Shown here in pieces: positions 1-64,000 of a stretch of DNA of 64,000 nucleotides. This DNA is from an uncultured Clostridia bacterium (GTDB lineage Bacteria > Bacillota > Clostridia > Oscillospirales > Acutalibacteraceae): positions 31,708-95,707 of the forward strand of contig CALWVR010000006.1 of NCBI GenBank assembly GCA_944385105.1, written 5' to 3'. The first letter of the stretch is position 1; each line of letters begins with the position of its first letter. Both the position numbers and the translations under genes were made by a program. The notes below the pieces were generated by a model. That model worked only from the letters and a program-made list of their open reading frames with translations, did no database searches and was not told where the DNA came from.

Positions 1-154
1 TAGCAGCTAGTGCAACAAGTGTATACACGATACGGCTTCCTATACTTAATTGTCCACCGAAGATCCAGCCTACAATGTCAAACTGAAATATACCGATAGA
101 ACCCCAGTTTAGTCCTCCGATTATAACTAAAATTAATGCGATTTTATCTATCAT
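1..154 (-). CDS. DUF378 (YuzA-like) small membrane protein, partial
   Basis: The minus strand reads MIDKIALILVIIGGLNWGSI and continues through a second hydrophobic stretch (RIVYTLVALAA) off the left edge, so the C-terminus is missing. The GGLNWG motif after a first membrane helix is typical of the DUF378 family of two-helix membrane proteins, whose function is unknown. The ATG at 154 follows a GAGGGGTG ribosome site. Family assignment is from the visible motif; no role can be inferred from the neighbours, because the gene is divergent from the tRNA. Confidence 0.8.
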   Translation of the reverse strand, partial: MIDKIALILVIIGGLNWGSIGIFQFDIVGWIFGGQLSIGSRIVYTLVALAA

Positions 155-260
155 AAATTTCACCCCTCATTTTTAAATGCGGAATTACCCGCATAGTTAG
201 TTTTAACATATAAATCTTTAGTATACATAGTAATTTATAAAATAAAAAATATGTGATAAC

Positions 261-289
261 TTGATTTTATAAAATTTTTGTGGTAAAAT
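261..289 (+). promoter_or_regulatory. Sigma-A promoter of the tRNA-Pro gene
   Basis: TTGATT (261-266) and TAAAAT (284-289) are separated by exactly 17 bases, and the -10 box ends 15 bases before the tRNA. Spacing and match to the housekeeping consensus are good. Confidence 0.65.
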
Positions 290-304
290 TATAATAAACG
301 ATTT

Positions 305-381
305 CCGGGTGTGGCGCAGATTGGTAGCGCGCTTGAATGGGGTTCAAGAGGCCGCTGGTTCAATTCCAGTCACTCGGACCA
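305..381 (+). tRNA. tRNA-Pro, anticodon GGG
   Basis: The 77-base gene folds as a complete cloverleaf. The acceptor stem CCGGGTG pairs with CACTCGG (one G-T pair). The anticodon stem CTTGA/TCAAG encloses ATGGGGT, giving anticodon GGG. The T arm is GCTGG-TTCAATT-CCAGT with a terminal G-T pair. CCA is encoded. The acceptor and T stems each carry a wobble pair, so it is slightly off the most regular form but looks functional. A strong terminator follows. Confidence 0.93.
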
Positions 382-580
382 TAATAGTATGTATCTTTTG
401 ATACAACGAGAAAGCCCAGTATTACTGGGCTTTCTCCGTTTTTAGGGCACAGTTTTTATTGTTGTATTTTTTGAAAATACCACCGTATTTTAGAGACTTT
501 CCCTCTAGGTGTGTGCATGAGGTGTGCACTTTTTGAAAAAATCTTCGCAGGTGTGTGCATACTTTCACACGGTTTAATTT
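381..580 (+). repeat. Dispersed boundary repeat, copy A
   Basis: About 200 bp starting right at the tRNA 3' end. In order it contains a GTATC-TTTT-GATAC palindrome, the AAGCCCAG/CTGGGCTT terminator hairpin, a CCCTCTAGG segment, GTGTGCACTTTTTGAAAAAATC and the end motif GTGTGTGCATACTTTCACACGG. The same elements occur in the same order at 7388-7584; shorter parts occur at 12754-12790 and 24794-24880. Confidence 0.85.
408..443 (+). terminator. Rho-independent terminator after tRNA-Pro
   Basis: GAGAAAGCCCAG and CTGGGCTTTCTC form a perfect 12-bp stem with a TATTA loop, followed by a T run. The same hairpin recurs in the repeat copy at 7388-7584. Confidence 0.85.
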
Positions 581-595
581 TATAATATAAAAATG

Positions 596-630
596 AGAAG
601 TCTACTAAATGATAAGATAGTAGACTTCCT
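596..630. terminator. Hairpin, possible terminator
   Basis: GAAGTCTACTA and TAGTAGACTTC form an 11-bp perfect inverted repeat around a 10-base loop, followed by a moderately T-rich tail. It lies between repeat copy A and the SLOG remnant, with no clear gene ending at it. Confidence 0.5.
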
Positions 631-760
631 AAATTTGTTTAACTAATCTTGTATTAAAAATTTACATACTACAGTTTAAACTTTGTCTATGTACGCTTTA
701 ATCGGTAAAATAAAACCTAATTATATGTTGTATATTATACTTTGCCGATTGGTATAACAA

Positions 761-910
761 TTAATCGCCATATAAATTCAGTAAAATGATCTCCCTTTTT
801 AACTTTTTAGCGTAGTTTATAGTATAATATGTTCCACCGCTTTTTCTGCCATCCCATGCTGCTATAACGAAGTTTGAATGATTGACCATATGACTATTTC
901 GTTTAAGCAT
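761..910 (-). pseudogene. C-terminal remnant of a DUF1273/SLOG (YpsA-like) protein
   Basis: The minus strand encodes about 50 residues including RNSHMVNHSNFVIAAWDG and SGGTYYTINYAKK. This matches the C-terminal half of YpsA/DUF1273 proteins, where a ribonucleotide-binding SLOG fold ends in a GGT-YTV-YA motif. The N-terminal two thirds is absent, so I call it a fragment. It lies just upstream of the SHOCT/recombinase cassette and is probably cargo debris of the same mobile element. The start chosen (ATG at 910) is arbitrary. Confidence 0.6.
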
Positions 911-967
911 GCAGTCATGAATGCTAAATAAAATATCGTTTTAAAGATTAATGGAGGAGTTTTATTT

Positions 968-1129
968 ATGACTGATGTACAATTTGAGTCTGAAAAGGAA
1001 TATCAGGTTCAAATGAGCCTCATAAAAGAAATGCTGGAGTTAGGTCTCATAACAGAGAAGGAGTACAGTAAATTTGATACAATGTTTATAGAAAAATATG
1101 ATCCCATATTCAGCACATTATATCACTAA
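968..1129 (+). CDS. SHOCT-domain-like small protein of a recombinase cassette
   Basis: Encodes 53 residues with MSLIKEMLELGLITEKEYSK, the short helical SHOCT-like pattern (leucine-rich helix, G-L-I-T-x-E-E/K-Y turn). Small proteins of this kind are commonly encoded just ahead of large serine recombinases in clostridial mobile elements, and that is the arrangement here. A GGAGGAG site sits 9 bases before the ATG. Unlike the recombinase it is uninterrupted. Function unknown; I infer an accessory DNA-binding or directionality role only from position. Confidence 0.7.
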   Translation: MTDVQFESEKEYQVQMSLIKEMLELGLITEKEYSKFDTMFIEKYDPIFSTLYH

Positions 1130-1191
1130 AATGGATTGATATCGGGCTTTTTAAGAGGTAATATTTGATGAGGTAAAAAGGAGGTGAAAAA

Positions 1192-2599
1192 ATGCAAAGG
1201 GAAATCATAAAAATAAAGCCCGACTTTTATGCATTACCAATTATAAAAAAGTAGCAGCCTACGCAAGAGTATCAAGTGGCAAAGATGCAATGCTTCATTC
1301 TTTGCCTGCATAGATAAGCTACTATAGTGAATTTATTCAAAAAAATCCTCAGTGGGAGTATGTTGGTGTTTATGTAGATGAGGCTAAAACGGGAACTAAA
1401 GATAACAAACAAGAATTTCAAAGACTAATATCCGACTGCAAGCAGGGCAAGATTGATATGATAATCACTAAATGCATATCAAGGTTTGCGAGAAATACAC
1501 TGACTGTGCTGGAAAAAGTACGAGAACTTAAGAGTCTTGGTATCGACGTGTATTTTGAAAAGGAAAACATCTATACATTAGATTCAAAAGGAGAATTGTT
1601 AATAACAATAATGAGTTCGCTTGCACAGGAAGAGTCAAGGTCAATAAACGAAAATGTTACATGGGGACAACGTAAGAGATTTGCAGACGGAAAAGTAAGT
1701 CTTCCATACAAACATTTTCTAGGTTATGAAAAAGGAGAAGACGGGGTTCCGAAAGTCGTGGAAAAAGAAGCTAAAATTGTCAGATTAATTTATAGGTTGT
1801 TCCTTGAAGGTAAAACTATATCAGCGATTTCAACGTATCTAACCAAAAAATACCTACTCCAGCTGGCAAAGAAAAGTGGACTACGAGTACAGTTAAAAGT
1901 ATTCTTACAAATGAAAAATATAAGGGTGATGCACTTTTGCAGAAATGTTATACAGTTGATTTTTTAACAAAGAAGAAAAAGAAAAACAATGGTGAAATGC
2001 CTCAATATTACGTAAAGAATAGTCACTAAGCGATTATTTCTCCTGAAATATATGATTTAGTTCAAAATGAAATAAAGGAGAGAAAATTGTCTAAATGTGG
2101 TCACAGCAGCATGAGTCTATTCTCAAGTAAGATTGCTTGTGGCGAGTGTGGAGGATTTTATGAAAGCCTTTAACAATTTGATTGAGAATAAAGAGTCAAT
2201 TATAAAGGATTGCGAAGAAGTGATTTTAGGTCTTATTGATACCAAGGCGATAGACGATGAGATTATAAAACTTGAAGAAGAGTGCGAAGTAATAGTGGAG
2301 CTTATAAAGTATTTGATATACGAGAATGCAAGAAAGCCTATGAACCAAGATGAATATAATAAAAAATACAACTTTTATACTAATAGGTATGAGACAGCCA
2401 AAGATAAGCTCGCTAAAGCCAAAGAGAAAAACAGGAATTAATAGTTCGCCATGACAAGATAGATGCATTTATAAACCATCTTAATTTAAATGATAATCTT
2501 TTATCTGAGTTTAATGAATCACTTTGGTATGCCACGGTAGATAAAGCTATAGTTAATACGAATGTAACATTACATTTTAATTTTAAAAATGAGAATTAA
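1192..2599 (+). pseudogene. Large serine recombinase, degenerate
   Basis: Read across frames, this is a large serine recombinase. The resolvase catalytic segment YARVSSGKDAM is at about 1260, the segments DMIITK-ISRFARNTL and SLAQEESRSI follow, then the recombinase domain and a C-terminal coiled coil (ENKESIIKDCEEVILGL). It is broken in at least four ways: a frameshift after the first 20 codons, a Gln-to-stop change at about 1311, a frameshift near 1850, and loss of the zinc ribbon near 2160, where CGECGGF runs straight into the coiled coil. AGGAGGTG precedes the ATG. In intact elements this family integrates and excises the element. Confidence 0.88.
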
Positions 2600-2619
2600 A
2601 TAAGAATAATGAATAAACA

Positions 2620-2667
2620 AAAGGAATTATAAAATAGCCGAAAGACTATGCTATAATCCCTTTTTTA
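2620..2667 (+). terminator. Terminator downstream of the recombinase remnant
   Basis: A long hairpin pairs AAGGAATTATA with TATAATCCCTT, with an inner ATAG/CTAT pairing, and ends in TTTTTTATTT. It closes the recombinase cassette and insulates the CMD-cupin gene. Confidence 0.7.
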
Positions 2668-2780
2668 TTTTGCCTGACTAATTGTTTTTCCAGTTATATT
2701 GTTTTATAATATTAATTATCGAAGTATATATAATAATTAGAAACATCACATTAGTATGAAAAATAGGAAGGAGATTATAA

Positions 2781-3521
2781 ATGGCTATTAAACAAACAGC
2801 AGGCAGAAATCAGCTGGGAGATTTTGCTCCTAAATTTGCACAACTGAATGACGATGTACTTTTCGGAGAAGTTTGGTCTAGAGAGGATAAGCTATCCCTT
2901 CGTGATCGTTCTCTTGTTACAGTTGTTGCACTTATGTCCCAAGGACTTACGGATGACTCATTCAAGTACCATTTGATGAGTGCAAAGGCAAACGGTATAA
3001 CAAAAGAAGAGATTGCAGAAATTATAACACACGCCGCTTTTTATGCAGGATGGTCTAAGGCTTGGGCAGCGTTCCACATGGCAAAGGAGATTTACAAAGA
3101 TGATAATTCAAAGGAAGGACATGGCGGATTTTTTGGTTTAGGTGATCCTAATGTGAATTTTGCAAAATATTTTATTGGTAACAGCTACTTAAAACCTCTT
3201 ACTAATCCAAAAGAAACTGTCTTTATCGCCAACGTGACCTTTGAACCGAGCTGCCGGAACAATTGGCATATTCACCATGCGGCAAAAGGTGGAGGACAAA
3301 TAATTCTATGCGTTGACGGTGAAGGTTGGTATCAAGAAGAAGGAAAGCCGGCGCAAAGCCTAAAACCGGGTGACGTTGTGACTATCCCTGCAAATGTAAA
3401 ACACTGGCATGGAGCTAAGAAAGACAATTGGTTTAGTCATCTAGCGGTTGAGTGTCCGGGAGAAGGTATCTCTAATGAGTGGTGTGAGCCGGTCAGTGAT
3501 AAAGAATATTATAATTTATAA
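2781..3521 (+). CDS. Carboxymuconolactone decarboxylase-cupin fusion protein, copy 1
   Basis: The 246-residue protein has two parts. Residues about 15-105 form an AhpD-like alpha-helical CMD domain (DRSLVTVVALMSQGL, EIITHAAFYAGWSKAW). It lacks the CxxC of true AhpD, so peroxidase-reductase activity is not expected. Residues about 130-240 form a cupin barrel with metal-ligand motif WHIHHAA and a second motif PANVKHWHG. This fusion type is predicted to act on small organic acids or quinoid compounds; no substrate is evident. GGAAGGAGA precedes the ATG. It heads a module with a YgiN-like monooxygenase, nitroreductase, flavodoxin and AKR. Paralogues lie at 20629 (intact) and 12233 (broken). Confidence 0.88.
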   Translation: MAIKQTAGRNQLGDFAPKFAQLNDDVLFGEVWSREDKLSLRDRSLVTVVALMSQGLTDDSFKYHLMSAKANGITKEEIAEIITHAAFYAGWSKAWAAFHMAKEIYKDDNSKEGHGGFFGLGDPNVNFAKYFIGNSYLKPLTNPKETVFIANVTFEPSCRNNWHIHHAAKGGGQIILCVDGEGWYQEEGKPAQSLKPGDVVTIPANVKHWHGAKKDNWFSHLAVECPGEGISNEWCEPVSDKEYYNL

Positions 3522-3565
3522 TCTATAAATTCGCAGTAAATAACTTTTTAAGAGAGCGTGATTTT

Positions 3566-3862
3566 ATGAGTTTGACAGTTAATATTTATTATTCCGGGGA
3601 AAATGGTAATGCTAGAAAATTTGCAGAGGAAATGATTTCAAGTGGAACAGTAGAAAAAATTAAGAGTGAAGAGGGGAATGAAAGATATGAATATTTTTTC
3701 CCGATGAACAATTCTGAAATGGTTCTATTGATTGACAGATGGAAAAATAAAGAGGCATTAGATTTGCATCATAAGTCCCCCATGATGAAAAAAATAGTAG
3801 AGCTTCGAGATAAATATAAATTGCACATGAGAGTAGAGCAGTATACAGAATTTTTAAAGTGA
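3566..3862 (+). CDS. YgiN-like antibiotic biosynthesis monooxygenase (ABM) family protein
   Basis: The 98-residue protein fits the ferredoxin-like ABM/YgiN fold. A beta strand (TVNIYYS) leads to the helix NARKFAEEMI, then YEYFFPMN, then LLIDRWKNKEALDLHHKSPMM, the W-x-x-x-EAL-x-x-H pattern typical of these proteins. Members oxidise quinols or aromatic compounds without a cofactor. It lies 44 bases after the CMD-cupin gene, and the nitroreductase ATG follows 11 bases after its stop, so it is probably co-transcribed. A broken paralogue lies in the same relative place at 21404. Confidence 0.8.
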   Translation: MSLTVNIYYSGENGNARKFAEEMISSGTVEKIKSEEGNERYEYFFPMNNSEMVLLIDRWKNKEALDLHHKSPMMKKIVELRDKYKLHMRVEQYTEFLK

Positions 3863-3873
3863 GGTGTTTAAAC

Positions 3874-4380
3874 ATGGACTTTGAAACTGTTATTAAAAAT
3901 AGAACAGCAATAAGGAAATTTAAAGGAGATAAGGTGGAAAAAAGCAAGATTACAAAAATATTGAAGGCAGGTAGATTGGCTCCAACTGCGAAAGATTTAC
4001 AGCCACAAAAAATATATGTTATTGAATCAGAGGAAGCTTTAAGCAAGATTGATAAAGTTACTCCTTGCAGATATGGGGCACCTATATGTCTGCTTATATG
4101 TTCGGATAAAAATATTGCTTGGAAAAATAACGACTATTCTTCCTATGAATCTGATGCTGCTATTGTTGCGACGCATATGCTTTTGGAAGCGACTAACTTG
4201 GGACTAGGTAATATTTGGGTTAGGCATTTTGATATTGCAGAAGTTCAGAAGGAGTTTAATTTGCCTTCAAATGTAGTTCCCATCTGTTTAATGCCACTTG
4301 GGTATGCGTCAGATGATTATAAAGAGAGTCCACTTCATAATCAAAGAAAGGAACTAAGCGAAACGACAATATATCTTTGA
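3874..4380 (+). CDS. Nitroreductase family protein
   Basis: I chose the ATG at 3874 because GAGGTG lies 7 bases before it; the GTG at 3859 lacks a site. The 168-residue FMN-dependent nitroreductase has the N-terminal signature NRTAIRKFKGDKV (residues about 8-20), the flavin-binding segment GRLAPTAKDLQPQ and a C-terminal LMPLGYASDDYK. These enzymes use NAD(P)H to reduce nitro groups, quinones or enones in the cytoplasm. Its place between the monooxygenase and a flavodoxin suggests a redox detoxification module. Confidence 0.88.
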   Translation: MDFETVIKNRTAIRKFKGDKVEKSKITKILKAGRLAPTAKDLQPQKIYVIESEEALSKIDKVTPCRYGAPICLLICSDKNIAWKNNDYSSYESDAAIVATHMLLEATNLGLGNIWVRHFDIAEVQKEFNLPSNVVPICLMPLGYASDDYKESPLHNQRKELSETTIYL

Positions 4381-4442
4381 AAAGATATAACTAAAATATC
4401 TATATACTAAATTTGATTTTTAAAAATTAGGAGGTATACATT

Positions 4443-4922
4443 ATGAAAAAGTCGTTAGTTGCATATTTTTCAGCAAGTGGTGTTACAAAGGAGTTAGCAG
4501 AAGCGCTCTCAAAAGTGGCAAATGCAAATTTGTTTGAGATTAAACCTGCCACCCCTTATACTCAGGCTGATCTTGATTGGACAAATAAAAAAAGTCGTAG
4601 TAGCATAGAAATGAATAATCCTAATTCTCGCCCTGAAATTGCAAATAAAGTAGAAAACATGGCTCAATATGATACTGTATTTATTGGATTCCCAATTTGG
4701 TGGTATGTTGCACCAACTATTATTAATACATTTTTGGAAAGTTATGATTTTTCAGGAAAAACAGTAATACCGTTTGCAACCTCCGGTGGGAGTGAAATGG
4801 GAAAAACAGATGAAGTTCTGAAAAAATGCTGTTCTGAAGCTACTAAATGGAAACCTGGTAAACGTTTTGGAAGCTTTGATATGACCACTTTAAAAAATTG
4901 GGTTGACTCCCTTTCTAAATAA
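4443..4922 (+). CDS. Flavodoxin
   Basis: The 159-residue single-domain flavodoxin has the FMN phosphate loop at the N-terminus (YFSASGVTKELAEAL, residues about 9-23), the isoalloxazine-contacting FIGFPIWWYVAPTI segment and the third loop PFATSGGSEMGKT. It belongs to the long-loop clostridial flavodoxin group that is usually paired with aldo/keto reductases. AGGAGG precedes the ATG and the AKR gene follows after 37 bases. It probably carries electrons or acts as an FMN-dependent quinone reductase; the partner is unknown. Confidence 0.88.
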   Translation: MKKSLVAYFSASGVTKELAEALSKVANANLFEIKPATPYTQADLDWTNKKSRSSIEMNNPNSRPEIANKVENMAQYDTVFIGFPIWWYVAPTIINTFLESYDFSGKTVIPFATSGGSEMGKTDEVLKKCCSEATKWKPGKRFGSFDMTTLKNWVDSLSK

Positions 4923-4959
4923 GGAATTGTAAATAATAAATAATCAAGGAGGAAGTAAT

Positions 4960-5829
4960 GTGATCTTAAAAGAAGCTTACAAAATGAATAATGGTTTAGA
5001 TATTCCTAAATTGGCTCTAGGTACATGGTTTATAGATGATGATAAAGTAGCAGAAGCTATTCGGGAAGCCATCAAAATTGGTTATCGCCACATCGATACA
5101 GCACAGGCCTACGGAAATGAACGTGGTGTAGGCGAAGGTGTACGTACTTGTGGTGTTTCTCGTGATAAAATTTTTATAACCAGCAAAGTAGCTGCAGAGC
5201 ACAAAACATACGAATCAGCTGCTAATTCTATTGATGAAACGCTAAATAAGATGAAACTTGACTATATAGACATGATGATTATTCACAGTCCGCAACCATG
5301 GGCAGAGGTCAATCAGTCTGACAATAGATATTTTGCAGAAAACAGACAGGTTTGGAAAGCTATGGAGGATGCGGTAGAAGCGGGAAAAGTACGGACAATT
5401 GGTATTTCAAATTTTCTTGAAGATGATGTTGACAACATTTTATCAGACTGTAAAATTAGACCGGCGGTAAATCAGATACTTGCTCATATATCAAATACGC
5501 CACTAAAGTTAATTGACTATTGTAAAAATAAAGGGATTCTAGTAGAAGCATATTCTCCTATTGCGCACGGCGAAGCTTTAAAAAATAAGTCAATAAAAGA
5601 GATGGCTGATAAATATAATGTGAGTATTGCACAGTTGTGTATTAAGTATGACTTACAGCTCGGTATGGTTGTTTTACCTAAAACTTCTAATCCAGGGCAC
5701 ATGAAGTCTAATGCAGATCTTGACTTTACAATTTCTAATGAAGATATGGAAACGCTCAAACATATAGATCACATAAAAGACTATGGAGAACATAGTGTAT
5801 TCCCTGTCTTTGGAGGGAAATTAACATGA
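4960..5829 (+). CDS. Aldo/keto reductase 1
   Basis: The 289-residue AKR-superfamily TIM barrel starts at GTG (4960), placed 7 bases after an AGGAGG. Catalytic tetrad candidates are all visible: Asp in GYRHIDTAQAYGNE, the Tyr of the same segment, Lys in FITSKVAAE and His in MMIIHSPQPW. The C-terminal LPKTSNPGHMKSNADL motif binds the NADP phosphate. It reduces aldehydes or ketones with NADPH; no substrate can be assigned. Its stop overlaps the start of a decayed flavodoxin gene (ATGA), so the two were once translationally coupled. Confidence 0.9.
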   Translation: MILKEAYKMNNGLDIPKLALGTWFIDDDKVAEAIREAIKIGYRHIDTAQAYGNERGVGEGVRTCGVSRDKIFITSKVAAEHKTYESAANSIDETLNKMKLDYIDMMIIHSPQPWAEVNQSDNRYFAENRQVWKAMEDAVEAGKVRTIGISNFLEDDVDNILSDCKIRPAVNQILAHISNTPLKLIDYCKNKGILVEAYSPIAHGEALKNKSIKEMADKYNVSIAQLCIKYDLQLGMVVLPKTSNPGHMKSNADLDFTISNEDMETLKHIDHIKDYGEHSVFPVFGGKLT

Positions 5830-6312
5830 GTTAGGTTATTGATATATCTTTCTTATACTGGAAATACGAGAATTATCGCTGAATACATTTTATAGAAGTT
5901 AAGTTGTGATGTGTTGGAACTACATCCGAAAGAGATATATTCAGAAAATTATCAAGAAGTAGTTGGCGAGTATCAGAGCAACGGAAGTGATAAAAAAATC
6001 TGCGAATTAATGCTCTACAGTGTTAACTTAAGTAAATACGATACGCTTATAATTGGAAGTCCTGTGTGGCGGTACACAATTACTCCCGTTATACGAGCAT
6101 TTTTAAAGCAACATTCTTTAACAGGTAAGACAGCTATTCCATTTGCAACAAATGCAGGATGACTAGGTAGAACTTTTAAAGAAATAAAAGAATTATGTCC
6201 TGATTCAAATGTAAAAGATGAAATGAATATTGTATTTACTGAAAATTACGCTGAACATAAATTAAAAACTCCTAACTCAGAAATAGATGAATGGCTAAAA
6301 AGTATATGTTAA
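5826..6312 (+). pseudogene. Flavodoxin pseudogene
   Basis: Frames combine to a flavodoxin: an N-terminal YLSYTGNTRIIAEYI phosphate loop, then TLIIGSPVWRYTITPVIRAFL, then KTAIPFATNAG. Three defects break it: a TAG two codons after the ATG with a frame change, a TAG after AEYIL, and a TGA directly after FATNAG where a Gly-rich loop should continue. The rest (GRTFKEIKELCPDSN to EIDEWLKSIC) is still recognisable. It overlaps the preceding AKR stop. Confidence 0.85.
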
Positions 6313-6361
6313 TATATAAGATTATAAACAATAAATTTTTTAATTATAGGAGAGCATAAAA

Positions 6362-7252
6362 ATGGAATATGTAATATTAAACAATGGTGTAAAAATGCCA
6401 AAGTTAGGTTTTGGAGTTTATCAAATCTCCAAAGACGAGTGCAAACAGGCGGTATTAGATGCAATTAAAATCGGCTATAGATCAATTGATACAGCACAAA
6501 GTTATTTTAACGAAGAAGAAGTTGGTGAAGCTATTTCGGAGTGTGGCGTACCTAGAGAAGAGCTATTTATAACTACAAAAGTTTGGATTGACAATTATGG
6601 ATACGAAAAGTGCAAAAAATCAGTCATGGAGTCAATGAGAAAATTAAAAGTAGATTATTTAGACTTAATCCTTTTACATCAACCGTTTGCTGATTATTAC
6701 GGAGCATATAGAGCCTTAGAGGAGTTATACAAGCAAGGTAAAGTAAGATCAATAGGCGTATCTAATTTTTACCCTGATAGATTGTCGGATATTTGTCTGT
6801 TTGAAAGAGAAATTATTCCCCAAGTAAATCAGGTTGAGACTAATCCATTAAATGCTCAAGTAAAAGCAAAAGAAAATATGGAAAAATACGGCGTTCAAAT
6901 AGAAGCATGGGCTCCATTTGGAGAAGGAAGAAATAATATGTTCTCAAATCCTGTTTTAAAAGAAATAGGAGATAAATATAATAAATCAGTAGCTCAGGTT
7001 ATTTTAAGATGGTTAATGCAAAGAAACATAGTAGCACTTGCTAAGTCAGTACACAAGGAAAGAATGGAGGAAAACTTTAATATCTTTGATTTTACTATAA
7101 GTGATGAAGATATGAATAAAATAAATAGCTTAGATACTAGTAGCAGCCTGTTTTTCTCACATGCTGACCCTAGTATTGTTGAATGGTTTGACAAGATGAT
7201 TGGTGAAAGAAGACATAATCAAGACAGTTCTAAAGAGAAGAAAAAGTGGTAA
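6362..7252 (+). CDS. Aldo/keto reductase 2
   Basis: The 296-residue AKR has all catalytic residues in place: GYRSIDTAQSYFNEEEVG (Asp, Tyr), FITTKVWID (Lys) and LILLHQPFADYYGA (His). LAKSVHKERMEENFNIF is the cofactor-binding end. It is closer in wording to the minus-strand AKR at 7631 than to the one at 4960 (shared [25 protein letters not shown]). A GGAGAG site precedes the ATG. The lysine-rich C-terminal tail (SSKEKKKW) is probably a later extension. It ends the first module, just before repeat copy B. Confidence 0.9.
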   Translation: MEYVILNNGVKMPKLGFGVYQISKDECKQAVLDAIKIGYRSIDTAQSYFNEEEVGEAISECGVPREELFITTKVWIDNYGYEKCKKSVMESMRKLKVDYLDLILLHQPFADYYGAYRALEELYKQGKVRSIGVSNFYPDRLSDICLFEREIIPQVNQVETNPLNAQVKAKENMEKYGVQIEAWAPFGEGRNNMFSNPVLKEIGDKYNKSVAQVILRWLMQRNIVALAKSVHKERMEENFNIFDFTISDEDMNKINSLDTSSSLFFSHADPSIVEWFDKMIGERRHNQDSSKEKKKW

Positions 7253-7290
7253 TTTTTATTAAAGACTAATAATGTTTTTGTTCTATAATT

Positions 7291-7342
7291 CCGTGTGTAT
7301 ACTTGCGTACGGTTTGAAGAATAAGTTCAAACTTTCACACGG
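7291..7342. repeat. Inverted repeat with CCGTGTG/CACACGG ends
   Basis: CCGTGTG (7291) and CACACGG (7336-7342) are complementary ends around an inner TTTGAA/TTCAAA pair. The right end, ACTTTCACACGGTT, is the same motif that closes repeat copies A and B. Confidence 0.5.
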
Positions 7343-7387
7343 TTAAAGGTAAAGTGTGCGTTTGTATCAAAAGTTAAGTGATTAGAC

Positions 7388-7584
7388 ATAATAGTACGTA
7401 TCTTTTGATACATAGAAAAGCCCAGTATTACTGGGCTTTCTTCTTTTTTAGTGCTGGTTTTTTATGTTGTGTTTCTTTTAAGTGCAACCATATTTTAAGA
7501 TTTTTCCTCTAGGGGTGTGCAAAGGGTATGCACTTTTTGAAAAAATCTTCACAGGTGTGTGCATACTTTCACACGGTTTAATTT
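7388..7584 (+). repeat. Dispersed boundary repeat, copy B
   Basis: Aligns along its length with 381-580 and carries the same palindrome, the same terminator hairpin, GTGTGCA segments, TGCACTTTTTGAAAAAATCTTC and TGTGTGCATACTTTCACACGGTTTAATTT. Upstream (about 7363) it also has TGTATCAAAAGTTAA, shared with copy C. It separates the plus-strand module 1 from the minus-strand module 2. Confidence 0.85.
7414..7449. terminator. Terminator hairpin inside repeat copy B
   Basis: GAAAAGCCCAG and CTGGGCTTTCTT form the stem, followed by CTTTTTT on the plus strand. It serves AKR2 and may also stop the minus-strand AKR3 transcript. Confidence 0.75.
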
Positions 7585-7630
7585 CTATCATAAAATGAAT
7601 ATACTTTGTTTTGAATTACCACAGATTCCC

Positions 7631-8506
<876 letters not shown>

Positions 8507-8537
8507 CTATAAGTGGTTAATATTAAATTTAAATTTA

Positions 8538-9578
8538 TTATAAATATTTATCAAAAAATTCCACGAGCTTTGATATAGCCTGATTTACATATTCAGGTTT
8601 CCAATAAGTTTCAATGTGTGTTGCTCCTTTAATTAAAAACAGTTCTTTGTCTTTAGTTCCGGTAGCTGCCGCAAACACTTTTTCAGTCATATAAAATGTA
8701 TCTGCTATACTTCCTGCAATCATTAAGAGCGGTTGATTTATAAGATCAGCATTATCAGAAGCATCAAAACTCATAAGTTCTAAAAGGCTGCTAATAGTAT
8801 AACGAAAAGTCGATTTTGGATGCCTATGAGTTTTTCCATAATAATAGTAGCCATCCTTGTAAAGATCATATGGAAGTTTTTGCGCTTCGCTTTCAGGCAT
8901 ATTACACATATCTGGTGTATAAAGGACCTCTCCACCTGAAGTTTCCTGAGTGCGTGCTTTAGAAGCCTCAAGAAGTCTTTCCTGAATTGTTTCAGTTTGA
9001 CTATCTAAAAAACCATTTCTTCTAACTACGCCAGTGTTAAACATAGAAAGAGTCGCTACGGCCTTAAAGCGTTTATCTGTTTGAACGGCTTTAATTGTGT
9101 ATCCTCCACCACCGCAAATTCCTAAGATTCCAATACGTTCTTGGTCAACGCCGGGATAATGTATAATAATATCGGCCATTCGATGAATGTCTTCAATCCG
9201 ATTTGCTGGTTTATCAGTATTTCTTGGGTTACCTTCACTTCCACCTTGATATGAAGCATCTGCCACTATAGAAATGTAACCACTTTCGGCTAGATGCTGT
9301 GCATATAGACCAGCAACTTGTTCTTTTACTCCGCCGTTTGGATGTGCTACACATATTGCAGAGTATTTTTTGCCATCCCCTTCTTTGTATCCAGTTGGAG
9401 TATAGACGTTGGCAGCAATTTTTAAATCTCGCAGTTTATATGAAATTGGGTGAATATTTACCTGCCCCTGTTTATTTTCCTTAATTGCACCGTCATACAC
9501 TAAACCATATGGATTATCATTATGAGTGTTTTCTGCTTTGACTTGTTCAATAGATTTAAATTTAAAAATATTTTCCAT
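8538..9578 (-). CDS. Dienelactone-hydrolase-like alpha/beta hydrolase
   Basis: The 346-residue alpha/beta hydrolase has a nucleophile elbow GICGGG (Cys155) in place of G-x-S-x-G, so the nucleophile would be cysteine, as in dienelactone hydrolases. An HPNGGVKEQ oxyanion-type loop at about 79-87 and GSIADTF plus GATHIETYW near the C-terminus supply the acid and His. It has no signal peptide and is probably cytoplasmic. A CTGGAGG site precedes the ATG. A diverged paralogue with the same cysteine elbow (GICGFGG) is at 23755, likewise behind an FMN reductase gene. Confidence 0.85.
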   Translation of the reverse strand: MENIFKFKSIEQVKAENTHNDNPYGLVYDGAIKENKQGQVNIHPISYKLRDLKIAANVYTPTGYKEGDGKKYSAICVAHPNGGVKEQVAGLYAQHLAESGYISIVADASYQGGSEGNPRNTDKPANRIEDIHRMADIIIHYPGVDQERIGILGICGGGGYTIKAVQTDKRFKAVATLSMFNTGVVRRNGFLDSQTETIQERLLEASKARTQETSGGEVLYTPDMCNMPESEAQKLPYDLYKDGYYYYGKTHRHPKSTFRYTISSLLELMSFDASDNADLINQPLLMIAGSIADTFYMTEKVFAAATGTKDKELFLIKGATHIETYWKPEYVNQAISKLVEFFDKYL

Positions 9579-9642
9579 AATAAAGACCTCCAGCTTAATT
9601 TAATATTATTATTTTATAATTAAGTATATAAATTCACATTTC

Positions 9643-10176
9643 CTAAATGGTATTTCCTAATTTGTATGCTTCATTAATAGCTTCTGTTTCTCTAACTTCA
9701 CCTTTTTGATAGACACCATCACCATAGATCATACCCTTAACTTGCGCTCCAGGCAAACAGTCAGTAAATCCGCAAAGAGCATCCATCGTACGCTTCATAA
9801 GATGTTTGCCGGCAGCTGCAGTTGAAATAAAATAGAAATTTTTATTGGCTATTTCCGTATAACGAGGCAGAGTTCTGTCAATCATAATTTTCATCTGTCC
9901 GCACATTGAATAAAAGTAAACTGGTGTTGCAAGTACAATTACATCTGAATCAATTATTTTTTCAAGAAGTTTTGTCATATCATCTTTTTGTATACATACC
10001 TTAGTATTTCTGCAAGCGTAGCAAGCCCTGCAAGCACCAATTTTTAAATCTTGCACATAAATTTTTTCTACTCTATGCCCAGCATCGTTTGCTCCTTTTA
10101 AAAATTGATCGCATAGAATATCACTATTACCGTTTTTACGTGGACTACCTGATAGAATTAAAACCTTTTTACTCAT
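9643..10176 (-). CDS. NADPH-dependent FMN reductase family protein (flavodoxin fold)
   Basis: The 177-residue protein begins KKVLILSGSPRKNGNSDILC, the FMN-binding loop of the NADPH-dependent FMN reductase family. It continues with the cysteine segment CRACYACRNTKVC (about residues 49-61), typical of the clostridial multi-cysteine branch, and VLATPVYFYSMCGQMK at the flavin site. It probably reduces flavin, quinone or metal substrates with NADPH. GAGGTG precedes the ATG. The homologue at 23005 shares the SGSPRK/SSSPRK loop and C-terminal layout. Confidence 0.87.
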   Translation of the reverse strand: MSKKVLILSGSPRKNGNSDILCDQFLKGANDAGHRVEKIYVQDLKIGACRACYACRNTKVCIQKDDMTKLLEKIIDSDVIVLATPVYFYSMCGQMKIMIDRTLPRYTEIANKNFYFISTAAAGKHLMKRTMDALCGFTDCLPGAQVKGMIYGDGVYQKGEVRETEAINEAYKLGNTI

Positions 10177-10189
10177 TTAAATCACCTCA

Positions 10190-10891
10190 TTATTTTTTAT
10201 AGCCTAAATCTTTCAGCCAACTTATAATTTTTGTTTCTGAATCTTGAACAGTATTGCGCGAAACCGTAAAACCATTTTTATTTACAGTAGCATTAGGTTC
10301 AAGTTCTGTGATTACATTTATTGTATGTGAAAAACCGCTGCCTCCATGAGTGTTGAATGGAATAATGGTTTTCCCGGAAAAATCATATTCGTCAAAGAAA
10401 GAATATAAAATCATAGGCATATCACCCCACCAGTTCGGATATCCTACAAAAATCGTATCATACTTGTCCAGATTATCTATGTGACCTTTGATAACAGGGC
10501 GAAAATTGCGATTTTGCTCGTCTTTTGCTAACTCTACAAGGGTACGGTGGTCGGTTGGATATGGAGTCTCAGGTTCAATACGAAAGATGTCTCCACCTGT
10601 ATTTCTCTGAATTACATTAGCAACATACTGTGTATTGCCTAAAACCTCACCGTTTATAATAACAGTGCTGTTTGCTTCTTCACCTGTCATATTATTAGGG
10701 TTCGTTGTCTCCGGTACGGAAAAATATACAACAAGAGCTTTAGCCTCTGCTGCTTGAGGTTCTGAGCTTATGTTTTCAGTCTTTGATGATTCTGTTAATT
10801 CCTGGCTAACTTCTGGTCCCTTATTGCTATTACAGGCCGTCAAGGCAAACAACATTGTTAATGTAAGCATTGTGACAATTAATCTTTTCAT
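10190..10891 (-). CDS. Lipoprotein flavodoxin
   Basis: A lipoprotein signal peptide with lipobox LTAC (Cys20) is followed by a low-complexity linker to about residue 50, then a flavodoxin domain: ALVVYFSVPETTNPNNM, DTIFVGYPNWWGDMPMI and IPFNTHGGSGFSHT. The protein should be lipid-anchored on the outer face of the membrane, giving an extracytoplasmic flavin reductase. It is the first gene of the minus-strand operon, and AGGAGG precedes the ATG. A remnant of a second copy (KNLVAYSSMLETTISNDM) lies at 25159-25337. Confidence 0.87.
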   Translation of the reverse strand: MKRLIVTMLTLTMLFALTACNSNKGPEVSQELTESSKTENISSEPQAAEAKALVVYFSVPETTNPNNMTGEEANSTVIINGEVLGNTQYVANVIQRNTGGDIFRIEPETPYPTDHRTLVELAKDEQNRNFRPVIKGHIDNLDKYDTIFVGYPNWWGDMPMILYSFFDEYDFSGKTIIPFNTHGGSGFSHTINVITELEPNATVNKNGFTVSRNTVQDSETKIISWLKDLGYKK

Positions 10892-10931
10892 AGCGCTATC
10901 CTCCTATAATTAAAATTATTTCTTATATTAT

Positions 10932-10970
10932 AAACAAATCGAGACTCTTATAGAAGTCTCGATTTGTTTA
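10932..10970. terminator. Terminator of the LysR gene
   Basis: AAACAAATCGAGACT and AGTCTCGATTTGTTT form a perfect 15-bp stem around a 9-base loop, 36 bases after the LysR stop. The stem itself supplies the T-rich end on the minus strand. Confidence 0.7.
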
Positions 10971-11005
10971 TCAGTATATACTTTAAGGTTATAACTTATA
11001 TCCAT

Positions 11006-11908
11006 TTAAGGGTTCATAATAGACTCAATTGCACAAAGGCAACGTTTTACTGTTTGTGATGGATTAGGTGAGTGAAGTATTCCAAAAGGAATTGTGTAAT
11101 CCCATTCTACATGGATGATTTTTAGAAGGGGGTGAACGTTTTCCCAATTATTAACCACCATTAAAATATTATTGCTATTTTCACATTGATTAAATACCTC
11201 TACATCATAAAAATCAAAATCAACTATATTAATTGTAGGATGCTTTGTGTAGAGATAATCTCTCAATCTGTCTACATAACTGCTCCATCCGCGATGCATG
11301 AGCATAAGTTTTTCACCGTACAAATCACTAATTGCCAGTTTTGACTTATTTGCTAATCGATGATTAACAGAAACTGCACAGCAAATAGGAGCTTTCAAAA
11401 GCTCTAAACCGCTGCATTTTCGTAAATTAAGCATTGTATCATCAAAGATGCCAATTACAATATCAATGTTTTTACCAAGATTCCTGAGTATTTCCTTTGC
11501 ATTCTCTAATGTATTCTCAAAAGGTACAAGCTGAAATTTAATATCAGGACAGTGTTTATGTATTTTCGGCCATAACTCTACTAAAATTTTTGCTGGGGTC
11601 ATAGGAGATGTTCCAATACAAATGATATTATTATCTTTTTTCATTGCATTTTGTGCTCTAATTATAGAATCATTACAGTACTGAATGATATATTTTGTGT
11701 CTTTATAAAATGATTCACCAGCCTTAGTTAAAGTTAGCCCTCGATGTGTCCGACTGAAAAGGCGTACTCCCAAAGTCGATTCTAAAGTATTAATTTGTTT
11801 AATTACTGCAGTAGGTGTAATATAAGCTTTTTCTGCTGCTTTATTAAAACTGCCTGCATCTGCGACTTTAATAAATGTTTCTAATTGTTGTTTATATATG
11901 AAGTTCAT
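11006..11908 (-). CDS. LysR-family transcriptional regulator
   Basis: The 300-residue protein has an N-terminal winged HTH (residues 1-60: FIKVADAGSFNKAAEKAYIT, then NTLESTLGVRLFSRTHRGLTLT) and a C-terminal periplasmic-binding-like effector domain. AAAGGGG precedes the ATG. It is divergent from the broken CMD-cupin gene at 12233 and upstream, in the same direction, of the lipoprotein flavodoxin operon. Either could be its target; LysR regulators most often control a divergent gene, and that one has decayed here. Confidence 0.9.
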   Translation of the reverse strand: MNFIYKQQLETFIKVADAGSFNKAAEKAYITPTAVIKQINTLESTLGVRLFSRTHRGLTLTKAGESFYKDTKYIIQYCNDSIIRAQNAMKKDNNIICIGTSPMTPAKILVELWPKIHKHCPDIKFQLVPFENTLENAKEILRNLGKNIDIVIGIFDDTMLNLRKCSGLELLKAPICCAVSVNHRLANKSKLAISDLYGEKLMLMHRGWSSYVDRLRDYLYTKHPTINIVDFDFYDVEVFNQCENSNNILMVVNNWENVHPLLKIIHVEWDYTIPFGILHSPNPSQTVKRCLCAIESIMNP

Positions 11909-12232
11909 CCCCTTTCATCATATAGTTATCTTTATTTATTATATCATATGCTGCTCTCAAATTTCACATTTTCAATATTATTTTATCTACTGCAGTGAAA
12001 TTGCACAAGGTTAAAAATCGAACTTAAAATCACTCATTAGACTTAATAATGTGACAGTTACTTTTTCACTTGAATAAATTGCAATTAACATGAGTACACA
12101 CATTAAGTTAGATAAAATATTTACATATAAATTATTATACTATGTACTGATTTATAAAATCTTCTTTTTATTAAAAAGTTAGATATTGCACATGCGCACA
12201 CTTTAGTAAAATACATAAAGGAATTTAGAATT
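11909..12232. other. Intergenic region between LysR and the broken CMD-cupin gene
   Basis: 324 AT-rich bases with no open frame of note. It must hold the divergent promoters. The run ATTAAGTTAGATAAAATATTTAC is AT-rich promoter-like sequence, but I see no strong -35/-10 pair and no clear palindromic operator. Confidence 0.4.
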
Positions 12233-12787
12233 ATGAAAAAACAAACAGCAGGAAGAGATTCTTTAAATGATTTCGCTCCAAAATTTGTAGAGTTTAACGA
12301 TGACGTACTTTTTGGCGAAGTATGGTTAAGAGAAGATAATTTACCTCTTAAGACTCGTTCTATTGCAACTATCACTTCTCTGATTAGTAAGGGCATTGTA
12401 GATAAATCTTTATTATATCATCTAGACACCGCTCGTAAAAACGGGGCTGGAAGAGATGGCCGAAATTTTAACTCACCTTGCCTTCTATGCTGGTTGTTCG
12501 AATGCTTGGGTGGCATTTAGAATGGCAAAGGAAATCTATCGGGACGATAATTTGCAGAAAGCGCACGGGGGTTTCCTTAGTCTTGGAGAACCTAATGTAA
12601 ACTTTTCAAAATATTTTATTGGTAAAATTTATCTAAAACCACTTACAAATCCAAAGGAAACAATGTTTATAGCTAATATAACGTCGAAACAATTGGTATA
12701 TTCACCATGCGACAAAAGGCGGCGGTCATATTCTTTTATGCGTAGATGGCAAGACAGGTGTGTTCATACTTTCACAAGGGTTAAGTT
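12233..12787 (+). pseudogene. CMD-cupin fusion, copy 2, frameshifted and truncated
   Basis: It opens as MKKQTAGRDSLNDFAPKFVE, nearly the wording of the intact copy at 20629. A small deletion near 12445 (GVTKTEM region) shifts the frame before MAEILTHLAFYAGCSNAW. A second deletion of about 14-18 bases near 12682 removes the TFEPGCR segment before NNWYIHH. The cupin is cut at about 12750 (LLCVDGK), where repeat copy D begins. The product would lack the second cupin motif. Confidence 0.88.
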
Positions 12788-12790
12788 TAT
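12754..12790 (+). repeat. Dispersed boundary repeat, copy D (short)
   Basis: CAGGTGTGTTCATACTTTCACAAGGGTTAAGTTTA matches, with a few changes, the right end of copies A (549-582) and B. It begins exactly where the cupin coding sequence stops matching its paralogue, so this end of the repeat marks a rearrangement junction. Only the last 35 bases of the unit are present. Confidence 0.75.
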
Positions 12791-12846
12791 TTAATTTACA
12801 TATAAATGTGTATAAAATGGACTATTAAAATTTTTATAAAGCAATA

Positions 12847-12900
12847 CTGCCTGATATTATTTTCACTTATTAAACGTAAGTTGTCTGGCAGCATTTTTAA
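12847..12900 (+). terminator. Terminator-like hairpin after the CMD-cupin remnant
   Basis: CTGCCTGATA pairs with TTGTCTGGCAG (one mismatch, one G-T) around a long AT loop and is followed by CATTTTTAATATTTTT on the plus strand. Confidence 0.5.
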
Positions 12901-12924
12901 TATTTTTATATCTAAATAAAAAAT

Positions 12925-12958
12925 ACCTGTGTAGAGTTTTTCTCTATACAGGTGTTAG
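12925..12958. terminator. Terminator of the DUF2935 gene
   Basis: ACCTGTGTAGAG and CTCTATACAGGT form a near-perfect stem with a TTTTT loop. On the minus strand it is followed by ATTTTTTATT, as expected for the DUF2935 transcript ending at 13058. Confidence 0.75.
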
Positions 12959-13057
12959 TTTATATTTAACAGAAATTTTTAACTTATTACATATTGAAAT
13001 GTTTGTTCTAATGTTATTTGCTTTTAACTCTTGCTTGTAATATATTAGCGGACTTTA

Positions 13058-13963
13058 TTAAGCTTGCTTTAAAAGTCGTATATAATGGTTAGCTTCCCTT
13101 AAAACATGATCTGCAAGCAACGGTAGAATTATAGACTTTATTTGGCATTCCTCTATTCCTTTAGCGCCTGTAGCCTTAAAATCTCTAAATTTTGTAGTTT
13201 CCTTAAGTGATTCTGATGTATTTTCTGAAATTGTTCTATCGTGTACCTCTTTTGACTTTTCTAAAAGATGAGCATAATCCTTTGCAAAATTGTTTGATGT
13301 TTCTATCAATCCATTTTCAGATGGATCAAGTAAGCCTCGTATAAATAAAGCATGTTCCATCATAATTTGATTCCAAAAACGTTCAACTTTATTTATTTTA
13401 TTACAGTCAATTTCTCCGTTATCTTGTAAGTCTATTACATACTCTCTGTATAATTTTGCCTCTCTTATTATATGTTTAATCAAGAGAGGGTAATTCATTG
13501 TAAACATTCTGCAAGATAATACATTGTTTAGAATTCTTTCTTTAAAGTCAATTAAACCATTAAGAAGACTAATTGCACGAATATTTATGCGTCTTACTTG
13601 ATTAAACATCGAATTGCTTATTCTCATACCTGTAGATCCCTGTAGTTTTAACTCTAATTTAGTAATTCTTTGGTTAATATTGATTCCTGTAAACCCTTGT
13701 GTTTGTTGTTCTGCAGCTAATGTGAATTCTGTTGCCACTTCACCTGATTTTAAAACTTTATTACTTACAATACCGTTACTCATGTTTACTACATATAATA
13801 ATAAATTTTCAAAATTTCTTTTATAATAGTCTGCTTCTCTTGCAAAATTAGCATTAGGTGGAGTAAATGCTGCCTCTAAAAATAATGAGTGTTCCTTCAT
13901 GATTCTAGAAAAAAATAAATGCAACTCAAGTGACATAATTACATATCTTTGCTTTCTATCCAT
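13058..13963 (-). CDS. DUF2935 protein with two four-helix-bundle domains
   Basis: The 301-residue protein holds two DUF2935 units in tandem. Each opens with the same helix pattern: ELHLFFSRIMKEHSLFLEAAF (residues about 13-33) and RFWNQIMMEHALFIRGLL (about 190-210). Each ends with a helix carrying a second metal-ligand-like motif (EADYYKRNFENLL; LREANHYIRLL). In the family these helical bundles resemble metal-binding (ferritin-like) folds; the repeated E/H pairs agree, but metal binding is inferred. It has no signal peptide. It is divergent from the giant multicopper oxidase across 140 bases, suggesting shared control and possibly a shared metal-related role. Confidence 0.85.
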   Translation of the reverse strand: MDRKQRYVIMSLELHLFFSRIMKEHSLFLEAAFTPPNANFAREADYYKRNFENLLLYVVNMSNGIVSNKVLKSGEVATEFTLAAEQQTQGFTGININQRITKLELKLQGSTGMRISNSMFNQVRRINIRAISLLNGLIDFKERILNNVLSCRMFTMNYPLLIKHIIREAKLYREYVIDLQDNGEIDCNKINKVERFWNQIMMEHALFIRGLLDPSENGLIETSNNFAKDYAHLLEKSKEVHDRTISENTSESLKETTKFRDFKATGAKGIEECQIKSIILPLLADHVLREANHYIRLLKQA

Positions 13964-14103
13964 ATTAATCCTCCAACAATTAGATCTTTTATTATGTTAT
14001 GTTAATATATAAGTCCTTGTTAATATGAACCATGTCCCAATTTTACACATATGATGTAATGGATGTCCTAACATCTTAATTATAATTAAAGGGGGACTCA
14101 GCA

Positions 14104-17100
14104 ATGATAAGTTTGGATGACTATACCTCACCACACTTTATTAGAACATTTGATATAGAAGCAATATCTTTGCCGATTGTTTATAATAAATATGGAGATC
14201 ACGATCCAAATGGACTTTTGTATGTTCTAAAGCAAGACTCGGAGGAGATACAAAGAAAAGCAAGAGAAAATTTTGAACTTCCAATACCCCAGCCTTATGA
14301 AAAAGTACAACCCTTAGTAATAAGAGCAAATGTAGGCGACGAAATTCATATAAACTTTTATAATAAACTTGACCGTAGAGCTTCCATTCACGTGGAGGGA
14401 CTTAGATATAATGTTCTGGACTCTGACGGAGCTAATGTTGGTTTTAATAAAGACACTACAACAAAAAACTTTATCAGGTACACTTGGTTTGCAGAAAAAG
14501 AGGGAACTTATCTATTTTCAGATATGGCCGATACAAGGGGTGGCGAAGAAGGAACAAATTCTCATGGATTATTTGGAGCAATAATTATTGAAAAGGAAGA
14601 ATCTACGTGGTTTGATCCTGTAACAGGAAAAGAACTTGAAAGTGGTTTATTTGCTGATATTTATAATCCTGTAGAACCAGCATTTCGTGAATATGCTGTA
14701 TTCTTTCATGATGAACTTGAAATTAAAAATAAAGACGGTTTACCACCTATTGATCCTCATACAGGTCTTCCCAATGGAACAACTGCAATTAGCTATCGTT
14801 CCGAGCCAATGCGAAATAGGCCTCCTTTAATGTCGCCAGGACATGAGGATCATACTGTAACAGATGAAGACATTTCAATGAGTTCATGGGTCTATGGTGA
14901 TCCTGCACCACCAATTCTGAAAGCTTATGTAGGGGATCCGTCAAAAATAAGATTAATTCATAGTGGGGTTAAAGAAACTCATGTATTTCACTTGCATAAT
15001 CATCAATGGAGATTGGAACCTAATGACCCTAAGTCCACTATTATAGATTCTATTTCTATCAGTCCGCAGGAATGCTATACTCTTGATATACTTTATGGGG
15101 CTGGAAGTCTTAATCATATGATTGGCGACGCTATTTTTCATTGTCACTTATACCCACACTTTCATGAAGGAATGTGGACTTTATGGAGAATCTTTGACCG
15201 TTTGGAAGATGGTAAAGGTATTTACCCTGACGGTACTAAAATTGAAGCATTAATGCCATTAAAGGATAGACAAGCTCCACCTTTAAAGGATGAGCTACAC
15301 CCAGGCTATCCTAATTTTATCAATGGTGAATTTGGAGAAAGGCCATTGCAACCACCTCTTGGGATATTAACTGAGAATGGAGAAAATAAAATAGATCCTA
15401 CCTCTTTGGAAGAAGCAAATTTTGTTCCTAATTTTGCACCCGGAGCTTTATATTCAGAAACCTGCCCATGTAATATTGATAAAAATGTTAAGGTATTTGA
15501 AATAGCTGCTGTACAAGCAAATATTGTATATAATAGCTACGGTTGGCATGATCCTCAGGGACGTTTTTTCGTGTTAAAAGAAGAAATTGAAAGGTATGGC
15601 ACACTTGATAATTATATTAAAGAAATTGAATGTGGAAATATAAGGCCTGAACCACTTGTAATCAGAGCTAACGCCGGAGATTGTATAGAGGTGAGATTTA
15701 CAAACTTACTTCCTGAATTTATCGAAGGAAATGAGTTTCAGCTAAAAACGTTGACTGATATTGCAGGCTACCATATTCATCTTGTTAAATTTGATACTAT
15801 TGTCTCAGACGGAGCAGCAAACGGGTGGAATAACCTTGCTGGCGCTAGACAATACGAAACATTGATTGAACGATTTTACGCAAATGAAGAACTTAATACA
15901 GTGTTTTTCCATGATCATCTATTTGCTAATTCACATCAACAACATGGACTGTTTGGAGCTTTGATTATTGAACCAACAGGTTCCAGTTTTGTTGATCCAA
16001 AAACTGGTGAAGAACTAAAATTTGGAACTAAGGCTGTTATAAAAAAGGCAAATGGAGAATCATATCGAGAGTTTGCATTATTTGTTCACGACTTTGCCTT
16101 ATTATTTGATAAAAATAACAATCCTTTAAATCCGCCCGAACATCCAGGTTCAGATGACGATCCAGGAGTAATGGGAGTTAATTACCGTTGTGAACCCATG
16201 ATGGAACGTCTTAAAATCAAGGACGACGCTTCACATATTTTTAGTTCCATTGTATATGGTGACCCTTCAACACCAATATTGGAGACTTACCCAGGAGAGC
16301 CAATTGTAATTAGACTTTTAGATGGAGCACATGAAGAACAGCACGCATTTAATATAACTGGTTTATCTTGGAGAAAAGAAATCACGGATCCAGTTTCACC
16401 AATAGTGCAAGAGCAAACAATAGGAATTTCAGAAGCTTTTAATATCAAAATTGATGAACATTATTCAGCTGGAGATTATTTATATTATTTCGGAGGAATA
16501 GATGACTTATGGCTTGGCTTATGGGGAATTTTACGTGTTCATAAATGTTTACAAGATAACCTGATTCCTATTTGCGATGGTCATAAATTTACTGTTTCGC
16601 AACCGTTGACTCCTCCAAAAGATGCCATTGTTAGAAAATACGAAGTTGCTGCTATACAAAAAGATATTGAATATAATAAATATGGAGATCATGACCCAGA
16701 GGGATTAATGTTTGTTCCATTCAAACATGCAAAAGATATTATGTGCGATAAAAAAGAACCTATTCCGTTAATACTAAGAGCCAATGCAGGAGAATGGATA
16801 GAAGTTACTTTGCATAATTTATTTGATCCCAACAATCCAATTCAATATAATGATTACCCTTCTGTACCTTTAGATATGCCATATGTTCCATCCAATAATG
16901 TTTCACTTAACCCACAGTTTCTAAAATACGACCCTATATATTCATCGGGTGTAAATGTTGGGTATAACAACATTGAACAAACTGTAGCACCTGGAGAATG
17001 CATTAAATATTTATGGTATGCTGATAAAGAGTATGGAGGATGTTTAATCAACTCATTTGGAGATTTGAGAAATCAGCGCCATCATGGAATGTTTGGTGCC

Positions 17101-17793
17101 ATTATAATTGAACCGCCAGCAGCAAAATACTACAATAATATTTGTCCAGTAAAAGATAGCTATAAAGAACAAGTTGTAATTACAGCTCCGGGTAAAGAAA
17201 ATTTTAGAGAATTTGTTTTGTTTGCACAAAATGGTATACGGCTACTTGATATTAATGGAGAAATAATTAAAACCACTGAACAAGGAAACGAAGGAGCACA
17301 TGGGGCTCCTGACCATGAGGATACGGGAGAAAAAGGATACAATTACCGCTCAGAACGTTTTTTTAATAGGTTAAGGAGAATTCCACTGATTTATAAAGTA
17401 TTTGATTCTAAGGTCCATGGAGATCCGGCAACGCCAGTATTTACAGCATTTACAGGTGAAAAAGTCATTATTAGATTGCTTATGCCTGCTGATAAACCTA
17501 GAAATATAGGCTTTACTATTCATGGGCACCAATGGAAATCACAGCCTGATGATCCTTTCTCTAATGTAATATCTGTGCAAGGAGCAATTAGTGTGGGGGG
17601 AAAATATGATATAGAAATTAACTCTTCTAATGTCCCAGGAGACTATCTATATCGTTCTGGCACCCTGCGCTGGGATGTAGAATCAGGTATGTGGGGCATC
17701 TTTAGGGTCATTGGTCATAACGTTAAATGCTGCTGTGAAAACTTCTGCCGTAAAGCTTATCATTGGTTGGGGAAAAAATGGTTTGAGAAATAA
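14104..17793 (+). CDS. Giant six-cupredoxin multicopper oxidase (MnxG-like)
   Basis: The 1229-residue protein consists of three cupredoxin pairs, each opening with a conserved block (NKYGDHDPNGLLYVLK at 22, NSYGWHDPQGRFFVLK at about 477, NKYGDHDPEGLMFVP at about 860). Copper motifs cluster in the middle: H293-x2-H-x-H298-x-H300 and H346-C-H348-x3-H352-x4-M357 in domain 2, then H557-x-H559 and H603-x-H605 in domain 3. Domains 1, 4, 5 and 6 lack a complete set. So type 1 copper is in domain 2 and the trinuclear site should form between domains 2 and 3, unlike ceruloplasmin (domains 1 and 6). No signal peptide, no membrane segment; GGGGG precedes the ATG. The best functional analogy is the exosporium manganese oxidase MnxG of Bacillus, but that is inference. 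Confidence 0.85.
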   Translation: MISLDDYTSPHFIRTFDIEAISLPIVYNKYGDHDPNGLLYVLKQDSEEIQRKARENFELPIPQPYEKVQPLVIRANVGDEIHINFYNKLDRRASIHVEGLRYNVLDSDGANVGFNKDTTTKNFIRYTWFAEKEGTYLFSDMADTRGGEEGTNSHGLFGAIIIEKEESTWFDPVTGKELESGLFADIYNPVEPAFREYAVFFHDELEIKNKDGLPPIDPHTGLPNGTTAISYRSEPMRNRPPLMSPGHEDHTVTDEDISMSSWVYGDPAPPILKAYVGDPSKIRLIHSGVKETHVFHLHNHQWRLEPNDPKSTIIDSISISPQECYTLDILYGAGSLNHMIGDAIFHCHLYPHFHEGMWTLWRIFDRLEDGKGIYPDGTKIEALMPLKDRQAPPLKDELHPGYPNFINGEFGERPLQPPLGILTENGENKIDPTSLEEANFVPNFAPGALYSETCPCNIDKNVKVFEIAAVQANIVYNSYGWHDPQGRFFVLKEEIERYGTLDNYIKEIECGNIRPEPLVIRANAGDCIEVRFTNLLPEFIEGNEFQLKTLTDIAGYHIHLVKFDTIVSDGAANGWNNLAGARQYETLIERFYANEELNTVFFHDHLFANSHQQHGLFGALIIEPTGSSFVDPKTGEELKFGTKAVIKKANGESYREFALFVHDFALLFDKNNNPLNPPEHPGSDDDPGVMGVNYRCEPMMERLKIKDDASHIFSSIVYGDPSTPILETYPGEPIVIRLLDGAHEEQHAFNITGLSWRKEITDPVSPIVQEQTIGISEAFNIKIDEHYSAGDYLYYFGGIDDLWLGLWGILRVHKCLQDNLIPICDGHKFTVSQPLTPPKDAIVRKYEVAAIQKDIEYNKYGDHDPEGLMFVPFKHAKDIMCDKKEPIPLILRANAGEWIEVTLHNLFDPNNPIQYNDYPSVPLDMPYVPSNNVSLNPQFLKYDPIYSSGVNVGYNNIEQTVAPGECIKYLWYADKEYGGCLINSFGDLRNQRHHGMFGAIIIEPPAAKYYNNICPVKDSYKEQVVITAPGKENFREFVLFAQNGIRLLDINGEIIKTTEQGNEGAHGAPDHEDTGEKGYNYRSERFFNRLRRIPLIYKVFDSKVHGDPATPVFTAFTGEKVIIRLLMPADKPRNIGFTIHGHQWKSQPDDPFSNVISVQGAISVGGKYDIEINSSNVPGDYLYRSGTLRWDVESGMWGIFRVIGHNVKCCCENFCRKAYHWLGKKWFEK

Positions 17794-17948
17794 AGTAGAC
17801 TTTAATAAAATGATAGTTAAATATATATAACTTAGGTTTAACTACCAAACTTGTATCATGAAAACCTTTTTAATTATTAATATTTATTGTGGCGGCACAC
17901 AGTAATAGTAATGTCTGACTTTATTTTATTTTCCATAAATATGTATAG

Positions 17949-17996
17949 AAGTACGCCGATAAAACTTTTGTAAAGTTATCGGCTGTACTTGTTTTC
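17949..17996. terminator. Terminator of the multicopper oxidase
   Basis: AAGTACGCCGATAA and TTATCGGCTGTACTT pair with a single bulge around an AACTTTTGTAAAG loop and are followed by GTTTTCCTT. The rest of the 345-base gap (17794-18138) is AT-rich, with no gene that I can support. Confidence 0.7.
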
Positions 17997-18138
17997 CTTA
18001 ATCCTATATAAATATATTAAATTCTAAAATGATAGCAAATTTTCTATTTGTTCTGTTTCCTATTGCTATAAACTTAGATGACTCAATAGTATCAATAAAT
18101 AATTTTCTAAATAGAGATTAATCCCTATTATTCTTTTT

Positions 18139-18840
18139 TTAATTTAAGATTAACTGAAATATATGTTTGGAAGTCTGTGGGTCACGTAGGCATAATCCTG
18201 CCGCTAGACGCGTGATTATTGATTGTACAAGAATCAACGAAATTGGAGAAATAATAAACGCTTCTTCAATTGCAGATTCCAAATGCTCTGCTTTTTCTTT
18301 GATGACAATGTTTACTATCTGATTAAGTCTATCTACTGAAATAGCATAATCCGGCATATTATAGTTTACTGAATCATCTATAAGTTCTTTCTTAAAACTA
18401 TCTACTATATCTTGAACATAATCAAGTATAAATTGTGAAGTATATAATTCAGATTTGGTGTTCAGTTCAAGACAATTGTTGTAGTGATCATCAATATATT
18501 TTTGATGTCATTGTAAAATTTATGGCTCTGTCTACAATCGAGCCACAAGCACTTGATGCCACAACTAATAGTTCTGTATATATTTTTTCTCCTGAAAAAG
18601 CAATGTTTGATGTGGATGCAGAACCAATACTACCTAGTATTATTGATAAATACTCGTCCAAATAATAGGACTTATCCCCTAGTTCCTCTCTGATATCACT
18701 TGCAATTGCCCAAAAATTTGACATGGCTTTTCTAATGCTATCAAAATAGCAATTTCCGTACAATAATTCTTGATCTTCAAACATGTATTGGCAAAGGGCG
18801 TATGGAAAAATTAAATGATGAAATGTGTGAGGCATTTGCA
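18139..18840 (-). pseudogene. Unrecognised protein, frameshifted and lacking its 5' end
   Basis: Two minus-strand frames join into one protein of about 230 residues. The first part (IFPYALCQYMFEDQELLYGN to RAINFTMTSKIY) stops at about 18495. The frame that continues it (YIDDHYNNCLELNTKSELYT to HIFQLILN) is open to 18139. One frameshift near 18500 separates them. The sequence looks helical and has no motif I can place. The 5' end is lost at about 18800, where a different plus-strand gene begins, so this is a rearrangement junction. Confidence 0.55.
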
Positions 18841-18963
18841 TTTGTTCTAACTATGGTTGCAGCAGAACAACAAATTGTAATTCGAGGGATTGAAATGCTT
18901 TGCTATGTAGATACTGAAAGCCCTAAAAAGTTATATCAGTTCATGTTGGAGGAAAATCTATAA
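18802..18963 (+). CDS. Small protein of unknown function (53 aa)
   Basis: Reads MEKLNDEMCEAFAFVLTMVA to KLYQFMLEENL. It is a short helical protein with no recognised domain. Its stop overlaps the next start (TAATG), which indicates translational coupling with the 95-residue gene at 18963. No strong ribosome site precedes it, and the sequence just upstream belongs to a broken minus-strand gene, so it may be a 5'-truncated relic. Confidence 0.5.
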   Translation: MEKLNDEMCEAFAFVLTMVAAEQQIVIRGIEMLCYVDTESPKKLYQFMLEENL

Positions 18964-19250
18964 TGGATAACTTCAAATCAGCATGCGCAGATTTCATGAG
19001 TAGCATGATTGAGGATACACTATCTAATCTAAAATTGGAAAATACAGAATATAGGAAGTGCCGAGAAAATGAAAGAAATAATGTGAAGACAATTGCAACA
19101 ATTTTAAATAAATTATCTGCAGAGGATAAGGAAGTCATAAATAAACATGAAACAGATATTTTACATATATCGGCTTTCGAACAATTATATCTTTACAAGC
19201 AGAGTTATGTTGATTGTATTAAATTACTTAAAATCCTTGGTGTTATATGA
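18963..19250 (+). CDS. Small helical protein of unknown function (95 aa)
   Basis: The 95-residue protein begins MDNFKSACADFMSSMIEDTL and carries LSAEDKEVINKHETDILHI near its C-terminus. The layout (acidic helical N-terminus, LS-x-E-D turn, C-terminal YKQSYVDCIKLLKILG helix) resembles short DUF6809-type proteins of clostridial mobile elements, but I am not certain of the family. It is coupled to the upstream 53-residue gene by a one-base overlap and has its own terminator at 19264. Confidence 0.6.
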   Translation: MDNFKSACADFMSSMIEDTLSNLKLENTEYRKCRENERNNVKTIATILNKLSAEDKEVINKHETDILHISAFEQLYLYKQSYVDCIKLLKILGVI

Positions 19251-19263
19251 AATAATCTAAGTA

Positions 19264-19303
19264 ATATAAAATCTGCCAATCTTGTGACAGATTTTATATT
19301 TGT
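19264..19303 (+). terminator. Terminator after the small-protein pair
   Basis: ATATAAAATCTG and CAGATTTTATAT form a perfect 12-bp stem, followed by TTG; the stem is itself T-rich. Confidence 0.65.
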
Positions 19304-19363
19304 TGTGGTTCATAAATTTTTGAGGTTATGGTATAATAAAAAGCAAGAAATGGTGGCGATAAA

Positions 19364-20224
19364 ATGGAGCTGGCTAATTTAAATAAAAATGAATTAAGTC
19401 AAATTTTTGAGCCGATAATTAAAATAATTGAAAATTTACGCTGGGATACGTTTAAGGCTGTAAATCGTGAGTTGATCAATATGTATTGGGATATTGGTAA
19501 TTTTGTAAGCGAAAAAGTAAGCGTAAGCGAATGGGGCAAGTCTGTAGTTAAAGAGCTTTATATTTTTATACAGCGCAAAAATGAGGGCATAAGAGGCTTT
19601 TTACCGCAAAATATTTGGTGTATGAAATAATTTTATGAAATGTATAAAGTTAAAGAAAAACTCTCACCACTGGTGAGAGAAATAACTTGGTCAAATAATT
19701 TACTCATTATGTCTGGTACTAAAACAGATGAAGAAAAAGAATTTTACTTAAAAGTTTGTATTAAAAATAATTACTCTAAACGTGAACTTGAAAGAAAAAT
19801 AGACAGTATGCTTTTTGAACGTACAATGATTTCTAATGATAAAAATTAAATACTCATGTCTAGAAATCCAAATTTAATTTCTTTTAGGTATAGCTATGTG
19901 TTGGAATTTTTAAACTTATTATAAATCATAAATAACAAGATTTATGCAAATCTATTTTAAGAGGTATAAAAGAATTTGTCTTAGATTTAGGTAAAGCTTT
20001 TACTTTTGCTGGCAAAGACTATCATGTTGAGATAGGGAATACTGATTTTTCAATAGACTTATTATTTTATAACTGTGAATTTTTACGTTTAATTGCTATT
20101 GAGCTAAAAACAGGAAAATTTAAGTCAGAACATTTAGGGAAACTAAGCTATTGTAGGCTATGTGTTGCATTTTCCCAATAAAGAGATATTGGAAGATAAT
20201 CTTCGTGAAATTACTGAATGTTAA
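19364..20224 (+). pseudogene. DUF1016 (YhcG-type) PDDEXK nuclease pseudogene
   Basis: The N-terminal DUF1016 domain is clear (RWDTFKAVNRELINMYWDIG, FIQRKNEGIRGF, NIWCMK). It is followed after an in-frame TAA (CAA to TAA at 19628) by FYEMYKVKEKLSPLVREITWS and the ERTMISNDKN segment. Later frames show the nuclease core, where a GNTDFSIDLLFYN-like stretch and IAIELKTGKFKSEHLGKL carry the D...E-x-K residues. It ends at about 20224 with several frameshifts and a missing linker. Intact family members act as mobile-element or defence-associated nucleases. Confidence 0.85.
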
Positions 20225-20628
20225 GAAGGAGAAGAGAATAGATAAAAGAGCTGACAAGAAAAAATATTAAGTAAAATAGGTTAATTTTGATGGTTTAGTG
20301 GAAGATGCGTAAGCATTAGAAAGTACAGTATGACTTTATATAGCTTGATATTATATTAAAGTAGGAAGATCTTTGTTAGGATAGAATGTAATTAATGGAC
20401 GAGGCTTATAAAAATATTACAACTAAGCTGGTGATGTTATTTTGTATCAAGGGAATTCTTTTAATATTTTTTTGGCTGCGAGTACATGTAATCTTACTCA
20501 ATTTAGAAGGATAAATAAAGTAAAACAATAAGATATTTATCTATAGACTACTTTAGCATATAATAATTTGTAATATCTATCTTTATTTAAAGTAAGATAT
20601 TAAAAATATATAAAAGGGGTTTTAAACT
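20225..20628. other. Gene-free stretch between the nuclease remnant and the CMD-cupin gene
   Basis: About 400 AT-rich bases with frequent stops in every frame. I see no RNA, repeat or recognisable gene fragment. The final 60 bases should hold the promoter for the gene at 20629. Confidence 0.4.
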
Positions 20629-21366
20629 ATGGAGAAACAAACAGCTGGAAGAGATTCACTTGGAAATTTCGCTCCAAAATTTGCAGAGATTAACGATGAT
20701 GTGCTTTTTGGAGAAGTATGGTCAAGAGAAGACAAATTGTCTCTTAAGATTCGTTCTATAATAACTGTGACTTCGTTAGTCAGTAAGGGTATTGTAGACA
20801 ACTCTTTATTTTACCATTTATCTACTGCTCAAAAAAATGGTGTAACTAAAACAGAAATGGCCGAGATTTTAACGCACCTTTCTTTTTACGCCGGTTGGCC
20901 TAATGCTTGGGCAGCATTTCGTATGGCAAAAGAAGTCTATAAAGAGGATAATTTACAGACAGAGCATGGAGGTTTATTTGGTCTTGGAGAATTAAACGTA
21001 AATTTCGCCCAGTATTTTAGCGGTAAAAGTTATTTAAACCCGCTTACAAACCCAGAAGATACTGTATTTATTGCCAATGTAACTTTTGAGCCGGGTTGCA
21101 GAAATAATTGGCATATTCATTGTGCGCAGGATGGAGGAGGACAAATCCTTTTATGCTTAGATGGTGAGGGATGGTATCAGGAAGAAGGGAAGTCTGCTCA
21201 AAGTTTAAAGCCGGGTGATGTTGTAACTATTCCTGCGAATGTAAAACACTGGCATGGTGCTAAAAAGGACAATTGGTTTAGCCATCTGGCTATAGAATGC
21301 CCTGGAATAAATACGTCCAACAAATGGTGTGAACCTGTTGGAGACCAAGAATACAATAAATTATAA
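20629..21366 (+). CDS. CMD-cupin fusion protein, copy 3 (intact)
   Basis: The 245-residue protein is collinear with the copy at 2781. The CMD helices (IRSIITVTSLVSKGI, EILTHLSFYAGWPNAW) fill residues about 15-105 and the cupin about 128-240, with WHIHCAQ where copy 1 has WHIHHAA, so one potential metal histidine becomes Cys. PANVKHWHG and GEGWYQEEGK are unchanged. AAAGGGG precedes the ATG. It begins a third module (CMD-cupin, broken ABM, iron ADH, FMN reductase, hydrolase). Confidence 0.88.
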   Translation: MEKQTAGRDSLGNFAPKFAEINDDVLFGEVWSREDKLSLKIRSIITVTSLVSKGIVDNSLFYHLSTAQKNGVTKTEMAEILTHLSFYAGWPNAWAAFRMAKEVYKEDNLQTEHGGLFGLGELNVNFAQYFSGKSYLNPLTNPEDTVFIANVTFEPGCRNNWHIHCAQDGGGQILLCLDGEGWYQEEGKSAQSLKPGDVVTIPANVKHWHGAKKDNWFSHLAIECPGINTSNKWCEPVGDQEYNKL

Positions 21367-21403
21367 GTCTATGAATTAATAATTCTTAAAAAGGAGTGAT
21401 TTA

Positions 21404-21666
21404 GTAAGTTTGAAAATTAATATTTATTATTCTGGAAAAAACTTTAGGATGAAAAATTTGTAGACTAAGTAATTTCAAGCAGAGCTTTAGAAAGAACTCG
21501 AATATTTCTTCTTATAAATGACCCTAAAACGGTTTTATTAATTGCCAAATGGAAAAATAAAGAATCATTAGATTTACACCATAAATCAAACATGATGAAT
21601 ACAATAGTTGGACTAAAAGAAAAGTATAGATTTTACATGACAATAGAACGATATACTGGATGCTGA
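21404..21666 (+). pseudogene. YgiN-like monooxygenase pseudogene
   Basis: Aligns with the intact gene at 3566. The start has become GTA, followed by SLKINIYYSGKN. In-frame stops and a frameshift follow at about 21460. It recovers as VLLIAKWKNKESLDLHHKSNMMNTIVGLKEKYRF, and the C-terminus ends at a TGA at 21664. It keeps the same position behind the CMD-cupin gene as copy 1. Confidence 0.85.
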
Positions 21667-21813
21667 ATTTTCTAAGTAGAAGTTAGGCGTAAACTTTATT
21701 GATTTTATTAGAAAAAGGGTAAAAACAAGAAAATGATTTAAGTGAATGGTTCTAGAAATTTGACGACAAATATTTCAATAAATTATTATATGTAATTAGA
21801 AGGAGATTTAACT

Positions 21814-22983
21814 ATGATAGGAAATTTTATTTATTCTAACCCGACTAAAATTTATTTTGGGAAAGAATCACTAAATGGTCTACGTGAAGAATTACCTAAG
21901 TATGGTAAAAATATACTTCTAGTCTATGGAGGTGGATCTATCAAGAAAAATGGCATTTACGATGAAATAATCACTATTCTTAATGAATGTAATAAAGAAA
22001 TTTTTGAAGATGCAGGTGTTATGCCAAACCCTACAGTTGAAAAATTATATGAGGGCTGTAGACGGGCAAAAGAGGGAAATATAGATTTAATTCTTGCTGT
22101 AGGTGGTGGGTCTGTATGCGATTACGCAAAAGCCGTTTCTGTATCAGCTCATTGTATGGAAGACCCATGGGAAAAATATTATCTACGTATGGAAGATGTC
22201 GACAATAAAATAATTCCAGTAGGTTGTGTATTGACTATGGTGGGTACTGGTTCTGAAATGAATGGTGGCTCTGTTATTACAAATCATAAGCAAAAACGCA
22301 AAATCGGCCATGTGTTTGGTGAAAATGTTATGCCCAAATTCTCAATTTTAAATCCTTTATACACTTTCACTATACCGAAGTATCAGATGGTTGCTGGATT
22401 TTTTGATATTATGAGTCATATTTTAGAACAATATTTTTCTGGCAATGATGATAACACGTCTGACTATATTATGGAGGGACTACTAAAATCTTTAATTCAC
22501 AGTACAAAAGTTGCAATTGAAAATCCTAAAGATTATGAGGCAAGAAGTAATATTATGTGGATTGCAACTTGGGCTCTTAATACATTTATAGCAAAAGGGA
22601 AAACTACAGATTGGGAAGTGCATATGATTGGGCAGTCAATCGGGGCTTATACAGATGCAACTCATGGTATGACCCTTTCGGCAGTTTCTATTCCATATTA
22701 TAGATTTATTATGCCGTATGGGTTAGAAAAGTTTAAAAGATATGCTATAAATGTTTGGAATGTAAATCCTAATGGAAAAACTGATGAGCAAATTGCAAAA
22801 GAGGGTCTTTCAAGAATGGAAGAGTATATGATAGAGATGGGACTTGTTATGAATATCAGTGAGCTAGGTGTAAAAGAGGAAATGCTGGAAGGTATTGCTA
22901 GTGGCACCTTCATCATGAAAGGTGGGTATAAAATTCTTACCCATGATGATATTGTTAAGATTTTAAGATCAAGTATGAAATAG
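21814..22983 (+). CDS. Iron-containing alcohol dehydrogenase (BdhA/YqhD type)
   Basis: The 389-residue group III alcohol dehydrogenase begins NFIYSNPTKIYFGK, as in NADPH-dependent butanol dehydrogenases. The nucleotide loop is AVGGGSVCDYAKAV (about residues 91-104). Metal ligands are in FFDIMSHILEQYFSG (Asp, His) and in the C-terminal DATHGMTLSAVSIPYY (His). It reduces aldehydes to alcohols in the cytoplasm. AGAAGGAG precedes the ATG and the FMN reductase gene follows after 21 bases. It has the place held by aldo/keto reductases in the other modules. Confidence 0.92.
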   Translation: MIGNFIYSNPTKIYFGKESLNGLREELPKYGKNILLVYGGGSIKKNGIYDEIITILNECNKEIFEDAGVMPNPTVEKLYEGCRRAKEGNIDLILAVGGGSVCDYAKAVSVSAHCMEDPWEKYYLRMEDVDNKIIPVGCVLTMVGTGSEMNGGSVITNHKQKRKIGHVFGENVMPKFSILNPLYTFTIPKYQMVAGFFDIMSHILEQYFSGNDDNTSDYIMEGLLKSLIHSTKVAIENPKDYEARSNIMWIATWALNTFIAKGKTTDWEVHMIGQSIGAYTDATHGMTLSAVSIPYYRFIMPYGLEKFKRYAINVWNVNPNGKTDEQIAKEGLSRMEEYMIEMGLVMNISELGVKEEMLEGIASGTFIMKGGYKILTHDDIVKILRSSMK

Positions 22984-23004
22984 AACTCAAGAGGAGAGAT
23001 TAAA

Positions 23005-23544
23005 ATGAGTAAAAAAGTTCTTATTATTTCGTCGAGCCCACGTAAAGGAGGAAATTCCGAAACTTTAGCTGATGAATTTGCAAGGGGTGTAATAGAATCT
23101 GGAAACTATGTTGAGAAGATTTGTTTACATGGTAAAAAGATATCATTTTGTATAGGATGTTTTGCTTGTTTAGATGCTCATAGATGTGTAATCCATGATG
23201 ATGCAGACAGTATTGCACAAAGAATGTTGATATCGGACGTTTTAGTTTTTGCTACACCTGTATATTATTACAGTGTAAGTGGTCAACTTAAAACTATGCT
23301 AGACCGTGCAAATCCTCTTTATGGTTCTGATTATGCTTTTAGAGACATTTACTTATTAGCAACTGCCGCAGAAGACGAAGCCAATACATTTGAAGGGACA
23401 GAAAAAGCAGTCCAGGGATGGATAGACTGCTTTGAAAAGGCAAAACTCTCTGGAAAGATTTTTGCAGGTGGAGTTAATAAGATTGGTGAAATTAAGAACC
23501 ATCCTGCCCTTTTAGAAGCATACGAGATGGGCAAGAAAATATAG
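23005..23544 (+). CDS. NADPH-dependent FMN reductase family protein, copy 2
   Basis: The 179-residue protein has the FMN loop SKKVLIISSSPRKGGNSETL, a cysteine segment ISFCIGCFACLDAHRC (three-cysteine pattern like the copy at 9643) and VLVFATPVYYYSVSGQLKTMLDR at the flavin site. AGGAGAG precedes the ATG. It is in an operon with the iron ADH. Its role is likely NADPH-driven reduction of flavin or quinoid substrates. Confidence 0.88.
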   Translation: MSKKVLIISSSPRKGGNSETLADEFARGVIESGNYVEKICLHGKKISFCIGCFACLDAHRCVIHDDADSIAQRMLISDVLVFATPVYYYSVSGQLKTMLDRANPLYGSDYAFRDIYLLATAAEDEANTFEGTEKAVQGWIDCFEKAKLSGKIFAGGVNKIGEIKNHPALLEAYEMGKKI

Positions 23545-23754
23545 TTTTCTTTGTATATCAATAATATACTTAAAATTTTAGGATACCATTGAAAAAGTAA
23601 ATTTTTATAATTATCTTTATTTATAATAAAGCAATACATATTTTATAATTTTATATTATTGTTTGTACTATAGAATGCAGTTTATTATATATATTATTAA
23701 ATAATCTACTTATTAAAATTAATTTTAATTCAATTTTGATTAGGAGGATATATT

Positions 23755-24711
23755 ATGAAATCAGCTTACGAGGGGTACAGTTTTAAGCTTAATGAAGATA
23801 TAAATAGAAAAAAGGTGCACTTTAGAAACCGTTATGGTATTGAACTTACTGGAGATGTTTATACACCTAAAAATTTAGAAGGAAAACTTGCCTCTATTGC
23901 CGTGTGTGGCCCTTTTGGTGCTGTAAAGGAACAAGCATCCGGATTTTATGCAAACGAAATGGCATCCAGGGGATTTATTGCCATGGCATTTGATCCGTCG
24001 TTTACAGGGGAAAGTGGAGGAGAGGTTCGAAATGTTGCTTCTCCTGACATTAATACAGAGGATTTCTCTGCAGCTGTTGATTTCTTATCAACGCAAGATG
24101 CTATTGATTCTGAAAGAATTGGAATTATTGGTATATGTGGCTTTGGTGGCATGGCACTCAATGCGGCAGCTATGGATACAAGAATTAAGGCTACAGTTAC
24201 CTCTACTATGTACGATATGAGTCGAGTAAACGCTTATGGCTATTTTGATAAAATGGGCATAGATGAAAGATATGAATTGAAAAAGTCTTTAAACGATCAG
24301 CGTACAGAAGACTATAGAAACGGAACATTTGCTAGAGCTGGAGGTGTTATTGATCCACTTCCAAGTGATGCTCCTTTCTATGTTAAGGACTATTATGACT
24401 ATTATAAAACAGAAAGAGGTTATACAGAGCGTTCTCTTAACTCAAACGATGGCTTTAATAAAACATCTTCACTTTCTTTTATTAATATGCCAATTTTAAA
24501 TTTTAGTAATGAAATACGTAGTGCAGTTCTTATGATACACGGTGAACAAGCTCATTCATGTTATTTTAGCCGTGATGCTTTTAGGAAACTTAATGGTGAT
24601 AACAAAGAGCTACTCATTCTTCCAAATACTGTTCACACAGACTTGTACGATAAAAAGGACAAAATTCCTTTTGATAAATTGGAAAGCTTTTTTAAAGAGT
24701 ATTTGAAGTAA
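23755..24711 (+). CDS. Dienelactone-hydrolase-like alpha/beta hydrolase, copy 2
   Basis: The 318-residue hydrolase resembles the one at 8538. It has a cysteine nucleophile elbow GICGFGG (Cys128), an oxyanion loop CGPFGAVKEQASGFYA and a C-terminal TVHTDLYD that supplies the histidine. AGGAGG precedes the ATG. The 210-base gap from the FMN reductase gene is AT-rich, so it may have its own promoter. Terminator and repeat copy C follow. Confidence 0.85.
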   Translation: MKSAYEGYSFKLNEDINRKKVHFRNRYGIELTGDVYTPKNLEGKLASIAVCGPFGAVKEQASGFYANEMASRGFIAMAFDPSFTGESGGEVRNVASPDINTEDFSAAVDFLSTQDAIDSERIGIIGICGFGGMALNAAAMDTRIKATVTSTMYDMSRVNAYGYFDKMGIDERYELKKSLNDQRTEDYRNGTFARAGGVIDPLPSDAPFYVKDYYDYYKTERGYTERSLNSNDGFNKTSSLSFINMPILNFSNEIRSAVLMIHGEQAHSCYFSRDAFRKLNGDNKELLILPNTVHTDLYDKKDKIPFDKLESFFKEYLK

Positions 24712-24793
24712 TAATGTAAAGATTAGGCTCAATAGAATTTAGTAGTTTGTTAGATTGTTGTGCGTAGTGGTAATATTAAGTTTTATTCGTGCT

Positions 24794-24880
24794 GTTGTAT
24801 CAAAAGTTAAAGTATTAGACGTAATGAAAAGAACATATTTATGTAGAAAAAAGGCCCATAAGCACTGGGCCTTTTTTACA
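24794..24880 (+). repeat. Dispersed boundary repeat, copy C (partial)
   Basis: TTGTATCAAAAGTTAAAGTATTAGACGTAATG corresponds to the region before and at the start of copy B (7363-7395). It is followed, at the same distance, by a GGCCCA-type terminator hairpin that replaces the GCCCAG one. The GTGTGCA right half is absent. Confidence 0.65.
24846..24877 (+). terminator. Terminator closing module 3
   Basis: GAAAAAAGGCCCA and TGGGCCTTTTTT form the stem around a TAAGCAC loop. Confidence 0.85.
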
Positions 24881-24917
24881 TTTACTTATGGATTCCAATT
24901 TATATTTTTAGTCCGTT

Positions 24918-25163
24918 TTATGAACAATTTAGATTAGATTCGACTGTAATAATAGTAGGTTTAATCTTGCACTTTTCGAGTATTTCTTCAAGCGGGTCTC
25001 CTTCAAAACTAGACAGTCCAATTGACTTTACTTTACCCTCTTTAGCTGCTTTTTCTATTGATTTACATTCTAAAAAATACTTACCCGCGGGATTATGAAG
25101 AAGTAGTAAATCAATGTAATAGGCTTCTAATCTTTCAAGTATTTCATCAATTGCCGTTTCACT
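24918..25163 (-). pseudogene. Aldo/keto reductase fragment
   Basis: The minus strand reads SETAIDEILERLEAYYIDLL, then LLHNPAGKYF and KAAKEGKVKSIGLSSFEGDP, then EEILEKCKIKP. This is the central AKR region with the catalytic-His strand (LLLLHNP). Both ends are missing. It runs directly on from a flavodoxin N-terminal remnant, in a different frame. Confidence 0.75.
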
Positions 25164-25337
25164 TTTCTTCTGTCATGTCATTGGAAATTGTTGTCTCTAG
25201 CATAGAAGAATATGCAACAAGATTTTTAGTATCTGATTTTTGTACATATAAAGTAGAATCTTCAGTTCTCGGCGATTCTAGTAAATATGGATTATTTTCG
25301 GATATATGGCACGCAGACGACGTTTTACTAATTTGAT
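25159..25337 (-). pseudogene. Lipoprotein-flavodoxin N-terminal fragment
   Basis: The minus strand ends with KNLVAYSSMLETTISNDMTEE, which aligns with KALVVYFSVPETTNPNNMTGEE of the lipoprotein flavodoxin at 10190. The preceding SKTSSACHISENNPYLLESP region corresponds to a low-complexity linker. The fragment stops where the AKR fragment begins, as if a deletion had joined the first and last genes of a module-2-like operon. Confidence 0.6.
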
Positions 25338-26265
25338 TTATTAGGTGAGAGAAGAATAATAGAAGAAATCGTATACTTTCATTCTAAAGGAATAATTTTT
25401 GAGGGAGGGTAAACATGTCCCTAGTTATTAACAGCTATCGTAGTATTGAATGATCTTGTTTGGGTCTGATTTTTTCATGTATTTATATTTATTTTTCTTA
25501 AGATAAGAAAATTATAGTGTAATTTTCTTATTGAAAAATCTATAATATTGATGGGATAAAAAGGAAAGCATTTATAAAAGTTTCAATAATAGGGTTAAGA
25601 AACCTTACTAACGTAGAAATATAGAAATATGTTTCTGAAAGTACAACAAAAACAATTAAATATGGGCAAGAGATATGACGCAATTGTGGAAATATAAGAT
25701 TATGAAAGTAATATTCATAAAACAATAAGTCGACCGTAATTTAAAAATTTAAAGAACGTTAAATATATGTGTGTTTTGCTCTTCAAAAAAAATCAAACTT
25801 GAAAATATCAATAACTTTGAAGCGAACAATCTATTCTGAGTAGTTTGATAAAACTGTTTGCTAAGGCTGATTTGAAGCCTTATGTATTTAATGAATAAAC
25901 TTTGATGGACATTGAAATAAAAGATTACATCAAACAATGAAAAAATTTACTAATTTTAGTAAGAGGCTTTGATAACAAGAGGTAAGTGTATAAAAGCACT
26001 AGTTAAAAAGCTTACTTTAAAGAGTATATACAAGAAAAAGTTTATTTCTTATGTAATATAAGGATTTTGAATTGGCAAATGAAATGAGGAGGTGAGTGCA
26101 CTGCATAAGTTGGAAATTAAATTAGGTTAAAATCAGTTATAAGGATAATTTATGAAAAAATGTAAAATATGAGTACGGTTTACGCAGTTTGCTCAGCCTT
26201 TACAATTTAAAAACGATTAAAACTTATAATGTAAGAATAGGTTATAAAGGTAAGATAAATAATTT
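25338..26265. other. Gene-free stretch at the right end of the island
   Basis: About 930 bases, AT-rich, with stops in all frames. Short open stretches (for example NIDGIKRKAFIKVSIIGL near 25555) suggest decayed coding DNA, but I cannot identify it. I see no RNA gene or ordered repeat. It may mark the edge of the accessory region. Confidence 0.4.
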
Positions 26266-26303
26266 AGGTCTTTTATGATTTAATACCAAATCATAAAAGA
26301 CCT
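26266..26303. terminator. Bidirectional terminator after the phosphatase gene
   Basis: AGGTCTTTTATGATTT and AAATCATAAAAGACCT form a perfect 16-bp stem around AATACC; T-rich sequence follows on both strands. Confidence 0.8.
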
Positions 26304-26341
26304 TTATAACTTATTGTTACTTAATATATAGTTTCTTAATT

Positions 26342-27463
26342 TTAATAGACTATGTTCTTAAATTCAAAGTTATTTTCATTAGTATAATCTATTATTGCCC
26401 CTTTATTAGACTTCCTTACATAGTTGGGCACTGAAAATATGGTTATTATACTTCCATCCTTAAACTTATCATCATAACCATCTTCTACACATTGATGCCC
26501 ACGAATTATATGTTTAAAATTGAATTTATTAAGAAATTCAAGTACTTGCTTGTGACCAAACAATTTCCCTCTTCCTCTTTTTTGATTTGATTCAAATTTA
26601 TTTCCATAATTAGGGTCACTCCAAAGTAGATCCATAATAAGGTTTTCTTCTTTTCTGTTATCGATTTTACTAAGATCTTCATATGAAATTGGTTTCTTTA
26701 GCTCATTTATCTGATTAAGATCATTTAATTCAGGTGAGATACCTCCATGTACACAAAAAGCAGAATCATCTATAGTTGCTGCTATGGACATATAGTCGAA
26801 CACTTCATTTATTTTTTTAAATACGTGGTCCTCATTGTTATATTTTTTACGTGATTCAGCTAAAAATCCATATTGTGAACCTATATATCTATCTCTTGTT
26901 TGTTTGCTCTTTGCTTTTCTTATTTCATGGTTTCCGCGAAGTAGGAAAACTTTATTTGGAAATAAAACTTTTAGCTTAAGAATTAGATAAGAGCATTCAA
27001 CACTATTTTTTCCACGATCTACATAATCTCCAAGGAAGAGTATAGATTTTCCGCTACGTATTTCTCTTAAAAAAGTTTTAACACAAAATGAAAGTGCTTG
27101 GATGTCTCCATGTATATCCCCAACTATAATGGTAGGTCCGCTAATCCTTATTAAACAGGACTCATTTTTAAGAAGTTCAATTGATTTGTTACATATTTTA
27201 TCAATTTCCTTCACGCTTAATTTAGAGCTAGAGTCCATGCATCTGTTAAGAGTGGTTTCAGCTTCTATTATTTTATCTTCTAGTTTATTATCTAAGATGA
27301 TATCATTTTTATTATTTCGTTTGAGTCCTTGCATTTGATTGAGTTCTATATTTTGCAATATATTTGTTTTATTATATAATCCGTTTGCAGAGATTTGAGA
27401 AGTACCACCAATTTGTGATACTAGTGCTGTACTTAATAAGATTGATAAGTATTTCTTATTCAT
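26342..27463 (-). CDS. Exported PPP-family serine/threonine protein phosphatase
   Basis: The 373-residue protein has a Sec-type signal peptide (NKK, hydrophobic LSILLSTALV, likely cut near ISA-NG at 27) and a spacer to residue 105. The PPP metallophosphatase domain follows: GDIHGD (115), GDYVDRG (145), LRGNHE (175), then FCVHGGISPEL and IIRGHQ. These are the complete metal-ligand and catalytic motifs of the PP1/PP2A/PP2B branch. Mature protein would act outside the membrane, where classical Ser/Thr phosphatases are unusual. AAGGAG precedes the ATG. It is a single gene with its own terminator. Confidence 0.9.
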   Translation of the reverse strand: MNKKYLSILLSTALVSQIGGTSQISANGLYNKTNILQNIELNQMQGLKRNNKNDIILDNKLEDKIIEAETTLNRCMDSSSKLSVKEIDKICNKSIELLKNESCLIRISGPTIIVGDIHGDIQALSFCVKTFLREIRSGKSILFLGDYVDRGKNSVECSYLILKLKVLFPNKVFLLRGNHEIRKAKSKQTRDRYIGSQYGFLAESRKKYNNEDHVFKKINEVFDYMSIAATIDDSAFCVHGGISPELNDLNQINELKKPISYEDLSKIDNRKEENLIMDLLWSDPNYGNKFESNQKRGRGKLFGHKQVLEFLNKFNFKHIIRGHQCVEDGYDDKFKDGSIITIFSVPNYVRKSNKGAIIDYTNENNFEFKNIVY

Positions 27464-27681
27464 AATTACTCCTTATTATTTTTGATTTATAATTCATTAT
27501 AACATAATATTTTTTAGAGTCAATATTATATAAAGAAAAATTGTCAAAAGATATTAGATTTATATAAATTTTCTAGTAGAAATGCCAAATTGATAGCATA
27601 AAAATAGTAAAGTAAGTATACACTCAAATTTGACTACTTGTTCATTAAATTTTAGTATTTCACAAAAGAAAATTTTTAAAT

Positions 27682-27720
27682 AAAAATGCCTCTCTTATAA
27701 TTTAAGGAGGCATTTTTATT
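27682..27720. terminator. Terminator after the APH-kinase gene
   Basis: AAAAATGCCTC and GAGGCATTTTT form an 11-bp stem with T runs on both sides. It lies in the 313-base gap 27464-27776, which otherwise holds only the phosphatase promoter region. Confidence 0.8.
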
Positions 27721-27776
27721 TAAAAGCAATCTTAATGGTTTACACTAAAATTAATTATTGTTTAAACAGTTAATGT

Positions 27777-28526
27777 TTATTCATAGTCAACAACATGTAC
27801 CCAATGCTTTAAGAATTCCTGCTCATCTAATTTACTATTTACCATTTGAGAGGCAGCAACAATAGGAAACCACATTTGAACATAATGTTTCTTAGTTCCT
27901 GTTTTTTTACAAAACAAATTTAAATAATTATCTGCTATATTAATCTTTTTATCAAGACAAAATAGTAAATAGGTTCTAGCAACATCTGCAGAAGCATTTC
28001 CTTGAGTAACATGTGACCAATCTAAAATATATGACTTTTTTTCTGGCGTAATGATAATGTTACTTGGATTAAAGTCTCCATGGCAGACCTTATTGTGATT
28101 AGGCATACCTTCTAATCTAATTTGAAGGTCGTATTTGGTAGTTTCATCTAAACTGGTCTCTGAAATTTTCCTTAGCATTTTGTCCTTTTGTTTGTTTAAT
28201 AGTGACGCTCTTTGAGAGTTTACAAATATTTGAAGATTTACAAATAAGTTAAGGTACTCATCGAGTTTGGCTGTATCCTCTTGCATTAGACTTTCAAGTG
28301 TTTTACCTTCAATATAATCAGAGATAATAGCCCATTTACCATCAACCTTTGTTATTTCATGTATTTTTGGTATGTTAAGATGTGTTTCTTCTATTCTTGC
28401 TTGATTTAAAGCCTCATTAAGAATATCAGCTTTAGAAAAAGTTTCGTCAAAAACCTTTATAGCTTTATTTCCATCTCTATATATCAGCTTTTTAGGGCGA
28501 ACACTAATTATATTTTCAAGATTCAT
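27777..28526 (-). CDS. Aminoglycoside phosphotransferase (APH)-fold kinase
   Basis: The 249-residue protein-kinase-like phosphotransferase has the catalytic loop CHGDFNPSN (His149, Asp151, Asn156) and the metal-binding ILDWSH (Asp169). The N-lobe lysine is likely in KAIKVF. It is shorter than most antibiotic kinases and could instead phosphorylate a sugar, choline-like or small metabolite. It begins 14 bases after the adhE stop, with its AAGGAGG site in between, so it is co-transcribed with adhE. Substrate unknown. Confidence 0.82.
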   Translation of the reverse strand: MNLENIISVRPKKLIYRDGNKAIKVFDETFSKADILNEALNQARIEETHLNIPKIHEITKVDGKWAIISDYIEGKTLESLMQEDTAKLDEYLNLFVNLQIFVNSQRASLLNKQKDKMLRKISETSLDETTKYDLQIRLEGMPNHNKVCHGDFNPSNIIITPEKKSYILDWSHVTQGNASADVARTYLLFCLDKKINIADNYLNLFCKKTGTKKHYVQMWFPIVAASQMVNSKLDEQEFLKHWVHVVDYE

Positions 28527-28540
28527 TTTAACTTCCTCCT

Positions 28541-31150
28541 TTATCTGCCATAGTAGGCATTAATATACATTTGTTTAATTTCACTCATTAATGGGTACCT
28601 TGGATTTGCTCCAGTACATTGATCATCAAATGCTTGCTCTGTCATATCGTCTAATTTTGCCAAAAAGTCTTTTTCGTCTACACCATAATCTTTTATGCAG
28701 TCTTTTATTCCAATTTCTTTTTTTAGTTTATCAATAGACTTAATCAAATTTTCTAGCTTTTCTTGACTTGAAGAGCCACCAAGACTTAAATAGTCTGCAA
28801 TCTGAGAATATCTATCTAAAGTACAAGGATGATCATATTGAGGAAATGTTCCCATTCTGGTTGGAGTGTTTTCGGCATTGAATCTTAAAACGTGATTAAT
28901 CATTAAAGCGTTAGCAATACCATGTGGAAGGTGAAAAAATGAGCCTAACTTATGAGCCATAGAATGACATACTCCAAGAAATGCATTAGCAAAAGCCATT
29001 CCAGCCATGGTTGCAGCATTGGCCATTTTTTCACGTGCAATAGGGTCCTTTGATCCATAATTATAAGCTCTTGGTAGATATTCAAATATAATTTTTAAAG
29101 AACGAAGTGCTAGACTGTCTGTATAATCAGTGGCCATCATTGATGCATAGGCTTCTAAGGCATGTGTAACAGCGTCTATCCCTGAAGCACTTGTTAGACC
29201 TTTTGGCGCTTCCATCATCATATTGGGATCTACAATTGCCATATTTGGCATTAATTCATAGTCAGCAAGTGGATATTTTATTTGTGTCTTTTCATCGGTA
29301 ATAACTGCAAATGGGGTTACTTCAGACCCAGTACCGGCAGAGGTTGGGACTGCAATGAAGTAAGCTTTTTCACCCATCTTTGGAAATTTATATATACGCT
29401 TTCTAATGTCTGAAAAACGCATAGCCATATCCATAAAATCTACAGTAGGATGTTCATACAGTACCCACATAATTTTGGCAGCATCCATAGCGGAGCCTCC
29501 ACCTATTGCTATAATGCAATCAGGTTCAAAAGAATTCATCTGCTTTGCGCCTTCTTTTGCACAAGATAAGGTAGGATCTGGTTCAACATTATAAAATGTT
29601 GCATGCTGTATTCCCATTTCATCTAGTTTATTCTCTACTGATCTTGTGTACCCATTTTTATATAGGAATGAATCGGTTACTATAAACACTTTTTTCTTAA
29701 ATAGATTAGTTTTAAGTTCATTAAGTGCAACAGGTAAACATCCTTTTTTTATATATACTTTTTCAGGTGTTCTAAACCAAAGCATATTTTCTCTCCTCTC
29801 GGCAACTGTTTTGATATTAATTAAATGTTTGACTCCAACGTTATCAGAAATAGAGTTTCCACCCCATGTACCACAGCCGAGAGTTAAAGATGGTGCAAGC
29901 TTAAAATTATATAAATCTCCAATCCCTCCATGAGAGGAAGGGGTATTTACTAATATACGACAAGTCTTCATATGAGAACTAAATTTATCTAATTTATCTT
30001 GACCTGATATAGTATCTAGATATATAGAGGATGTATGCCCATATCCACCATCAGCAATGAGTCTTTCTGCTTTTTCTATAGCATCAGAGAAATCTTTTGC
30101 TCTATACATAGCTAAAACAGGTGAGAGCTTTTCATGTGCAAATTCTTCACTTAATTCTACACTTTCAACTTCTCCTATTAAAACTTTGGTGTTTTCAGGA
30201 ACCTTTATACCAGCAAGTTTAGCAATTTTAAAAGCTGTTTGTCCGACTATCTTAGAATTTAGTGAACCATTGATTATCATTGTTTTCCTTACTTTTCCTA
30301 TTTCTTCCTCGTTTAGAATATAACACCCTCTATTATTAAATTCCTTTTTTACTTTGTCATAGATACTATCTAAGACAATAACAGACTGTTCGGATGCACA
30401 AATCATACCATTGTCAAAGACCTTTGAATGAATAATTGAGTTTACAGCAAGTAGTATATCAGCAGTTTCATCAATAATAGCAGGTGTATTGCCAGAACCA
30501 ACGCCAAGAGCAGGCTTACCACTTGAATAAGCTGATTTTACCATGCCAGAGCCACCAGTTGCTAAAATTATATCTGCGCCTTTCATAAGTGCATTTGTCA
30601 ATTCTAAAGAAGGAGAGTCTATCCAATTGATTATTCCTTCAGGAGCGCCTGCATTTACTGCGGCTTGAAGTACTACTTTAGCAGCAGCAATTGTAGAATT
30701 TTTTGCCCTTGGATGCGGACTAATTATAATACCATTCCTTGTTTTTAAAGCAAGTAGTGTTTTGAAAATGGCTGTAGAGGTAGGATTAGTTGTTGGTATA
30801 ATTGCAGCAATAACTCCTACTGGCTCTGCAATTTTCTTTATTCCATATTCTTTATCCTCTTCAATTACACCGCAAGTTTTTGTATCTTTATATGCATTAT
30901 AAATATATTCAGATGCAAAGTGGTTTTTTATGACTTTATCTTCCACTAATCCCATTCCAGTTTCTTCAACAGCTAATTTAGCTAGAGATATTCTTTCTTT
31001 ATTTGCTGCAATCGCAGCTGCTAAGAATATTTTATCAACTTGATCTTGACTATACTTAGCAAAAACTTGCTGTGCTTCTTTTACTTTTTTAATAGTATTT
31101 TCTAGCTCTTTAATACTATCTGCATTAACATAAGTTTCTTTACTTTCCAT
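28541..31150 (-). CDS. adhE: Bifunctional acetaldehyde/alcohol dehydrogenase AdhE
   Basis: The 869-residue fusion is the usual AdhE length. Residues about 1-440 form the CoA-acylating aldehyde dehydrogenase ([12 protein letters not shown] at 216, catalytic Cys251 in [11 protein letters not shown]). The rest is an iron alcohol dehydrogenase with [12 protein letters not shown] and metal ligands in [20 protein letters not shown]. It converts acetyl-CoA to ethanol, regenerating NAD+ in fermentation, and in other bacteria assembles into spirosomes. GAGAGGAAG precedes the ATG. I saw no Rex-type TTGTTAAN4TTAACAA site upstream. Confidence 0.95.
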
Positions 31151-31417
31151 TTAAGATTCTTCCTCTCTATTATTTATTATTAAGGTATTCTATTACATGA
31201 GTTTGATAATATATTATAAAATTCCGTAATTTGGCTTTATATCAGAATATTCTTTACTGAATCTAAATGTGTAATCATTAAGTGGATTTTAAAGCAGGTT
31301 TAATTTATAATGAATAGATTTGATAAGTGACTTAGTGCAATGCTAAGTTGCCTTAAAAGTTTAATTTATTAATAACTAACATAAGATTAATGCATATAAT
31401 GCTTTAGAGGTGATTAA

Positions 31418-32092
31418 ATGGATAAGGCAACAATATTAAAAATGTTGGAATATTCAGCTTTTTCATATAATGATATACAACCTAAGAGTGAAAATCAAGA
31501 GTTATACGTAATTAATGACCCTGACACAGATGTACAATGCTACATAAGGAGTGAGTTAAATACTTTATATATTAGTTTTAGGGGAACAGATTCAAATAAA
31601 GATAGAAAAACAGACTTGAAGTTTTGGAAAAAAACTATACCGTATGGAAATAATTTATCTAAAATAAGAGTGCACACTGGATTTTTAGAATCGTATAAAA
31701 ATGAAAATGTAAGACCCAATATTCACAAGTTAATTACAAATAAAATAAGTAATATTAATATTATGGGACATTCATACGGTGCAGCATTAGCTGTTTTGTG
31801 TGCTGTAGATCTTGAGTATAACTTTCCAGATAAAAATTATGAAGTCTTTTTATTTGGTTGCCCTCGAGTAGGTAATAAGTATTTTAAAAGATCATATGAT
31901 AGAAGAGTATTTAAGACTTTTCGAATTGTTAATGGAAATGATGCAATAACTAAAATACCTTTTGCTTTTTTAGGATATAGACATGTTGGTATAAAAATAC
32001 ATGTTGGGATTACTAGTTTTCCACTTGCAGTTTCTTTTACTCAGCATAGGACCCAACTTTATTATTCTAGCCTATTAAATTCATCAATTTAA
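31418..32092 (+). CDS. Class 3 lipase
   Basis: The 224-residue alpha/beta hydrolase of the lipase class 3 family has the oxyanion strand YISFRGT (52-57), the nucleophile elbow GHSYGAA (Ser119) and the CPRVGN motif (148-153) typical of fungal-type lipases. The final histidine is likely in YRHVGIKIHVG. No signal peptide is visible, so it would act inside the cell unless exported by another route. AGAGGTG precedes the ATG. Convergent with the helicase operon, 27 bases away. Confidence 0.85.
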   Translation: MDKATILKMLEYSAFSYNDIQPKSENQELYVINDPDTDVQCYIRSELNTLYISFRGTDSNKDRKTDLKFWKKTIPYGNNLSKIRVHTGFLESYKNENVRPNIHKLITNKISNINIMGHSYGAALAVLCAVDLEYNFPDKNYEVFLFGCPRVGNKYFKRSYDRRVFKTFRIVNGNDAITKIPFAFLGYRHVGIKIHVGITSFPLAVSFTQHRTQLYYSSLLNSSI

Positions 32093-32119
32093 TAACAAGT
32101 ATACAATCATCTTAATATA

Positions 32120-34213
32120 TTAATAGCCTTCTTCGTCAAAGTTATGCTTACTTAAAACCCAACTTGCCCAATTAGGATATCGTGAGTTTTTTCTTTTCTC
32201 CTGACTGCTAGAAAAAATTAAGTAGTGCTTAGCTCTCGTGCATGCCACATAAAAGATTCTTAATTCTTCTTCAAGGCTTTCTATAATATGATTTTGCTTC
32301 AGTCGTTCGTATTCTCTGTCTGTGTATTCGTCATTTAAAATATCATTATTAAAGGCTAACTCGGTAAAATTATTTTTTGTGTTTAACAGTATCCGCGGAA
32401 AATGCTTGGGATTTATTAATGGTTCGTCTATGTTAGCAATGATTACAACAGGGAATGAGAGACCTTTAGCTTTATGTATTGTGTAAACTGATACAACTCC
32501 ATTACTACGGCTATCATCCGATACAGCAGCTTCATCTTCTTCGGATTCCATATAGATTTTTGAGGAAATAAATTCAAGAAACTCAAAACTTGGCATAAAG
32601 CAGGAGCTTTCATTGTCAAAGGCCATTGACCTAAGCTTTGAGAGATTTGATATTGCTTGATATCTTCTAGTTTTTATATAATATTGTTCAAGCTTTGTGT
32701 TGTCAATAAGATAGTCAATAAATGATACAACGGAGCTACGTTTAACAACGGTGGATAATTCCTCTAAAAATTCATCAAAATTACCGCAGTCATAACTTAC
32801 AAATGATTTATAAACATCAGTTAAATATAATTCGTCTTTGTATTCATTGCTTTGATATACCAAATAATTGAGAACTTTGTATATATCAATTATCTCTTTA
32901 GCTTTATAGAATCCGCGACCTCCTATAACTTCAACAGGAATATTAGCAGCTTTTAATATTTCTCCAATTTCATCGACCATATAGTTTTTTCTACAAAGTA
33001 TTGCAATATCATTATATTTTATTGGTATTCCAAGAAGAGTCTTTTCGTTAATTAACTCTTTAATGATATCTACAATATTGTCTTTTTTCGAAAGGTATAC
33101 AGGATTATCTTCAGAATGTTTATTGATGTCAGGGATTAGAAGGGGACGACTATCAAAGTCTAACTTAAAACCACAAGTATCTACACCGGAAGAAAAGACT
33201 TTATTAATAAATTTAATTATTTTAGGGTCACTTCTAAAGTTTTCTAATAATGAAATATTTATATTGGATACTTGATTAATGTACATAGTCATAGACTTTG
33301 AATTTTCTATATCTGATCCTCTAAATGCGTATATAGCTTGACGTTCATCTCCAACAAGAAAAACATTTATATTCATTTTAATTAATTCTTTCGTTAAGTC
33401 AAATTGAGTGCTATTTGTATCTTGATACTCATCGATGAAGGCATACTGATATTTATCTCTTATCTGACTTTGTATGTGTTTATCTTTTAAGAGATCTACG
33501 GATTTAGGTATTAAGTCATTAAGGCTTAAGATATTTTTATTCATTTTTTCTTTTTCTAGTTCCAATATAAATTGATTATATGCTTGAATAAATTTCTCTT
33601 TTAAATTTCTTAGTGATATTGGAATTTCATCGGATAAGTCTTTTATGGTTTGAATGCCGCAGTTACTATTTGACTCATATAATTCAAATATTAAGCTCTT
33701 CATTGTAGCTTCGGGTAACTCATTTATTTCATTATTTTTAAATATTGGATGTAATATATTTTCTATAATTTCATCAATTTCTCTATAATATGATGAAATT
33801 TTATAATTTGGAGCAAATCCTACTTTAAGCCCATATTCACGTAAAAGTTTTTCGCAGAATCTATGTATTGTAGATATGTTTGAGATATTAACAAGATAAC
33901 TTTCCCTTTTTAATTTTTCTGCGAGTTCTGTTTTAAAAGATTTATATGCTATTAAACTTCTTCTGTAAAGTTCATAAGAAATACGACTTTTTATTTCATC
34001 CGTTGCTTTATTGGTAAAGGAAATTATAATCATGTTGTTAAGACTAGACTTTGCATCAGTTTCAAGTACGTATAAAATTTTTTGTATTAAGGTTTCTGTT
34101 TTGCCTGTTCCTGCGCTAGCTTTAATATATTGTGGATATATGTTACTGTGAATAGCCTTTAGTTGATTGTCTGTAAGCAAAACTTTATCAAATTCTAAAT
34201 TAGAGAATTTCAT
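32120..34213 (-). CDS. UvrD/AddA-like superfamily 1 helicase
   Basis: The 697-residue SF1A helicase has all core motifs: Walker A KASAGTGKTETL (31), IDEYQDTN (motif II), GDERQAIYAFRGSD (III), VYTIHKAKGLSFPVVI (V) and LRIFYVACTRAKHYL (VI). It has no C-terminal nuclease domain, unlike a typical AddA of about 1200 residues. Its ATG overlaps the stop of the AddB-like gene by 4 bases (ATGA), so the two are co-translated and probably form one complex. Confidence 0.9.
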   Translation of the reverse strand: MKFSNLEFDKVLLTDNQLKAIHSNIYPQYIKASAGTGKTETLIQKILYVLETDAKSSLNNMIIISFTNKATDEIKSRISYELYRRSLIAYKSFKTELAEKLKRESYLVNISNISTIHRFCEKLLREYGLKVGFAPNYKISSYYREIDEIIENILHPIFKNNEINELPEATMKSLIFELYESNSNCGIQTIKDLSDEIPISLRNLKEKFIQAYNQFILELEKEKMNKNILSLNDLIPKSVDLLKDKHIQSQIRDKYQYAFIDEYQDTNSTQFDLTKELIKMNINVFLVGDERQAIYAFRGSDIENSKSMTMYINQVSNINISLLENFRSDPKIIKFINKVFSSGVDTCGFKLDFDSRPLLIPDINKHSEDNPVYLSKKDNIVDIIKELINEKTLLGIPIKYNDIAILCRKNYMVDEIGEILKAANIPVEVIGGRGFYKAKEIIDIYKVLNYLVYQSNEYKDELYLTDVYKSFVSYDCGNFDEFLEELSTVVKRSSVVSFIDYLIDNTKLEQYYIKTRRYQAISNLSKLRSMAFDNESSCFMPSFEFLEFISSKIYMESEEDEAAVSDDSRSNGVVSVYTIHKAKGLSFPVVIIANIDEPLINPKHFPRILLNTKNNFTELAFNNDILNDEYTDREYERLKQNHIIESLEEELRIFYVACTRAKHYLIFSSSQEKRKNSRYPNWASWVLSKHNFDEEGY

Positions 34214-37200
34214 TCTATTACCTCCAACTTATTTTGCGTTTCTTTTCCACCCATGCAAGTATTTTTAACTATACAATAAGAACAAAAATTACTAGGACAA
34301 GATTTTACCTTTGAAAAGTCTGCATTTAAGATTTTTTCTTTTAGATATTCAACTCGTTCAATACCTCCATCGTTACCATAAATAAAATTACTAACTCCGG
34401 AATCAAATTGGATATTGATTTTATTTATTATTCTATTAGCGAAAAATATTCTATCTGTAAATTTATTGTTTTCTTGCAACAGTTTTAACATTTCATTATA
34501 GTGCTTTTCTTTTATTTGTCTGTTTGTACATTTTAGTGTTAGAAAATCTAAAAAAATATTATTCTGTTCTATTTTCCGGCTTCCTTTCTTATCAGAAAAT
34601 ATGGCAGTATCATATTCAAGTTTGAGGTTAAAGTCACTGCATGTATGTATCTTCCCCTTTGAATTTACAATAGTATACTTATGATATTCAAGCTCCTGAA
34701 TTATATATTCTTCTATTAATTTTATGATACGTGATAGATTTTTTTCTTTTATATCTATTAAATCAGACATTTGCAAACAATCAAAGTATCGACAGTTTTG
34801 CTTTAGGCATTCATCTGAAAGTGTCTCAAGGACTCTATAAACATCCTTACCATTTGATAGATACCACTTCTTATTCGTATAGTTATAGTTCATAAATCGG
34901 CGCAAAAGATCTGAATACATAACAGCCTTTGCGTATAAACGAAGTTGACCTTTACTTGTATATACAAGTAGTTTTGGCTTTACGTACATATGATAATATA
35001 GCTTTGGGCAAAGGATATAGGTTACTAATTCTTTAAGAGTATATTCATTTTTAGGTGTTACATAAATGGGCGGAGGTTCGAATGTATTAGTATCATTATC
35101 TTTTAATGGGTAAACGATTTTAGAATCTGTAAATTTCACTTCACTATTAAATGCTGTTGCGATATCTTCAATGTATATTGAAAAGCTATTTTTACTTTTG
35201 CCTGTATATTGGGAACAGGTATAATATATATTTTCAGTTGTACAGTCTATAACATTTTTGAATAAGTATTTTTCTAACTTTATATGAAAATCGTCGGTCT
35301 TAAATGGCAAATTTGGTATATTTAATTTGTATTTTTTATCAGTTAATATTTTAGTTATAGAATTTGTTAGGGGAAATTTGTTATTATTTTTTCTGGGATA
35401 ATTATTATTTTCGCATGATATGAGAAACGTATGTTTATAATTTTTTAAATTAGACATATTAGAAAAATTTAATTTTAAAACATCATTCTTTTTACTTCCA
35501 TTGAACTCATCGGCGTTAAAGAAAAGTAGCTTTAAATGTTTATAAAAACAATTTGAGTCTAAATAAGATATAGTAGAATCTGAAACAATGGACTTTAAAG
35601 TATTGAAAAACTTTTTTATAATTTGTTGCTCTTCAGTTAAATGAATGTAGGAATCTGAAAAAATATTGTCAGACTTTATTATGTTTTTTCTTAAAAACTC
35701 TAAATGATGTTGTACATTACCTTTTGTTATTGAAAGAAGATTAATTAAAATATTAAGTTCTTTTAAAAGATCTAGTAGGAACTTAAGTTCATCAGATGAA
35801 ACCGAATTAAAAGGATGAAATTTGTATAATGGGTTATTTTTTATTTCATCTTTATATGATAAAATATCTTTTATTTGCATGGCCCAATTATCTATGGGGA
35901 CATCATCCTTAAAATATGATTCGATTTTTTGAAATGTACCTATATATTTATCCCACTTTATTTTGCTAATACCTGTATGGTAATACCAATTTGAAAAGAG
36001 CAAAAGTTTAAATCGTTTTGTACTTATGCCGTCTAGTAATATGTTGTAAAGCTGAAAAATATATTCTAATACTGGAGTTGATATAAGTAATGGATTTTGT
36101 TTTTCTATTGTGATTCTTTTATATGCGTTGTAAAAATAAAACATTTTTTCGTCTGTGTCTAATTTTTGGCCGTCACAATAGTAGATATCAGAAGCCAGAA
36201 AGTCATCTAAACAGTAATATATTTTCTTTCTGTTTTTATTACTAACTTCCTTTTCTAGTATAGAGTTGGGAAGACCGCGATATATAAATAAACCATATCT
36301 CTTTAGTTCCCTATCAAGCTCTTCTGCTAGTTTATTGTGGTTTTTACCACAAATGACGACTAGATCGTTTTTTATTATGTTCTCCAATATATAAGGATCA
36401 TCAGTATTTGCTTGAGCTAAAATTTTGCTGATTTGTTGTGCCACAAATTTTAACTCTTGAGACCTATGTAAAAATGGCTTTATAACTTTTATTGACTTAT
36501 CAGCAGTTAGAGTCTTATTACTTTCCATAATGTTCTCAGTGTAATTTATGTTTCCGTAAAAATTATTACTTAAGTGCTCAAGTTCTAGACTGAGTTTTGT
36601 AGATGAATTGATTGTTATAAATTTAATGTCATCTGAAGTAATGCTGACCTTATCTTTTATTTCATTGATTAGAAACTTAGCATTAATATCTGTTGCAAGG
36701 TCTTTTGTGATTAATATTACTTTCTTATTAAGAGCTACTGCTGTTTTAGCTATAAACATAATGGAACTATTTAAATACAAAAAGCCATCAAGAATTAAGG
36801 TATCAATTTCAAAAATTTTTTTATAAATTTGATTTCGATAAGCATTAGTAAAAACATCGAATTTATCGTCTGTACCCGTTGGAGCAGCAATTTCTATTCC
36901 TAAGTTATTATTTGAATATGTATTTTTACCACTTATGAATGCATCGATTATCTCAACAATTATAAGCATTAATTTATTGTATAGATTAAATATATGAGAT
37001 TCAGTTATAGAATTATAATTACTAATTGCAACTCGAGTCTTTTGAGGAATATAGTAAACTCCATTGAATATGAGTAGTTTATATAGTTGTAGTAAACTAT
37101 GATGAATATTTTGGAATTTGTTTTTTTCTTTTTCATCTTTAAAGTAATCGTCCATAACCTTTTCTAAAATATAGCTTATATCCATATTGGAAAGATAGTT

Positions 37201-37425
37201 TTTGCTTTTATGAACTTCGTTGGAACAAAAATTTAGAAAGTTTTCAAGGCTGGTTACATTTGGATTTTCATTGAATAATTTGTTTAACAAAAGTGATTTT
37301 TTACGTTCATGATTGACTATGGAGCTATTAGTGAGATAAAGATAATAACTTTTATTATTAAGTATTTTATAAATGTATTTATTAACTTCATTTGAAAATA
37401 TATTTTTAGAGCATACTAAGTCCAT
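34210..37425 (-). CDS. AddB-like protein with PD-(D/E)XK-type and iron-sulfur C-terminus
   Basis: The 1071-residue protein resembles AddB in layout: a long diverged helicase-like N-terminus with no intact Walker A that I can see, then a C-terminal nuclease-like region. Cys806 (ILCPKLYYHMY) and CSYCIVKNTC (Cys1048, 1051, 1057; spacing C-x2-C-x5-C) match the four iron-sulfur cysteines of AddB. The usual catalytic DYK-T is replaced by something like LDFLTLK, so nuclease activity is uncertain. With the UvrD-like partner it would make an AddAB-like end-processing complex, for recombination or defence. Confidence 0.75.
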   Translation of the reverse strand: MDLVCSKNIFSNEVNKYIYKILNNKSYYLYLTNSSIVNHERKKSLLLNKLFNENPNVTSLENFLNFCSNEVHKSKNYLSNMDISYILEKVMDDYFKDEKEKNKFQNIHHSLLQLYKLLIFNGVYYIPQKTRVAISNYNSITESHIFNLYNKLMLIIVEIIDAFISGKNTYSNNNLGIEIAAPTGTDDKFDVFTNAYRNQIYKKIFEIDTLILDGFLYLNSSIMFIAKTAVALNKKVILITKDLATDINAKFLINEIKDKVSITSDDIKFITINSSTKLSLELEHLSNNFYGNINYTENIMESNKTLTADKSIKVIKPFLHRSQELKFVAQQISKILAQANTDDPYILENIIKNDLVVICGKNHNKLAEELDRELKRYGLFIYRGLPNSILEKEVSNKNRKKIYYCLDDFLASDIYYCDGQKLDTDEKMFYFYNAYKRITIEKQNPLLISTPVLEYIFQLYNILLDGISTKRFKLLLFSNWYYHTGISKIKWDKYIGTFQKIESYFKDDVPIDNWAMQIKDILSYKDEIKNNPLYKFHPFNSVSSDELKFLLDLLKELNILINLLSITKGNVQHHLEFLRKNIIKSDNIFSDSYIHLTEEQQIIKKFFNTLKSIVSDSTISYLDSNCFYKHLKLLFFNADEFNGSKKNDVLKLNFSNMSNLKNYKHTFLISCENNNYPRKNNNKFPLTNSITKILTDKKYKLNIPNLPFKTDDFHIKLEKYLFKNVIDCTTENIYYTCSQYTGKSKNSFSIYIEDIATAFNSEVKFTDSKIVYPLKDNDTNTFEPPPIYVTPKNEYTLKELVTYILCPKLYYHMYVKPKLLVYTSKGQLRLYAKAVMYSDLLRRFMNYNYTNKKWYLSNGKDVYRVLETLSDECLKQNCRYFDCLQMSDLIDIKEKNLSRIIKLIEEYIIQELEYHKYTIVNSKGKIHTCSDFNLKLEYDTAIFSDKKGSRKIEQNNIFLDFLTLKCTNRQIKEKHYNEMLKLLQENNKFTDRIFFANRIINKINIQFDSGVSNFIYGNDGGIERVEYLKEKILNADFSKVKSCPSNFCSYCIVKNTCMGGKETQNKLEVIE

Positions 37426-38162
37426 AGGTTCACCTCGATTTATATTTTTTACATATGATACAAATTGTCATTAATAATTTATTTAAAAAGATGATTAAAG
37501 TAGTTGTATTACATTGCTTTACATATTAAATTTAGTAGCTTAACAGGTAATGACAATTTGTTCCTTTACATTATTTACATTATACACTATTTTTTTTAAA
37601 ATTGCACTTAATTTTAGTAAATTTATAATTTGAGTATAAAAATAAATTTAGTGAATTTGCGTAAATTTGGGAGAATGTATAAACTGGTAATAAAGAATGT
37701 ATAATTTATACTTATTTATTAGTAATTATGGCGTTTATTTGTAGCCTAATTTTTTAGAAAGGTAAATTGAAAGTTACCTTATATAGTAATTTTTAATTTA
37801 AATAATAATATTTATTTTAATAGAAACAGTACAAAAAGTAGAATTTATTAGAAAATGTCGCTATTAAAACAATTTAATGATAATATATAATTAGAATATA
37901 ATTAGGTAGGTGCTATTGTATATTAATTGTATTTGTTACTGAATTAAGGATTCATAAAAATATTAATTTTGTAATAAATAAAGTAATTACTGTATGCTGC
38001 AGTTGTGTTAAATGATTTTGTTTAATTAGATAATGAGAAAAGACTAAAAATAAAATTATTACGCTGCTATGATGATAGATAATTGTATAACTTAAGTGTA
38101 TTATTAAGATATGAAATTTATCTAATTTGGCTTTATGCTGATAATAAATAGGAGATTAATTT
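37426..38162. other. Gene-free stretch upstream of the symporter
   Basis: About 740 AT-rich bases between divergent genes. No open frame, hairpin terminator, riboswitch-like structure or ordered repeat stands out. A GGAGA ribosome site at the end serves the symporter. Confidence 0.4.
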
Positions 38163-39509
38163 ATGAATAAAAATATATCAAAAAGCCAAGAAAAGACTCA
38201 AAATACTAGAGATGTATTTAATAGTAAGATTGGTTTTACGTTAGCATGTATTGGGTCGGCAGTTGGATTAGGAAATATTTGGCTTTTCCCTTATAGAGTA
38301 GGAAAAAGTGGTGGAAGTGCCTTTTTGATACTATATGTTGTATTTTTATTATTACTTGGCTTTTCAGGAGTTATAGGGGAGATGGCCTTTGGAAGAGCTA
38401 TGAGAACGGGTCCACTGGGAGCCTTTAAGAAGGCTTTAGAGATGAGAGGCATGAAAAATGGAGAGTTTCTAGGAATGATTCCATTAATTGGATGCCTTTT
38501 AATTGCAATAGGGTATTCTGTAGTAGTTGGATGGGTTATAAAGTATTTAATTGGAAGCATAACGGGCTCTGTATTAAATGAAAATCCATGTTTATACTTT
38601 CAAAAGATAACTGGAGATTTTTCTAGTATACCTTGGCATCTTATAGCTTTAGCTAGTACATTTGCTATTATGGTATTGGGAATTTCAAATGGTATAGAAA
38701 AACTTAATAAAATAGTAATGCCCCTATTTTTCTTACTTTTTGCTTTTTTAGCTGTATTAATGTTTTTTACGCCAAATTCTTATAAGGGCTATGAATACTT
38801 ATTTTATCCTGAGTGGTCATCGTTGCTTAATTTTAAAACTTGGATTGATGCATTAGGTCAAGCTTTTTTTTCTTTATCGCTAGCTGGTTCGGGAACAATA
38901 ATTTATGGAAGTTATTTGAGCGATAAGGAAGATGTAGTTTCTTGTGCTAAGAGTGTAACTATATTTAGTTTTGTCTCTGCAATACTGTCAGCTGCAGTGG
39001 TAATTCCAGCCGTATTTTCTTTTAGTCTTGAAAATGAACTTCAATCGGGTCCACCACTTATGTTTATTACGATGCCAACGATATTTAAAAGCTTGCCTAT
39101 GGGGAATTATATATCTATTATATTTTTCGCATCTGTTTGGTTTGCAGCAGTGACTTCGTTAGTAAATTTGTTTGAGGCTCCTATTGAAATGCTACAAACG
39201 AAGTTTAATTTTTCAAGGGGACTTTCTGTTTGTATAATTGCTTTTATTTCAACTGTGGTAGGTGTATTTATAGAGAATGCTGAAATAGTGGGGATATGGA
39301 TGGATACTTTGTCTGACTACATAGTGCCTTTGGGCGCTTTATTAGCAGGAATTATGTTCTTTTGGGTTTGCGGTAAGGAGTTTGCTAGAGAAAAGGTTCA
39401 ACTTGGGCGAAAAAAGAAATTGGGCAAATGGTTTGAAATAATGACAAGATATGTGTTCATTATTTTAGTTTTTATAGTATATATAGTTAATATTATTATT
39501 AAAGTTTAG
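38163..39509 (+). CDS. Neurotransmitter:sodium symporter family transporter
   Basis: The 448-residue polytopic protein has the length and signature of bacterial NSS transporters. The unwound TM1 motif GSAVGLGNIWLFPYRVGKSGG (residues about 32-52) carries the sodium- and substrate-binding residues. SLAGSGTIIYGSYL and the TM8 region (FASVWFAAVTSLVNLFEAP) follow. It imports amino acids or related compounds with sodium; the substrate is not evident. GGAGAT precedes the ATG. A single gene with its own terminator. Confidence 0.92.
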   Translation: MNKNISKSQEKTQNTRDVFNSKIGFTLACIGSAVGLGNIWLFPYRVGKSGGSAFLILYVVFLLLLGFSGVIGEMAFGRAMRTGPLGAFKKALEMRGMKNGEFLGMIPLIGCLLIAIGYSVVVGWVIKYLIGSITGSVLNENPCLYFQKITGDFSSIPWHLIALASTFAIMVLGISNGIEKLNKIVMPLFFLLFAFLAVLMFFTPNSYKGYEYLFYPEWSSLLNFKTWIDALGQAFFSLSLAGSGTIIYGSYLSDKEDVVSCAKSVTIFSFVSAILSAAVVIPAVFSFSLENELQSGPPLMFITMPTIFKSLPMGNYISIIFFASVWFAAVTSLVNLFEAPIEMLQTKFNFSRGLSVCIIAFISTVVGVFIENAEIVGIWMDTLSDYIVPLGALLAGIMFFWVCGKEFAREKVQLGRKKKLGKWFEIMTRYVFIILVFIVYIVNIIIKV

Positions 39510-39552
39510 TAGTAGGTTGTGCTTAGTAAATATTTAATTTACATTAATATAA

Positions 39553-39578
39553 GACCACATGATATGTGGTTCTTTTTT
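39553..39578 (+). terminator. Terminator of the symporter gene
   Basis: GACCACAT and ATGTGGTT pair around GAT and are followed by CTTTTTTTG. The remaining gap to 40263 (about 690 bases) is AT-rich, with no gene or RNA I can support. Confidence 0.75.
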
Positions 39579-40263
39579 TGTGTCTTAAATTTTAATTTTA
39601 AAGCATTTAAAAATTTTACTAGGAATAAACCATACTTGACTAAAAAAAATATATATGTATAATAAATTTATAGAAATTGTTAAAAGAAACATTAATAAAC
39701 TATGTATTTTTAATTGCAAATATATTATAAATTTTGAGTATTTAAATAACGTTACACGAAGGATCAATTTTTTAAGTGGAAATGATTGATAGGCAAGTAA
39801 AAAATTATAATAAAGTAATTGATTGAATAAAAAAAGGCATAACTATTTTCACTTTATTTCTTGTATTTTATTTATGAGTGTGAGAAAGTTCTTTATAAAA
39901 TTTTAAGTCATTTGAGAATTTGTAATTAACAATCAGTAATAGATAATCAAATTGGATACGTCTAATTGTAACCTATAATGTTTGAAAATTCTTAGTTGCA
40001 GATACGTGGATTTGTTAGAATCAAATTCTTTATGTAGTTTTATGAGAAATAAAGAATACAACATTGAAGACTTAGTTATAATTATTCTTAAATTTACATG
40101 TATTAAGAATTATTAGAGGCTGTTTTGGTAGAATTTATGTGATGGGCTAATTTTAATGCTTGTTTTTGAGTCATTTATGTATAAGAAAAATGAAACCCAT
40201 AATTTTTGTTATGAGGTTGTATTTTGATATTGATATTTTTGATGGTAAAAGGAGCTAACTTGT

Positions 40264-41217
40264 ATGATTGATAAGAATATATGTCCGAAAATTTCTGTTA
40301 TAGTTCCAGTTTATAATGTAGGTAATTATCTTAGTGAGTGTCTTGACAGTATTTTTAACCAGTCATTTAATGATATAGAAGTTATATGTATAAATGATGG
40401 TTCTGAAGATAAAAGCTATGATATTTTAAACGACTATAAGAAGATGTATAATAATTTAATTATTTTTAATCAAGAGAATCAAGGAGTATCGTCAGCTAGA
40501 AATGTTGGTATAAGTGCGGCGAAAGGTAAGTATATTCTATTTGTAGATTCAGATGACTATTTAAGAGAAGATGCTTGTAAAGTTGCTTATTTAGAGGCTG
40601 AGAAAGATCAGGTTGATATATTATCTTTTGGCATTTATAAAATTACTTATCCTTATCATCGTTGGCGTTATAAACCTTTTTCTATGAAGGAGCACATATA
40701 TACACAAGATCCATTTTTAGCTCTTTTTACAGGCTATGATACTGTATTAGTTTGGAATAAGCTTTATAAAAGAGACTTACTATTAAAAAATAATATTTTT
40801 TTTGAAAAGGACATTACTTTTTTAGAAGATGAATGTTTTAATTTTACAGTTTTTCCCAAGGCTAAAAAGATAAAATATATACCAAATGCACTTTACCAAT
40901 ACAGGCAAAAAAGGTCAGGTTCTGCTGTATATTCGTATTCACAAGATAAAAAAATATCATCACAAAAGATTCTTATTGAACGAATATGTAAAATTTGGAG
41001 GGAAAATAAGTATTTAGATGAACATGCAAGTCAACTGTTAAATTTCTTTTTAGATTTTAATTATGCTGCTATGTATAGTGCTTTAAAAGATGAATCTAAA
41101 GTAAAAGATGTAATCAGTGAAATTTTATTTTCTATTGGAGAGGATATATTTAATGTTGATAATATAAAGAAGGTATCTACGGTTTGTCAGAATAGGGCAA
41201 AAGAATTATTAAAATAA
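40264..41217 (+). CDS. Family 2 glycosyltransferase
   Basis: The 317-residue GT-A glycosyltransferase starts KISVIVPVYNVGNYLSECLD, has INDGSEDKSYDIL and the metal-binding LFVDSDDYL. FLEDECFNFTVFPKA and YRQKRSGSAVYS are typical acceptor-side features. It transfers a sugar to a surface polysaccharide, teichoic acid or glycan. It has no membrane helix. AAAGGAG precedes the ATG. It stands alone rather than in a polysaccharide operon. Confidence 0.9.
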   Translation: MIDKNICPKISVIVPVYNVGNYLSECLDSIFNQSFNDIEVICINDGSEDKSYDILNDYKKMYNNLIIFNQENQGVSSARNVGISAAKGKYILFVDSDDYLREDACKVAYLEAEKDQVDILSFGIYKITYPYHRWRYKPFSMKEHIYTQDPFLALFTGYDTVLVWNKLYKRDLLLKNNIFFEKDITFLEDECFNFTVFPKAKKIKYIPNALYQYRQKRSGSAVYSYSQDKKISSQKILIERICKIWRENKYLDEHASQLLNFFLDFNYAAMYSALKDESKVKDVISEILFSIGEDIFNVDNIKKVSTVCQNRAKELLK

Positions 41218-41219
41218 AA

Positions 41220-41252
41220 AACAATGTACTTTGTAGGTACATTGTTTTTATT
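41220..41252. terminator. Bidirectional terminator between the glycosyltransferase and GLUG genes
   Basis: ACAATGTAC and GTACATTGT form a 9-bp stem around TTTGTAG, flanked by T-rich sequence, between two convergent genes that end at 41217 and 41253. Confidence 0.75.
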
Positions 41253-42407
41253 TTAAATATTAATATATTTAATAGTTGAACTGCAAATACAGTTTTCGAC
41301 TTTACTATTAGGATATCCCGGATTATTAAGATCAGTTATTTCATTAGCACTGGTGATAGCTTGAATGTTTAAAATACAACTGCAATTTTTTATTACTTCT
41401 TCCGCTGAACCGTAGCTTATACCGCTGATTCCTCCGACAATATCTCCAGTTATATTGGAGGATACACTAGAATTCAAAATTTTTGAGTAGTTTTTTCCCG
41501 CAATTCCTCCTACAATATTAGAACTTATATCACCTAAATATGTACATGTATCTATTAGACCCTCGTTTATAGATACAATTCCACCTGCTATTTTGTTATA
41601 ATTCATTTTTAAGTCATCTTTTGAGAAGTTTGCAATATCCAAACACGCAGATGTATTTGTGATTTTTCCTGTATTAAATATAGACACACCGGCTGAATAT
41701 AGAGTGTTATCTGTTTCTGCTTTCAAATGATTGTCTAACTTTATATTTACAAGGCAAGAATTAATATTTCCTAGGTTATAATGCGATATGCCAGTGCAAT
41801 ATCCAGACGCACTAATATTCTCCTTTACAGTGCATTTTTCTACAGTACCATAGTTTTTATTACAAATTGCAAAAGCATTTTTTCCACTGCTAATGGACGC
41901 TTTGACTTTACAATTTGAAATTGTGCCATAATTTTCGTTAGCTATAGTACTTACACTATTATCCTTATTGTTAATTGTTCCTTTAATGTTGAGGTTTTTA
42001 ATGGTACCCATACTTCCAATAGTCCCAAATATTGAACCTGTTTCTGATTCACCAAATTCCCTAATATTACATATAAAAGATTTGTTGTTTCCATCAAATG
42101 TTCCATTGAAAGGTTTTGATTCATCTTTGATTCCATCCATAAAAGACCAAACTATAGCTCCATGTCCTTTTGATAGGTAAATATCATTCTCAAGCTTAAA
42201 GTACTTACCACAATAATCAGTTCCATCTTTCAAATCTTCAATGATACATTCAAGATCTAGCAAAGATTTCACAAGCAATGGATTTTCAGCTGAATCTCCT
42301 GGTTCAGAATATGCTGTGCAGGTGTTACTCGATGCGAAGAGAAATAATAAAAAAGAAAATGCAACGCAAAATGCGTTTTTTAATACAATTGCTTTTTGTT
42401 TAGCCAT
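41253..42407 (-). CDS. Exported GLUG-motif repeat protein
   Basis: I chose the ATG at 42407 (MAKQKAIVLKN), which follows AAAGGTAGG; the upstream in-frame ATGs lack a site. The 384-residue protein has a signal peptide (CVAFSFLLFLFASSNTCTAYS). A series of 25-35-residue right-handed beta-helix-like repeats follows, with the GLUG pattern (G-G-I-A/S-G-x-N/S-Y-G, then I-x-N/K-C-x-V). It ends without a visible anchor, so it is probably secreted or loosely wall-bound. GLUG repeats occur in adhesins and proteases; here no enzymatic domain is present. Confidence 0.82.
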   Translation of the reverse strand: MAKQKAIVLKNAFCVAFSFLLFLFASSNTCTAYSEPGDSAENPLLVKSLLDLECIIEDLKDGTDYCGKYFKLENDIYLSKGHGAIVWSFMDGIKDESKPFNGTFDGNNKSFICNIREFGESETGSIFGTIGSMGTIKNLNIKGTINNKDNSVSTIANENYGTISNCKVKASISSGKNAFAICNKNYGTVEKCTVKENISASGYCTGISHYNLGNINSCLVNIKLDNHLKAETDNTLYSAGVSIFNTGKITNTSACLDIANFSKDDLKMNYNKIAGGIVSINEGLIDTCTYLGDISSNIVGGIAGKNYSKILNSSVSSNITGDIVGGISGISYGSAEEVIKNCSCILNIQAITSANEITDLNNPGYPNSKVENCICSSTIKYINI

Positions 42408-42556
42408 CGCTAATAGCCTACCTTTCGTAAATATATAGATTAACATCATTTTAACATAAAAAAGTAGGAATTAAAATAGTGAAAAGTTTTATTTTAACAT
42501 TTTAATATAATTTTCTAATAGTAAAGCGATTATTACTTAAAATTACATGTTTTTAA

Positions 42557-42892
42557 CTAAATTATAGTCATAATTTTATTAAAATTATACTCTCTTGTTT
42601 TGTTCATTATTAAAAACCAATCTATTATTGTCCATATACCTAAACCGCCGCATGTAAATAGCTTTAGAATTCCCATTGCCGTGTCACCTAGTAGGAACCT
42701 ATCAACTCCCAAACTACCAAAAAATAAAGAAATCACAAGTAATAAAATAGGGTCCTTAAGAGACAGAGAAGAAATAAGTGAAAACCTATCTTGATCTATA
42801 GAACTAAGTTTCTCTTTAAGGTAGACCACCTTATCTTCTGGAAAATACTTCTGGTTAGTAATTATATAAGTATCTATTAATTGCTTATCCAT
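42557..42892 (-). CDS. TM2-domain membrane protein
   Basis: I chose the ATG at 42892 since AAAGGG lies 8 bases before it. The 111-residue protein has a hydrophilic N-terminus and a TM2 domain: ISLFFGSLGVDRFLLGDTAM, GILKLFTCGGLGIWTIIDW, i.e. two helices with the conserved G-x-D-R-F-x-L-G loop. Its function in bacteria is not known. It precedes, in the same direction, the GLUG gene and follows a DUF2752 gene, a pairing often seen. Confidence 0.87.
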   Translation of the reverse strand: MDKQLIDTYIITNQKYFPEDKVVYLKEKLSSIDQDRFSLISSLSLKDPILLLVISLFFGSLGVDRFLLGDTAMGILKLFTCGGLGIWTIIDWFLIMNKTREYNFNKIMTII

Positions 42893-42969
42893 AAATGACA
42901 CCCTTTCTTAACTTAATTTTATACTATTATACTATATTATATACAATTTGTCAACAAAATAAAACTATA

Positions 42970-43329
42970 TTATAATATAGTACCAAAAAAAAGCCTGAAA
43001 AAATAAATTATAAATAATAAAATAACAGATATTGTAAAAAATACATTACAGAACTTCTTATTTAATTTCATACATCCAAACTTCATGTGAATAGCAAGAA
43101 AAATTGTAATTAAAGCCGGAATTAAAAATGGATGAAATTCAAATGACTGCTTTAAATTTAAGTTAAGTAAACTTAAAAATGCTCTAGACATACCACAAGT
43201 TGGGCAGGGGATACCTGTTACAGTCCTAAACAAACAAGGGATTCCTATATTTGACATTAAAAAAATAAGCAGTGATAATGCTAGAAGAATAAAGATGTGT
43301 TTTATTATTATCCTTAATGGTTCTTGCAT
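42970..43329 (-). CDS. DUF2752 membrane protein
   Basis: I chose the ATG at 43329 (MQEPLRIIIKHIF) because GGTGGTG lies 7 bases upstream; the 43389 start has no site. The 119-residue protein has three predicted helices and the family signature TGIPCPTCGMSRAFLSLLNL, with a Cys pair in the loop (CPTC). Function unknown; possibly a membrane redox or metal protein, judging by the CxxC. It lies between the DnaJ gene and the TM2 gene. Confidence 0.85.
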   Translation of the reverse strand: MQEPLRIIIKHIFILLALSLLIFLMSNIGIPCLFRTVTGIPCPTCGMSRAFLSLLNLNLKQSFEFHPFLIPALITIFLAIHMKFGCMKLNKKFCNVFFTISVILLFIIYFFRLFFGTIL

Positions 43330-43419
43330 TTTATCACCACCATTGTTATAATCTAAAGCAATTATAACATTTTTATATAATATAGTCAATATTAATCATA
43401 AATAAAAAATATTATATTA

Positions 43420-44583
43420 TTAATTACTAAATATACTTTTTAATTTTTCAAAAAATCCCTTTCTTTTTTTGTAATTGTCTTCAGTCGCTGTTGCCTCAAA
43501 CTCTTTTAATATGTCTTTTTGTTTATTTGAAAGATTATTCGGAACTTCTATAGTGACTTTAACAAATTGATCTCCACGTCTTCCTATTGATCCTAGATGT
43601 TCAATCCCTTTACCTTTTAACTTAAATACATCCCCCGGTTGAGTACCTTCGTGTATTTGATAACTAACACGTCCATCTATCGTTGGAACGGTAACTTCAG
43701 CACCCAGTGCCGCTTGTGTAAATGTTAAAGGCAATTCACACCATATGTCAAATCCACGTCTTTCAAATACAGGATGAGGGCGAACGTTTATATAAACATG
43801 GAGATCACCTGAAGGTCCTCCATTTATTCCGGCATTCCCATGTCCGCTAATGTTTAATATTTGAGCATCATCAATTCCAGCAGGAACGTTGACTTCTACT
43901 TTATGTAAATTTTGAATACGTCCAGTACCAGAACATTTATGACAAGGCTTTTCAATAACTTTCCCTGATCCATGACATTTACCACAGGTACGAGCAGTCT
44001 GAACTACACCAAATGGAGTCCTTTGAGTTACTTTAGTTTGCCCGGTTCCTTTACATATAGGGCAGGTTTTAGCTGTAGTACCAGAAGCAGCCCCAGAACC
44101 ATTACAATCTTTACATTTTTCTACTACTTTATATGATACTTCTTTTTTACAACCTTTAGCAGCTTCTTCGAATGATATATTTATAGTAGCTTGAGTATCA
44201 GAACCACGTCTAGGAGCATTAGCATTTACTCTTCCTCGTGATGAAAATCCACCTCCAAAGCCACCACCGAAGAAACTACTGAAAATATCTCCTAAGTCTA
44301 TATCTTGATCAAACGGACTGCCTCCTTGGCCATATCCACCTCCATAAGATGGATCAACACCAGCGTGACCAAATTGGTCATATCTGGCTTTACTGTCTTT
44401 ATCTGAAAGAACTTCGTACGCTTCATTTACTTCTTTAAATTTTGATTCAGCTTCTTTATCTCCAGGATTAAGATCCGGATGATATTTCTTTGCTAATTTT
44501 CTATAAGCTTTTTTTATCTCCTCATCGGAAGCCCCTTTTTGGACTCCTAATACTTCATAGTAATCTCTTTTTGTTGCAGACAA
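43420..44583 (-). CDS. dnaJ: Chaperone protein DnaJ
   Basis: The 387-residue type I Hsp40 has a J domain with the HPD triad ([10 protein letters not shown]), a Gly/Phe-rich segment (about 75-120), then a zinc-binding domain with four CxxCxGxG repeats ([32 protein letters not shown]) and the C-terminal substrate domain. It stimulates DnaK ATPase and binds unfolded protein. It is last in the hrcA-grpE-dnaK-dnaJ operon; a hairpin at 44635 separates it from dnaK and may lower its expression. Confidence 0.97.
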
Positions 44584-44634
44584 GTTATTAATCCCTCCGA
44601 GTAATTTAAAATATTATTTTAACCTGTTGTTGTA

Positions 44635-44672
44635 AAATCCCTCAACTGAGAATGCAGTTAAGGGATTTATAT
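44635..44672 (-). terminator. Hairpin between dnaK and dnaJ (attenuator or terminator)
   Basis: AAATCCCTCAACTG and CAGTTAAGGGATTT form a 13-14-bp stem with one bulge around AGAATG. On the minus strand it ends in TTTTAC. It lies in the 97-base gap of an operon whose other gaps are short, so it probably sets the dnaK:dnaJ ratio. Confidence 0.7.
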
Positions 44673-44680
44673 ATTAAAAG

Positions 44681-46525
44681 TTATTTGTTTGTGTCAACAT
44701 CTTTATAATCAGCTTCATATACGTTACCATCGGCTTGTGTATTTGAAGAATCATTATTATTTACGTTTTCTGCATTGACTCCTTGATTTGGAGTAGCATT
44801 TTGATATAATTTAGCAGAAACTTCATACATAGCTTTTTGTAATTCTTCTTTTTGTGATTTTATGTTTTCAATGTTATTTGATGATATAGATTCTTTTAAT
44901 GCGGCTACCTTAGAATTTAAATTGTCTTTATCTCCATTATCAAGTTTTTCACCGTTTTCATTGATTAACTTTTCAACTGCATAGCACAGATTTTCAGCTT
45001 CATTTTTCTCTTCAACTTCTTCACGACGCTTTTTATCTTCTTGTGCAAATTTTTCTGCATTTTTAACTGCTTGTTCTATTTCTTCTTTAGACATGTTAGT
45101 ATTTGATGTGATAGTTATTTTTTGCTCTTTTCCAGTTCCAAGGTCTTTTGCATGTACATTTACTATACCGTTTGCATCGATATCAAATGTAACTTCAATT
45201 TGTGGAGTACCTCTCATTGCCGGAGCAATTCCGTCTAAGGTGAAAAGTCCTAATTGTTTATTGTCTTTTGCAAACTCACGTTCACCTTGCAGAACATTAA
45301 TTTGTACTTGCGTTTGACCGTCCATAGCTGTTGAAAAAATTTGACTTTTCTTTGTAGGAATAGTTGTATTTCTATCTATTATTTTAGTCATAATTCCACC
45401 TAATGTTTCAACACCAAGAGAGAGAGGAGTAACATCTAGAAGTAAGAGCCCCTGGACTTCACCTCCTAAAACTCCAGCTTGAAGAGCGGCACCTATAGCT
45501 ACGCATTCATCAGGATTAATTCCTTTAAATGGATCTTTACCTATAAGAGATTTAACAGCTTCCTGTACTGCTGGAATTCTTGAAGAACCTCCTACCATCA
45601 AAACTTTATCTATTTCATTTATAGATAAACCGGAATCTTTTAACGCTTGACGGACAGGTCCTATAGTGCTTTCCACTAAGTCCTTTGTAAGTTCATTGAA
45701 TTTAGCTCTTGTTAAAGTAATGTCAAGATGTTTTGGTCCGGAAGCATCAGCTGTAATAAATGGGAGATTAATAGAAGATGTGGTTACTCCAGATAATTCA
45801 ATTTTGGCTTTTTCTGCAGCCTCTTTTAATCTTTGCATAGCCATTTTGTCATTCCTTAGATCTATGCCGTTTTCAGCCTTAAAAGTATTTATAAGAAAAT
45901 CAATAATTCTTTGATCGAAGTCATCTCCACCAAGTCGGTTGTTGCCGGCAGTAGCTAAAACTTCTTGTACTCCATCTCCCATCTCAATTATAGATACATC
46001 AAACGTTCCTCCACCAAGATCATAAACCATTACTTTTTGGTCATTTTCTTTGTCTATTCCATAAGAAAGAGCTGCAGCTGTTGGTTCATTTATTATTCTT
46101 TTTACTTCAAGGCCAGCGATTTTTCCAGCATCCTTTGTTGCTTGACGTTGCGCATCTGTAAAGTATGCTGGAACTGTTATAACAGCTTGGGTCACAGTGT
46201 CACCTAAATAAGCTTCAGCATCAGCCTTTAATTTTTGAAGAATCATAGCAGAAATTTCTTGTGGAGAAAATGTCTTATCGTCTATTTTAACCTTATAATT
46301 TGTTCCCATTTCTCTTTTTATTGAAGAAACTGTGCGGTCAGGATTTGTAATAGCTTGGCGCTTTGCAACTTGACCTACCATCCTTTCAAATGTTTTAGAG
46401 AAGGCAACCACCGAAGGAGTTGTCCTTGTTCCTTCTGCATTTGCTATAACTACAGGTTCTCCACCCTCTATTACTGCAACACATGAATTTGTTGTACCTA
46501 AATCAATACCAATTGTTTTTGACAT
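44681..46525 (-). CDS. dnaK: Chaperone protein DnaK (Hsp70)
   Basis: I chose the ATG at 46525 ([15 protein letters not shown]), which follows GGAGGT; the ATG 15 bases earlier overlaps that site. The 614-residue Hsp70 has the ATP-binding phosphate 1 motif, [13 protein letters not shown], a [13 protein letters not shown] motif and the substrate domain. It refolds proteins with GrpE and DnaJ. Its context is the HrcA-regulated class I heat-shock operon. Confidence 0.98.
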
Positions 46526-46581
46526 AAAATTTACCTCCAAAAATTTTTATTATAAATATATATTAACCTTATTATTTTAAC

Positions 46582-47088
46582 TTAATTTGCAACAGCTACC
46601 ATAGCATGACGGATTATTTTATTATTTAATTTATATCCCTTTTGAAATACTTGAGTAATTACACTCTCATCTAGTTCCTCATCTTGTATATGAGAAATAG
46701 CATTATGTATTTCAGGATCAAATTTATCCCCAACATTACCGAATGACTCAATGTGCAAGGATAAAAGAGATGAAGTAATTTGATCGTTTAACATGGACAA
46801 TCCTTTTTTATATTCTGCATCTGCACCAGAACTTGACTCGATCGCTTTTTCAATGCAGTCTGCAATAGGTAATATAGCTACTATAGCATTTGCTGTAGCA
46901 TCATCGTATATGGATAGTTTGTTTCTTTCACTGCGTTTTCTATAATTGTCATACTCAGCGGCCAATCTTAAAAATTGGTCCTTTTGCTTTTCAATATCAG
47001 ATTTTAAGTTTTCTATTTTTTCCTCTAGTTCTTTAATATTGTTTTCATTAAGTTCATTTAAAGGTTTTTCTGTTTTGCTTTCTACCAA
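46582..47088 (-). CDS. grpE: Nucleotide exchange factor GrpE
   Basis: The 168-residue GrpE has an N-terminal coiled coil (LEEKIENLKSDIEKQKDQ), the core LRLAAEYDNYRKRSERNK and the C-terminal FQKGYKLNNKIIRHAMVAVAN beta domain. It releases ADP from DnaK. The start is TTG, since no ATG or GTG fits and AGGAG lies upstream. It is second in the heat-shock operon, between hrcA and dnaK. Confidence 0.95.
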   Translation of the reverse strand: MVESKTEKPLNELNENNIKELEEKIENLKSDIEKQKDQFLRLAAEYDNYRKRSERNKLSIYDDATANAIVAILPIADCIEKAIESSSGADAEYKKGLSMLNDQITSSLLSLHIESFGNVGDKFDPEIHNAISHIQDEELDESVITQVFQKGYKLNNKIIRHAMVAVAN

Positions 47089-47108
47089 CCTTATTCTCCT
47101 TTCATATT

Positions 47109-48143
47109 TTAATCAAGCCTTAAAAGATCGTATAAAAGATTTCCTACTGATGACGCTACATATTCAACATTCGCTATTAAATAACTATAATTCATTCTAG
47201 TAGGACCTATTATGCCGATAATTCCTCTTTTTTGATCTTTTGCATTGTATTTTGTTAAAATTACACTTGACTTATTAAAGGCGGAGTGCTTATTCTCTTT
47301 ACCAATAATAACACGAGTCTTTTGAAAACTAGTGTCAAAAAATAAATCTTTTAAAACTTGTTCATTTTTTAAAGATTCTATCAGTTGTATTACAAGTTCA
47401 GGCTTAAACTCCGGAATTAGTAAAAGATTTGCTTGCCCATCTAAATGTACATCTTTATAATTGGCTTCTTTTACTAATTGAATGACAGCTTCTAATATAT
47501 CAGATAGTAAAAATGTTAGTTCACCCAGGGAAGCTGCAAAAGTTTGAATGAAGGCAGGGGTTAAATCTGACAGAAATACATTTACTAATTTTTTATTTAA
47601 CACATTTACTATTAGTGAAAGTGTATCATCGTCAATTATAAAGTTAAGACGCAAAATACGACTTTTTATCACTCCCGAAGAAGTCACTAGTATAATCATT
47701 ACCTTGCATGTACCTAGTTTTACAATTTCTATTTGTTTAATTACATTTTTGTCTGTTGACATAGCTACAGATACAACAGTAGAATTAGTAATTTGAGATA
47801 ACAAATTTGAAGCAGCATGAATTAGGTTATCAGGATTATCCTTATACATAGAAAGTGTATCATCTATTAACTTTTGATTTTCTTTAGAGAGCATTTTTTT
47901 GTTCATTAACTTATTTATATAAAGTCTGTACCCAAAATGAGATGGAATCCTGCCTGCAGAAGTATGAGGCTGTTCAAGAAAATGGAGTTCTGTAAGTTCA
48001 GCCATTTCATTTCTTATCGTAGCGGATGAAATAGATGAATTTAATATATCGCATAAAGTCTTAGAGCTTACAGGTTCTCCTGTTTGGATGTAACTGTTAA
48101 CTATTAAGTATAAAAGCTTAAGCTTTCTATTAGATAGTTCCAC
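47109..48143 (-). CDS. hrcA: Heat-inducible transcription repressor HrcA
   Basis: The 344-residue HrcA has an N-terminal winged HTH (residues about 1-75: PVSSKTLCD, SSATIRNEMAELTELHFLEQPHTSAGRIPSHFGYRLYI) and the C-terminal GAF-like domain with RGIIGIIGPTRMNY. It binds CIRCE and represses its own operon until heat shock. The first gene of the operon, with a perfect CIRCE 24 bases upstream. Confidence 0.96.
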   Translation of the reverse strand: MELSNRKLKLLYLIVNSYIQTGEPVSSKTLCDILNSSISSATIRNEMAELTELHFLEQPHTSAGRIPSHFGYRLYINKLMNKKMLSKENQKLIDDTLSMYKDNPDNLIHAASNLLSQITNSTVVSVAMSTDKNVIKQIEIVKLGTCKVMIILVTSSGVIKSRILRLNFIIDDDTLSLIVNVLNKKLVNVFLSDLTPAFIQTFAASLGELTFLLSDILEAVIQLVKEANYKDVHLDGQANLLLIPEFKPELVIQLIESLKNEQVLKDLFFDTSFQKTRVIIGKENKHSAFNKSSVILTKYNAKDQKRGIIGIIGPTRMNYSYLIANVEYVASSVGNLLYDLLRLD

Positions 48144-48167
48144 TTAGCCACCTCCTACTTAAGAATA

Positions 48168-48194
48168 TTAGCACTCACACTGTAAGAGTGCTAA
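48168..48194. promoter_or_regulatory. CIRCE operator
   Basis: TTAGCACTC-N9-GAGTGCTAA, an exact match to the CIRCE consensus, lies directly before hrcA. The HrcA repressor binds it. Confidence 0.96.
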
Positions 48195-48204
48195 TCTATA
48201 TATA

Positions 48205-48233
48205 AATTTACCACCACATATAAATTTTGTCAA
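48205..48233 (-). promoter_or_regulatory. Sigma-A promoter of the hrcA operon
   Basis: On the minus strand TTGACA is followed after 17 bases by TAAATT, immediately upstream of CIRCE, so the repressor would block transcription start. Confidence 0.75.
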
Positions 48234-48263
48234 CTTTATATTTGTAAAATAATTGTTAATATT

Positions 48264-49241
48264 TTATTTGATGTAGTTTTGGCGAATATCGTGCCCTAAA
48301 AAATAAAGCCTTATATAATTTCCCATTATTCTTGATACTAGTCTTTGAGAGTAACTGTTTTGAATTTCCTTTGCTGAAAGGTTTGTACTTATAATTGTAG
48401 GTCTTCTATACATAATTCTTGTATTGATTATGTTATACACTGTTGCATTTGAAAAGCTTGTTTGAAATTCAGTACCCAGATCATCTAAAATTAAAAGATC
48501 ACATTCAATTAGATGGTTTTCAGAATTATCTTCTGAATTTATATGATTAAATCTCTCCTTTTCAAGTTTTGAAATAATACTTGGGGTAGATGTATATATA
48601 ACATTGTACCCAATGTCTATAACTGTACTCGCGATTGCCAAAGAAAGATGTGTTTTCCCAAGACCAGTTGCACCCTGCATGAATAGGTTCTTAGAGTCTT
48701 TACTGAAATTGTAAGCATAATCTTTACAAAATTTAAAAATCTTTTCCATCTTAGCCCGCGGCTCAATCCCGTTAGAGGTGAGTTCTCTTGGGTAATAAGA
48801 AAGATTAAACGATTCAAATGTAGATAATGATAGGGGAGAGAGCTTGTTTAATTTTTCATATGCTAATTGTTTAATTGTCTTTTTTAAACAATTACATATC
48901 TTTCCATTAATATACCCTGTATCATTACAATAAGAACAATTATACTTTATTTCTAAATAGTCAAGCGGTAAACCTGCAGAATTTAAAATATCATTTAATT
49001 CCTTTTGCAACGAAAAGTTAGATTTCTTTAATTTTAAAAGCTCCTCTTTGGCATTAGCTCCTTCTAATACTGATTTAGCAGCACATATTGCTGTTTTTGA
49101 AAGTAACATATCAATTTCAGCGGCTCTCTTAAATCTTTGATAAAGAATTTTTTTCCTTGTTTCACTCTCTTGAATTTTTTCTTTTCTGATTTTTTCAAGG
49201 TGGGCTTCTGCTTCTTTTAAAATTTTAGGACTATATGCCAT
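48264..49241 (-). CDS. DnaC-type AAA+ helicase loader
   Basis: I chose the ATG at 49241 (MAYSPKILKEAE), 8 bases after CTGGAGG; the upstream in-frame start lies in that site. The 325-residue protein has a zinc-binding CSYCNDTGYINGKICNC segment at about 110 and an AAA+ domain with Walker A GATGLGKTHLSLAIA and Walker B CDLLILDDLGTE. It loads the replicative helicase, like Bacillus DnaI. It follows the DnaD-domain gene, with the two overlapping slightly or nearly abutting, so they act as a pair. Confidence 0.93.
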   Translation of the reverse strand: MAYSPKILKEAEAHLEKIRKEKIQESETRKKILYQRFKRAAEIDMLLSKTAICAAKSVLEGANAKEELLKLKKSNFSLQKELNDILNSAGLPLDYLEIKYNCSYCNDTGYINGKICNCLKKTIKQLAYEKLNKLSPLSLSTFESFNLSYYPRELTSNGIEPRAKMEKIFKFCKDYAYNFSKDSKNLFMQGATGLGKTHLSLAIASTVIDIGYNVIYTSTPSIISKLEKERFNHINSEDNSENHLIECDLLILDDLGTEFQTSFSNATVYNIINTRIMYRRPTIISTNLSAKEIQNSYSQRLVSRIMGNYIRLYFLGHDIRQNYIK

Positions 49242-49258
49242 AATAATATCCTCCAGTT

Positions 49259-50278
49259 TCAAATAAACATATCTTTGCGTTCATATTCATCTATGTCATA
49301 AGATGGAAATGTGTCATCAGATTTTAAATATTTAGACCTTAATTTTTTACTCTCTGATATAGCTTGTGATAAATTAGTTATGCCGGAATCATGCCACCTT
49401 TTTATTATGCTATCCATGTAACCTAGTATGTATCGACCCTTTGCATTAACACAACGTTCGTACGCTTCTTTTATAAGCTCGTCTGATATCTTCCATGTGT
49501 TTATCCATTTAGATGCTGCTTGATCTTCTTTGGAAGTTGGTGATCTATGGTCTATACCTATAATTTTTTCTACACAATTCCATGCCTTTCTATAACTTTC
49601 AAGCAGACGAATTTTACTTTCAGCTTTTTCAATAGTGTCGATTTCTTCATTTGACCAAGAAATAGCCATTTTTTCTATATATTTCATATTACCTTTGCCT
49701 ATGCTTACAGCATATTGCATGAGCATAATGATAACATCTACTGGAAGACCATCTGTATCATGAAGCATAAGTAAAGTAGAACTATCAGAATTTGATATTG
49801 GTCTTGATAGGATAACCTGAGCTTCTTGCATTAAAAATGCAATCTCTGGGGAATCGTTTATTCTTTGAGAAACAGAATTATTGTCTGGTTTTGGGGGACG
49901 TATAGGACGCCTTGCAACTTTTTCATCACTTTTATGCTCGCTTAATTCTGTACTTTCTAAGCCTTGAATTTCTTCTTTATTTATTGCTTCTACTTTTTCC
50001 TGTTGAACATTTGAAACATCAGCTGGTGATATTGTGCTATTATTTAATGATATTACTTTTGTTTCAATCCAATATTGTAGGGCATCTTTGACATCGGCTT
50101 TATCCATTGAAAGGCTTTCTGATATTTTATCTATAGATATATTATTTCCTGCGTGACGCAAGATAAATAGCAAAACTTTAAGCTGTGCAGAACCTGCCAA
50201 TTTTATATGTTTGTCAACGACTAAGCTAGGAACTGCAAAGACAGAATTCCAATTACCAAGATTAATAGATAAGTTCAT
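49259..50278 (-). CDS. DnaD-domain replication initiation protein
   Basis: The 339-residue protein has an N-terminal winged-helix-type domain (KVLLFILRHAGNNISIDKIS) and a C-terminal DnaD/DnaB domain (DTIEKAESKIRLLESYRKAWN, then GRYILGYMDSIIKRWHDSGI). It recruits the helicase loader to primosome sites. It is upstream of the DnaC-type gene and downstream of the clpC terminator. Whether it corresponds to DnaB or DnaD of Bacillus cannot be told from sequence alone. Confidence 0.88.
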   Translation of the reverse strand: MNLSINLGNWNSVFAVPSLVVDKHIKLAGSAQLKVLLFILRHAGNNISIDKISESLSMDKADVKDALQYWIETKVISLNNSTISPADVSNVQQEKVEAINKEEIQGLESTELSEHKSDEKVARRPIRPPKPDNNSVSQRINDSPEIAFLMQEAQVILSRPISNSDSSTLLMLHDTDGLPVDVIIMLMQYAVSIGKGNMKYIEKMAISWSNEEIDTIEKAESKIRLLESYRKAWNCVEKIIGIDHRSPTSKEDQAASKWINTWKISDELIKEAYERCVNAKGRYILGYMDSIIKRWHDSGITNLSQAISESKKLRSKYLKSDDTFPSYDIDEYERKDMFI

Positions 50279-50370
50279 TAATAAACACCTCGAATTAATT
50301 ATATCATAAATATATAGAGTTTTTATAACATAATTTAAATAAGTTTTAATAAACTTATTAGGAGATTTAA

Positions 50371-50402
50371 TAGGACCAACACCTTAAGGTATTGGTCCTA
50401 TC
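50371..50402. terminator. Terminator of the ctsR-clpC operon
   Basis: TAGGACCAACACC and GGTATTGGTCCTA form a 13-bp stem (one G-T pair) around TTAA; AATCTCC/TTTAAT-rich ends flank it. Confidence 0.8.
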
Positions 50403-50404
50403 AA

Positions 50405-52882
50405 TTATTTTATAGAAAAGGTGAACTCTTTACTTTTATCGTTGTAATCACATATCAAATTTGAACCGTCTTTAATGTTACCTTTAAGCATTTCTTCTGA
50501 GAGTTTGTCTTCTATTTTAGACTGTATAGCCCTACGCAATGGGCGTGCTCCATAGATAGGATCGAACCCAGCTTCTGAAATAGAATCTATAGATTTATCA
50601 GTAAATTCTATTTTTATTCCAAGGGATAAAGCCCTATTTTTAACATCGTTAAGCATACGTTTAGCTATTAATTTAATATCATCATTAGTTAACTTATTAA
50701 AAACGATTATGTCGTCTACACGATTTAAAAATTCAGGTTTAAAAACCTTTTTTAATTCTGCTAAGACAGTCTCTTTTAATTTTTCTTGATCAGACTCTTT
50801 GCTGCTTGAATTTGAAAATCCAAGGTTGGTTTGTTTTTCAGTTATTAATCTTGCACCTACATTTGATGTCATAATTATTATTGTGTTTTTAAAGTTTACC
50901 TTTCTACCTTGAGAATCAGTAAGCTGTCCGTCTTCCAATATTTGCAGTAGCATATTAAATACATCAGGATGTGCTTTTTCTATTTCATCGAATAATACTA
51001 CTGAATAAGGCTTTCTACGAACTTTCTCGGTTAACTGTCCTCCTTCATCATATCCGACGTATCCAGGAGGCGAGCCTATAAGCTTTGATACAGTATGTTT
51101 CTCCATATACTCAGACATATCAAGACGTATCATGGCATTTTCATCGCCGAACATTGCTTTAGCAAGAGTTTTGCAGAGTTCTGTTTTACCTACCCCGGTA
51201 GGGCCAAGGAATATAAATGAACCGACAGGTCTATTTGGGTCCTTAAGTCCGACTCTGCCACGCCTAATTGCCTTTGATACATGAGATACCGCCTCATTTT
51301 GCCCTACTATCCTTTCATGAAGAATATTTTCCATTTTTAATAGGCGAGCGCTTTCCTCTTCTGTTAGTTGTACAACAGGTACCCCACTCCAGTTTGATAC
51401 AATTTCAGCTATATCTTCACTGCTAACTTCACCATTTGCCTTTTCATGTTTATCTTGCCATGCTTTTTTTTGCTCATCTAATGTTTGCCTTATTGACTTT
51501 TCCTCGTCGCGCAGTTTAGCAGCTCTTTCGAATTCTTGTGCATTGATTGCTGCTGACTTTTCTTTATCTAAGTCTTTAATTTTCTTTTCAAGCTCTTGAA
51601 GCGTATCGGGTGCGGTATAAGCCTTGAGCCGAACTCTTGAGGCTGCTTCATCTATAAGGTCGATAGCTTTGTCAGGTAGATACCTGTCTGCTATATATCT
51701 TGATGATAGGTTTACAGCAGCTTTTATTGCTTCATCAGTTATCTTTACTTTATGATGTGCTTCATATCTGTCCCTGAGGCCTTTTAGTATTAGTATAGCT
51801 TCTTCCTCAGAAGGCTCTCCAACAGTGACTGGCTGAAAGCGTCTTTCTAATGCTGCATCTTTTTCTATATATTTTCTATATTCTTTAATAGTAGTAGCGC
51901 CTATAACTTGAAAGTCACCTCGTGCAAGACTTGGTTTTAAAATATTTGCAGCGTCAGCAGAACCTTCAGCCGAACCTGCACCGACAATAGTGTGAAGTTC
52001 ATCTATAAATAGTATTATGTTTCCAGCTTTTTTAAGTTCTTCAATTGCACTTTTTATTCTTTCTTCAAAGTCGCCTCTATATTTTGTACCGGCTATCATG
52101 CTTGTTAGATCTAAGGAGACGACGCGTTTTCCTTTTAGTAGTTCCGGCACGTCTCCTGAAACTATTTTTAATGCTAATCCTTCGACAACGGCCGTCTTAC
52201 CAACACCTGGTTCCCCTATTAGACAAGGATTATTTTTGTTTCTCCTTGAAAGAATTTGTATTACACGCTCAATTTCCTTCTGCCTTCCTATAACAGGATC
52301 TATTGTACCAGCTTTTGCTAGCTCTGTGAGGTCTCTTCCAAATTGGTCTAGAGTCTTTGTATTGCTCCTACTGAATTGACTCGATGGTGCGGAGTTTGAA
52401 GTGAATGGGTCAGCCATATCAAAAAAGACATCATTATCGTTTTTTTCTCCAAAGGTTGAATTTAGTCTTTCTATTATACCCCTAGTACTGGTTCCAAGCT
52501 GATTTAAAAATCTAACAGCATAACTATCAGACTCTCCTATAAGAGATAACAATAGATGTTCTGTGCCGACATAATTATGCCCTAAGCTTGCAGCGTGCAT
52601 TACAGCATTTTGTATTACTCGTTTTGTACGTGGAGTAAAATCCGATGTGGTAAGTGACGTTCTAGAACCAGTGCCTATTTCTTGCTTTAGTAAGTTTTCA
52701 AGATCATCTGAGTGTATACCTAATTCGTTTAATACTACAAATGCTACGCCACTACCTTCTTTTAAAAGACCAAGTAATATGTGCTCACTTCCTATATAAG
52801 TGTGTCCCATCACTTCAGCGCTATTTATAGCTAAATTAAGGGCATTATTGGCTTTTTCTGTAAAACCATTAAATCTATACAT
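50405..52882 (-). CDS. clpC: ATP-dependent Clp protease ATP-binding subunit ClpC
   Basis: The 825-residue Hsp100 has two Clp N repeats, the first AAA+ module (Walker A GEPGVGKTAVVEG, Walker B ILFIDELHTIVGAG), a coiled-coil middle domain with a UVR-like motif (AINAQEFERAAKLRDEEKS) and the second AAA+ module (GPTGVGKTELCKTL). It unfolds substrates for ClpP, including McsB-phosphorylated arginine proteins. It is the last gene of the CtsR operon, 12 bases behind mcsB. Confidence 0.97.
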   Translation of the reverse strand: MYRFNGFTEKANNALNLAINSAEVMGHTYIGSEHILLGLLKEGSGVAFVVLNELGIHSDDLENLLKQEIGTGSRTSLTTSDFTPRTKRVIQNAVMHAASLGHNYVGTEHLLLSLIGESDSYAVRFLNQLGTSTRGIIERLNSTFGEKNDNDVFFDMADPFTSNSAPSSQFSRSNTKTLDQFGRDLTELAKAGTIDPVIGRQKEIERVIQILSRRNKNNPCLIGEPGVGKTAVVEGLALKIVSGDVPELLKGKRVVSLDLTSMIAGTKYRGDFEERIKSAIEELKKAGNIILFIDELHTIVGAGSAEGSADAANILKPSLARGDFQVIGATTIKEYRKYIEKDAALERRFQPVTVGEPSEEEAILILKGLRDRYEAHHKVKITDEAIKAAVNLSSRYIADRYLPDKAIDLIDEAASRVRLKAYTAPDTLQELEKKIKDLDKEKSAAINAQEFERAAKLRDEEKSIRQTLDEQKKAWQDKHEKANGEVSSEDIAEIVSNWSGVPVVQLTEEESARLLKMENILHERIVGQNEAVSHVSKAIRRGRVGLKDPNRPVGSFIFLGPTGVGKTELCKTLAKAMFGDENAMIRLDMSEYMEKHTVSKLIGSPPGYVGYDEGGQLTEKVRRKPYSVVLFDEIEKAHPDVFNMLLQILEDGQLTDSQGRKVNFKNTIIIMTSNVGARLITEKQTNLGFSNSSSKESDQEKLKETVLAELKKVFKPEFLNRVDDIIVFNKLTNDDIKLIAKRMLNDVKNRALSLGIKIEFTDKSIDSISEAGFDPIYGARPLRRAIQSKIEDKLSEEMLKGNIKDGSNLICDYNDKSKEFTFSIK

Positions 52883-52894
52883 AAATATCCTCCT

Positions 52895-53920
52895 TTAGTT
52901 TGCTTCATTCATATATTTGCGGACTAATTTAGCCCTCTTTTGATCACGTTGGATTGATGTAAAATTTTGCTTTTCATCGCGTATTAATGTAGCGGGTTGA
53001 ACCTTTATTAATAATTCATTGATCTTATTAAAAGATATACCTGTAACTATACCAATGGACACTCCTAAACGTATATTTGACATTAGTTTCATAAATTCAT
53101 CGTTACTTAGTAATATAGTATTTTTCAATATACCTCTTGAGCGACATATCGCATCAATAACATGAATATTTTTAGTAATTTCACTTCGCTGTTTGCGTTC
53201 TCTTGATATTAGTTGTGCTGTAATATCTTTTAAATTTTGTAGAGCTGTTTTTTCTGAGATGCCTAGTGTTATTTGATTCGATAGTTGATATATATCACCC
53301 TTAGGTTCACTCCCTTCGCCATATATTCCTCTAATGGTAAGGCCTAACTTTATAAGGTCTGAACTAATTCTTGATATAGCACCGCATTGACTTAATGCAG
53401 GCAGATGGAGCATAACAGATGCTCTCATACCAGTACCAAGATTAGTGGGACATTGCGTTAAATATCCAAGCTTATTATCAAAGGAAAAAGATAATTTTTT
53501 ATCGAGAAAGGAATCAAGTTTATCAGCAATATTATATATATTATCAAGCTCAAAGCCTGGAGACATTACCTGAAGTCTAATGTGGTCTTCTTCATTTATC
53601 ATAATACTAATTGATTTGTCCTCTGACAAAATTAAACCTTTATATGAAAGATCATTAATAAACTCTGGACTTACTAAATGATGTTCAACTAAAGATTGCG
53701 CTTCTATTTTATTAATGGAACTTACATTTACATAGTTAAGCTTTTCTTTAAAATCACTACTATTTAAAATAGTTGACTTTATATCATTTATAACATTAGA
53801 CTTTTGATCGTTTGATAATTTGCAAGGGAAAGGGTATCGCTCTATATTTCTTGCTAATCTTATTCTAGAACTTATGACAATGTCCCCTTGAGGTCCTGAC
53901 TGTTCAAACCAGCTATTCAT
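52895..53920 (-). CDS. mcsB: Protein-arginine kinase McsB
   Basis: The 341-residue protein is a member of the phosphagen-kinase fold with the signature CPTNLGTGMRAS (Cys157) and the N-terminal SSRIRLARNIERYPFP. It phosphorylates arginines to mark proteins for ClpC, and inactivates CtsR with McsA. It overlaps mcsA by 8 bases, showing translational coupling. Confidence 0.96.
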   Translation of the reverse strand: MNSWFEQSGPQGDIVISSRIRLARNIERYPFPCKLSNDQKSNVINDIKSTILNSSDFKEKLNYVNVSSINKIEAQSLVEHHLVSPEFINDLSYKGLILSEDKSISIMINEEDHIRLQVMSPGFELDNIYNIADKLDSFLDKKLSFSFDNKLGYLTQCPTNLGTGMRASVMLHLPALSQCGAISRISSDLIKLGLTIRGIYGEGSEPKGDIYQLSNQITLGISEKTALQNLKDITAQLISRERKQRSEITKNIHVIDAICRSRGILKNTILLSNDEFMKLMSNIRLGVSIGIVTGISFNKINELLIKVQPATLIRDEKQNFTSIQRDQKRAKLVRKYMNEAN

Positions 53921-54434
53921 CTTTAAATCCCTCCTTTTGAGTTAACTCTTTTATTTCATCTCTAAGTTTTGCAGCTTTTTCAAAATTTTGATCTTTTATT
54001 GCTGCCTCCATTTCAGATTTTAGCTCATTTATTTTGTTTTTTATTAATGATTCATCGCTGCTTGCTAAGTAAGATATTTTTCCAGTGTGATTAGTATTTC
54101 CATGAATTCTTTCTATTGAAGGCATTAGGCGATTAAAAAATGTCTTATAACAATTGGCGCAACCTATTTTTCCAGTTCTTGATATATCTTCAAAAGATGA
54201 ACCACAAACTTCACAATGAACACTTTTTGACTTGTTACTTAATACTGATGAATTTTTTTCTTCGAAAAAACTTCCAAGTAGATTATTAAAATCAAATGGG
54301 AATGATGAAAGAACATCTTGATAACCTATTTTATTTGCACATTGTTCACATAGGTGATATTCAGTTAAATTACCGTTTATAAATTTTTTTATGTGTGTAT
54401 TTGCCTGATTTTTTCCACAAGATTGACATAACAT
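53913..54434 (-). CDS. mcsA: McsA, activator of McsB
   Basis: The 173-residue protein has two zinc-binding motifs (CQSCGKNQANTHI...CEQCANKIG and CEVCGSSFE...CANCYK) and a C-terminal UVR coiled-coil motif (MEAAIKDQNFEKAAKLRDEIKEL). It activates the arginine kinase. AAGGGGG precedes the ATG. Second gene of the operon. Confidence 0.94.
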   Translation of the reverse strand: MLCQSCGKNQANTHIKKFINGNLTEYHLCEQCANKIGYQDVLSSFPFDFNNLLGSFFEEKNSSVLSNKSKSVHCEVCGSSFEDISRTGKIGCANCYKTFFNRLMPSIERIHGNTNHTGKISYLASSDESLIKNKINELKSEMEAAIKDQNFEKAAKLRDEIKELTQKEGFKDE

Positions 54435-54446
54435 ATTTTTTCCCCC

Positions 54447-54896
54447 TTATATTAAAGTTAATAACATATTTTTGAGCAATGAGGCTCTTAAGTTTCCTCT
54501 TAGCTCATTTGGAATACCACTATAGGCTCTATCAGAAAGGACGCTTAACATTAATTTTTTTACTTGTTCTGTTATTATATCTCTTTGTTCCATATTTTTT
54601 ATCAATATTTCTGTATCTATAAAATCTATTTCTCGTCCTATAGAATTTATTATATGCCTAATAGCTGGCGTTTTTTCTGTATTTATGCGAGTTATTCTTA
54701 TATATCCGCCGCCACCTCTTCTACTTTCTACTAAATATCCGTGTTCTGGCGTAAATCTTGAAGTTATTACATAATTAATTTGACTTGGTACGCAACCTAT
54801 AAAACTTGCAAGTTCGTTTCGCTTTATTTGAGCATTACCATCAGACTCGTCAAGTAGCTTAAGTATATATTGAGTTACAATATCACTTATCTGCAT
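54447..54896 (-). CDS. ctsR: Transcriptional repressor CtsR
   Basis: The 149-residue class III stress repressor has an N-terminal winged HTH with RNELASFIGCVPSQINYVIT and the wing RFTPEHGYLVESRRGGGGYI (the conserved GGGG arginine-sensing tip that McsB targets). The C-terminal domain mediates tetramers. AGGTAATC-type site before the ATG; a CtsR box and promoter are directly upstream. Confidence 0.95.
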   Translation of the reverse strand: MQISDIVTQYILKLLDESDGNAQIKRNELASFIGCVPSQINYVITSRFTPEHGYLVESRRGGGGYIRITRINTEKTPAIRHIINSIGREIDFIDTEILIKNMEQRDIITEQVKKLMLSVLSDRAYSGIPNELRGNLRASLLKNMLLTLI

Positions 54897-54919
54897 AAGA
54901 TTACCTCCGATCGTTTGTA

Positions 54920-54936
54920 TTTGACTTTAACTGACT
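54920..54936. promoter_or_regulatory. CtsR operator
   Basis: On the minus strand AGTCAGT-TAA-AGTCAAA, two heptads spaced by three bases, matching the CtsR (A/G)GTCAAA tandem heptad. It sits between the -10 box and the ctsR start. Confidence 0.8.
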
Positions 54937-54945
54937 TATGTATTA

Positions 54946-54974
54946 ATTTTACTTTAAAAGACAGGAAAGGTCAA
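54946..54974 (-). promoter_or_regulatory. Sigma-A promoter of the ctsR operon
   Basis: Minus strand TTGACC, 17 bases, TAAAAT, immediately upstream of the CtsR box. Autorepression is expected. Confidence 0.8.
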
Positions 54975-55159
54975 AGTTGATAAAAGTCTAATTATAGCCT
55001 TTATACAAAGTTAAAATTTGGTTTTATGTTATTTTCTCATTATTTCTTAATATTTCTTTATTTTTTAAAATATTTCATATAAGGAGAAAGTTTTTTTGTA
55101 ACAACTAGAGAGTCATTTTCGTATAATGATATTGAAATAAATCAAAGGAGGAAAACATT

Positions 55160-55282
55160 ATGTGTAATAACGGTTGTTTTGGTAACGGGGGCTGCTCTTG
55201 GATCTTAATATTAATATTAATTTGCTGCTGCTGCTGTGGTAACAATGGTGACTGTGGTTGCAACAATGGTTGTGGCTGCTAG
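55160..55282 (+). CDS. Cysteine-rich HCB-type microprotein
   Basis: Too short for routine gene finding: 40 residues, opening MCNNGCFGNGGCSW, then a short hydrophobic core ILILILI, five consecutive cysteines and a Gly/Asn/Cys tail ending GCGC. It has 12 cysteines in total. This fits the chorion-class high-cysteine (HCB) proteins reported in Clostridium, probably spore-coat related. AAAGGAGG precedes the ATG; a weak AC-N17-CGTATAATGA upstream is reminiscent of a sigma-K site but is not firm. It has its own terminator. Confidence 0.85.
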   Translation: MCNNGCFGNGGCSWILILILICCCCCGNNGDCGCNNGCGC

Positions 55283-55301
55283 TTAAAAAAATAAAAGCAA
55301 G

Positions 55302-55337
55302 AGCACTCCCGTTATCATTGGGGGTGCTTTTTATTTT
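55302..55337 (+). terminator. Terminator of the HCB-type gene
   Basis: AGCACTCCC and GGGGTGCT pair around a GTTATCATTG loop and are followed by TTTTATTTTT. Confidence 0.85.
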
Positions 55338-55423
55338 TCACATTTTAAGAACATATGTATATTATAGTTAATAAGGAAGTTTAAATATATAGCCTATACC
55401 ATATAATGGTGGTGAGGTTGCAC

Positions 55424-55567
55424 ATGAATTGCTATTGTAAGCAAGGCAAATTAGCTCTGATATTTGTAATGGGACTTACAATTTCATATTTATTTCCTAT
55501 ACACTTTGTTGTTAAATTGCTTGTTGTGATTATGATAATACTTGCAATATCTCTAATAAGGTGCTAG
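55424..55567 (+). CDS. Small membrane protein (47 aa)
   Basis: The 47-residue protein reads MNCYCKQGKLALIFVMGLTI to ILAISLIRC: a short Cys-containing head and one or two hydrophobic helices. GGTGGTGAGG precedes the ATG. Family not recognised. Lying between the HCB-type gene and spoVM, it is probably a sporulation membrane protein, but this is inferred from position only. Confidence 0.65.
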   Translation: MNCYCKQGKLALIFVMGLTISYLFPIHFVVKLLVVIMIILAISLIRC

Positions 55568-55586
55568 TAAGATGGGGGGTATTTTC

Positions 55587-55673
55587 TTGAAAGTGGTAGT
55601 AATTAAAAGTCCCAAAGTTCTAGGATTTTTTTTGAGACGTATATTTAAAATAAAAAAAGAGGAAATAACATAA
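55587..55673 (+). CDS. spoVM: Stage V sporulation protein SpoVM
   Basis: A 28-residue amphipathic peptide read from a TTG start: MKVVVIKSPKVLGFFLRRIF then KIKKEEIT. It shares with Bacillus SpoVM (26 residues) the pattern M-K-x3-I-K-x-P9-K-x-L-G, including Pro9, the helix-kinking residue needed for curvature sensing. SpoVM marks the convex forespore membrane, anchoring SpoIVA and coat assembly. GGGGGGT lies 6 bases before the TTG. It follows the small membrane gene by 19 bases and precedes a strong terminator. Confidence 0.85.
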   Translation: MKVVVIKSPKVLGFFLRRIFKIKKEEIT

Positions 55674-55737
55674 AAGAAATTATTCATCCTCGTAATATAA
55701 ATAGTATATAGGGGATAAGGATGGATTTTCATCAAAA

Positions 55738-55774
55738 AGAGGTATAGTCTCATTTAGACTATACCTCTTTTTTA
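55738..55774. terminator. Bidirectional terminator between spoVM and cadA
   Basis: AGAGGTATAGTCT and AGACTATACCTCT form a perfect 13-bp stem around CATTT; T runs follow on both strands. The rest of the 300-base gap to cadA has no gene. Confidence 0.88.
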
Positions 55775-55975
55775 CTAAATAATATAAGAAGATTATTGTT
55801 CTGATTATGTTGAGTATAACCATTCTTATTGTAGTTCTATTATATTAAGCATTTAGTAATGTTTTTCATTATTTTTCAGCAATTATGTACATTTAAGCGC
55901 CTAACAGTAGACGGTATGTGTTTTAGTACTTATTGGAGTTTTGTTATTTTAACTAATGTGACTCTTTTTCAAAAC

Positions 55976-57862
55976 TTACAACTTATGAACATGCAGTGCG
56001 CGAATTGCATTCAATATTGCAATAATCATAACGCCTACATCGGCAAAGATAGCAAACCACATATTTGCAATTCCAAACGCTCCTAATAAAAGGCAAGCAA
56101 ATTTGATAGCTAAAGAAAACACAATATTTTGGTACACGATTCTTATACATTTGCGGGAAATTTTAATTGACTTTGCAATTTGCATAGGGTCATCATCCAT
56201 AAGAACGACATCAGCTGCTTCAATTGCAGCATCAGAACCCATTGCTCCCATTGCAATTCCGATGTCTGCTCTTGTTAGCACAGGAGCGTCATTAATACCA
56301 TCTCCAACGAATGCTAATTTTGTGTTCTTTGACTTTTTGGAAAGTAGTTCTTCCACCTTTGCTACTTTATCAGCGGGAAGTAAGTTACTGAAAGTTTCAT
56401 CAATACCCAAAGTGGATGCAACCTGAACGGCCACCTTCTGTGCATCGCCAGTAAGTATAATTGTTTTTTCTACGCCAACTTTTTTTAGAGCATCAATAGC
56501 TTTTTTTGAGTTTGGTTTTATGACATCTGAAATTACAATATGTCCAGCGTAAATCCCATTGATAGCCATGTGTATAATTGTTCCTACACTATGACAGTCT
56601 TTGTAGGGAATATTTAGTCTTTCCATTAACTTACTATTACCCGCTGCAACGGAAACATTATCTATTTTTGCAATGATACCATACCCGCTGATTTCTTGAA
56701 TATCCGATATTCGGCTTGCTTCAATGGATTTTCTATATGCCCTCTGTAAACTTTTGCTAATTGGATGTGAAGAAGAACTTTCGGCAAGTGCTGCATACTC
56801 TAAAAGCTTTTCGTCTTCAAGGGTACCATGATGGACTGCATTTACTTCAAATACACCCTGTGTTAATGTACCGGTTTTATCAAATACCATGTACTTTGTC
56901 TTAGATAAAGTTTCTAAATAATTTGAACCCTTAATCAAAATGCCTTCTTTGCTTGCACCTCCAATTCCTGCAAAAAAACTTAGAGGAATACTGATGACTA
57001 AAGCACAGGGACAACTGATTACAAGGAATGTAAGTGCTCGATAAATCCACTCATCCCATTCAGGATCTATACCTATAAATATCATACGAAATATTGGTGG
57101 AAGAATTGCTAGAGCTAATGCACTGTAACAGACTGCAGGGGTATAAACCCTTGCAAACTTAGAAATAAAGTTTTCTGACTTAGATTTGCGAGAACTAGAA
57201 TTTTCAACAAGCTCTAAAATTTTGGAAACAGTAGATTCTCCGAATTCTTTTGTTGTTTGGACCTTTAAAACACCTGTCATATTAATGCAGCCACTAATGA
57301 TAGTATCTCCCTGTTTTACATCACGTGGCAGGCTTTCACCAGTTAATGCACTGGTATTCAAACTTGAATTACCGCAAGTAATTATACCATCAAGAGGGAC
57401 CTTTTCTCCAGGTTGCACTATGATAGTGTTTCCAATTTCAACTTCTTCAGGGTCAACCTTTTCAAGTTTTCCATTTCGTTCTACGTTTGCATAGTCGGGG
57501 CGAATGTCCATGAGTGCACTAATATTCCTTCGGCTTTTTCCAACAGCATAACTCTGAAACCATTCGCCAATTTGGTAGAAAAGCATAACAGCAATAGCTT
57601 CGTTATAGTCACCACTTCTATCGTAAATAGCCAATGCAAGTGCTCCAAGAGTAGCAATAGCCATTAGGAAGTTTTCATCAAATATTTGCTTATTCAAAAC
57701 TCCCTTCCCGGCCTTTTTCAAAATATCGTAACCAATAATCAGATAAGTTAATAAATATAAAGTTAGCTTAAGAATCCCTGTTGCAGGAATAAAATGTAGT
57801 ACGATTAGCATAAATGTAGCTATAATAATTCGGACTAACATTTTTTGTTGTTTTTTATTCAT
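55976..57862 (-). CDS. cadA: CadA-type heavy-metal-transporting P1B ATPase
   Basis: The 628-residue pump has the core but no N-terminal HMA domain. TGES (174) is in the actuator, SCPCALVIS (283-291) in the membrane metal site, DKTGTLTQG (328) is the phosphorylation site and GDGINDAPVLTRADIGIAMG the hinge. CPC with no His-rich tail fits the Zn/Cd/Pb-exporting subgroup. It exports metal at the cytoplasmic membrane. The separate HMA protein 96 bases upstream supplies the missing domain. Confidence 0.93.
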   Translation of the reverse strand: MNKKQQKMLVRIIIATFMLIVLHFIPATGILKLTLYLLTYLIIGYDILKKAGKGVLNKQIFDENFLMAIATLGALALAIYDRSGDYNEAIAVMLFYQIGEWFQSYAVGKSRRNISALMDIRPDYANVERNGKLEKVDPEEVEIGNTIIVQPGEKVPLDGIITCGNSSLNTSALTGESLPRDVKQGDTIISGCINMTGVLKVQTTKEFGESTVSKILELVENSSSRKSKSENFISKFARVYTPAVCYSALALAILPPIFRMIFIGIDPEWDEWIYRALTFLVISCPCALVISIPLSFFAGIGGASKEGILIKGSNYLETLSKTKYMVFDKTGTLTQGVFEVNAVHHGTLEDEKLLEYAALAESSSSHPISKSLQRAYRKSIEASRISDIQEISGYGIIAKIDNVSVAAGNSKLMERLNIPYKDCHSVGTIIHMAINGIYAGHIVISDVIKPNSKKAIDALKKVGVEKTIILTGDAQKVAVQVASTLGIDETFSNLLPADKVAKVEELLSKKSKNTKLAFVGDGINDAPVLTRADIGIAMGAMGSDAAIEAADVVLMDDDPMQIAKSIKISRKCIRIVYQNIVFSLAIKFACLLLGAFGIANMWFAIFADVGVMIIAILNAIRALHVHKL

Positions 57863-57958
57863 CGTTCATATCCACCTACTTATCACTATTAAGTAATTGC
57901 TTAAAATATACTCCCTTGCTGTTTTTAACATTCGGGGTGCTATTTCTAATTTTTCAGA

Positions 57959-58177
57959 TTAAATTTCAATTTCACAATCTGGTTCTACTTTTTTACATAC
58001 TTTTAATACTTCTTTCATAACCGAACCATGTTCTTGTCCGTCCTCGAATTCTACAATCATTTTCTGGGTCATGAAATTTACTGTTGCACTTTTTATTCCT
58101 TCAATCTTATTAGTAGCTGCTTCCATAAGATTAGCACAGTTGGCGCAATCCACTTCAATTTTATAAGTTTTTTTCAT
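57959..58177 (-). CDS. Heavy-metal-associated (HMA) domain protein
   Basis: The 72-residue HMA protein has the metal loop VDCANCANLM (C-x2-C), the ferredoxin-like betaalphabetabetaalphabeta pattern and an acidic C-terminus ending CEIEI. It probably hands metal to the ATPase. It is co-directional with cadA and is preceded by an AAGGGG site. It looks like the ATPase's own N-terminal domain made into a separate gene. Confidence 0.9.
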   Translation of the reverse strand: MKKTYKIEVDCANCANLMEAATNKIEGIKSATVNFMTQKMIVEFEDGQEHGSVMKEVLKVCKKVEPDCEIEI

Positions 58178-58218
58178 ATAAAAAATCCCCTTCTATTTGT
58201 TCTTATTATTTTGAATTT

Positions 58219-58244
58219 AACAATTAAGTACTTGTTTAATTGTT
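58219..58244. promoter_or_regulatory. Probable ArsR/SmtB operator
   Basis: AACAATTAAG-TACT-TGTTTAATTGTT is an imperfect palindrome (arms AACAATTAA and TTTAATTGTT) in the divergent gap between the HMA gene and the ArsR gene. Metal-sensing ArsR repressors bind sites of this kind. Confidence 0.7.
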
Positions 58245-58350
58245 ATGTATGTAGTATAATGCAATAAAATATGGAAGTCAACGTCCAGAGGACACTCCCT
58301 TCTAAAAGGGAGAAAAGCATTTCCATTTGGGCGAAAAATGGAGGAATACT

Positions 58351-58716
58351 ATGACTAATCTTATACTGCTACATCATCATAATGAAAAAAATTTTTTCTC
58401 TGGTATGAATGAACAATTAAGCAATATTGGCACTTTTCAGATGATATCAGAAATTTTCAGACAACTTGGGGACACAACAAGAATCCGGATTTTCTGGTTA
58501 TTATGTCATCGTGAAGAATGTGTGGTTAATATTTCAGATATATTGAAAATGTCAAGCCCAGCAGTTTCTCATCACTTACGTCCCCTTCGTAACAGTGGGT
58601 TAATTGTAAGCCGGAGAGAGGGAAAAGAGGTCTATTATCATGCTGCAGATACAGAACAAAGCCGTTTAATGTATAACATGATTGAACAGGTTATGAAGGT
58701 TACCAGTTCAAATTAA
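58351..58716 (+). CDS. ArsR/SmtB-family metal-sensing repressor
   Basis: I chose the ATG at 58351, which follows GGAGGA; the TTG at 58327 has no site. The 121-residue winged HTH has the ELVNISDILKMSSPAVSHHLRPLRNSGLIVSRREGK recognition region. REECVV is the alpha3-type ligand area, and an HHHNEKN stretch near the N-terminus may add histidine ligands. It should repress the divergent cadA genes until Cd, Pb or Zn binds, and also its own operon with the AraC gene. Confidence 0.9.
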   Translation: MTNLILLHHHNEKNFFSGMNEQLSNIGTFQMISEIFRQLGDTTRIRIFWLLCHREECVVNISDILKMSSPAVSHHLRPLRNSGLIVSRREGKEVYYHAADTEQSRLMYNMIEQVMKVTSSN

Positions 58717-58733
58717 ATTTAGGAGAAATATAG

Positions 58734-59639
58734 ATGAATCAAGAATTTGAACAGATAAAAAAAGATTTTCGTGATATTAATAACATGAACCATATGGAAC
58801 ATATTCAAGTCCATGCGGGGATAGAATTATCCTTTATCTCTCTTAGTGCTGGTGATCATTATGTTCAAAACAAATCACAAGAACATATTATGGAAATAAA
58901 TTATTGTAAAGCAGGACGTCTTTGTTGGAAAATGACTAATGGAAACAATGTGTATCTTGGACCTAAAGATTTCTTGCTTCATACGATGAGAACATGTGCG
59001 GACTCTATTATAAACTTACCTAATGGATTTTATGAAGGTATTACTATCCGCATTGACTTACAGAAATTAACCAATGATCCTCCTGAATTATTAGTGGATT
59101 CAGGAGTTACTGGGACGTTGCTGTATGAAAAATTCTGTAAAAAAGGTATGTTTACTTCCTTTGCCGGGAATGAACAAACTGAAAATATATTCCAATATTT
59201 TTATAATCAGCCTTCAAATCTGCGCCTATCATACCAAAGATTAAAAGTATTTGAATTACTTCTTTATCTTTGCAAAGTTGACTATATTTCAGGAGAACAT
59301 TTGACGGAGTATAAATCTAAACAAGTGGAAACTGTGCGAAAAATTCATGAGCAACTGATGCAGAACTTGAATCAAAGGTTTACAATCGAAGAATTGTCTA
59401 AGCAATACCTTATGAACCCTACTACTTTGAAGACGGTGTTTAAGTCTGTTTATGGTATGTCTATTGCTGCTCACATGAAAGAGCATCGTATGAATAAAGC
59501 GGCTAAAATATTAATTGAATCAGATAGAAGTATTGCAGAAATTGCATTATTAGTTGGATATGATAGCCAAAGTAAATTTTCGACTGCGTTCAAGAATTAT
59601 TTTCATGTATTACCAAAAGAATACCGAAGAAATCGCTAA
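58734..59639 (+). CDS. AraC-family transcriptional regulator
   Basis: The 301-residue protein has an N-terminal sensor region of about 190 residues with no obvious ligand motif and a C-terminal double HTH (FTIEELSKQYLMNPTTLKTVFKSVYGMSIAAHMKEHRM, then RSIAEIALLVGYDSQSKFSTAFKNYF). It follows the ArsR gene by 17 bases with an AGGAG site, so the two are co-transcribed. It may act on transport genes outside this window. Confidence 0.88.
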   Translation: MNQEFEQIKKDFRDINNMNHMEHIQVHAGIELSFISLSAGDHYVQNKSQEHIMEINYCKAGRLCWKMTNGNNVYLGPKDFLLHTMRTCADSIINLPNGFYEGITIRIDLQKLTNDPPELLVDSGVTGTLLYEKFCKKGMFTSFAGNEQTENIFQYFYNQPSNLRLSYQRLKVFELLLYLCKVDYISGEHLTEYKSKQVETVRKIHEQLMQNLNQRFTIEELSKQYLMNPTTLKTVFKSVYGMSIAAHMKEHRMNKAAKILIESDRSIAEIALLVGYDSQSKFSTAFKNYFHVLPKEYRRNR

Positions 59640-59801
59640 ATGTGCGTACGAAAGAAGTGTTATAGTTAAAACTCTTGCTCTTAGGAGCTTTGATAGAAAA
59701 GGTCTAATGATAGTTTGTATTATGTTTGAAGAAAACGATAATTTATTTAGAAAACTTTTGAAAATATTAAAGGTGAATAATATTTCACTTTTTGACTAAA
59801 A

Positions 59802-59830
59802 AATCGGCTAATTATATAGCCGATTCTTTA
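59802..59830 (+). terminator. Terminator after the AraC gene
   Basis: AATCGGCT and AGCCGATT pair around AATTATAT, followed by CTTTATG. The rest of the gap 59640-60425 holds nothing else that I can support. Confidence 0.75.
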
Positions 59831-60425
59831 TGTGTTTATCTTTTGCTATAATAACAAATTTCTATACTATTTGAGGTAATTAGAATAATGTCCGGATGTA
59901 AATTTGGGTAGGAAATAAACACTTTATGTATGAAAGGAAAACTTATATAGAAATTAGCAGTTTGGTATAAATATCTTAACTACATTAATTTGTCTAACAA
60001 TTATTTGGCAGAATATTAAATAAAGTTGACTGTTAAAGCTAGATATTACTTAACTTTGTGTAAATATATTTTTGGGTAAATCTTGATCACTTACGTTATT
60101 GTGAAAAGTATATGGAAATATGGTGGTAATTTTATTATCTTTTAAGAGTGAAGCTTTTTTCACAAAAATCCTTTTTACTTTAGTATCAATTTAGTGAGTG
60201 AAGCAGTATTTTATTTACAGTTCGTTCAATTAGAATACTGTTTTTAAATATAGAGTCGTAAAATCTGCAAGACTTAAACATTGCCTTTTCATCGAGAATA
60301 GGTTTGTACGAAGATTATACAATACTTCCTTGCGCAATCCTAGCTTTTTAAGTACATATCTGCATTAAAAAGGATTTTAATGACAATACTTAATTTGCGT
60401 GCAATTTAATAAGAGGGGGTTTAGT

Positions 60426-61208
60426 ATGATATATAATAAGGTAGAAATCTGTGGAGTTAATACTTCTAAGTTAAAAGTTCTATCCGAAGATGAAAAGATA
60501 AGACTGTTAAAGATAATGAAAGAGGGAAATAGTGAAGAAAAAAAGAAGGCTAGAGAAGATTTAGTTAACGGAAATTTAAAGCTAGTATTGAGCGTTATAC
60601 AAAGGTTTACAAACAGAGGTGAAAATTTAGATGACTTGTTTCAGGTAGGGTGCATAGGCTTAATAAAAGCAATTGATAATTTTGATGTGAGTTTAGATGT
60701 TAAGTTTTCAACGTATGGTGTTCCTATGATAATAGGGGAGATAAGAAGATATTTAAGAGACAATAATTCAATAAGAGTTAGTAGATCTATGAGAGACATA
60801 GCTTATAGAGCAATGCAAATAAAGGAACAAATGATATGTGATAATAATAAAGAACCTACAATTGAAGAGATAGCAAAGAAAATGGAAATAGGAAAGGAAA
60901 CGTTAGTTTTAGCTATGGAGGCTGTAGTTGAGCCAGTTTCTTTATATGAACCTATTTTTTCAGATGGGAATGATACGGTTTATGTTATGGATCAGATTGG
61001 GAATAAAAATGAAGATATAAATTGGATAGACGAAATTGTTTTGAGAGAGTCTATTAAAAATTTAAGCGAAAGAGAAAAAAATATACTATCGTTAAGATTT
61101 TTACAAGGAAAAACACAAATGGAAGTAGCTTCAGAAGTGGGAATAAGTCAGGCGCAGGTTTCTAGACTTGAAAAATGTGCTCTTTATAAAATAAAAGAAC
61201 AATTATAA
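60426..61208 (+). CDS. sigG: RNA polymerase sporulation sigma factor SigG
   Basis: I chose the ATG at 60426 (MIYNKVEICGVNTSKLKVL), which follows AAGAGGGGG; this exact opening is the SigG hallmark. The 260-residue protein has region 2 (NLKLVLSVIQRF, DDLFQVGCIGLIKAIDNFD, KFSTYGVPMIIGEIRRYLRDNNSIRVSRSMRDIAYRA) and region 4 (KTQMEVASEVGISQAQVSRLEK). SigG drives late forespore transcription. It stands alone, without spoIIGA-sigE beside it. Confidence 0.95.
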   Translation: MIYNKVEICGVNTSKLKVLSEDEKIRLLKIMKEGNSEEKKKAREDLVNGNLKLVLSVIQRFTNRGENLDDLFQVGCIGLIKAIDNFDVSLDVKFSTYGVPMIIGEIRRYLRDNNSIRVSRSMRDIAYRAMQIKEQMICDNNKEPTIEEIAKKMEIGKETLVLAMEAVVEPVSLYEPIFSDGNDTVYVMDQIGNKNEDINWIDEIVLRESIKNLSEREKNILSLRFLQGKTQMEVASEVGISQAQVSRLEKCALYKIKEQL

Positions 61209-61210
61209 AA

Positions 61211-61250
61211 AGGTATTCTCCAGGTTATAATCTGGAGAATACCTTTTTTC
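61211..61250 (+). terminator. Terminator of sigG
   Basis: AAAAGGTATTCTCCAG and CTGGAGAATACCTTTT form a perfect 16-bp stem around GTTATAAT with a T run. Confidence 0.9.
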
Positions 61251-61419
61251 TAAATTTTGATGAAAGGTTTTAACGTCTAATTTGCCTGTTAAGATGTGAA
61301 TGGTTATTGAAAGTTAAAATATTTATTTACATGGACTTTATAAGATGCTAAACTTAAATAGCAGAAAAATCTAATAAACACTTAATAATTATATTTTTCT
61401 TAAGGAGAGAGTATTAAAC

Positions 61420-62520
61420 ATGTTGAGACACAAAAAAATTTTCACAATCTTTTTAGTAATTTTAAATTTAGCTTTTTTTGTTTTACCAATAGATTCATAT
61501 GCTAATGAATCAAAAGAAAATTTTTGTGCAAGTGCAAATAAACCAACCGTTGCAGTGCTTACAAGTGGTGGGGATTCTCCTGGAATGAATGCTGTTATTA
61601 GGTCTTTTACAAAGACAGCTATTTCTATGGGTATGAAAGTTATTGGCATTAGGCATGGCTATGAGGGGCTATTAAATAAGGACTTTATTGAATTAAACTT
61701 AGAAACTGTTTCAGGAATAAGTTGTTTAGGTGGAACTATATTACATTCATCCAGAAGTAAGGAGTTTAATACTCCAGAAGGTGTAAAGAAGGCAGCAGCT
61801 ATTTGTAGAGAATATGGCATAAAAGGAATAGCCGTAATAGGAGGGGATGGCTCATTTAGGGGTGCAAGAGACCTTACTAATGCTGGGATTTCCTGCATTG
61901 GAATACCAGGTACTATAGACAATGATATAAAATGCACTGACTATACTATAGGATTTGATACTGCTATCAATACAACTATAGGACTTATAGATAGAGTTAG
62001 GGACACGTCTCGGTCACACGATAGGTGTTTTGTTATAGAAGTAATGGGAATGAATTGTGGAGACATAGCTCTACAAACAGGTCTTGCAAGTGAGGCAAAT
62101 GTTATATTAGTACCTGAGATTGAATATAATTTTCAAGAGGATGTAATTGATAGAATACTAAATGCAAAACTTAATGGTGAAAGCCATTTTATTGTAATAG
62201 TAGGTGAAGGTGTTGGAGGAGTGTCTAAAATAGCAAGGCATTCAACAATAGCAGAACAGATTGAAAAAGAGACTGGTATTGATACAAGATATTTGGTTTT
62301 TGGACATTTACAAAGAGGTGGAGCACCTACGCTAAAGGATAGGGTGATGGCCTCGAAAATGGGAATGCATGCTGCTAGAATTCTAAACGAAGGAAAAGAA
62401 AATAGAGTTATTGCACAAAAAAATGGGGAAATAGTGGACATTGATATTACTGAAGCTTTAAAGATCGACAGACCTTTTGACTATAAGCTATATAGTGATG
62501 CTTTGGTTCTTGGACAATAG
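61420..62520 (+). CDS. pfkA: 6-phosphofructokinase with an apparent Sec signal peptide
   Basis: The 366-residue protein is a PFK catalytic domain of about 325 residues preceded by a 40-residue extension. The extension is a textbook signal peptide: MLRHKK, hydrophobic IFTIFLVILNLAFFVLP, and a cut site SYA-NE near 28. PFK motifs are complete: GGDSPGMN (50-57), AVIGGDGSFRGA, GIPGTIDNDI (catalytic Asp), EVMGMNCGD and FGHLQRGGAP. AGGAGAGAG precedes the ATG and no internal start could give a shorter PFK. Phosphofructokinase is a cytoplasmic glycolytic enzyme, so export is unexpected. I infer that it is either a paralogue with a moonlighting role or membrane-tethered. Confidence 0.85.
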   Translation: MLRHKKIFTIFLVILNLAFFVLPIDSYANESKENFCASANKPTVAVLTSGGDSPGMNAVIRSFTKTAISMGMKVIGIRHGYEGLLNKDFIELNLETVSGISCLGGTILHSSRSKEFNTPEGVKKAAAICREYGIKGIAVIGGDGSFRGARDLTNAGISCIGIPGTIDNDIKCTDYTIGFDTAINTTIGLIDRVRDTSRSHDRCFVIEVMGMNCGDIALQTGLASEANVILVPEIEYNFQEDVIDRILNAKLNGESHFIVIVGEGVGGVSKIARHSTIAEQIEKETGIDTRYLVFGHLQRGGAPTLKDRVMASKMGMHAARILNEGKENRVIAQKNGEIVDIDITEALKIDRPFDYKLYSDALVLGQ

Positions 62521-62726
62521 ATAATATATAGACTATGGGTTTTTCTGCATACAGTTTTTATAAAATTTGCAAATTATTTATGATTAGCTATTAAAAAATA
62601 CATGTAAAGTGGTACTTAACTAATACTATATACTTATATTGACATTTTTTGAAAGAAGATTTTATATTAAAGACTAAAGTTAGTATGATTAAACTTCTAT
62701 ATAGAAAATTCTTTATTATTAAACTT

Positions 62727-62763
62727 AAAGCCTTAGAATTCATTAGAAATTCTAAGGCTTTCT
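62727..62763 (+). terminator. Terminator after the phosphofructokinase gene
   Basis: AAAGCCTTAGAATT and AATTCTAAGGCTTT form a perfect 14-bp stem, followed by CTAATTTAT. The rest of the gap 62521-62905 is AT-rich, with no gene. Confidence 0.85.
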
Positions 62764-62905
62764 AATTTATACTTTGATGAAATTAAATAGATTAATTAGA
62801 GTAGTTTTATTTGGTTGCCTTTTAAAGTGCATAATTCTAATTTTTTATGTGTATTTTTGATAAGTTTATTTTAAGCTTATTTATTATAAATAGGAGGTAT
62901 ATAAA

Positions 62906-63712
62906 TTGACCAGTAAAAGTATTACACTAAATGTTTGGAAAGAAAATTCAGAGGTTGTATCAACTGTACAGGGGGAAGTTAATAGCAGGTTTTTGGAGGT
63001 AACTTTATTAGACAACAATGGAGCAATTGATTTAACAGGTAAGTCTGTTAAATTTCAAGCAAAGAAGCCGGATGGACAAGTAATATTTAATGATATGTCA
63101 ATAACGGATGCTAGCAATGGAATTGTGGAGCTTGAGTTAACATCACAAATTTCTGCAGTTCCAGGTATACTTAAAAATTGTGAAATACTTATAATTGATG
63201 AGTCTGGATATACACTTATAGTGAAGGGGATAGATATATATGTAGCACCTTCCTTAGGCGAATCTGTTATAGAGAGTGTTTCAGAATTTACAGGTTATCA
63301 GTTAATGATGAACAAGGTTAATAATATGGAAGTACATTTAAGTGATAAGAATAATCCACACAGTGTAACACCGAACCAGATAAATGCTATAGCTGCTTCT
63401 GAAAAAAATGTTGCAGGAGGTGTAGCGGCACTTAATTCAGAAGGAAAGCTGTCAACTAGTGTTGAAACTGATCCAACAGTGCCATCTTGGGCTAAGGAAG
63501 CTACAAAACCAAGCTATAGTTTCGCGGAGATAGAATCAAAACCTACAACGCTTTTAGGCTATGGAATTACAGATGCAGCTGAGTTATCAGATGTTGGTGA
63601 TGTTGTGAACTTAACAACGGATAGTAAAACTTTGGTAGGAGCAATAAATGAAATAAAAGTTGAATTAGGCGATATTGATACTGTATTGGATAACATAATT
63701 GGAGGAGAATAA
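62906..63712 (+). CDS. BppU-type phage baseplate upper protein
   Basis: The 268-residue protein starts at TTG after TAGGAGGT. The N-terminal about 120 residues read as the immunoglobulin-like BppU domain (SVKFQAKKPDGQVIFNDMSI, EGVVELELTSQISAVPG); the remainder has tail-fibre-like segments (NNPHSVTPNQINA, VGAINEIKVELGDI). Such proteins form the receptor-binding baseplate of Siphoviridae-type phages or tail-like particles. Its context, with a second tail-like gene right after, suggests a tail gene cluster beginning here. Confidence 0.82.
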   Translation: MTSKSITLNVWKENSEVVSTVQGEVNSRFLEVTLLDNNGAIDLTGKSVKFQAKKPDGQVIFNDMSITDASNGIVELELTSQISAVPGILKNCEILIIDESGYTLIVKGIDIYVAPSLGESVIESVSEFTGYQLMMNKVNNMEVHLSDKNNPHSVTPNQINAIAASEKNVAGGVAALNSEGKLSTSVETDPTVPSWAKEATKPSYSFAEIESKPTTLLGYGITDAAELSDVGDVVNLTTDSKTLVGAINEIKVELGDIDTVLDNIIGGE

Positions 63713-63714
63713 GC

Positions 63715-64000
63715 ATGAGCATAGGAAGTCATTTAATAGAGCTAAATAGTATAAAATCGAGTATAAAAACTGCATTGACATTAAAAGGACTTTCACCGAC
63801 AAACGACTTTTCAAGTTATGCTGATTTGATAGAGTCGCTTTCAAATGAGGAAGATGGGATATACAAAATCTTAGCAGGAACAATTAGTGACATAGTTTTT
63901 CCAAGTGGCCTTTCAGAAGTAAGAAATTATTGTTTTTACTATTATCCATTAAACTCAATAGTGTTCCCGGAAGGAGTAACAAAGCTGGGTGGCTATGCAC
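63715..64000 (+). CDS. Partial protein with BspA/LRR-like C-terminal pattern, right edge
   Basis: ATG at 63715, two bases after the previous stop, with GGAGGAG before it. About 95 residues are visible: MSIGSHLIELNSIKSSIKTA, then SFSSYADLIESL, then LAGTISDIVFPSGLSEVRNY and NSIVFPEGVTKLGGYA. The final I-V/P-x-G-V-x-x-L-G-x-Y-A pattern suggests leucine-rich BspA-type repeats beginning at the edge. Probably a phage-tail or surface-binding protein; it continues off the window. Confidence 0.65.
   Translation, partial: MSIGSHLIELNSIKSSIKTALTLKGLSPTNDFSSYADLIESLSNEEDGIYKILAGTISDIVFPSGLSEVRNYCFYYYPLNSIVFPEGVTKLGGYA

Follow-up and report, generated by a model that had tools for sequence, protein, structure and literature searches.

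The 64,000-nucleotide stretch of DNA analysed here (the window), a part of contig C6 in the draft genome of an uncultured Clostridia bacterium (G000; 1.38 Mb in 33 contigs, 99% complete) that ends with the end of that contig, encodes a phosphofructokinase (PFK) with a signal-peptide-like leader, and this gene is a paralogue of the leaderless PFK gene of the same genome. From sequence comparisons we favor, with some reservation, the view that it is a Sec-exported PFK paralogue without the usual allosteric site, which would act at the cell surface or outside the cell. Export as such, be the protein cleaved or tethered afterwards, appears clearly likely.

The protein begins with MLRHKK and a hydrophobic core; PIDSYA and a polar linker follow, and then the PFK domain, which is complete (Table 1). 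This agrees with the description in an earlier note made from the DNA letters alone, in which a 28-residue N-terminus with a charged start, a hydrophobic core and an SYA cut site had been recognized in the open reading frame from the ATG at 61420. The same note had described a PFK of 366 residues with all catalytic motifs. Length and PFK domain were confirmed, but the MGR motif with the arginine corresponding to Arg171 of E. coli PFK (EcoPFK) is not intact, since the leadered PFK has MGM in its place and the ortholog introduced below has MGL. The protein resembles bacterial PfkA (the PFKs of G. stearothermophilus, GstPFK, and E. coli; PF00365, NF002872) over the whole domain, in its fold, in D127 and in most active-site residues. 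It scores 380.8 bits against the NCBIfam model of the ATP-dependent PFK subfamily (NF002872, cut-off 253). In contrast to PfkA, it carries the leader, a six-residue insert and changes at R25, G185, K213 and the MGR arginine, and it stays below the cut-off of the PfkA equivalog model TIGR02482 (371.35 bits) with 353.8 bits (ortholog: 364.1 bits), whereas the leaderless PFK of the same genome passes with 385.7 bits. In the structure predicted with AlphaFold2 from 39 sequences the PFK core is modelled with confidence, residues 2-21 form a helix of low confidence, and a disordered stretch lies between the two; its closest matches in the PDB are chains of GstPFK (TM-score of 0.96 by target length).

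Table 1 Features of the leadered PFK gene and its surroundings in the window (residue numbers of canonical PFK transferred from the GstPFK alignment)
Feature	Position	Strand	Evidence
sigG, a neighbor judged to lie outside the system	60399..61208	+	NF006071 407.6 bits (cut-off 372); below the TIGR02850 cut-off (397.9 vs 457)
Strong terminator-like hairpin between sigG and pfk	61207..61248	+	hairpin scan
Unit homologous to L033 at the DNA level	61315..62549	+	DNA comparison, 81%
Promoter-like site TTTACA-17-TAAACT, TG before second hexamer	61326..61354	+	9/12 match; both hexamers and spacing kept in L033
Shine-Dalgarno sequence AAGGAG	61402..61407	+	6/6 match; same word precedes the L033 start
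Leadered PFK paralogue, 366 aa	61420..62520	+	ORF; PF00365 340.2 bits (cut-off 30.9), residues 44-321; predicted PFK fold, mean pLDDT 87
Signal-peptide-like leader, residues 1-28, predicted cut after SYA	61420..61503	+	rule score 4.76; 21/28 identical in L033; synonymous excess
Polar linker, residues 29-41	61504..61542	+	6/13 identical in L033; low-confidence coil in model
K65 at position of effector-site R25	61612..61614	+	R in 65/65 other rows; K in both leadered copies
M211 at position of MGR arginine R171	62050..62052	+	R in 63, H in 1 and N in 1 of 65; L in L033
E225 at position of G185	62092..62094	+	G in 65/65; E in both leadered copies
E254 at position of K213	62179..62181	+	K in 63 and R in 2 of 65; E in both leadered copies
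Six-residue insert, residues 274-279	62239..62256	+	both leadered copies; 0/65 other rows
Terminator-like hairpin after pfk	62727..62761	+	similar hairpin in L033; similarity block 62694-62757, 74%

The second PFK of the genome lies on contig C16 next to a gene that we read as dnaE, has no leader and is 54% identical to the leadered copy. The earlier note had considered a paralogue and suggested a search for a leaderless pfkA, and this copy bears the suggestion out. It had also suggested a comparison with orthologs, which revealed one protein with the same leader, namely L033 from another uncultured Clostridia bacterium (G124, CALWVF010000032.1; the same genome also appears as G060 and as the public record of L033), which belongs to another genus of the family. 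The two proteins are 85% identical over residues 1-366 and share the promoter-like site, the ribosome binding site and the changes in the effector site; they differ in MGL versus MGM, and their genes have other neighbors.

The leadered PFK is rare. Within 398 genomes of the family the type was found only in G000 (808.9 bits) and G124 (698.8 bits), the next match reaching 434.1 bits. Draws of 394 genomes of the order and 391 of the class, which partly overlap the family draw and cannot have included G124, as it would have matched, returned only G000 (E-value 1e-132), and among 60 genomes comprising G124 and its relatives the only leadered match was G124 itself. Two genomes of the same genus as G000 (G001 and G002) gave one PFK match each, without leader. 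In a tree of 72 PFK sequences the leadered pair forms one clade (support 100/100) on a stem of 0.8 within a poorly resolved group of PFKs of the family (91/80), and the canonical PFKs of G000, G001, G002 and G124 group elsewhere (89/83 for all four, 100/98 for the genus). Between G000 and G124, the leadered PFKs are more similar to each other (core identity 87%, dS 1.0) than are the canonical PFKs (64%, dS 1.55) or the ClpC proteins (76%, dS 2.3). Absence of the leadered gene from G001 and G002 and the different neighbors in G000 and G124 are consistent with a transfer. However, since synonymous sites are near saturation, the closeness of the pair is ambiguous in this respect and slower protein change would also fit, so that a recent transfer between the genera is left open. 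Carriage by phages or plasmids was considered and rejected: 22 pattern-matched stretches in viral contigs do not encode a relative, 36 of the 37 matching phage records stay below 60% identity and the remaining one is a fragment of 75 residues with 62.7%, with none of the matches starting before residue 16; all 79 matching plasmid records are below 60% identity, and the best 5 of the 79 start at residue 32 or later.

Signal-peptide properties were assessed by a home-made rule that considers charge, hydropathy and the residues at positions -3 and -1. A charged n-region, a hydrophobic core and small residues at -3 and -1 are all present according to this rule, with a score of 4.76 and a site after residue 28. 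When residues 2-41 were shuffled 20,000 times, 1.25% of the shuffled sequences satisfied the rule and one attained 4.76; when 20,000 open frames were drawn at random with the composition of intergenic DNA, 2.2% satisfied the rule and the score was again attained once. The window contains 38 ATG-initiated ORFs with 150 aa or more. Three of them satisfy the rule, the leadered PFK with the top score, and we read the other two as a P-type ATPase and a lipoprotein. A search of the G000 genome with 43 amino acids, aimed at a source of the leader, matched only the query itself.

It is very likely that the leader is translated. Among the first 55 codons, ATG, GTG or TTG occur only at codons 1, 2 and 46, and the GTG at codon 46 lacks a Shine-Dalgarno sequence (best match 3/6) and falls, according to the predicted model, within the first beta strand. 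The statement of the earlier note that there is no internal start with a ribosome site could thus be substantiated. AAGGAG stands 12 bases upstream of the ATG at 61420. L033 has an additional GTG at codon 24, i.e. within the leader, also without a ribosome site. In 70 out of 70 other PFK sequences (not counting 11 duplicate loci of a gene and a match to the motif in L026 that arose by chance) a start codon is located 6-14 residues upstream of the SGGD motif, and in both leadered proteins it is absent there; these 70 are the sequences of the family whose N-termini were read, and PFKs with an unrelated leader may exist beyond them. Between the window and L033, the leader accumulated 8.5 changes over 17.7 synonymous sites and 7.5 changes over 63.3 other sites (binomial p of 0.012 with 8 and of 0.003 with 9 of the 16 changes counted as synonymous), a pattern that would be expected of a translated leader under selection. 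The core shows a dN/dS ratio of about 0.08 (0.079 over 1.01), which indicates that the leadered protein is under selection and not decaying.

These results also bear on the idea that the leader is an artefact, be it an assembly fusion, a contamination or an untranslated upstream stretch that resembles a leader. Both genomes are drafts, and the DNA upstream of the pfk gene of L008 also reads hydrophobic, with one TTG start that satisfies the rule at 3.63; AT-rich upstream DNA can therefore mimic a leader. Against a mere mimic stand the lack of a usable internal start, the occurrence of the same leader in L033 and the leaning of the changes toward synonymous sites. An assembly error that fused an unrelated leader, named beforehand as an outcome that would speak against the reading, is not supported because the leader is conserved in a second genus and in a different gene context, and clpC on the contig of the window is 81% identical to that of its genus mates, as fits the host. 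The artefact explanation is thus largely refuted and we regard it as extremely improbable.

In regard to the fate of the protein, the make-up of the leader predicts Sec export. We infer export, cleavage, location and role as follows. A PfkA-type, ATP-dependent PFK paralogue would have gained a Sec signal peptide. Translation would start at the ATG at 61420 from the ribosome binding site at 61402, the charged n-region and the hydrophobic core would guide the chain to the Sec translocon, and signal peptidase I would cut after Ala28, whereupon a PFK with a short N-terminal tail would be released into the cell-wall space or the medium and would fold outside. It would still have the fold of a PFK and a largely unchanged substrate pocket, with an altered effector site (R25K, G185E, K213E) and without the MGR arginine. 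Its job would most likely be extracytoplasmic and free of control by ADP and PEP, probably a binding function at the surface or in released form, similar to what is known from moonlighting PFKs without a leader, while glycolysis would be carried out by the leaderless PFK encoded on C16.

The long hydrophobic core and the single helix of residues 2-21 followed by a flexible stretch in the AlphaFold2 model would also suit an uncleaved signal anchor, by which the exported PFK would be held on the outer side of the membrane. We consider such an anchor unlikely, because SYA is kept in place in both copies while the linker varies (6/13 identical residues, as opposed to 21/28 in the leader). A wall-anchor motif was not seen on inspection of the leadered sequence, which speaks against export. 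It is somewhat less likely still that the leader does not export and that a second PFK remains in the cytosol or at the inner membrane face. In favor of this view, PFK forms a stable tetramer in the cytosol, and the leadered copies have retained most catalytic residues as well as the cysteines, which number seven in the window copy and six in L033, compared to a median of five in 37 leaderless sequences and eight in the canonical copy of the same genome; since fewer cysteines would be expected in an exported protein, these numbers count against export. On the other side, the leader is selected as a protein with its charge, core and cut site kept, the positive charges before the core and the net negative charge after it predict the enzyme to be outside, and in the model the leader helix is set apart from the confident PFK core, which would also speak for export.

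The residues of the enzyme were compared with 65 other sequences, a set from which 8 duplicate entries of genes and 5 distantly related PFKs had been removed. At the positions of R25, G185 and K213, of which we take G185 to be part of the ADP/PEP effector site, both leadered copies carry K, E and E, respectively. For EcoPFK, R21 and R25 are described as critical for the binding of ADP and PEP, and PEP is contacted by K213, according to the available part of the source (PMC12889660). Other effector positions (D59, E187 and R211) are less telling, since many canonical PFKs of the family also differ from GstPFK there, D59 for instance being replaced by G even in the canonical PFK of the same genome. 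The leadered PFK is accordingly best read, from its residues, as a protein that lacks the usual allosteric site. Only two genomes share the changes, which may go back to one ancestral event. Unchanged in the leadered copies are G11, R21, Y41, R72, D103, G104, S105, T125, D127, D129, R154, R162, M169, G170, H215, E222, R243, H249 and R252. This list includes G104, which we take to be the mark of ATP-type PFKs and on which the reading as a PPi-dependent PFK was rejected, and the aspartate that is named as the general base in the accessible part of a PFK review (Asp127; PMC12203962).

The retention of D127, D129, R72, R162, R243, H249 and others, together with the strong selection on the core, points to a further explanation, namely an exported and still catalytic PFK that would be free of allosteric control and would use extracellular sugar phosphates and nucleotides. 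The retained D127 and substrate arginines would fit catalysis better than pure binding, and the substrate pocket may still be in use. However, the position of R171, an arginine that we assume to have a role in PFK, is occupied by M or L, and ATP and fructose 6-phosphate are scarce outside cells. Since ATP is scarce there and R171 is lost, binding is favored over an enzymatic role outside, and we judge the catalytic version improbable. The MGR arginine is not absolutely fixed, as two leaderless PFKs of the family possess MGH and MGN instead (L015 and L020, from the genomes G004 and G014).

A PFK that is proposed to act outside the cell has been described for Streptococcus oralis and Lactococcus lactis, where, in the available part of the source, it is the cytosolic enzyme itself that moonlights at the surface, without a signal peptide (PMC4481411). 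The exported paralogue that we favor differs in being a separate, leadered gene beside a leaderless one. According to the same part of that source, none of 98 surface-moonlighting proteins, two PFKs among them, has a signal peptide, and a later review, as far as accessible, states that the secretion route of surface glycolytic enzymes is not known (PMC6646928). In titles and beginnings of abstracts of the open-licence literature, which is weak evidence limited to such papers, we found no leadered, secreted or surface PFK of this kind, and a term search of the available text of a PFK review from 2025 for 'signal peptide', 'secret-' and 'extracellular' returned nothing (PMC12203962). The route by which glycolytic enzymes arrive at the surface of bacteria is an unsolved problem. 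A PFK encoded for export beside a leaderless copy would, if true, provide a genetic separation of the two roles; deletion of the leadered copy would leave glycolysis intact and allow a direct test of what this copy does outside. It is conceivable, though we put it forward only tentatively, that a duplicated glycolytic gene received a true Sec signal peptide and was freed of cytoplasmic control, so that work outside the cell, in other bacteria a puzzling sideline of the cytosolic enzyme, became the task of a dedicated exported protein.

The position of the gene behind sigG had been taken as a hint at a sporulation link, which the present data do not uphold. Homology to L033 over 61315-62549 and the similar hairpin block behind it show that promoter-like site, gene and terminator-like hairpin are kept while the neighbors differ, and the remaining DNA matches between the window and L033 are short and weak. 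In the window pfk is preceded by sigG and followed by a BppU-like gene. In L033 it is preceded by a signal peptidase I-like gene and followed by a Cache-HAMP-SpoIIE (SpoIIE-type phosphatase) gene. Since the unit is kept among different neighbors, the adjacency of sigG and pfk is most likely incidental. A link through sigG was rejected in view of the terminator-like hairpin between the genes, the promoter-like site of ordinary type that pfk has of its own, and the separate location in G124, where contig C32 carries the leadered pfk and sigG is found in pieces on C4 and C35. In G001 and G002, too, the sole PFK gene and sigG are on different contigs. The promoter scan gave 13 such sites compared to 9.0 expected, so the argument for the site rests on its conservation in L033. 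An RNA element with an Rfam match at gathering scores was not found upstream of pfk.

Some observations concern the surroundings of the gene. The signal peptidase I-like gene of G124 is situated 1.6 kb upstream of the leadered pfk (L033:1133-2392) and encodes a protein of 419 aa with PF10502 at residues 240-410 and a long hydrophobic N-terminal part. Behind the leadered pfk of the window, positions 62906-64000 contain the phage-tail-like gene with a BppU_N domain (PF10651) and then an ORF that appears leucine-rich to us, up to the contig end. The sigG gene of the window stands alone, without spoIIGA and sigE before it; by our reading G124 has both before the 5' part of its sigG, and in the genomes of the same genus as G000 there is no sigE directly beside sigG either.

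The sigG of G124 is split over two contigs, with residues 2-103 on one and residues 85-258 on the other (L093:6296-6610, minus strand, and L092:4897-6806, plus strand). The 3' part follows directly after a gene for a large serine recombinase (PF00239, PF13408, PF07508), and the 5' part continues into genes that we read as phage-like. A word of nine bases, CCGATGATT, is present at both junctions, and a second nine-base word is common to both just inside. Judged from this arrangement, the split resembles the interruption of a forespore sigma gene by a skin-type intervening element, and excision of such an element from a forespore sigG would be inherited. The genes named with such elements in the available part of the source and in listings of open-licence papers are sigK, spsM, spoVFB, gerE and yabG, and sigG is not among them (PMC10747680).
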